This document shows, one piece after another, positions 1 through 33,179 of a DNA stretch of 33,179 bases. How positions within the stretch are numbered: the stretch's first letter is position 1; each line of letters opens with the position of its first letter. A program made the position numbers and the translations under genes. A model generated the notes under the pieces. It ran no database searches and was not told where the DNA came from. It saw only the letters and a program-made list of their open reading frames with translations. The DNA comes from Desulfobulbaceae bacterium (lineage in GTDB: Bacteria > Desulfobacterota > Desulfobulbia > Desulfobulbales > SURF-16): positions 1 to 33,179 of the forward strand of contig QKJV01000483.1 in the NCBI GenBank assembly GCA_003249165.1, written 5' to 3'.

Positions 1-50
1 ACCCGGCAGTAATAGAGGCATATCTTGGCAGTGAGGACGACGATGAGTGA
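1..50 (+). CDS. livG: C-terminal fragment of branched-chain amino-acid ABC transporter ATP-binding protein (LivG-like), truncated by window start
   Basis: Frame from nt 3 reads PAVIEAYLGSEDDDE*, a typical LivG C-terminus, overlapping the livF start. Confidence 0.55.
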   Translation, partial: PAVIEAYLGSEDDDE

Positions 51-765
51 AACAATGCTGAAAATCACCGATCTTGAGGCAGGTTACGGCTCCATAGCAG
101 CAATCAAGGGGATCTCACTGGAGGTCAATCGAGGCGAAATTGTCACCATCCTTGGCGCAAACGGTGCGGGGAAAACCTCCACCATGCGCACCATCAGCAA
201 ACTGGTAAAACCGATCCGGGGAACCATCATTTTTAAAGGACAGGATATTACGGCCATGCCCGCCCATAAGGTTGTCGCGCTCGGTATGAGCCAAGCACCT
301 GAAGGGAGACGTGTTTTCGGTATCCTGACGGTGCGGGAAAATCTGCTGCTTGGCGCCTACTCACAGTCACAGGTCGACAAAGATGTACTTGACTGGGTTT
401 ATGAACTGTTTCCCCGTCTCAAAGAGCGGGAGAAACAGCTTGCCGGAACCCTGTCAGGCGGAGAACAGCAGATGCTTGCCATCGGCCGGGCATTGATGAG
501 CAAGCCCGATATGCTGCTGCTTGATGAACCGAGCCTCGGCATTGCACCGATTCTGGTAAAAGCCATTTTTGCCCAGATAAAAAAGATTGCAGCGACCGGA
601 GTAACCGTCCTGTTAGTTGAACAAAACGCAAAAGCAGCGCTTAAACTTGCCGATCGCGGTTACGTTCTGGAAGTTGGCAAGATCATCTTTTCAGGCACTT
701 CCCAAGAACTTCTGGCATCCGAGCGAATCCAGGAAGCATATCTGGGCAAAAAGCTGGACCAGTAA
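43..765 (+). CDS. livF: Branched-chain amino-acid ABC transporter ATP-binding protein LivF
   Basis: Walker A GANGAGKTS, signature LSGGEQQ, Walker B LLLDEPSLG; LivF-like RRVFGILTVRENLLLGAY; likely start is the internal ATG at 43. Confidence 0.93.
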   Translation: MSETMLKITDLEAGYGSIAAIKGISLEVNRGEIVTILGANGAGKTSTMRTISKLVKPIRGTIIFKGQDITAMPAHKVVALGMSQAPEGRRVFGILTVRENLLLGAYSQSQVDKDVLDWVYELFPRLKEREKQLAGTLSGGEQQMLAIGRALMSKPDMLLLDEPSLGIAPILVKAIFAQIKKIAATGVTVLLVEQNAKAALKLADRGYVLEVGKIIFSGTSQELLASERIQEAYLGKKLDQ

Positions 766-771
766 GCCTCT

Positions 772-1686
772 ATGCCAAAATCAGCTACGATTGGTGGGGC
801 AAACACCACCCGCGGCATGCTGCTGGTTTTAGCGGCTGCCTGTCTCTGGGGCACAACCGGAACTTCACAGGCACTGGCGCCCGAGACGAGTTCTCCGCTC
901 ACAATTGGAGCCATGCGGCTGGTTATCGGCGGTATTGCGCTGACCTTGCTTTCGCTGATAAAAGGCGGACTCAGGAACTGGAATTTTAATTATCCGCTTA
1001 TTCTGCTCACCGGATTCTTTGTTGCTCTCTATCAGGTCAGCTTTTTTTCGGGTGTAAAACTCACCGGTGTTGCCGCCGGAACCATTGTCGGCATTGGCTC
1101 ATCCCCTGTTTTCGCGGGTATTCTTGATCTCATAGTCTCCAGAAAGCCTCCAGGAAAACGCTGGTATTTCTCAACCTTTCTGGCTATTGCAGGATGCACC
1201 GTGCTTGTGCTCAACAGCAGTACAATTCACATCAATACGCTTGGTATCCTGTTGGCCATGATTGCTGGACTGGCCTACTCCTCCTACGCACTGATTATCA
1301 AGATGCTGATTGTCGATCGCGATGCCGAGGAAGTTACCTCACTGGTCTTTTTGACCGGGGCATTTCTTTTAACCCCTATTTTGTTCACCCACGACCTGAG
1401 CTGGCTGAAAGAGATAAACGGATGGCTGCTGATGCTCCATCTGGGAGTGCTTGCAACCGCTCTCTCCTACTATCTCTTTGCTCGCGGCATAGAACACATT
1501 CCTGTGTCCTCGGCTGTGACATTGAGCCTGGCAGAGCCTCTCACGGCAACAATACTGGGAGTCCTGGTTGTCGGAGAAACCCTGTCCGCTATTGCCTGGG
1601 CCGGCCTGTTGCTTATTCTTTCAGGCATCATCGTTCTGGTCTTTCCGGTAAGACTGATTCAACAGAGAAAAGCTGCGCTAAACTGA
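772..1686 (+). CDS. EamA/DMT-family transporter
   Basis: Ten-helix hydrophobic pattern with EamA repeats (AACLWGTTGTSQAL; LAEPLTATILGVLVVGE). Confidence 0.9.
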   Translation: MPKSATIGGANTTRGMLLVLAAACLWGTTGTSQALAPETSSPLTIGAMRLVIGGIALTLLSLIKGGLRNWNFNYPLILLTGFFVALYQVSFFSGVKLTGVAAGTIVGIGSSPVFAGILDLIVSRKPPGKRWYFSTFLAIAGCTVLVLNSSTIHINTLGILLAMIAGLAYSSYALIIKMLIVDRDAEEVTSLVFLTGAFLLTPILFTHDLSWLKEINGWLLMLHLGVLATALSYYLFARGIEHIPVSSAVTLSLAEPLTATILGVLVVGETLSAIAWAGLLLILSGIIVLVFPVRLIQQRKAALN

Positions 1687-1689
1687 GCA

Positions 1690-2667
1690 CTACAACCTGA
1701 ATCCCCAATAGTGGAGAAATCCGCTGAAATCACGCAGGTCAGAGGCTTCTCTTGCCCATGGCTTCAGGCTGGTGTAGAAGACCGGCCCGTCATCAATATC
1801 CTGGCCGAGATACTTGTCTTCTCCAACCCGATAATCCAGAACCCACCAGCTGATAAAAAGGCGCTCCCATATTTTCTGGCTTCTTTTCACATAGCCCGTT
1901 CTGCTGCCTCCTGATTCAAAAAAACTGGTTGAATAGCTGTTTCCCGTTTCAATATACTTCAGACTTCTCATCGGCTTGATCGCAATATCTGCCGTTTCAA
2001 CGCCCTCAACCTCTGTGGCCTTATCCAGCCAGGCATCCATAATCCTGTGAGTTGCTGCTCTCACCTGAACATGAAACTGCGGCACAGTATCAACATCTTT
2101 GTCTATCTCAAACATCCCCGGCAGAGTCTCACCGTAGATATTCTGTTTACCTTGCTGCCAGCCGGACGGCAGACTTTCTTTTGCCAGATAACTGGTCGGA
2201 ATAAATGCAAGGTAACAGCCGCAGGTATGCAGACTGGTATATAATACCGGCTCATTCTGCCCATTGACAGTAACTATGATCAGGAGGCCGATGTTTTCAC
2301 CGGCACCTAGATAAAATGGAAGAAAGCTCAAAGGCGTCCCTTGAAAATGCACCCGATAAACGAAGTTGCTGTATTGCTGACCGCTGTCTCCGATAAAGGA
2401 TCGCTGTTCACCATAAATGGTGGGTATCTCCGGATCGACAAGAACCATTTTATCGCGTTCAGAATAAATTACCCCGCCAATTCGGTTATACGACTCTTCA
2501 GGGGCTTGAATATAAAACTGCGGAGCATACAGCTGCAAAGGACTTTCTTTCTCGTTTATTGTGTAAGCCAGCGTATCAGACGGTAATATTGCCCTATATG
2601 AACCGCAGCCTGAAAGCAAAGAGATAAAAAACAGTACAGGAAAAAACAAAGGCAATATTCGAGACAT
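1690..2667 (-). CDS. Putative lipoprotein of unknown function
   Basis: 325-aa ORF, signal peptide with lipobox LLSGC near the N-terminus; no family recognised. Confidence 0.75.
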   Translation of the reverse strand: MSRILPLFFPVLFFISLLSGCGSYRAILPSDTLAYTINEKESPLQLYAPQFYIQAPEESYNRIGGVIYSERDKMVLVDPEIPTIYGEQRSFIGDSGQQYSNFVYRVHFQGTPLSFLPFYLGAGENIGLLIIVTVNGQNEPVLYTSLHTCGCYLAFIPTSYLAKESLPSGWQQGKQNIYGETLPGMFEIDKDVDTVPQFHVQVRAATHRIMDAWLDKATEVEGVETADIAIKPMRSLKYIETGNSYSTSFFESGGSRTGYVKRSQKIWERLFISWWVLDYRVGEDKYLGQDIDDGPVFYTSLKPWAREASDLRDFSGFLHYWGFRL

Positions 2668-2801
2668 GATATTACTCCTTATCTATCAGGACTTTGCCCG
2701 GACAAAGAAGGCAAAGTTTTTGAAAAACTTGAGAATTTCAGTTTTTTCCTCTATTCTTAAAAAGAACTTTCATTCTCTCACAATAGCTCAGGATTACTCT
2801 T

Positions 2802-3740
2802 ATGACCAGTGATTGCAGTCAGATTTTTCACAATCTCAATACCAATATCCAGAAAGTTGTTCAGGGAAAATCAGAAATGATCAGGCTGCTTCTCGCCGCC
2901 TTTTTCTGCGGCGGACACGTTCTGCTCGAAGATGTTCCCGGTACCGGCAAAACAACCCTTGCCAAAAGTCTGGCCCGTTCAATCGGTACCGGATTCAAGC
3001 GAGTCCAGTTCACACCGGATCTGCTTCCATCAGATATCCTTGGGGTCTCTATTTTTAACCAGAAAGAAGAAAAATTCATTTTTCACCAGGGACCGGTTTT
3101 CACCAACATCCTGCTGGCTGATGAGATCAACAGGGCAAGCCCGAGAACCCAGGCCGCGCTGCTTGAATCGATGGGAGAAAGACAGGTGACCATAGAAGGC
3201 AAAGAATACCAGCTGAACAATCTCTTCTTTGTTATTGCCACCGAAAATCCGATTGAATCACACGGCACATATCCTCTTCCAGAGTCTCAGCTTGACCGTT
3301 TTATGGTGAAATTGACACCCGGTTATCTCAGTCGCGATCAGGAGGCCTCTGTTATCGCCGACCAGCTGCACCAACATCCACTTGATGATACTGAGGCAGT
3401 AATATCAGAAGCCGACGTTTTTCATGTCCGCAAGGCGATTCATTCTGTCCGGCTGAGCGATGAGCTGAGATATTATATTGTTGATCTTGTCAGTGCAACG
3501 CGTCAGGCTGAACAGGTTTCTGTGGGATCAAGTGTTCGCGGCTCACTGGCCTTAACCAGAATAGCACAGTCTCTAGCGCTTTTCAGCGGACGGGAGTTTG
3601 TTGTACCGGAAGATATTACAGAAGCAGCACCTGCTGTTATCAGCCACCGGCTGCAGCTGGTACCTCAGGCAAAGTTTGCAGGAATAACGGATGAATCAGT
3701 TGTACAGGAGATCATTCGCCGTACTCCATTGCCGAAATGA
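2802..3740 (+). CDS. MoxR-family AAA ATPase
   Basis: EDVPGTGKTTLAK Walker A, LLADEINRASPRTQAALLESM, ATENPIESHGTYPLPESQLDRF. Confidence 0.95.
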   Translation: MTSDCSQIFHNLNTNIQKVVQGKSEMIRLLLAAFFCGGHVLLEDVPGTGKTTLAKSLARSIGTGFKRVQFTPDLLPSDILGVSIFNQKEEKFIFHQGPVFTNILLADEINRASPRTQAALLESMGERQVTIEGKEYQLNNLFFVIATENPIESHGTYPLPESQLDRFMVKLTPGYLSRDQEASVIADQLHQHPLDDTEAVISEADVFHVRKAIHSVRLSDELRYYIVDLVSATRQAEQVSVGSSVRGSLALTRIAQSLALFSGREFVVPEDITEAAPAVISHRLQLVPQAKFAGITDESVVQEIIRRTPLPK

Positions 3741-5083
3741 ACAAAATCATCTATTTCATAATTAAATTCACCGCCCGGTGCAAAAACGCTATCGACCGTC
3801 GGGCGACCACCAGCGGCAAAATTTTTCTCTTCATGGCAGCAGTCTCATTTTTTTTCGGTCTTAACCCCGAAAGAAACATGTTTTTTCAACTCTTCCCTAT
3901 TCTGTTCATCCTGCTGCTGATCAGCTTTTTATTCTCACTCAGACTGAAAACAACAATCACCTGCAGTCGATCCCTGCCGTCGACCGGTGTTGCAGACAGC
4001 AGGATTATCTACCCTGTTCATTTGCATAACAATGGGTCAAGAGCCATAAACGGTATTCTCTTCCGTGAATGGCAACAAAAATTCCTTCCAACCTATCAGG
4101 AAGCCAGACAGCTTTTTCTCGCCCGATCCGGTAAACCAAAAGGGTTCTTTTCAAAATCAGGTATCGAATTTTTGATCGCCGAATTTTTCCCTCCCGCAAT
4201 AATTGAACCTGATGAGTTTGAGCTGCCGCATTTATCCGGCAATACAGGTATTGATTATCGGGTATCCCTGACGCCGCACAAAAGGGGAAATCATCATTTC
4301 GACGGATTCAAATTGTATCGCAAAGACCCTTTCGGCCTATTTTTTTCGGCAACTACAATAAAATCGCCGGCCAATCTGCTGGTTCTGCCGAAACTGTATC
4401 CGGCTTCCAAACTGCAGTTTAACGGAGGAAGAAAATATAATCAGGGCGGCATTACAGCCTCAAAAGATCATGGAGATTCTGAGGAATTCATCAGCCTGAG
4501 GGAGTATATGCAGGGAGACCCGCTTAAACACATTGACTGGAAAAGTAGTGCCAAAACCGGCAAGATTATCGTTAAACAATTTAAGAGCGAATATTTCTCC
4601 CGTTACGGCATGGTGCTCGACACCTTCTGTTCACAGCATAATGAAGATCTGTTTGAAACATCTGTTTCAGCGGCCGCTTCTTTCTTCATGGCGCAGGATC
4701 TCGGCGAGAGTGTGCTTGACCTTCTCTTCGTCGGCGACAGGTGTTATCAGGAAACAGCTGCCAGAGGCTCAAATGAACAGGTTCATTTTCTTAAAATTCT
4801 GGCATCTGTCCAGCCATGTCATGACAATAGGTTCGCTGATCTGCATGCCCTGGTAAAAAGTCATATAGATCAGTTAAGCGGCATCGTGCTTATCTTTTTT
4901 CGTCTCGACGAAGAACGCAAAAAGCTTGCCAAACTTGTCAGTCAGCACAAAATACCGCACACCATTATCCTTCTTTGCAGAAGTAAAGAAGATGCCGGGA
5001 AAGAATTGAAAAGGCTGGACTGGAAAAACCCGGTCATTCTGGTGGAAAAGAATAAAATCGGAGAGCAGCTGACAGCAATATGA
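3737..5083 (+). CDS. DUF58 domain-containing protein
   Basis: GDSEEFISLREYMQGDPLKHIDWKSSAKTGKIIVKQF motif; ATGA overlap with upstream moxR-like gene. Confidence 0.92.
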   Translation: MNKIIYFIIKFTARCKNAIDRRATTSGKIFLFMAAVSFFFGLNPERNMFFQLFPILFILLLISFLFSLRLKTTITCSRSLPSTGVADSRIIYPVHLHNNGSRAINGILFREWQQKFLPTYQEARQLFLARSGKPKGFFSKSGIEFLIAEFFPPAIIEPDEFELPHLSGNTGIDYRVSLTPHKRGNHHFDGFKLYRKDPFGLFFSATTIKSPANLLVLPKLYPASKLQFNGGRKYNQGGITASKDHGDSEEFISLREYMQGDPLKHIDWKSSAKTGKIIVKQFKSEYFSRYGMVLDTFCSQHNEDLFETSVSAAASFFMAQDLGESVLDLLFVGDRCYQETAARGSNEQVHFLKILASVQPCHDNRFADLHALVKSHIDQLSGIVLIFFRLDEERKKLAKLVSQHKIPHTIILLCRSKEDAGKELKRLDWKNPVILVEKNKIGEQLTAI

Positions 5084-7026
5084 AAACACCGCCATTTTTC
5101 ATAGGCTCTCTCCTGCTTTTCTGGGGTGTTGAAAGTGAACATATCGTCCTTTCAATTCTGGCGGCAATTCTTTTGGAAGGCCACCGTTTTATTAATGAAA
5201 AATGGACGCTGAGTGAAGATGATTTCATTCGAATTTCTGATCTAACCTCGGTCATATTGCTCGCAGCCATCGCACTCATCCTGCTCAATAAGGAACCCTT
5301 GTCATTTTTCAGAGAGACTGCAATCTGGCAGCCGCTCATCCTGTTGCCGTTAATGCTGGCTCAGCTCTACTCAACCAATGATAAAATCATTATCGGCACC
5401 AGGATCGGCTCCAAAAAGCAGAAAAATTATCGTCACCCGCCGATGGATTTCACTCTCTACTACGTAACACTCTCGTTGCTATCCGTCGCCGCGGCTAACA
5501 GCCGGTCGGCAATTTTTTTCCCTTGTATTTCCATCCTGCTTTCCTGGCTTCTCCTCTACAACCGAGGAAAAAGCTTCTCAATTACTGTTTTTATCAGCTG
5601 TCTTCTGCTCGCCGGCAGCGGCGGCTATTTCGGCTACCTCGGGTTCGAAAAGGTGCAGGAACAGTTCAGAATAGCAAGTTGGCAGCTTGTCCGCTCATAT
5701 TATTACAACCGTTATCGAGACCCCTACAAAGCATCTATCGCCACCGGTTCAATCGGCCAGTTGAAATTAAGCGGAGAAATTCTCATCCGTATTCCTCGCG
5801 GCAGCAATCCTCCACCTTCGTTATTAAAAGAAGCAAGCTACAACACCTTTTCCGGCAACCAGTGGATGAACACGCATCAGCTATTCGAACCTGCCGTTCT
5901 TGCTGACGAATCAATCTGGGACCTCACTCCACCGCCTCATCCGAAAGGGCGCGCCATTATTCTTGAACAGAATATGGAACGGGAGCGGGGTCTGATCGCC
6001 CGGCCGCCGAACAGTTTTAAACTCGTATCATCCAGCCTGTTTGAACTTGAACTCAATCCGGCAGGAACGTTACGGGCCATAGACTGTGCTCCGGTGGTTA
6101 CCGGGACATATTATTACTCACAGCAGCCTCTTGAACCTGACCCGCCAGCCCAGCAGAACCTTATCATCGCCAAAAGCGAAAGTGAAGTGATTACCAGGGT
6201 TGCAGCCTCAATCTGGCACGCAGATTCAACCGCACAGGAAAAGCTGAGCCGTCTTGAACAGTTTTTCCTGAAAAATTTTTCCTACTCACTCGACCTGCAG
6301 GATGAGGGAGAGAGGCAATCCGTTTTGGCTAACTTTCTTCTTTCAACCCGAAAAGGACACTGTGAACTTTTTGCTTCTGCCACAACCCTGCTGCTTCGGG
6401 CCGGCAATATCCCTACCCGTTACGTGACCGGATATGCCGTTGAAGAATACAGTGCGCTTGAAAAACGATACATTATCAGGGCAAGACATGCCCATGCATG
6501 GTGTGAGGCATACGTTGACGGCAAGTGGGTGGTGGTAGACAATACTCCCCCCGACTGGTTCAATCAGGAACGAAGTTTTAGATCGTTTTTCGAACCGGCT
6601 AAAGATCTTTATGCCTATCTGCGCCAACTCTACAAACGGTTCAAGGTAAACAGTGAACAGAAGTATAATACCCTGTTTTCAATTATCGTTGTTATTCTCT
6701 CGTGTCTGCTGGTTTTCAGTATATACAGACGACTGCAGATGAAAAAGGTGGAAGAAAAAGATCTTGAGAGACGCATTTTCACCCCTCAGGATTCCCCATT
6801 TATCCTGCTGGAAAAGTGGCTGGAGGCAAAAGGCCTGCCGCGCCAGGAAAATGAACCTTTTGCGCAGTGGCTCACCAAAATAGACACCATAGCACCAATT
6901 CCTCATGAAGAAATCATCAGGTTGTATTCACTTCATCAGAAACTGCGGTTTGATAATTCTCAGTTCACCCTGGGTGATCATACCGTTTTAACAGAAGGTG
7001 TTAACCAGATCATCTCTGAACCCTGA
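5080..7026 (+). CDS. Transglutaminase-like membrane protein (TgpA/DUF3488 type)
   Basis: N-terminal TM helices; RKGHCELFASATTLLLRAGNIPTRYVTGY...ARHAHAWCEAYVDGKWVVVDNTP catalytic core; ATGA overlap with DUF58 gene. Confidence 0.93.
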   Translation: MKTPPFFIGSLLLFWGVESEHIVLSILAAILLEGHRFINEKWTLSEDDFIRISDLTSVILLAAIALILLNKEPLSFFRETAIWQPLILLPLMLAQLYSTNDKIIIGTRIGSKKQKNYRHPPMDFTLYYVTLSLLSVAAANSRSAIFFPCISILLSWLLLYNRGKSFSITVFISCLLLAGSGGYFGYLGFEKVQEQFRIASWQLVRSYYYNRYRDPYKASIATGSIGQLKLSGEILIRIPRGSNPPPSLLKEASYNTFSGNQWMNTHQLFEPAVLADESIWDLTPPPHPKGRAIILEQNMERERGLIARPPNSFKLVSSSLFELELNPAGTLRAIDCAPVVTGTYYYSQQPLEPDPPAQQNLIIAKSESEVITRVAASIWHADSTAQEKLSRLEQFFLKNFSYSLDLQDEGERQSVLANFLLSTRKGHCELFASATTLLLRAGNIPTRYVTGYAVEEYSALEKRYIIRARHAHAWCEAYVDGKWVVVDNTPPDWFNQERSFRSFFEPAKDLYAYLRQLYKRFKVNSEQKYNTLFSIIVVILSCLLVFSIYRRLQMKKVEEKDLERRIFTPQDSPFILLEKWLEAKGLPRQENEPFAQWLTKIDTIAPIPHEEIIRLYSLHQKLRFDNSQFTLGDHTVLTEGVNQIISEP

Positions 7027-7085
7027 AACGGGGTTCTCCATCACGCTATTTTAGTAATTAGTTAACTTTAAATTCACTATTATTG

Positions 7086-7107
7086 ATAAAGAACATATGT
7101 TCTTTAT
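7086..7107. promoter_or_regulatory. 22-bp perfect palindrome ATAAAGAACATATGTTCTTTAT, candidate operator
   Basis: Perfect inverted repeat in the 347-bp intergenic region upstream of the Hdr cluster. Confidence 0.5.
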
Positions 7108-7243
7108 TTTATTGTGTTTTTGCAAATTACTCCCACGTAACAACACCATCACAGGCAAAAAACCTATGATTTCACTTGCTTTCATCTCCTTTTTATTTTA
7201 AAACCGCAGCCAAGGGTAATGAACATATGTATCATAACTCTAC

Positions 7244-7273
7244 TTGAGAAAAGGGATCGTTTGGGTGTAGAAT
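7244..7273 (+). promoter_or_regulatory. Candidate sigma70-type promoter TTGAGA-N18-TAGAAT
   Basis: Consensus-like -35 (7244-7249) and -10 (7268-7273), upstream of the 7374 start. Confidence 0.35.
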
Positions 7274-7325
7274 GGTTATAGCTACCTCTAAGTATTAAGC
7301 ATATGTTTAATATCGTTTCTCAAAT

Positions 7326-7339
7326 CTGGTTATAACCAG
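7326..7339. promoter_or_regulatory. 14-bp perfect palindrome CTGGTTATAACCAG, candidate operator or leader element
   Basis: Perfect inverted repeat 35 bp upstream of the 7374 ATG; TGGTTATA half also present at 7272-7280 region. Confidence 0.35.
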
Positions 7340-7373
7340 TAACAGAAGTTTTAGAGATGGAGCCAGTTTCCTT

Positions 7374-9620
7374 ATGGCAAACAACAGAATTGAACTGAAT
7401 CTTCACAGACAGATCGCTGAACTTGGCGCCAAGGATATGGAAGTCTGCATGCAATGCGGTAATTGTGCAGCCTCCTGTCCTCTTTCCTCCAACGAGACAT
7501 CTTTCCCGAGAAAAATATACCGTTATCTGCAGCTCGGCTTAAAAGATAAAGTTCTCGAATCGCCTGAACCATGGCTCTGCTATTACTGCGGAGAATGCAA
7601 CACCGACTGCCCGAGAGGTGCAGAACCGGCTGAAACGATGATGGCCACCAGAAGATGGCTGACCACCCAGTATGACTGGACGGGGCTTGCCCAGAAATTT
7701 TACGCCAACCCGGTCTGGGAAGTAGGAGCATTTGCCCTTATCACCCTGACTGTCATGGCTATCTTTCTTCTCTTTCACGGCCCGGTGATAACAGACAGGG
7801 TGGAGCTTAATACATTTGCTCCTGCCCATTACGTGCATATCGGCGATGAAATCATGATTCTCATCGTCATGGGGCTTTTATTCTCCAACGCGTTCACCAT
7901 GTTTCGCAAGATCATGCAGGGAACCAAAGTTCCTCTGCATCTCTACCTCACGCAGGCGCCTGTATTCATCATCAATTATTTCACCCAGAAGCGGTGGCGT
8001 AAATGCGGCACCGGACGCTCAAGTGCCTGGTGGCGTCATATTTTTCTTTTCTCAGGCTGGGTGGCCATGGAAGTGCTGGTGATGATCTTTCTCACAGCCT
8101 TCCAGACAGATATTGTTCACCCCTTCTGGCATCCGACCAGAATCGTCGGGTATTATGCAACCCTTGCCCTGCTGTTCGGCTCCGGCACCATGCTCTATTC
8201 ACGGCTCTTTCTGAAAGAGGAAAACCTGCACCGTTATTCTGATTTCACAGATCTCTTTTTCCTGGGACAGATCTTCGTTATAGCGATCACCGGCATTGCC
8301 GTGCATATTACACGTCTTGCTGGCTGGCCGATGCTGACTTATTCCATCTACGTCTTCCATGTTGCCATCTGTGTTGCCATGCTGATGATTATGCTGCCGT
8401 TTGGTAAATTATCGCATCTTCTTTACCGGCCTCTGGCAATCTTTCTCTCAACCATAAAAGAGAAAGCCCAGACAGCATCGCTTTCATCACTGGCCACCAT
8501 TGAAGAGGCCATCGGCAACACCTTTCAAAGCTGCATGCAATGCGGAGCCTGTACAGCATCGTGCCCAATCAGCCGCAGTGCCTCTTTCAGTCCCCGCCAT
8601 ATCCTGCGGAGTCTGGCCATAGGTAAAGCAACCAATATCTCAGCCGATGTCGCCGCCTGGGAATGTACCACCTGTAATTCGTGCGTTGAAAGCTGCCCGC
8701 GGGGAATCCCGTTAAAAGACCTGATCCTGGCACTGCGTGAGCAGACAGTGAATACCGCTCTTGTTCCACAAACGGTCAACAAGGCATTAACAAGCCTTGA
8801 TTCGCGCCAGAACCCATGGCAGCAGAAGCAGAGCGAGAGGAAAAACTGGCATAGCAACAATCACATTGAACCCTATAACCCAGATCATGAATTTTGCCTC
8901 TTTACCTGCTGTTCCATCGTCTACGCTGAAGAAGGCTCCCATAACAAAGAATCGGGCACAGCCCTTGTCAATATTCTGAATAAGGCAGGAATCAATTTCG
9001 GTTCATTACATGATAAAGAGGGATGCTGCGGTGAACTTGCAGTCAACAGCGGCTTTGCAACTCTGCAGAACAAAATAGATTCGCGCAATACCAATGTGTT
9101 CCATGAAGCAGGGGTAAGAAAGCTTATTGCTTTCTCTCCGCACTGCTACAACGTGTACAAGAACAATAACAGCCAGACAGCTGAGATCATGGAAACACTT
9201 CATTACACCGAGCTTGTCAGCAGGAAAATATCAAGCGGTGAGCTTGTGCCGGTTAATGAAGTGAAGAAGAAAGTCACCTTTCACGACCCATGTTACCTCG
9301 GCCGCTACAATGCCATCTATGATGAGCCAAGACAGCTCATCAACTCGATTCCCGGTATCGATTTTGTCGAGATGCCGAATAACAGAGAGAGAAGCATCTG
9401 CTGCGGCGGTGGCGGCGGCGGAGTCTTCAAAGACAGCGGCAGTCCGTTCAGCAATGCTGCTCTTAGGCTGCAGGAAGCGATTCTGACCGGTGCCGATACG
9501 CTGGTTGTTGCCTGCCCGCATTGTATGCAGGTTTTCAGCAGGACTCTGGAAGAAGGAAATCTCAAGGGCAAAATCAAATTACAGGATCTTGCCGAACTGT
9601 TTTTTGAATCGATAAATTGA
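7374..9620 (+). CDS. Membrane Fe-S oxidoreductase: HdrC-like, cytochrome b (NarI/QmoC-like), second HdrC-like and CCG (HdrB/HdrD-like) domains fused
   Basis: CMQCGNCAASCP + CYYCGECNTDCP; TM segment with conserved His; CMQCGACTASCP + CTTCNSCVESCP; HDPCYLGRYN...CCGGGGGG...CPHC. Confidence 0.88.
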   Translation: MANNRIELNLHRQIAELGAKDMEVCMQCGNCAASCPLSSNETSFPRKIYRYLQLGLKDKVLESPEPWLCYYCGECNTDCPRGAEPAETMMATRRWLTTQYDWTGLAQKFYANPVWEVGAFALITLTVMAIFLLFHGPVITDRVELNTFAPAHYVHIGDEIMILIVMGLLFSNAFTMFRKIMQGTKVPLHLYLTQAPVFIINYFTQKRWRKCGTGRSSAWWRHIFLFSGWVAMEVLVMIFLTAFQTDIVHPFWHPTRIVGYYATLALLFGSGTMLYSRLFLKEENLHRYSDFTDLFFLGQIFVIAITGIAVHITRLAGWPMLTYSIYVFHVAICVAMLMIMLPFGKLSHLLYRPLAIFLSTIKEKAQTASLSSLATIEEAIGNTFQSCMQCGACTASCPISRSASFSPRHILRSLAIGKATNISADVAAWECTTCNSCVESCPRGIPLKDLILALREQTVNTALVPQTVNKALTSLDSRQNPWQQKQSERKNWHSNNHIEPYNPDHEFCLFTCCSIVYAEEGSHNKESGTALVNILNKAGINFGSLHDKEGCCGELAVNSGFATLQNKIDSRNTNVFHEAGVRKLIAFSPHCYNVYKNNNSQTAEIMETLHYTELVSRKISSGELVPVNEVKKKVTFHDPCYLGRYNAIYDEPRQLINSIPGIDFVEMPNNRERSICCGGGGGGVFKDSGSPFSNAALRLQEAILTGADTLVVACPHCMQVFSRTLEEGNLKGKIKLQDLAELFFESIN

Positions 9621-9683
9621 ACGGGGCGTACAAGATGAAAAGCAACCCGACAACTTGCCCAACAAATAGCAAGGAGCAAAACA

Positions 9684-10112
9684 ATGAGTGATTACGAGCC
9701 TAAGATAGTGGCCTTTTTCTGCAACTGGTGCACCTTTACCGCCGCAGATCTTGCTGGAACAAGCCGACTGGCCTACCCGCCCAACATGAAGATCATCCGT
9801 ATGATGTGCAGCGGCATGGTTGACCCCAAGTATGTCCTCAAGGCATTTCTCAACGGTGCTGACGGCGTGCTGATCGGCGGCTGCTGGCCGGGTGACTGTC
9901 ATTACATCAATGGCAATCTCAAGGCTAGAAGACGGGTTGCACTCCTTACCGAGCTCCTCAAACAATACGGTATCGGTGAAGACAGGCTCTGGCTGCGCTG
10001 GATTGCTGCAAGTGAGGGAACAATGCTTCAGGAAGTAGCTGTTGAGATGACGAAAAAGCTGAAAGAAATCGGCCCGAGTCCACTCAGCAAAAATCATCGT
10101 AAAGCAATCTGA
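9684..10112 (+). CDS. MvhD-like [2Fe-2S] protein (methyl-viologen-reducing hydrogenase delta subunit family)
   Basis: FFCNWCTFTAADLAG, MMCSGMVDPKYVLKAFLNGADGVLIGGCWPGDCHYINGN. Confidence 0.92.
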   Translation: MSDYEPKIVAFFCNWCTFTAADLAGTSRLAYPPNMKIIRMMCSGMVDPKYVLKAFLNGADGVLIGGCWPGDCHYINGNLKARRRVALLTELLKQYGIGEDRLWLRWIAASEGTMLQEVAVEMTKKLKEIGPSPLSKNHRKAI

Positions 10113-10126
10113 GAGGGAGAAGAACC

Positions 10127-11254
10127 ATGACAACATCTATTCAGGCATCGTATGCACAGGGTGAACTGAACACCCAGCTCGCCGGATTTTTCAGAAGCCT
10201 GCTCGAAAAAGGTGTGGTGGATGCACTTCTGCTCCCGGCCAAACAACCGCCTCACGGGGTTACCCAGACCCTGATCACCAACCCGGACAGTCTTCAACAC
10301 ATCGACCCTTTTGCACCGGTCGTTCCGCTCAATAGTGCAAAGCTGGTCAGTTCACTCACTGCCATGCCGCCTGCCGAAAAAATCGGCGTCGTCATTCGAT
10401 CCTGTGAACTCCGTGCTGTAATCGAGCTTGTAAAACTTAAACAGGCTACCACAGACAACCTGCTGATTATCACCATGGACTGTCTCGGCCGCTACGAAAA
10501 TACCGACTACCGTCAATTTTCAAAGACCTCCACAACTGAACAGTTTCTGGCCAATGCACTTGACGGCAACACCGCAGCAGACGGCTTTGACATAGTCAAT
10601 GCCTGTAAAATCTGTGAATTTCCGAATGTCAGCAACACCGACCTTCGCCTGGGCCCGATCGGCACCGGCAAAAATGCCTTCATCATAGAAGCTGTCAGTG
10701 ACCGCGGCAAAGACGCCCTTGAGAAGGTTGATATGGAATGCAAAGAGGTCCCTTCTGCAAGACAGGATGCTCTCGACAAGCTTGCTGCAAAAAGAGGAAC
10801 TGCAAGAGATGTTCTTTTTGCCGAATACCGCGGTCAGGCCAACTCCTTTGAGCTGCTTGAAGAAAAACTGGCAGGCTGCATCAACTGTTACAACTGTCGA
10901 GTCGCCTGTCCTGTCTGCTACTGTAAGGAATGTGTTTTTGTCACCGATACCTTCCGCCACAAGGGCGAACAATACATTGCCTGGGCGCAGAACAGTGACG
11001 CCCTCAAAATGCCCACGGACATGCTTTTCTACCACCTGACCCGCATGACCCATATGGCTACCTTCTGTGTCGGCTGCGGCCAGTGTACCTCCGCCTGTCC
11101 AAACGATATCGACCTCATGCCTCTCTTCAGAACGTCGGCACAGGTTTCACAGAATCGATTCAATTATGAAGCAGGCCGTGATGTGAATGAGAAACAGCCT
11201 CTGGCAGTTTTTGAATCGGACGAACTGGTCGAAGTTACCGGACAGGTAAAATAG
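10127..11254 (+). CDS. FrhB/FdhB-like (coenzyme F420 hydrogenase/dehydrogenase beta subunit family) Fe-S protein
   Basis: CINCYNCRVACPVCYCKECVF and CVGCGQCTSACPNDIDLMPLFR motifs; N-terminal RSCELRAVIELVKLKQ as in FrhB/FdhB-type proteins. Confidence 0.8.
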   Translation: MTTSIQASYAQGELNTQLAGFFRSLLEKGVVDALLLPAKQPPHGVTQTLITNPDSLQHIDPFAPVVPLNSAKLVSSLTAMPPAEKIGVVIRSCELRAVIELVKLKQATTDNLLIITMDCLGRYENTDYRQFSKTSTTEQFLANALDGNTAADGFDIVNACKICEFPNVSNTDLRLGPIGTGKNAFIIEAVSDRGKDALEKVDMECKEVPSARQDALDKLAAKRGTARDVLFAEYRGQANSFELLEEKLAGCINCYNCRVACPVCYCKECVFVTDTFRHKGEQYIAWAQNSDALKMPTDMLFYHLTRMTHMATFCVGCGQCTSACPNDIDLMPLFRTSAQVSQNRFNYEAGRDVNEKQPLAVFESDELVEVTGQVK

Positions 11255-11263
11255 GAGCGTATC

Positions 11264-14200
11264 ATGCCAGAAACAAAACCAATAGGCCGGATCCTGGTCG
11301 CCGGTGCAGGTATTGCCGGAATCCGCTCAGCCATAGAGCTGGCAGAAACCGGATACAAGGTGCTGCTCATCGACTCAGCCCCTTATGTCGGCGGGATCCT
11401 GGCCAAACTTGATTACCAGTTCCCCACCGACCACTGCGGCATGTGCCGCATGCTGCCCATGGTAGGCCGTGAATACTCATCAGAATACTGCATGAGAAAA
11501 AGCCTCTACCATGAAAACATCGAGATCATGCCGTTTACCGAGATCAAATCGATTCAGGGAGAACCGGGAAAGTTCAGTGTCGAGCTCATCCAGAAAGCAA
11601 GATATGTCGATCCAGATCGCTGTAATGAGCTCGGAGGCTGTATTGAAGCCTGTCCGGTGGAAGTCGGCGATGAATTCAACCACGGACTGACAACACGAAA
11701 AGCGATCTTTCAGTCTGTGCCGCACAACAATCCGTCCATGCTGATGGTCGATATACAGTCATGCACCAAGTGCGGACGCTGCGTCGATATCTGTTATCTT
11801 GGGGCCATTGATCTTGAAGCACAGGATCAGATTATCAGCCGGGAAGTCAATTCATTAATTCTTGCCTCAGGAATCAAGCTCTACAACACCCGTGAGTTTG
11901 AAGACGCCAAATCTTACACGGCATCTCCAGACGTCGTATCTGCGCTCGCCTTTGAACGGATGATCAGCGGCACCGGCACCTATGACGGTTTCCAGATCCG
12001 CCGACCTTCTGACAATAAACCGGCAAAGAATATTGCCTGGATCCAGTGCATGGGTTCCAGGAATATACACCAGAAACGCGACTACTGTTCCTCTGTCTGC
12101 TGTATGTTTGCCCTGAAAGAGGCTGTGCTCGCCAAGGAAAAAGGCGGCAGAGACACCAAATCGACCATCTTCTATATGGATATGCGGACCTTCGGCAAAG
12201 GTTTCCAGCAATATCGCGAGAAGGCTGAAAATGAGCATGGTGTGCGGCTGGTCAGGTGCCGAGTTCAAGAGGTTACCAAAACCAGCGGCAATGATCTGCA
12301 GATCCGTTATTACGATCCGGGCTCCGACAGCTTTGAAATTGAAAATTTTGATCTGGTGGTTCTCTCAACCGGTCAGGTACCGTTTCAGGATCACAGGAAA
12401 TGGTCTGAAATAACCGGCTGTGAGCTCAATAGCCTGGGTCTGCTTGCAACCGAACAGTATTCCAAGACCAGACTGCTTAACAGCCCAGGCATCTTCATGT
12501 GCGGTTCGCTGATGGGTTTTACCGATATCAGTGAGGCCATGGCAAGCGGCATCGCAGCCGCCGGTGATACCACCAACTTTCTGCAGACCCTTGATGTAAG
12601 CACCATTGAAGATGAGGCCTTTGTCGAACCAGAGACTGAAACGAAAAAACCTGCACAGGTAGCAGTACTTATCTGCAAGTGCGGTGAGTTCTCAAGACCT
12701 GAAGGACTTGATATTGAGCTTCTCCTCTCAAGCCTGATGAAGCACCCCGGAGTCAAAACAGTTCAGATGATCGAATCAGTCTGTTCTGCTGGAGGACAGC
12801 AGGCAGCTCTGGATTTTCTTAAACAAACTGAATGCAACAGGCTTCTTCTCGGTGCCTGCCAGCCCTTCATGTATCGCCGTACCTTGAAAGATATCGCCAG
12901 AAAGGCAGGTTTCAATTCCTCTCTGGTACAGATTATCGACCTGCTCGGTATCTCAAGGCGTGGACTGCACAACTATTCTATGAAGGATTGGACCCTTCGT
13001 GCAATCTCGGAAATCAAGGCTGATCTTGAAGCCATAAAGCTGAAACCTGCGCTCAACATGCAGTCGCGCCCGATTATTCAAAAAGCCATGGTCGTGGGCG
13101 GCGGACCGGCCGGAATGCATGCGGCCCTCTCTCTTGCCGACAGAGGCGTCTCTGTCGAGCTGATTGAGAAGTCCCACGAGCTCGGCGGCTATGCAGGCAA
13201 TAGAATTGCGAAAACCATCGACGGGCTTACACCGATCAAAACCACCCAGGAGCTTAAACTCAAGGTCTTTGAACATACGATGATCGATGTACATCTTAAT
13301 ACCGTCGTTGAAAAGACCAGCGGTTCACTGGGCCATTTCGAATCAAAAATCACCAGTCTTGATGGTGAGAAATATGAATACCTCCATCACGGCGCAGTCA
13401 TTGTTACAACCGGCGGCAATGAAGGAAAAACAGACGAATATTCGTACAACGTCTCACCGCGGATTCTCACCCAGAGTGAATGTAAAACTGGCATAGAACA
13501 CGACACCCTTGACCTGGAGAACTGCAAAGACATCGTGATGATCCAGTGTGTCGGTTCACGGGAAAAGGGCAAGCGTGAATACTGCAGCCGGATATGCTGC
13601 ATGTGGGCGATTGCTAACGCCATCGCCATAAAAGAGAAAAATCCGGATATCCGTATTTTTATCCTCTACCGCGACATCATGACCTATGGCTTTCTTGAGC
13701 GCTATTACACACGGGCCAGAGAGCTTGGCATTCTCTTTGTCAGCTACACCCTTGATGACAAGCCCACCGTTGAAATAGTTGATGATACTCATCTTGTCAC
13801 CTTTACTGAATCGATCCTGAGGGAAAAGGTGACCATTGATGTCGATTATCTGATTCTCTCAACCGGTGTTGATCCAGCCGAAACCAACAAAGAGTTGGCT
13901 GGTGCCTTTGCCATACCGCTTGGCAATGACGGCTTCTTTGAAGAGGCAGATCCGAAATGGCGACCGGTCGAGTTCAGACAGCAGGGAGTTTTTCTTGCAG
14001 GAGCCGCCCACGCCCCGGTCCCTCTGCCGGATGTTCTGATGCAGGCAGAAGCCGCTGCCCAGCGGGCCTACAGCTATCTCTCGGCACAGGAACTGCTTAC
14101 GGCGCGGGTTGTTTCAACCGTGCGTGATTCGTTGTGTATCCGCTGCCAGCGCTGTGTTGCGGTTTGCCCGTATGAGGCTCGCTCCTATGATCCAGTCGAG

Positions 14201-14362
14201 CACAGGATTATCGTCGACAGCGCAGCTTGTCAGGGTTGCGGAATGTGTGCCGTGGCTTGCCGAAATAACGCAGCTGAAGTCCCGGGTTGGAGCGATCAGC
14301 AGACCCTGGCGGTTATCGACCAGAAACTGATGGACGATTTCAGCTTCACCACCAGTAAGTGA
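11264..14362 (+). CDS. Tandem HdrA-type FAD/Fe-S protein (two FAD modules in one chain)
   Basis: Two dinucleotide-binding motifs (VAGAGIAGIRSA; VVGGGPAGMHAA), two IQC(M/V)GSR...YCS..CCM motifs, several 4Fe-4S ferredoxin motifs. Confidence 0.92.
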   Translation: MPETKPIGRILVAGAGIAGIRSAIELAETGYKVLLIDSAPYVGGILAKLDYQFPTDHCGMCRMLPMVGREYSSEYCMRKSLYHENIEIMPFTEIKSIQGEPGKFSVELIQKARYVDPDRCNELGGCIEACPVEVGDEFNHGLTTRKAIFQSVPHNNPSMLMVDIQSCTKCGRCVDICYLGAIDLEAQDQIISREVNSLILASGIKLYNTREFEDAKSYTASPDVVSALAFERMISGTGTYDGFQIRRPSDNKPAKNIAWIQCMGSRNIHQKRDYCSSVCCMFALKEAVLAKEKGGRDTKSTIFYMDMRTFGKGFQQYREKAENEHGVRLVRCRVQEVTKTSGNDLQIRYYDPGSDSFEIENFDLVVLSTGQVPFQDHRKWSEITGCELNSLGLLATEQYSKTRLLNSPGIFMCGSLMGFTDISEAMASGIAAAGDTTNFLQTLDVSTIEDEAFVEPETETKKPAQVAVLICKCGEFSRPEGLDIELLLSSLMKHPGVKTVQMIESVCSAGGQQAALDFLKQTECNRLLLGACQPFMYRRTLKDIARKAGFNSSLVQIIDLLGISRRGLHNYSMKDWTLRAISEIKADLEAIKLKPALNMQSRPIIQKAMVVGGGPAGMHAALSLADRGVSVELIEKSHELGGYAGNRIAKTIDGLTPIKTTQELKLKVFEHTMIDVHLNTVVEKTSGSLGHFESKITSLDGEKYEYLHHGAVIVTTGGNEGKTDEYSYNVSPRILTQSECKTGIEHDTLDLENCKDIVMIQCVGSREKGKREYCSRICCMWAIANAIAIKEKNPDIRIFILYRDIMTYGFLERYYTRARELGILFVSYTLDDKPTVEIVDDTHLVTFTESILREKVTIDVDYLILSTGVDPAETNKELAGAFAIPLGNDGFFEEADPKWRPVEFRQQGVFLAGAAHAPVPLPDVLMQAEAAAQRAYSYLSAQELLTARVVSTVRDSLCIRCQRCVAVCPYEARSYDPVEHRIIVDSAACQGCGMCAVACRNNAAEVPGWSDQQTLAVIDQKLMDDFSFTTSK

Positions 14363-14369
14363 GGAAACA

Positions 14370-14873
14370 ATGGATTTACAAAACGGTGCAATAAAAGATC
14401 TCTGGAAAGACATCTATAATACTGGTGATCTGCAACATTGCTATAACTGTTCAACCTGTCTTGCCGGCTGCCCTGCCTCCTATGGCGACCCGCCGCTGAT
14501 GGTGAGAAACCTTGCAAGAAAAGTGCTGCTCGGCCTTGAAGAGGAACTCTTTGAAGATGATACTCCATGGGCATGTGTTTCCTGCTCGCGCTGTGAAGAA
14601 ATGTGCCCGATGGACGTCAAACCTTTTGAGCTCATTCTCTCTGTCCGGATGTGGCAGGCAACCAACGACGAGACCAGGGTTCCGCCATCGATTGTTGATA
14701 TCTATAAACGCGGCTACACCCAGGCTGCCGGGGCCAACCAGGAGCTTCGTGACAGCCTTGGTCTTCCTGAACTGCCGGTGATCACCAAAAATCCTGAACA
14801 GTTGAAAATGTTTCAGGAAATGTTGATGAAAACGCCGGTAGTCAGTGCAAACGATTATATGTTCGGAGGCTGA
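14370..14873 (+). CDS. hdrC: Heterodisulfide reductase subunit C-like protein
   Basis: CYNCSTCLAGCP and CVSCSRCEEMCP, about 167 aa, located between hdrA and hdrB. Confidence 0.9.
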   Translation: MDLQNGAIKDLWKDIYNTGDLQHCYNCSTCLAGCPASYGDPPLMVRNLARKVLLGLEEELFEDDTPWACVSCSRCEEMCPMDVKPFELILSVRMWQATNDETRVPPSIVDIYKRGYTQAAGANQELRDSLGLPELPVITKNPEQLKMFQEMLMKTPVVSANDYMFGG

Positions 14874-14898
14874 GCCTCCACCGCCTTAAGGAACTATT

Positions 14899-15783
14899 AT
14901 GGAACTCTGTCTTTTCCTCGGATGCAACACCCCTGCCATTCGCCCTGATGTGGAGCGTGCAATACGCTGCTCCATGCCAGCCCTTGGTGTTGATCTGGTC
15001 GATGCCGACAACTATGTCTGTTGCCCTGCGTTTGGTTCTTTTCCATCGACAGATCAGGATTCATGGCTTGCCACCAGCGGCTGGAATCTTTCCATCGCTG
15101 AGCAGAAAAAATGTGACATGCTGGTACAATGTGGCTCCTGCTACAGCTCGCTGCGCATGGGAAGGAACCATATTGTCGAACACGAAGAAACTAAAAACCG
15201 CGTCAACGAACTGCTTGAGCCGACCGGCAGAAGCGTTACCGGATCTAGCAATGTGCGGCATGTCTCGGAGGTGCTGTTCAAGGAAGTCACACCGGAAAAA
15301 ATCAACAACACAATTTCAAAAGATCTTAAAGGACTACACGGCATTGTGCAATACCCCTGTCATACCCTTTATCCCAGTGAAGTTGTCGGCTTTGAGAAAT
15401 CTTCACGCCAGCCGGAAGGATTGAAAAAACTGGTTGAAGCCCTCGGCGCCGAAGTTGACGGCTATTCTCGTGAGATGCAATGCTGCGGCGGTGCCGGAGG
15501 ATTTATGAAGAGCACGCCGGAGCAGGCGATAGAATTTGCCAAAATGAAATTTGATGCCATCCTGGAAGAGACACAGGGGCAGTTTATTGCTGTCTCCTGC
15601 ATCACCTGCCTCATGCATATGGAAAACGTCCAGAATACGCTGAATAAGCGCCTGGGGGAAGAAAAATACAAGATACCGATCTTTGACTACAACCAGCTGC
15701 TGGCCCTTTGCCTCGGCAACGATCCAGCCCAGGTCGCCTCGATCTGCAACGTTTCCAGGGACTCGATTCTGGAACGGTTTTAG
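14899..15783 (+). CDS. hdrB: Heterodisulfide reductase subunit B-like protein
   Basis: [14 protein letters not shown]...CCPAFGSF...CGSCYSS and YPCHTLYP...CCGGAGGFM...CITC, two CCG domains. Confidence 0.93.
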
Positions 15784-17264
15784 CTCAGGGTTCGCCTCAC
15801 CGCATCCTGCCAGCCCTTGTATTTGCGCTGTCTCACCTCCTCTTCAAGTGAGGGGGTGAATTGTGTGTCCTTTTGCCAGCCGCCGCCAAAACTCTCCGGC
15901 GCACTGAATATTCCCTTGTATAGTCCTGCCAGATAGGCTGCCCCAAGTGCGGTGGTTTCCAGGATTTTTGGCCTGTCCACCGGTGCATCCAGGATATCTG
16001 CCAGAAACTGCATGGTATAATCCGAGGCGACCATGCCTCCATCAACCCGCAGGACAGTTTTCTCGGATACAGACCAATCTTTGCGCATCGCATCGAGCAG
16101 ATCTCGCGTCTGGTAACAGACCGATTCAAGGGCAGCCCGCGATAATTCTGCAGGTCCAGTTGCTCTTGTAATACCAAAGATAGCTCCCCTCGCCTCACTG
16201 TCCCAGTGCGGTGCACCAAGCCCCGTGAAAGCAGGCACCAGATACACGTCCTGACTTATATCGGCCTGCCTTGCCAGCTTGCCGGTTTCGTCTGCCCTTT
16301 CTATCAGCCCCATGGCATCACGCATCCATTGCACAGCTGCCCCTGCAACAAAGATTGAGCCCTCAAGCGCATAGGTTACCTTGCCGCCAAGGCGGTACCC
16401 GATGGTGCTTAGCAGGCGATTATTTGATCTGACAAGGTTTTCACCGGTGTTCAAAACCACAAAACAGCCGGTTCCATAGGTTGATTTCACCATGCCCGGC
16501 ACAAAACATGCCTGCCCGATGAGTGCTGCCTGCTGATCACCGGCCACACCGGTAACCTGAATCTGACTGCCCAGCCACTGCTTATCAATACAGCCAAAAT
16601 CAGCAGCACAGTCTTTCACCTCAGGAAGCAGTGAAACCGGAATGGTAAAAAGTTTCAGTAAATCTTCATCCCAACACTGTTCGCTTATGTTATAGAGCAT
16701 CGTCCTCGATGCGTTGGTTGCATCAGTTGCATGAACCTTCCCCCCTGTCAGCCTCCACAACAGATAGGTATCGACAGTACCGAAAAGCAGCTCACCTTTC
16801 TCTGCTTTTTCTCTTGCTCCTTCAACATGATTGAGCATCCACTGAATTTTGGTCGCTGAAAAATAGGCATCGAGCAGCAATCCTGTCTTCTTCGTTATCA
16901 TCTCTTCAACCTTCTCAGATCGAAGGCTATCACAGATTGGCGAAGTCCGCCGATCCTGCCAGACAATGGCGTGGTAAATCGGCTTCCCGGTCTTTTTATC
17001 CCAGACGATGGTCGTCTCTCGCTGGTTGGTGATACCGGCAGCAACAATATCAGAGGCTTTAAGTCCGGCTTTGTCGATGGCTTTTCTGCAACTCTCCAGG
17101 CTGGTAAGAAAAATCTCTTCAGGATCATGCTCAACCCAGCCCGACTGCGGAAAATACTGGGTGAATTCCTGCTGAGCTACAGATACTATTTGGAGGTCTC
17201 CATCAAAGATTATTGCACGGCTTGATGTCGTTCCCTGATCGATTGCAAGAAGGTAGTCAGTCAT
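15780..17264 (-). CDS. glpK: Glycerol kinase
   Basis: [72 protein letters not shown]; start adjusted to the internal ATG. Confidence 0.96.
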
Positions 17265-17440
17265 TCTTATTCTCCGTAACGGCAGGTTGCTGCTTAGTGT
17301 CTGGAAAACAATCATCGAACCTAAAATAATACTCTTTATAGATTTTTCTTAACTCTTTTTTCTTAAGATTTGTAGATCGGGTTTCTTATTTTCTGCGCCA
17401 TTACCATCCAATTCCGTCAGGGTGTTTTCATCAATCCTTC

Positions 17441-19408
17441 TCACTTCGGTACAAGTAGAGCGATTCCATTATCCCCGTGAAAAAATATTTCCTCAACGCG
17501 GAAATCGTCAAGCCTGTTTTCCTTCAGCTGTGTGAAATCAATACCAGGCAAAAATTTCGTCCCTACGTTGCCACTTTTTTCTTTTTTCATACGCAATATA
17601 AGAGCAGTGCACGCATATTTATCACAGTATTCCTTAATCGCAGGCATCGTTGTTCTGCGATATTTTTTACCCGGCCAAGGAATTTTATCCGCATACCCAT
17701 CGATGTTATACATCATATAATATGCTTGTGAGGACGTTTGCCAAAACTCTGGATAAATAATTGCCCCATGCGGAATCCCTTTATCCTTGAGGAATTTGAC
17801 AAGATCATTGAAAGGATAATAGGGAAGAGACGAAAATCGCCCCGTCGCAGCTGGAAAGATACCATAAGCAGGGACGCTGCTGTGCCATATCAACAGAGAA
17901 CTGAAAGAAAGAACTCCGATGCATAGCAGGAGCACATACTGCGACAAGCTCTTATTAGAAAATATGCCAAGAAAATTTGCCGCGATTATAGCCAGAAACG
18001 GTATAAACAAAACCGTAAATCGGAAAGTTGGAATACAATCCGGTCTATCGCCGGTAAACAGCAGGTAAAGAGCCAACAGGTATATACATGCAACTAGGCC
18101 TGCAAGGGAACGTTTGATAAGAGATGCAACTAAACCCAAACAGAACAACACAGTAATAGGCCAGGAAAGCAGCTGAGGAAGAATCCTCATATAAGCCGTC
18201 AGATACTTAATATTGAGGAAATTAGCCGATAAAAAATGATAGGGCCTGACATCCCTAGTTATATAGATCCATGGCAGAATCGCCAGACCAATTGAGGCAC
18301 ATAAAAGCAGCCATAACAGAATAGACAGCCACATTTTACTTCTGTCGGCCCACCATAGTCTATTTGTTACGCAATACAGCAAAACGAAAATTACAGAAAC
18401 AAACAACATAACCCCAACAGGCCTTCTATGCAAAAATCCTGCTATTATTGCAAATGCCACAACCAAGAGGTGCTGATGCCTATCCTCCTGCAAATAACGT
18501 ATAAGATAATACATTCCCAGAGTCAGAAAAAACGCCCCTCCCATTTCTCGGTAATCGAGGTGCCCATAGATGAAAAAGAGCGGACAGCACAAACACACTA
18601 AAACCCCGCAGACACCTATCTTCCAGTTATCGGAACTATTTCCTCGCAATATTCTGTAGACATAATAGCCGGTACCAAGAAAAAAAAAGCTGGAAGGAAA
18701 ACGAGCACCAAATTCATTTTCTCCAAAAAGCGTAAAACTTAAACTCGCGAGAATCGTCCCAATTGGAGGCCACCGTTTACCAAGACCGATTCCTGTCTTT
18801 GTTTCATCCAGCAGTTCATAAAACAGCCAAAAAAGAAGGACAACAAGCAAAAATACGCCTACTAAAAATACTATGAAGTTTACGATCTTCGATTTAGAAA
18901 ATGATATAGATTTTGGAGCATCTGCAGGAAATACTAAAAAGGACAGTATCCCTGCAAGACAGGCAAACGTAACAAATAGAGCAAAAAGCAGTAGTCCTGG
19001 AGTCTCCTGATATTGTTTAAAATTCCACAACTGATCGCTCACATGCACCGGTTCATCCGGACCGGAGAAAATTGGCAAACCAATATAGTAAAAATGGCCG
19101 AGCAAGAAGCATAGGCCTCCAAAAAAAAGAATCCAAACCTCAAACCTACACAATGCTTTATTAGGCTTTTTATTGTCTATATCAAGATGATGGATTGTCC
19201 ACATGGTCAGTCGCAACAAGAGGACCATGGAAAACACATATAATGCTGCTGTTATGATAAATTCTTCCGAACTAAAGTTTAATAACTTCCAGGAAGGATA
19301 AATAAAATAGCAAAACAGAACTGTGAGAACAATAAGGGTAACAGGATGTCTTAAGCGAGATACCCTGTGCAAAATGGGAGATACATAATGATACACACCC
19401 GTTTCCAT
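17441..19408 (-). CDS. Integral-membrane glycosyltransferase, PMT/ArnT-like (GT-C fold)
   Basis: Many TM helices; GENEFGARFPSSFFFLGTGYYVYRI typical of PMT_2; start overlaps upstream stop (TAATG at 19408). Confidence 0.75.
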   Translation of the reverse strand: METGVYHYVSPILHRVSRLRHPVTLIVLTVLFCYFIYPSWKLLNFSSEEFIITAALYVFSMVLLLRLTMWTIHHLDIDNKKPNKALCRFEVWILFFGGLCFLLGHFYYIGLPIFSGPDEPVHVSDQLWNFKQYQETPGLLLFALFVTFACLAGILSFLVFPADAPKSISFSKSKIVNFIVFLVGVFLLVVLLFWLFYELLDETKTGIGLGKRWPPIGTILASLSFTLFGENEFGARFPSSFFFLGTGYYVYRILRGNSSDNWKIGVCGVLVCLCCPLFFIYGHLDYREMGGAFFLTLGMYYLIRYLQEDRHQHLLVVAFAIIAGFLHRRPVGVMLFVSVIFVLLYCVTNRLWWADRSKMWLSILLWLLLCASIGLAILPWIYITRDVRPYHFLSANFLNIKYLTAYMRILPQLLSWPITVLFCLGLVASLIKRSLAGLVACIYLLALYLLFTGDRPDCIPTFRFTVLFIPFLAIIAANFLGIFSNKSLSQYVLLLCIGVLSFSSLLIWHSSVPAYGIFPAATGRFSSLPYYPFNDLVKFLKDKGIPHGAIIYPEFWQTSSQAYYMMYNIDGYADKIPWPGKKYRRTTMPAIKEYCDKYACTALILRMKKEKSGNVGTKFLPGIDFTQLKENRLDDFRVEEIFFHGDNGIALLVPK

Positions 19409-20880
19409 TAAATAAATTTGATTCTTCTTATTGCCACTACCAGCATTTTCAGGAGCAGCCAACCACCTTCCCATCTGTTTATGTTCGTGTCTCCATACAC
19501 TCGGGCCTGATATCTAATGGGCATATCAATCATCTTGAGATTCTGTTTTGCCGCCCCAAAAATAAGGTCAAAATCTCCATACGGGTCAAATTCACCGAAA
19601 TATTCCCTGTTCGCAGCTATTTTTTCATAATCTGTACGATAAAGCACTTTTGTTCCGCACAAGGTATCTTTAATCGGCTGTCCTAAAGTGAAGGAAAAGC
19701 CAAGAGAAAAAAACTTATTCCCCAGAAGGTTCAAAAACCTCATGGCGTTATCCTCCATTGGATATACCAATCTGACACCATTGACAAATTCGCCGGTTCC
19801 CGATACCAGAGCATTATAAAAACGAGGTAAGTCTTCAGGCATAACTGTCATGTCAGCGTCAAGTATCATTAAGATATCATTTTGAGCTTTAGCAAATCCA
19901 AGACGGACGGCATCCCCCTTGCCTTTGCCGGGTTGTTTATAGAGACTGACAGGCAGTCGTGTATATTCTGCTATTTCCTGTTGTATAACATCATAAGTGT
20001 TGTCACTTGAACCTCCTTCAACAAAAATGATCTCTGTATCAGAACCCATTTTAGGGACTCTGCTTAAAATATCATTTATATGGCCGGCTTCATTGCGTGC
20101 AGCAACAATTACTGATACAGATTTGTCTGTTTGCTCATTTACCAATTGAAGTCTAGGCCGAGCAATAACAAAATGAGACAGGCAGAGATGACAAAATGGC
20201 CAGATTCGTGCAAGAAAAGTATTGAGAAAACCTCCTATCAAAGGGAGTTGTGTGGGAAAAATAATTTCATCTTGGCTACTCACAATATCAAAGCCGACTA
20301 TCTTGAACATATTTTTAACATCATGCATCGTAAACCAGTTCTGCAGAAGCAGATCATGCGCGACGCCGCATTTTCGCGCCAGCCGTATTATGGGTGACCA
20401 GAGATGACTTTGGAAATTGAAAACAATTCTGGTATGGGGTGTACATAAACGTTTAACCTGTTCTAGAACGCTTTGGACATCGTATACATCATTGATAAGA
20501 TCCGACAAGATGATGTAATCAAATGTTTCGGTCAAAGCATGTAAATCATGACCATCTAAACAATGAAACTTAAGATCTGGATATCGCTTTTGGGCTTGCT
20601 CAATTGCAACCTCAGAAAAATCAATACCTACCCCGTGAGAAGGAGAAAGAGCATTGAGCAAATCTCCCCTGAAGCATCCAATTTCCAGAATTTTACAATT
20701 TTCCGGAATATGCTGCCGGAAGAGATGGATCAGAAGATGTTGATATAACCTGGAAATAGTTTTTTGAACCGGTTTGAGAGCCCTTTCATTCCACTTAGCA
20801 ACCCGCCGCTCATTAAATTTTTCTCGATTACTTTCACTAATACTTTTTTCCGTAACTGCCGCCTGTCGATTTTCTATCAT
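19408..20880 (-). CDS. Bifunctional SAM-dependent methyltransferase / family 2 glycosyltransferase
   Basis: N-terminal ILEIGCFRGDLLNALSPSHGVGIDFS (class I MTase); C-terminal SVIVAARNEAGHINDIL...ILDADMTVMPEDLPRF (GT2, DPM-synthase-like). Confidence 0.88.
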   Translation of the reverse strand: MIENRQAAVTEKSISESNREKFNERRVAKWNERALKPVQKTISRLYQHLLIHLFRQHIPENCKILEIGCFRGDLLNALSPSHGVGIDFSEVAIEQAQKRYPDLKFHCLDGHDLHALTETFDYIILSDLINDVYDVQSVLEQVKRLCTPHTRIVFNFQSHLWSPIIRLARKCGVAHDLLLQNWFTMHDVKNMFKIVGFDIVSSQDEIIFPTQLPLIGGFLNTFLARIWPFCHLCLSHFVIARPRLQLVNEQTDKSVSVIVAARNEAGHINDILSRVPKMGSDTEIIFVEGGSSDNTYDVIQQEIAEYTRLPVSLYKQPGKGKGDAVRLGFAKAQNDILMILDADMTVMPEDLPRFYNALVSGTGEFVNGVRLVYPMEDNAMRFLNLLGNKFFSLGFSFTLGQPIKDTLCGTKVLYRTDYEKIAANREYFGEFDPYGDFDLIFGAAKQNLKMIDMPIRYQARVYGDTNINRWEGGWLLLKMLVVAIRRIKFI

Positions 20881-21199
20881 TTTTGTATAATAGCTATGAT
20901 ACAGAATTTAAATTAAACAGAGAATAATATGCTCTTGATTTCTGTTGTATAAGAGCAAAAAGTTAACATATACGGTTCTTGATATGCAATTATGAATAGC
21001 AATCTCATTATAAATTTTTCCATATTCAAGTCAAACCGAGAACAAATTCATTCACCTGCTAAAACTAGTTCATTTTTATAACAACATAAAGTTGTAGAAC
21101 TGGGTCGACTCATATAATCGGACGTCTTTTTCTTATAAATTTATCCAGTTGAGGCTCAAAACAACAATTTTCTTGACGATTTGTCTTTTTACAGGAACT

Positions 21200-21700
21200 G
21201 TCGGTCATGCTCAACCCCAAGAGATGTATCTAAGTTTGCAAAATCTTTCCTCAATCATTGAAGATTGGACCAGTAGAGTGTCCACATAAACACATCTGTA
21301 CAAATTTTCAATCCTAAATACCGGTTGAAAGCTCTGTGCCAGCCCTGCAAATTTTCTGAAGAAACAATGAAACATCTGTCTCTGTCAATTGCTATCATGG
21401 AGACTGGACAGGAAAACTATCTTGATGACAAACCTTTTATAGTAACTGCAAGAGAGCAGATGATTTTTGATAACAACCTGTGTCCACAGGATACACACCT
21501 ATTGTCGCAAACTCATGTTTAATATCCCTGATTCATGATGAGGGGTCAGTTAGTACTGGAAAAGTGTGTTCCGTCCGCCTTCCTTTAGCGCTTGAGTCAC
21601 AAGCCAGAAGCAATATAGTATTTGAGGATATTAAACAACCCATTGTACGTTCAAGGCGACTATTGCTGCAGTTTTATTTAAGCTTAAAGCTATAGTTAAA
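21200..21700 (+). pseudogene. Possible degenerate MttB-family (trimethylamine methyltransferase-like) fragment
   Basis: Broken frames encode ETMKHLSLSIAIMETGQENYLDDKPFIV, then in another frame RLPLALESQARSNIVFEDI, loosely matching MttB-family segments (..NTTKH..GGEE.LR..PF.. and ..LALANAE.LAGIVF..). Confidence 0.25.
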
Positions 21701-22058
21701 AAACTTGGCTATTCCCAATAATCTGCTCAAATATCACAACATTTTATTCAAATCTATTCAAAGTTTTCTTTCCAATCCCTGCTTATAGACTAAACCGCTC
21801 ATCTATTTGCATCTATCGACGGGGAAACCTTCACTGGAATAGCTTTTCATTGGTGAAAAAGCAGAATAACAAAGATTGGATTGGGTAAAATCAACGATAA
21901 AAATTTGCAAAAAAGAAAACCACTGGCTTTTACCTTAAAAAACGTGCAGTTATTGATTTAAAGATTTTACGCTCTATTTATTTCATAGAGGCTGGTTACG
22001 GCTTTTATTAAAAGACATCCGTAAACAAACCGATCCAACCCCGACTGAAAGTTAAATC

Positions 22059-22844
22059 CTAAAATCTATAGGAAAATCCTAAAACAACGCCGTCCTGGTA
22101 GACGTCATAAAGAAAATCTCCATCTTCGTAGTCAACGTCCAGATATCGGTAGCCTATGGTGGTTGAGATTGATTCAGTCCACTGATAACCGAGGTTGAGA
22201 TTTACATCCCACATAAAATCCGACCCAACACCAAAGCCGCCTAAGAACACAAAGCCACTGGCAAAAAAGTTTGAGTCTCCAATCATTGAAAACCCTCTAA
22301 ATCCCACAATTGGGTCGATCCAGTGCTCTCTGTTGTCTATGGAGTAATATCCGGCAGGGCCACCATGCAGCGCCAGTTCTGAGTCTACTGACCAGTAGCG
22401 TGCTCCGACAAGGCCGTCGACATATGCATTTCCCTTGTTTAAAAAACGATAAAAACCTGACGCCGAAACAATCCAGGAGGTGGTTCGTGAGGAAAGGGTA
22501 GTGAAGACCTGACCCGGGGTTGCTGAATCGCTTTCAATATCTGTATAGACGACATCGGAAGAAATACCGAAGGAGCCTTTCCTGGCTTCGCCCAACAGCA
22601 TAAACGCGCCTTTGATATTACCAAGGACATCATCATAAAAATTGACATCAATGTCAGCCGTCGGCAGTCCTGGCTGGGTTGCAACACTGCCGCTCTGGCC
22701 TGATAGCCAGGCGTATGGTGCAAGATGAAATGCCCAGGAATCCGGGTCGTTTTCGGTTGCGCTTGAAAGGCTCGGTGCCTGGAAGGTGCAGATTAAACTT
22801 ACCACGGCTAGGATACAAACACGGTACTGGAACAAGAGATTCAT
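22059..22844 (-). CDS. Outer-membrane beta-barrel protein
   Basis: Signal peptide, alternating amphipathic strands, terminal aromatic residue (GFSYRF). Confidence 0.75.
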   Translation of the reverse strand: MNLLFQYRVCILAVVSLICTFQAPSLSSATENDPDSWAFHLAPYAWLSGQSGSVATQPGLPTADIDVNFYDDVLGNIKGAFMLLGEARKGSFGISSDVVYTDIESDSATPGQVFTTLSSRTTSWIVSASGFYRFLNKGNAYVDGLVGARYWSVDSELALHGGPAGYYSIDNREHWIDPIVGFRGFSMIGDSNFFASGFVFLGGFGVGSDFMWDVNLNLGYQWTESISTTIGYRYLDVDYEDGDFLYDVYQDGVVLGFSYRF

Positions 22845-22893
22845 GACTGACTCCTTTTCATAGTAATTTTTTTGTTTGAAAATTTTATCATTG

Positions 22894-23937
22894 TTATTTT
22901 ACGGGTTCAATATTTGGAAATTTCCAGGAGCCATCCAAAATCGCCCTGCGCGGCTTGTACATCCTTACAGCATAGTTCCAGCCGTTGGTAATTGGCAGAT
23001 AGTTGATACTCTTGGGATTACCGCCAAAGTGAAAGGTGTATGAGCCGTCTTCGTTTGGCTTAGCGGAAAAGTTGTTGTAGCTGTTTATACCGAGATCGTT
23101 TGCCTCGAGATAGCCTTCGTCGTTATAGACGGTAATAGACCAGAAGGCATCTACAGGAACGTCTTTCACTGTCACCATATACGCTGTTTTCCCGTCGTTC
23201 CTATCGACGCTGTCGATGATGTAGGAGGCGGCTGTTCGTGGCAGCCCGCCCCATCCAGCCGCTGCACCGACCAGATAATCGACAGGACGTACTTCGTCTT
23301 TGCGACCGAATGCGTAAGATGCGTCGAATCCCAGGACAGCGAGGTCGTTAAGAGCCCTGCGTGCAATAGTGAGTTGATCCTTGTTCCAGTTCGGTGCCTC
23401 AAATGGTCCCCTACCACCGCCACTGATTTCGATCTTGTCCTGGACGGCATGAGCCTTGGGTAGGTCATCGGGGTCGCCGGCGTTATAAAAGGTTCGTATA
23501 GTTACGTAAGAAAAGCGGGTGCCAACCGAATCCTCAGTCAATTCATAGCTCCCTGGTTTAGATTCAACGAACATATAATGATCCTGATTGACCACGTGCA
23601 TGGACATGTAACGCCCATCAACCTCCGGCAGCGTAATTGTAACGGGTTTGGAAAGATCCAGTATCGTGCTGGAGTAGAGGGTATCCTGGTTCATGCGGAT
23701 AACAGGCTGGTTGTCAGGTGTGGTTGGGTTGCGCAAATGCCTGAACTTGCCGAAGCTTGCGCCGGAAGCGTTCATATTGACCCTGATCATATGATCCGAC
23801 TCAGCCCGTACGAAGTTTTCCACTGTCACCTGCTCACTGGCACTTACTGAGACTGCTGCAGACACAAAAATTAAGATTGTAACGGCAAAAATAGCCTTTA
23901 ACCTACTGATTATATATATATTCTCTGTTGTTTTCAT
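22894..23937 (-). CDS. DUF1254/DUF1214 domain-containing exported protein
   Basis: NQPVIRMNQDTLYSSTILDLSKPVTITLPE and DAFWSITVYNDEGYL; signal peptide starting MKTTENIYIISRLKAIF with AGGA RBS, so start placed at 23937 (ORF extends to 24063). Confidence 0.82.
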   Translation of the reverse strand: MKTTENIYIISRLKAIFAVTILIFVSAAVSVSASEQVTVENFVRAESDHMIRVNMNASGASFGKFRHLRNPTTPDNQPVIRMNQDTLYSSTILDLSKPVTITLPEVDGRYMSMHVVNQDHYMFVESKPGSYELTEDSVGTRFSYVTIRTFYNAGDPDDLPKAHAVQDKIEISGGGRGPFEAPNWNKDQLTIARRALNDLAVLGFDASYAFGRKDEVRPVDYLVGAAAGWGGLPRTAASYIIDSVDRNDGKTAYMVTVKDVPVDAFWSITVYNDEGYLEANDLGINSYNNFSAKPNEDGSYTFHFGGNPKSINYLPITNGWNYAVRMYKPRRAILDGSWKFPNIEPVK

Positions 23938-24029
23938 ATCATTATCCTGAAAATTAGATTCTTTACCAGATTGAAATGCTGCAGCATGCGGCAAAGTTTC
24001 GTTGTCTTGAGTTGTCATGATCATTTTCA

Positions 24030-25442
24030 TTATTGAATCCGTTTCAGCGACGGCTTTTTCCAAATGCCAGTAAGCGCTTCATCCTTTGGCCAATATAGAC
24101 GCATTACTGCAACAAACGGCCCCTTAGGGGCTGGGAGCCAGTTGGGTTCTTTATTTTTCCCTGGAGAGTCATGCTGCAGGTAAAGAGTAATTCCGCCGTC
24201 AACATCACGGATAAAGTTCGGCAGCATAGGGGAGTTGAGCAGATAGCGATTAAGCGGGTTCGATACCAGCAGGCTTGCAGGCAATTCATACATCGTGAGC
24301 GACCAGAAGGCGTTGACAGGCGGAAGTTCATCAGGACCAAAATGCAGGGTATAACTGTGCGCTCCGCTGGGATCATGTCCATCGCTATCGACCATGTATG
24401 AAGGATAAATTGCCTCTTCAGCACTGTTGCCCCAAATACCAAGAACAGCGGCTGCCATGCGAAAGAGATAATTACCCTTGAGGTGCTCCCTTGTACCGAA
24501 GATGTCTCTAGAGTCAAACCTGCCTGCTTCAAATTCTTTTTTCAGCTTGGCGAAATCATCCCAGGCATCGGCAATTCCCTGGCCGATTGCAGCCTGGATT
24601 TCCGGTGAAAATTTATTCCAGTCAAATGTCTTACCGGCACCGATATCAAGTTTTGCAAAACGGGCCATAAGTTCTTTTTCCGATGAATTTACGGGGCAGA
24701 ATTGCAGCACGAAATTCAATTGCTGAAAGATCTCGGGCGATTTCGTTAATGCATCACGCGTCAGAGGCTTGTGGAAGTTAATTTCCAGTGCAGACTGAGG
24801 TGCAGGATGACCGAGAAACTCTGAGAGAGGTTGAGCCTTATAGCCAGCCTGAACAGCTTTCACATTTTCGATATCTTCTGGAGAGAAAAGCTGGGTACGG
24901 TAGATAGCAACTACTAATTCCGTTTCGGAACGGATCACTTTTGTAATGCCATCTGGCACGTTGCCTTGCCATTTAGGCCCGGCGATCAGAAAACGACCTC
25001 CATCATTGCCGGTCGTTCGACTGCCAATATAATCAAAGTTAAAAGTATAAAGATCGATGAGCTGGATACTGAAGTAGCGCGCCTTTTCAATCATCGGCAC
25101 GGTCAAAACAAAAGGTTCGGTACGCAGATCGAGCCCCAGCCAGCTGTAGGGCGTGTCGGAGTTGGGAGTTTGAACAGCTTTATCGTCCGGAGTGTAAACC
25201 CGGGCCAGGTTTTTGAGATTGTTCCAGGGTGTCTTGTAATCGGGATTTGTCTGATCAATGAAAGATCCGTTAAGAATGCGGTAGCTGTCCACCATCGGAT
25301 TGGCGTAGATATAAGCCTCTTTGGCTATGACTCTTGCTTCCTCGGAGGTGACGGCTGTTTGAGCCTGTGCATTTTGCAAAACAACCAGTGCCAGTAATGC
25401 CGCGGTACAGAACACTGTTTTCATCAAGCTGGCTTTTTGCAT
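24030..25442 (-). CDS. DUF1254/DUF1214 domain-containing exported protein
   Basis: AVQTPNSDTPYSWLGLDLRTEPFVLTVP, NAFWSLTMYELPASLLVSNPLNRYLLNSP; signal peptide; AGGAG RBS. Confidence 0.88.
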   Translation of the reverse strand: MQKASLMKTVFCTAALLALVVLQNAQAQTAVTSEEARVIAKEAYIYANPMVDSYRILNGSFIDQTNPDYKTPWNNLKNLARVYTPDDKAVQTPNSDTPYSWLGLDLRTEPFVLTVPMIEKARYFSIQLIDLYTFNFDYIGSRTTGNDGGRFLIAGPKWQGNVPDGITKVIRSETELVVAIYRTQLFSPEDIENVKAVQAGYKAQPLSEFLGHPAPQSALEINFHKPLTRDALTKSPEIFQQLNFVLQFCPVNSSEKELMARFAKLDIGAGKTFDWNKFSPEIQAAIGQGIADAWDDFAKLKKEFEAGRFDSRDIFGTREHLKGNYLFRMAAAVLGIWGNSAEEAIYPSYMVDSDGHDPSGAHSYTLHFGPDELPPVNAFWSLTMYELPASLLVSNPLNRYLLNSPMLPNFIRDVDGGITLYLQHDSPGKNKEPNWLPAPKGPFVAVMRLYWPKDEALTGIWKKPSLKRIQ

Positions 25443-25708
25443 CTTTTTCTCCTATTCACGGATAGACGAGAATCATGTCGAAATGTGCAGTACTGTTTAG
25501 GCATTGGCATAGCAGTAATGACGGTCCCATATCGGAAGTCGTTGACCCGGACGGGTATGGCTCTACTGAGTTGATCTTCCGTAATTTGAAGTATCAATTT
25601 GAGCAATTTGGAAGAGAAATCCTGGCTGCCGTCTTTTACTGAAGTCAGCAACAGAAATGCGGACAAAGAGAATAGTGATCGTACAAAATGGAAAGGCCCA
25701 GATTTCAT
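25424..25708 (-). CDS. Small putative exported or membrane protein
   Basis: ATG at 25708 preceded by AGGAGATAGA; hydrophobic N-terminus MKSGPFHFVRSLFSLSAFLLLTS; overlaps start of the next gene. Confidence 0.35.
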   Translation of the reverse strand: MKSGPFHFVRSLFSLSAFLLLTSVKDGSQDFSSKLLKLILQITEDQLSRAIPVRVNDFRYGTVITAMPMPKQYCTFRHDSRLSVNRRKRCKKPA

Positions 25709-26100
25709 TCTATCTCCTTGGGGTACTTCTAAAAGTTTTTGCGTCGTGTCTATGAGATGCAAAAAAAAAACAACTGCCCAAGATAATCGATATCCGATCT
25801 GACTTACTTTTGGAACTTTCTGATTCTTATTCTTTTTTTAACAATGGGAGCTTGACTGCACTGGAATTATACTAAAAATGGTACAAGAATATGTAAGCGA
25901 AGTAAAACAGTTTCTATTTTCCATGGACCTAATTTTGGAATAAAATAGCATGGAGCATGCCGTTTTTGAATATGCTTTTTTCAACCAACCCAATGATCAG
26001 GGGACGACTGTGAAAAACTGTTCCGTTTTACATAATAAGGGAAGTTCGTTCTATTGGGAAAAATACAGCTGCTCTGGCTGAGGATATCAGGAGAAAAACG

Positions 26101-27588
26101 ATGAACACTTTAGGTAAACTCAGGCCCCTTATCGTGGTCTCTATGCTGATGCTGCTGGTTATGTTTTTTTCTGATGCTGCTTACTCCAAAGAGAAAGATA
26201 ACAGTACTGCTGCAGACATCCAGAACTATTTTACTCAAGAACCATCGCAGGGAGATTTCGAAGCGATGGCTAAACGGAACATAATAAGGGTGCTGGTGGT
26301 CCCCAGTAAGACCTTTTTCTTTATCGACAGAGGAGTAAACCGCGGCATCACCCACGACATTATGAAGGAATTTGAAACCTTCATTAACAAAAAATTAGGC
26401 AGAAAAACCATCAAGGTGAACGTGGTGTTTATTCCGGTTCGTCGTGACCAGCTGATTGAAAAGCTCGTTGAAGGGTATGGCGATATAGCTGCAGCCAACC
26501 TGACCATCACGTCTCAGCGTCTGAAGAGTGTCGACTTCTCTGATCCATTTGCAAAAGGGATAAAAGAGGTAGTGGTGACAAAGGCTGATGAAAAGCCGAT
26601 GAAAAGTTACGATGAACTTGAGGGAAGAGAGATCTATGTCCGTAAATCGAGCAGTTATTATGAAAGTCTTTTGCAAGTAAACAGCCTGGTAAAAAGAACG
26701 GGCAGAAAACCTATGAAACTTGTTGCGGCGGATGAGGCGCTGGAAGACGAAGATCTCCTTGAGATGCTAAATGCGGGGCTTATTTCGACGATTATAATGG
26801 ATTCGCACAAAGCTCAGATCTGGTCGCAAATTCTCGACAATATACAAGTGCACCCTGATGCCTATGTGAGGTTTGACGGAGAAATTGCCTGGGCTTTCCG
26901 TCATAACAGTCCTCAATTGAAGAAAGTAGTTAATGAATTTGTAAAAAACCACCGGCAGGGAACACTTCTCGGTAATGTCCTGATTAATCGATATCTGAAA
27001 AAACTCGATTATGTAAAGAATTCGGCCAGCAAGCAGGAAATGAAGAAGTTTCAGTCAATGGTGGAACTGTTTAAGAAGTACGCCGACCAGTATGGCTTCG
27101 ATTATTTACTGCTCGGCGCTCAAGCGTACCAGGAGTCTGGCCTCGATCAGAATAAAAAGAGCCCGGTTGGAGCAATCGGCGTGATGCAGCTTATGCCATC
27201 TACAGCTAAAGATCCAAATATCGGAATTCCGGACATACATGTCCTGGAACAGAATATCCATGCAGGAACAAAATACCTTCGCTTCATTTCCGATCGCTAT
27301 TTCAATGACGAAACTATTGACCCGTTAAACAGAATGCTCTTTTCTTTCGCTGCCTATAACGCCGGGCCGGCGAGAGTCCAGAAGGTGCGTGAAAAAACAA
27401 AAAAAATGGGCCTTGACAACAGTGTCTGGTTCAAAAACTCCGAAGTTGCGGCGGCAGAGATCATCGGCCGGGAAACAGTGCAGTATGTCGGCAATATATA
27501 CAAATACTACATAGCGTATTCCATGGCCAAGAAACAGATGGAGGAACGAAATAGTAAAAAAGACAGAAGAGATATTCAAGCGAAATAA
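26101..27588 (+). CDS. MltF-like lytic transglycosylase with N-terminal solute-binding (SBP_bac_3) domain
   Basis: IIRVLVVPSKTFFFIDRGVNRGITHDIMKEFE (SBP_bac_3); QAYQESGLDQNKKSPVGAIGVMQLMPSTAKDPNIGI...YNAGPARV (SLT domain). Confidence 0.92.
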   Translation: MNTLGKLRPLIVVSMLMLLVMFFSDAAYSKEKDNSTAADIQNYFTQEPSQGDFEAMAKRNIIRVLVVPSKTFFFIDRGVNRGITHDIMKEFETFINKKLGRKTIKVNVVFIPVRRDQLIEKLVEGYGDIAAANLTITSQRLKSVDFSDPFAKGIKEVVVTKADEKPMKSYDELEGREIYVRKSSSYYESLLQVNSLVKRTGRKPMKLVAADEALEDEDLLEMLNAGLISTIIMDSHKAQIWSQILDNIQVHPDAYVRFDGEIAWAFRHNSPQLKKVVNEFVKNHRQGTLLGNVLINRYLKKLDYVKNSASKQEMKKFQSMVELFKKYADQYGFDYLLLGAQAYQESGLDQNKKSPVGAIGVMQLMPSTAKDPNIGIPDIHVLEQNIHAGTKYLRFISDRYFNDETIDPLNRMLFSFAAYNAGPARVQKVREKTKKMGLDNSVWFKNSEVAAAEIIGRETVQYVGNIYKYYIAYSMAKKQMEERNSKKDRRDIQAK

Positions 27589-27871
27589 GATCCCCTGCGT
27601 ATACGTCCCGGCCATTTTCTGTTTTCTTTCCGTTATTAAATGACACTTATGTTTCGTTTATTTGTCACAGACAATACATCAACTAAAATATAAAGCCTGA
27701 ACAATTCATGACTCTGCGAAGAATTGCCATTTCATACTTGCTCCGACTCAGATTCATCGCTATTGTAGCTGAAGAATCAACACAAAAAGGTTGCAGCCAA
27801 ATCATAGACAGACAGATTATCATTCTGAAATCCCTGTTTATTCCCGGGGAACAGTCATAAGGAGGACCACC

Positions 27872-28726
27872 ATGCGCTGGGAAAGCGGCCGTCGCAGTTC
27901 CAATGTTGAAGATAGAAGAAATGTCCGGCTATCTGGTAAAACCAAAGGCGGAGGTATTGTCATTATTATTGTTGCCCTGGTAGGGATGTACTTTGGAATT
28001 GACCCAAGGATTATACTTCAGCAGGGATCACAACTTACCGCCCCGCAACAGCAGCAGACGAATGTCCCGACATCTCCAGAACAGGACAGCCTGGCCGATT
28101 TTGTCTCTGTCGTTCTGGCAGATACCGAGGATACATGGATCCAGCTTTTCACCAGTTCAAAGCTGCAATACAAAGAACCGAAACTCGTTTTATTTAGCGG
28201 CAGTGTCAATTCAGCCTGCGGTTTCGCCCAGGCCGCCATGGGACCCTTTTATTGCCCCGGTGATCAGAAAGTCTATATCGACCTTTCCTTCTACCGGGAG
28301 CTACGGGATAAACTCGGGGCACCGGGTGATTTTGCCCAGGCCTATGTCATCGCCCACGAGGTTGGCCACCATGTGCAAAACCTGCTTGGAATAAGTGATA
28401 AGGTTCATCAGGCAAAAGCCAGCGTTTCAGATTCACAATACAACCAGCTTTCAGTCAGACTCGAACTCCAGGCAGACTGTTTTGCAGGCCTTTGGGCCAA
28501 CCATGCTGAAAAGGCACGGCAGATTCTTGAGCAGGGTGATATTGATGAAGCCCTCAATGCTGCATCCATGATTGGCGATGACCGACTGCAGATGCAATCG
28601 AAAGGCTATGTAACGCCTGATTCATTCACCCACGGCAGTTCGGAACAACGCATCAGGTGGTTCTCTACGGGATTTGAGACAGGGTCATTCTCTCAGTGTG
28701 ACACCTTCAACACAAAATCACTCTAG
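27872..28726 (+). CDS. Neutral zinc metallopeptidase (YpfJ family)
   Basis: MRWESGRRSSNVEDRR N-terminus, HEVGHHVQNLLGI zinc motif, LELQADCFAGLWANHA; GGAGG RBS. Confidence 0.94.
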   Translation: MRWESGRRSSNVEDRRNVRLSGKTKGGGIVIIIVALVGMYFGIDPRIILQQGSQLTAPQQQQTNVPTSPEQDSLADFVSVVLADTEDTWIQLFTSSKLQYKEPKLVLFSGSVNSACGFAQAAMGPFYCPGDQKVYIDLSFYRELRDKLGAPGDFAQAYVIAHEVGHHVQNLLGISDKVHQAKASVSDSQYNQLSVRLELQADCFAGLWANHAEKARQILEQGDIDEALNAASMIGDDRLQMQSKGYVTPDSFTHGSSEQRIRWFSTGFETGSFSQCDTFNTKSL

Positions 28727-28732
28727 AAGCAG

Positions 28733-28769
28733 GAAAAAACAATTCCCGGCAGGGGAAGCTGCCGGGAAT
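28733..28769 (-). terminator. Rho-independent terminator of the tetR-like gene
   Basis: Perfect 11-bp stem ATTCCCGGCAG/CTGCCGGGAAT with 6-nt loop; on the minus strand it is followed by TGTTTTTTCC. Confidence 0.8.
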
Positions 28770-28847
28770 GGGGAATATAAGCCCTGGATGGACTTATGGG
28801 GGGAGAAGCCTTCTGTGGAAAACAGAGTCTCTAACTCTTTCTCCACA

Positions 28848-29495
28848 TTATTTTTCTTTCAGATCTTCCGGTAAGGGAAGATCAAGTGCCAGTATCATTG
28901 CACGGGAAAGAATTTTAGCCGTCGCCTGGAAAAATTCATTATCCAGACTATCCGGCCCCCGCACGATCTTAATCGCATCTCTGGCTGTAATATAAAACAC
29001 CGTCTGGGCAAACAACATATCAGACCAGGCAATGGCCTCTTTTCTTGTCCCGTTCGGTTTAACTGCTTTATAAAACTCTATTGACCCATCATTTTCGGGC
29101 CTGAACAACTCTTCTGCCAATCTCGGCAGAACGGAAGACGGTTTAGAAATTTCCCTTAAAAACAGTTGGGTCTCCCAATATTCCCGATCTTCACGAAAAT
29201 ATTCATAAAATCTTCGAAAAACCGTGCTCCTGATTATTTCTGCCTGCCCTGAAGGACTCTGCAAAAGAGTCGGATTTTCATTAATCACATCTTTGAATCT
29301 GACCGCCATACCACGGGTTTTAGCCAGTTCAAACGCCTTGATATAGAGATTTTCTTTAGTCCCGAAGTGATAATGAATGGCGCTTAACTTCACCCCGGCC
29401 TTTTCAGCTATGGCTCTGGTTGATACGGCTTCATAACCGAACTCAGCAAACAGCTTTCCGGCACTTATCGCTAAAATCTCTTTTGTGGTCATCAC
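28848..29495 (-). CDS. TetR/AcrR-family transcriptional regulator
   Basis: N-terminal HTH: ILAISAGKLFAEFGYEAVSTRAIAEKAGVKLSAIHYHFGTKENLY. Confidence 0.94.
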   Translation of the reverse strand: MMTTKEILAISAGKLFAEFGYEAVSTRAIAEKAGVKLSAIHYHFGTKENLYIKAFELAKTRGMAVRFKDVINENPTLLQSPSGQAEIIRSTVFRRFYEYFREDREYWETQLFLREISKPSSVLPRLAEELFRPENDGSIEFYKAVKPNGTRKEAIAWSDMLFAQTVFYITARDAIKIVRGPDSLDNEFFQATAKILSRAMILALDLPLPEDLKEK

Positions 29496-29541
29496 TCCTC
29501 AAAGTAAAACGCTAGGCAAGGCTAATTTCATCTGACCAAAT

Positions 29542-29563
29542 ATTTAGGTCGTTTGACCTAAAT
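29542..29563. promoter_or_regulatory. Putative TetR operator ATTTAGGTC-N4-GACCTAAAT
   Basis: Perfect 9-bp inverted repeat about 50 bp upstream of tetR; a further GACC half-site at 29534-29537. Confidence 0.65.
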
Positions 29564-29667
29564 AGTCAAGGAAGATTTTCCCCGCTGTTATAAATTCCTG
29601 TCAAACAGCATGCAATAATGCCCCCTTTATAAAAGAAAACAGCGTCCAAAATTGACCCCCTTATGTT

Positions 29668-29701
29668 AACCCTCCATGGTCAAATTTGACCATGGAGGGT
29701 T
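29668..29701. repeat. 34-bp perfect palindrome inside IS21 left end, overlapping the istA ribosome-binding site
   Basis: AACCCTCCATGGTCAAATTTGACCATGGAGGGTT equals its own reverse complement. Confidence 0.9.
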
Positions 29702-29706
29702 GGAGG

Positions 29707-31215
29707 ATGTTGATAGTGGAAACGATAGCAAAGGTACGCAGGTTTGTAGAGGGCAAAAGCATTAAGCAGATTTCCAGGGAATTGAAATTATCCCGCAATA
29801 CGGTACGAAAGGTGATTCGCAGTCAGACGACTGAACACCATTATGAACGGGCGACTCAACCTTTTCCACAGATTGAGGGATATAAAAATCGTATAGAGCA
29901 ACTGCTAAAGGAAGACGCCAGCCGCCCAAAACGGCGTAAAATGACAGCGCAGCGGATGTTCGAGATTATTCAGAGCGAGGGTTTCCAGGGCACCTACAGC
30001 AGTGTTCAGCGCTATGTAAAGAGGCATAGAGAAGATCACACAAAGATGGCAGCCGAACGTTACATCCCACTGCATTTCCCCCCTGGAGATGCATATCAGT
30101 TTGACTGGAGTCATGAGACTGTAATACTCTCTGGTGTTTCTCAAACGATAAAACTGGCTCATTTTCGCCTCTGTTACAGCCGAGTGTTCTTCATTGTTGC
30201 CTATCCACGCGAGAGTCAGGAGATGGTGTTTGATGCTCATAACCGAGCCTTTTCTTTTTTCCAGGGAACGTGCAAAAGAGGTATATACGACAATTTGAAA
30301 ACTGCGGTGGACAAGATTCTACGTGGTAAAGGCCGGTTGTTCAACCGCAAGTTTGAGCAGCTATGCAGCCACTATCTTGTTGAACCTGTAGCCTGTACAC
30401 CGGGTGCTGGCTGGGAGAAAGGCCAGGTTGAAAACCAGGTCGGCAATATCAGGAAATGGCTTTTTTCCGTAAGGCCACGATTCAACAGTTTTGAAGAACT
30501 GAACTCATGGCTCTATGATCAGTGCATTGCCATTTGCAAAAAAAGAAAACATCCGACAGAGAAGACGAGAACCATTTGGGACGTCTTTGAAGAAGAACGA
30601 GCAACCCTTCTTCCTGTATCATGTGAGTTTCAAGGATATTCCGAAACGGAGTGTCGTGTATCAAGCACCTGCCTGATCCGATATGACAGGAACCATTACA
30701 GCGTTGACAGCAAACTATCAGGCAAAACGGCAACTATACGTGCGACTGTAGGCAGAATCCAGGCAATCAGTAATGGAGTTCTTGTAGCTGATCACCCAAG
30801 GCAATTTGGCCGTGACAACGTGGTCTACGATCCCTGGCATTATCTTAACGTTCTGGAACGTAAGCCTGGTGCATTACGTAACGGGGCTCCATTTAATCAG
30901 CTGGAACTTCCTTCGTCTCTTTCCAGGGTAAGAGAGCAACTCATCAGAAAACAAGGTGGCGACCGGGAATTTGTTGATCTCCTTCTCGCTGTTCAGCAAT
31001 ACGGGATGGATGTTGTTGAGCAGGCGTGCAAAAGCGTGCTCAGTGATGGCCTTGTTCGGGGAGAAATAATCCTCAACACAATAGCGCGATTCTGTGATCC
31101 CAGCCCCATAGAGACGGTCAATGTGCCGAGGTCCCTGTCCCTGTCGATAGAGCCGACATCTGACTGCTCCCGTTATGATGCACTGCGTCAGGAGGTTTAC
31201 CATGGAACGCCATGA
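29707..31215 (+). CDS. istA: IS21-family transposase IstA
   Basis: HTH ([21 protein letters not shown]), DDE integrase core (FDWSHE...[12 protein letters not shown]...[11 protein letters not shown]); likely ATG at 29707 after GGAGGG. Confidence 0.94.
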
Positions 31216-31930
31216 GGTTATCACTGAGTTGAGGAAGCTGAAACTCTACGGCATGGTTGGCGTCTATGATGAAGCTGTTACACAGGGTATTCGTCGTAAC
31301 AACAGCATGCAAGAGATTCTGATGACACTCTGCCTCGCCGAAGCGGCTGAACGCAAAACCCGTTCAATCAAATATCAGCTTGGCATCGCCAAATTCCCGG
31401 TACATAAAAATCTCGACACATTCTCGTTTACAGACGCACAGGTCAACGAAAAACTGGTTAAAGATCTTTATACAGGTGCTTTTCTGGAAGAACCCAGGAA
31501 TATCATCTTTGTTGGCGGTACCGGAACCGGCAAAACCCATCTTGCAACTGCCATTGCCATTCAATGTATCAGGCTGGGCAGACGTGGCAGGTATTACAGT
31601 GTTGTTGATCTGGTAAATAAACTTGAGCAGGAAAAGCTTGGCGGACGAGCGGGTTCGCTTGCCGGCAGACTCTCCAATGTGGACTTCGTCGTCCTCGATG
31701 AACTTGGCTATTTGCCGTTCTCACAGGCAGGCGGTGCTCTGCTCTTCCATCTGATCAGCACACTCTATGAAAGAACATCACTGATTATTACAACAAACCT
31801 GAACTTTGCTGAATGGTCTAAAATCTTTGGTGATGCAAAAATGACAACCGCTTTGCTGGATCGGTTAACCCATCATTGCGATATCATAGAAACAGGAAAT
31901 GAGAGTTGGAGAATTAAAAAGAGGACCTGA
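31202..31930 (+). CDS. istB: IS21-family helper ATPase IstB
   Basis: [35 protein letters not shown] Walker [24 protein letters not shown]. Confidence 0.95.
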
Positions 31931-31943
31931 TTTTTTTTTAAAT

Positions 31944-32756
31944 TTAGGGGGTCAGAATTGCACGCTGAAAGGGGTCAATTTTGGATGATGATTGACAATT
32001 GCCTTTAGAACGCAATATGCGAACGCTTAAGACCTGCATTACAGCTTTCATCAGTTCACGACTAAGCTGTTGGAACGGAAGACTATCCTTGTCACAATCC
32101 ACATTCCATTCACGCAGAAGCTTTTCAGCTAACGAATACACAAGCGAGTAGTCTGGAACTTTAAGCCAACGTGTAACAGAGTCCAGCATAGAACGAGCTT
32201 CTCCCTCACCCATGTTCGATCCTTCAAGTTGAGAAAGACCATCCAGTGTAATAGACCTTTCTGCCATTGTTCCCCCAAGCAATCTACACTTCTCATCGTT
32301 TGCCAAGGTCTCCCTGATATACTTACAGATTACCTTGTGGATAAAGTCAGTAGGCAAGGGATCACCCGACTTTATTGAGATAGCGAGTGTTGGGTGGATA
32401 ACACTCTCTCCGTTACTAATGACAGATCCAGGAGTTGAGAGTGCAGTTTGCTCCAGCCTTACCTCATCATCATCAAGAACTTTACGGATGTGATCTTTGA
32501 CTAATCCTGTGATCTTCTCAGGGGTAAAATCAGACATATTCCTTCTTACCTTTTCAAACAATTGTTGGATGTATGATGCCACGCATCGCGCTCTATACTT
32601 GGCTAAACGCAACGCACCAGCCCGAAGAGAATAACGGAACTCAACCCTACCGACAACCTGTTTCAGGTCTTTTGGAATCCTTAATCTGAAGATGTAACCA
32701 GAAGAACTCTGGTACACATAAGTGGGTGCAGACGAAACAACAAAACCCATTTTCAA
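31944..32756 (-). pseudogene. Truncated phage-type (tyrosine recombinase) integrase, N-terminal portion only
   Basis: N-terminus SSGYIFRLRIPKDLKQVVGRVEFRYSLRAGALRLAKYRARCVASYI typical of DUF6538-type integrases; last 13 codons and stop lie inside the IS21 terminal repeat; no catalytic R-H-R-Y domain. Confidence 0.75.
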
Positions 32757-32812
32757 CCTCTCTCGTGTTACCGTTTGTGGATAACAGAAGTGGATAAAAA
32801 TGGGTTCCGAAT

Positions 32813-32833
32813 CTAGTTAACTTAGATAACTAG
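32813..32833. repeat. Inverted repeat CTAGTTA-N7-TAACTAG between integrase start and candidate att site
   Basis: Read directly; possible recombinase or excisionase binding site. Confidence 0.35.
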
Positions 32834-32849
32834 CTGATATTACTACAAA

Positions 32850-32868
32850 TGGTGGAGGCGGCGGGAAT
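32850..32868 (-). other. Candidate att site: 19-nt match to the 3' end of tmRNA (ssrA)
   Basis: Minus strand reads ATTCCCGCCGCCTCCACCA, the typical bacterial tmRNA 3' terminus; lies next to the integrase start. Confidence 0.5.
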
Positions 32869-33179
32869 TTAAACTATTCCAGTATCTTACATCAAACAAT
32901 GAGGCCCTGTATAGCTATTTGATGTTCGACATTTTGATCGAACATAGACCGATGCCCTCATTTATTGGAACCCGATGTACCACTAAAAAAGTGGTGTCTT
33001 TGGTTACAATTCACCATCAAAGTGATGGACAAATTGGGAGTCGAACCCGCATCCCTATTGTTATTACTAGTTTTTCAACGTTCCCGGGAAAAAATAGGGA
33101 AAGATGAACTATACAAAACTTTTTTACAACTGAAGAATCGAGCCATAAAACAAGTCCCTCAAATCATAAAGTTTAAATT

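Follow-up and report, generated by a model that had tools for sequence, protein, structure and literature searches.

The question raised by this locus is whether the unusual reading frame at 7374–9620 (plus strand) of the window, i.e. the whole 33,179-nucleotide stretch analysed here, encodes a genuine single protein, and in what kind of complex such a protein would operate. The frame spans 748 codons without a stop and encodes, from the N- to the C-terminus, an HdrC module, a six-helix cytochrome b domain, a second HdrC module and two CCG domains. The initial annotation read it as a QmoC-like half joined to a half of the HdrD or EMO type, and both assignments are borne out by Pfam and NCBIfam searches, which place Fer4 modules, a QmoC-like region and CCG stretches in one chain, and, for the C-terminal half, also by an alignment with EtfD (see below). 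Pfam identifies two Fer4 dicluster modules (cysteines 25–79 and 387–441) and two CCG stretches, the best one at residues 634–719. In NCBIfam, the qmoC model matches residues 8–356 with 242 bits (cut-off 300), a TfrB/HdrD-like match covers residues 361–743, and the DsrK and TmcB models show weak similarity.

The N-terminal HdrC module, with two cysteine sets between C25 and C79 (7446–7610), retains its eight cysteines in 75 of 75 sequences, comprising fusions, single-gene proteins and QmoC. The second module (C387–C441, 8532–8696; Fer4_8 at 385–445) aligns with the HdrC of solved HdrABC complexes, and all 16 cysteines, eight per module, are invariant in 36 of 36 fused copies; the proposal that two paired-cluster HdrC modules flank the membrane domain agrees with these full ligand sets and the six helices between them. 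Nearly all CCG ligands are kept in the fused copies as well. According to the alignments, the first CCG domain (8907–9146) contains C512, C513, C551, C552 and S588-P-H590-C591, with Ser588 replacing the first cysteine of the CxxC in 36 of 36 copies, so that the domain falls short of a complete HdrB-type site. The HdrD-type CX~35CCX~36CXXC site is complete in the second CCG domain (9273–9527), all five cysteines of which (C640, C676, C677, C714 and C717) are found in 35–36 of the 36 copies, one row being truncated.

Hydropathy averaged over 21 orthologues delineates six hydrophobic helices between the HdrC modules, at residues 117–343 (7722–8402), and the distribution of positive charge places loops 0, 2, 4 and 6 inside, most clearly loop 2 (+7.5). 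Given this helix count and these loop charges, both HdrC modules are predicted to face the cytoplasm, which is the outcome of a topology test that had been set beforehand. A single-sequence AlphaFold2 model of the fusion has a pLDDT of 39, too low to be trusted. His222, His329 and His348 are present in all QmoC-like rows of the alignment; His253 and His311 occur in every fusion and almost without exception in related single-gene proteins, but the QmoC of the family to which the window belongs has other residues at these positions. By predicted helix position, conserved histidines lie near both membrane faces, an arrangement that would suit two hemes.

The search covered overlapping genome sets: 395 genomes of the phylum, 258 of the class to which the window belongs, 29 of the class containing G298 and 241 of that containing G252 and G334. 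With the window counted, it gives 36 fused copies from 34 genomes, one copy being truncated at a contig end. The full-length fused orthologues, all from genomes of the same phylum, are 47–60% identical to the window copy. With this number of copies and the invariance of the 16 HdrC cysteines, the layout is far beyond chance. A frameshift or an assembly join of two genes would also give a 748-residue frame, but nothing was found in favour of such an artefact, and it is refuted by 35 fused copies in 33 other genomes and by the presence of the fusion in three single-contig assemblies (G497, G498 and G502), which make it exceedingly improbable; the protein is a single chain, as first described. 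The fusion seems to be present in a cable bacterium, namely G502, taken to be Candidatus Electrothrix scaldis GW3-3, for which a closed genome has been published (PMC10926707). A scan of genome contigs recovered a single remote HdrD-like locus and nothing else, and a scan of viral contigs recovered no relative of the fusion.

Separate phylogenies of the two halves, as suggested in the initial annotation, recover the fusions as one clade in each case, with an SH-aLRT support of 99 in the N-half tree and a support of 100 in the C-half tree, where their sister is the HdrD of G041 and G115 (support 94). The simplest reading of both trees would be one fusion event. Two loci depart from the common pattern. 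In the single-contig genome G767 (L145, 1995–3251), a natural truncation leaves the QmoC half intact and about 48 residues of the C half, with no HdrL operon behind the gene; in G549 (L131, 13664–15943), a second, orphan fusion copy is found without an HdrL operon. The orphan copy is followed by genes for an AI-2E transporter and a glucose/sorbosone dehydrogenase.

Genomic context, which the initial annotation had missed, places the fusion gene first in a conserved operon, fusion-HdrL-MvhD-FrhB-HdrAA(-HdrC-HdrB). In 29 of the 30 relatives with examined surroundings, the next gene encodes HdrL, a protein of about 1,130 residues that consists of an HdrA core with an inserted GltD-type NADPH module; behind it, where the contig continues, come MvhD, FrhB, HdrAA and often HdrC-HdrB, and in a second set of relatives sensor kinases end the operon in place of HdrC-HdrB. 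In most relatives, hdrL starts before the fusion gene is over: its ATG falls among the final codons of that gene (CAGGAGG...CATGTCTGA), with a GGAGG-like site ahead, and this overlap suggests coupled translation. The conserved C-terminal tail QE..HV, considered as a protein motif, is actually this ribosome site together with the start codon of hdrL. In G041 and G115, HdrB'-HdrD replaces the fusion in the same operon and, in G041, is preceded by HdrC, giving an operon without a membrane part (HdrC-HdrB'-HdrD-HdrL-MvhD-FrhB-HdrAA). It looks as if a membrane module had taken the place of a soluble one. HdrL and MvhD are separated in G497 (L133, 8429–10238) by a gene for a cytosine DNA methylase and by another ORF of 216 residues, and G502 has ORFs of similar size at the same position.

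In the window, only 63 bases (9621–9683) separate the stop codon of the fusion gene from the MvhD gene, at the junction where relatives have the hdrL gene of about 3.4 kb, and HdrL is absent. The remaining genes, all on the plus strand and all shared with the relatives' operons, encode MvhD/FlpD (142 residues, 9684–10112; Pfam FlpD, 170.6 bits), an FrhB-like iron-sulfur protein (375 residues, 10127–11254; Fer4 and a weak match to FrhB_FdhB_C, below the cut-off), a double HdrA, or HdrAA (1032 residues, 11264–14362; HdrA2-type matches in three stretches), an HdrC-like protein (167 residues, 14370–14873; TIGR03290, below the cut-off) and an HdrB-like protein (294 residues, 14899–15783; CCG; TIGR03288, below the cut-off). 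Judged by eye, the second half of HdrAA seems to open with the HdrA N-terminal domain and the first half to lack it; the complementary fused HdrA of ANME (PMC9012536) resembles this arrangement. Upstream of the fusion gene, at 7027–7373, there are three CATATG-centred palindromes, AAAGAACATATGTTCTTT at about 7093 and others at 7223 and 7299, which are possible operator sites; both exact occurrences of ACATATGT in the window fall into this region, and these palindromes are not common to most relatives.

HdrL-like pieces elsewhere in the same bin (C395, C313, C431 and C491) were considered as the missing HdrL and rejected: they are found in other contexts and are 44–50% identical to a query with which the relatives' operon HdrL shares 59–85% identity. 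Furthermore, the contig, which the window covers completely (G000:C302:1-33179), belongs to a bin with 6.5% contamination, the fusion was not found in other searched genomes of the window's genus or family, and the transglutaminase and the glycerol kinase of the window have no good match in the eight genus or family genomes tested. Matches to these two proteins come from family f4 of the same order (40% and 68–74% identity, respectively), to which the operon of the window is also nearest. The contig may thus be misbinned or transferred, in which case not finding HdrL in the bin means little outside the window locus. The same contig carries two adjacent genes for DUF1254/DUF1214 proteins on the minus strand (22894–25442) and, near its end (29686–31930), a gene pair that by eye resembles istA/istB of IS21.

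The C half of the window copy is divergent. The end branch of the window has an ordinary length in the N-half tree (0.2) but is very long in the C-half tree (1.08), and by relative-rate counts, changes unique to the window are about twice as frequent as expected in the C half in 6 of 6 comparisons (p from 0.007 to 1e-8); no consistent excess is seen in the N half, MvhD, HdrC or HdrB, and HdrAA and FrhB show some excess mainly with one outgroup. Rather than fast evolution after the loss of HdrL, a swap of the C half by recombination with a divergent paralogue would account for the sharp step at residues 374/375, where identity to G549 falls from 68% to 44%, and for the approximately equal distance of the window C half from all fusions (39–44% identity). 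Several observations speak against such a swap: a tree that joins the C half to its closest relatives survives the AU test (p-AU 0.357; 0.052 for the wider clade), GC content by codon position is alike in the two halves, and HdrAA and FrhB also have some excess change with one outgroup. Recombination appears to be the lesser, although a serious, possibility. The loss of HdrL and the change in the C half, together with the truncation in G767, fit a contact between HdrD and HdrL, the correlation with HdrL loss coming from one lineage.

The nearest known proteins are HdrF, EtfD, QmoC and HdrDE. The QmoC subunit of QmoABC has the same HdrC and six-helix cytochrome b as the N half of the fusion, but it ends after the cytochrome b, where the fusion continues with HdrC and CCG domains; the fusion scores below the QmoC equivalog cut-off (242 versus 300 bits, NF038018), differs at the two histidines mentioned above, and belongs to an operon with HdrL-MvhD-FrhB-HdrAA-HdrC-HdrB instead of adjoining qmoAB/aprAB. 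The HdrDE enzyme of methanogens consists of two subunits, cytochrome b and HdrD, with no extra HdrC; compared by description alone, the fusion combines the same two parts in one chain and adds an HdrC.

The closest structural counterpart of the C half is EtfD of M. smegmatis (PDB 9ojn), whose structure forms an electron wire leading to heme b and menaquinone (PMC13083937) and in which a TM domain is likewise followed by an HdrC module and two CCG domains. The two align over profile positions 407–758 with the same ligands except Ser588: those of the second CCG domain correspond to EtfD Cys637, 672, 673, 709 and 712, and H590 corresponds to His583, a noncubane cluster ligand in the EtfD structure (PMC13083937). 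The linear 3Fe-4S cluster of EtfD is ligated by Cys503, 538, 581 and 584 (PMC13083937), and this set is incomplete in the fusion, where Ser588 takes the place of Cys581. EtfD also differs in having five TM helices instead of six, in lacking an N-terminal HdrC (residues 25–79 of the fusion) and in its partner, ETF, as opposed to HdrL/HdrAA/MvhD. HdrF of Desulfobacterium autotrophicum, an organism for which HdrL is also named, resembles the fusion in combining a TM region and HdrC/HdrB homologous domains in one chain; the accessible part of that account, the sole basis of this comparison by description, mentions no second HdrC and places the HdrF genes next to glpAB/etfAB (PMC2702500). For an HdrF, a role in delivering electrons from quinone to a cytoplasmic QmoAB/HdrBC complex has been put forward (PMC8982180). 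ANME-1 has tandem HdrA clusters as well as HdrA/NfnB fusions that match HdrL in kind (PMC9012536), and the shared features include an NADPH-binding insert in HdrA, a double HdrA, FrhB/FdhB, MvhD and an occasional HdrD, but the accessible parts of these sources describe no QmoC-HdrD membrane subunit (PMC9012536, PMC2702500). The open-access literature, which leaves aside many subscription papers including a 2021 review of HdrA modules, contains no description of the QmoC-HdrD layout, in agreement with the original remark that it is unusual.

Taken together, these observations make it likely that the operon encodes a flavin-based Hdr-type complex and that the fusion is its membrane subunit, with a link to quinone; the complex would transfer electrons between menaquinone and carriers in the cytoplasm, which are probably NAD(P)H and ferredoxin. 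The formation of the complex and the path, direction and carriers of the electrons, as we infer them, are as follows. The cytoplasmic flavin core would consist of HdrAA and, in the relatives, also of HdrL with its NAD(P)H-binding module; electrons would pass between this core and menaquinone via two cytoplasmic iron-sulfur arms on one b-type cytochrome, namely a QmoC-like one formed by the N-terminal HdrC and an EtfD-like one, the HdrD arm, formed by HdrC and CCG. In the relatives, flavin-based bifurcation between NAD(P)H, ferredoxin and menaquinone, or the reverse process, would be the most probable net reaction, by analogy with EtfABCX, an enzyme linking NADH, ferredoxin and menaquinone (PMC10734219); EtfABCX would do the same net job but belongs to an unrelated protein family. 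In the window, where HdrL is gone, the expected entry point for electrons is FrhB/MvhD or an enzyme encoded separately. This reading accounts for the layout and ligand conservation, the adjacency of HdrL, the EtfD alignment, the QmoC-like N half, the topology, the placement of histidines, the sister relationship to a soluble HdrD from the same operon and the loss of HdrL along with the change in the C half. Against it stand the weak assignment of FrhB (below the Pfam cut-off), the HdrB of its own that the operon retains in many relatives, which would allow a disulfide instead of quinone as high-potential acceptor, the one second copy without HdrL (G549) and the fact that HdrL loss is correlated with C-half change in a single lineage.

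Two other modes of action would give the HdrD arm a different partner. An EMO-like role, in which a dehydrogenase or ETF feeds the CCG domains and electrons proceed through the HdrD arm to heme and menaquinone, is suggested by the ligand and module correspondence with EtfD and by the location of the D. autotrophicum HdrF genes, but it would make the N-terminal HdrC a leftover of a QmoC ancestor, and a relic would hardly keep eight cysteines in 36 of 36 copies; moreover, the operons examined contain no etf or dehydrogenase gene, HdrL/HdrAA/MvhD being present instead, and we consider this role improbable. Similarly unlikely is a quinol:disulfide oxidoreductase like HdrDE/DsrMK, whose HdrD arm would reduce or oxidise a thiol/disulfide partner such as DsrC, with the N-terminal HdrC connecting to HdrA. 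The HdrD architecture with one complete CCG site and the weak similarity to the DsrK and TmcB models fit such an enzyme; but the HdrB of the operon could itself take the role, and the first CCG site of the fusion is one cysteine short, compared with two noncubane clusters in methanogen HdrB.

If the quinone-linked reading is followed further, the operon could tentatively be viewed as encoding a flavin-based bifurcating complex, anchored in the membrane and not yet described, through which Desulfobacterota would couple NAD(P)H, ferredoxin and menaquinone; it would seemingly occur in a cable bacterium as well, with a form lacking HdrL in the window. Rnf and Qrc are reported to be absent from Desulfobulbales (PMC10553843), so that such a complex would have a job there, filling the role that Rnf could have in other anaerobes. 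Its existence would bear on the balance of NAD(P)H, ferredoxin and quinone in sulfate reducers and cable bacteria without Rnf or Qrc. With a flavin core of HdrL/HdrAA and a membrane wire of the QmoC-HdrD type, in which a single cytochrome b would bear both cytoplasmic iron-sulfur arms within one protein, and with the operon defined and the fusion present in no fewer than 34 genomes, this question of redox balance becomes testable.
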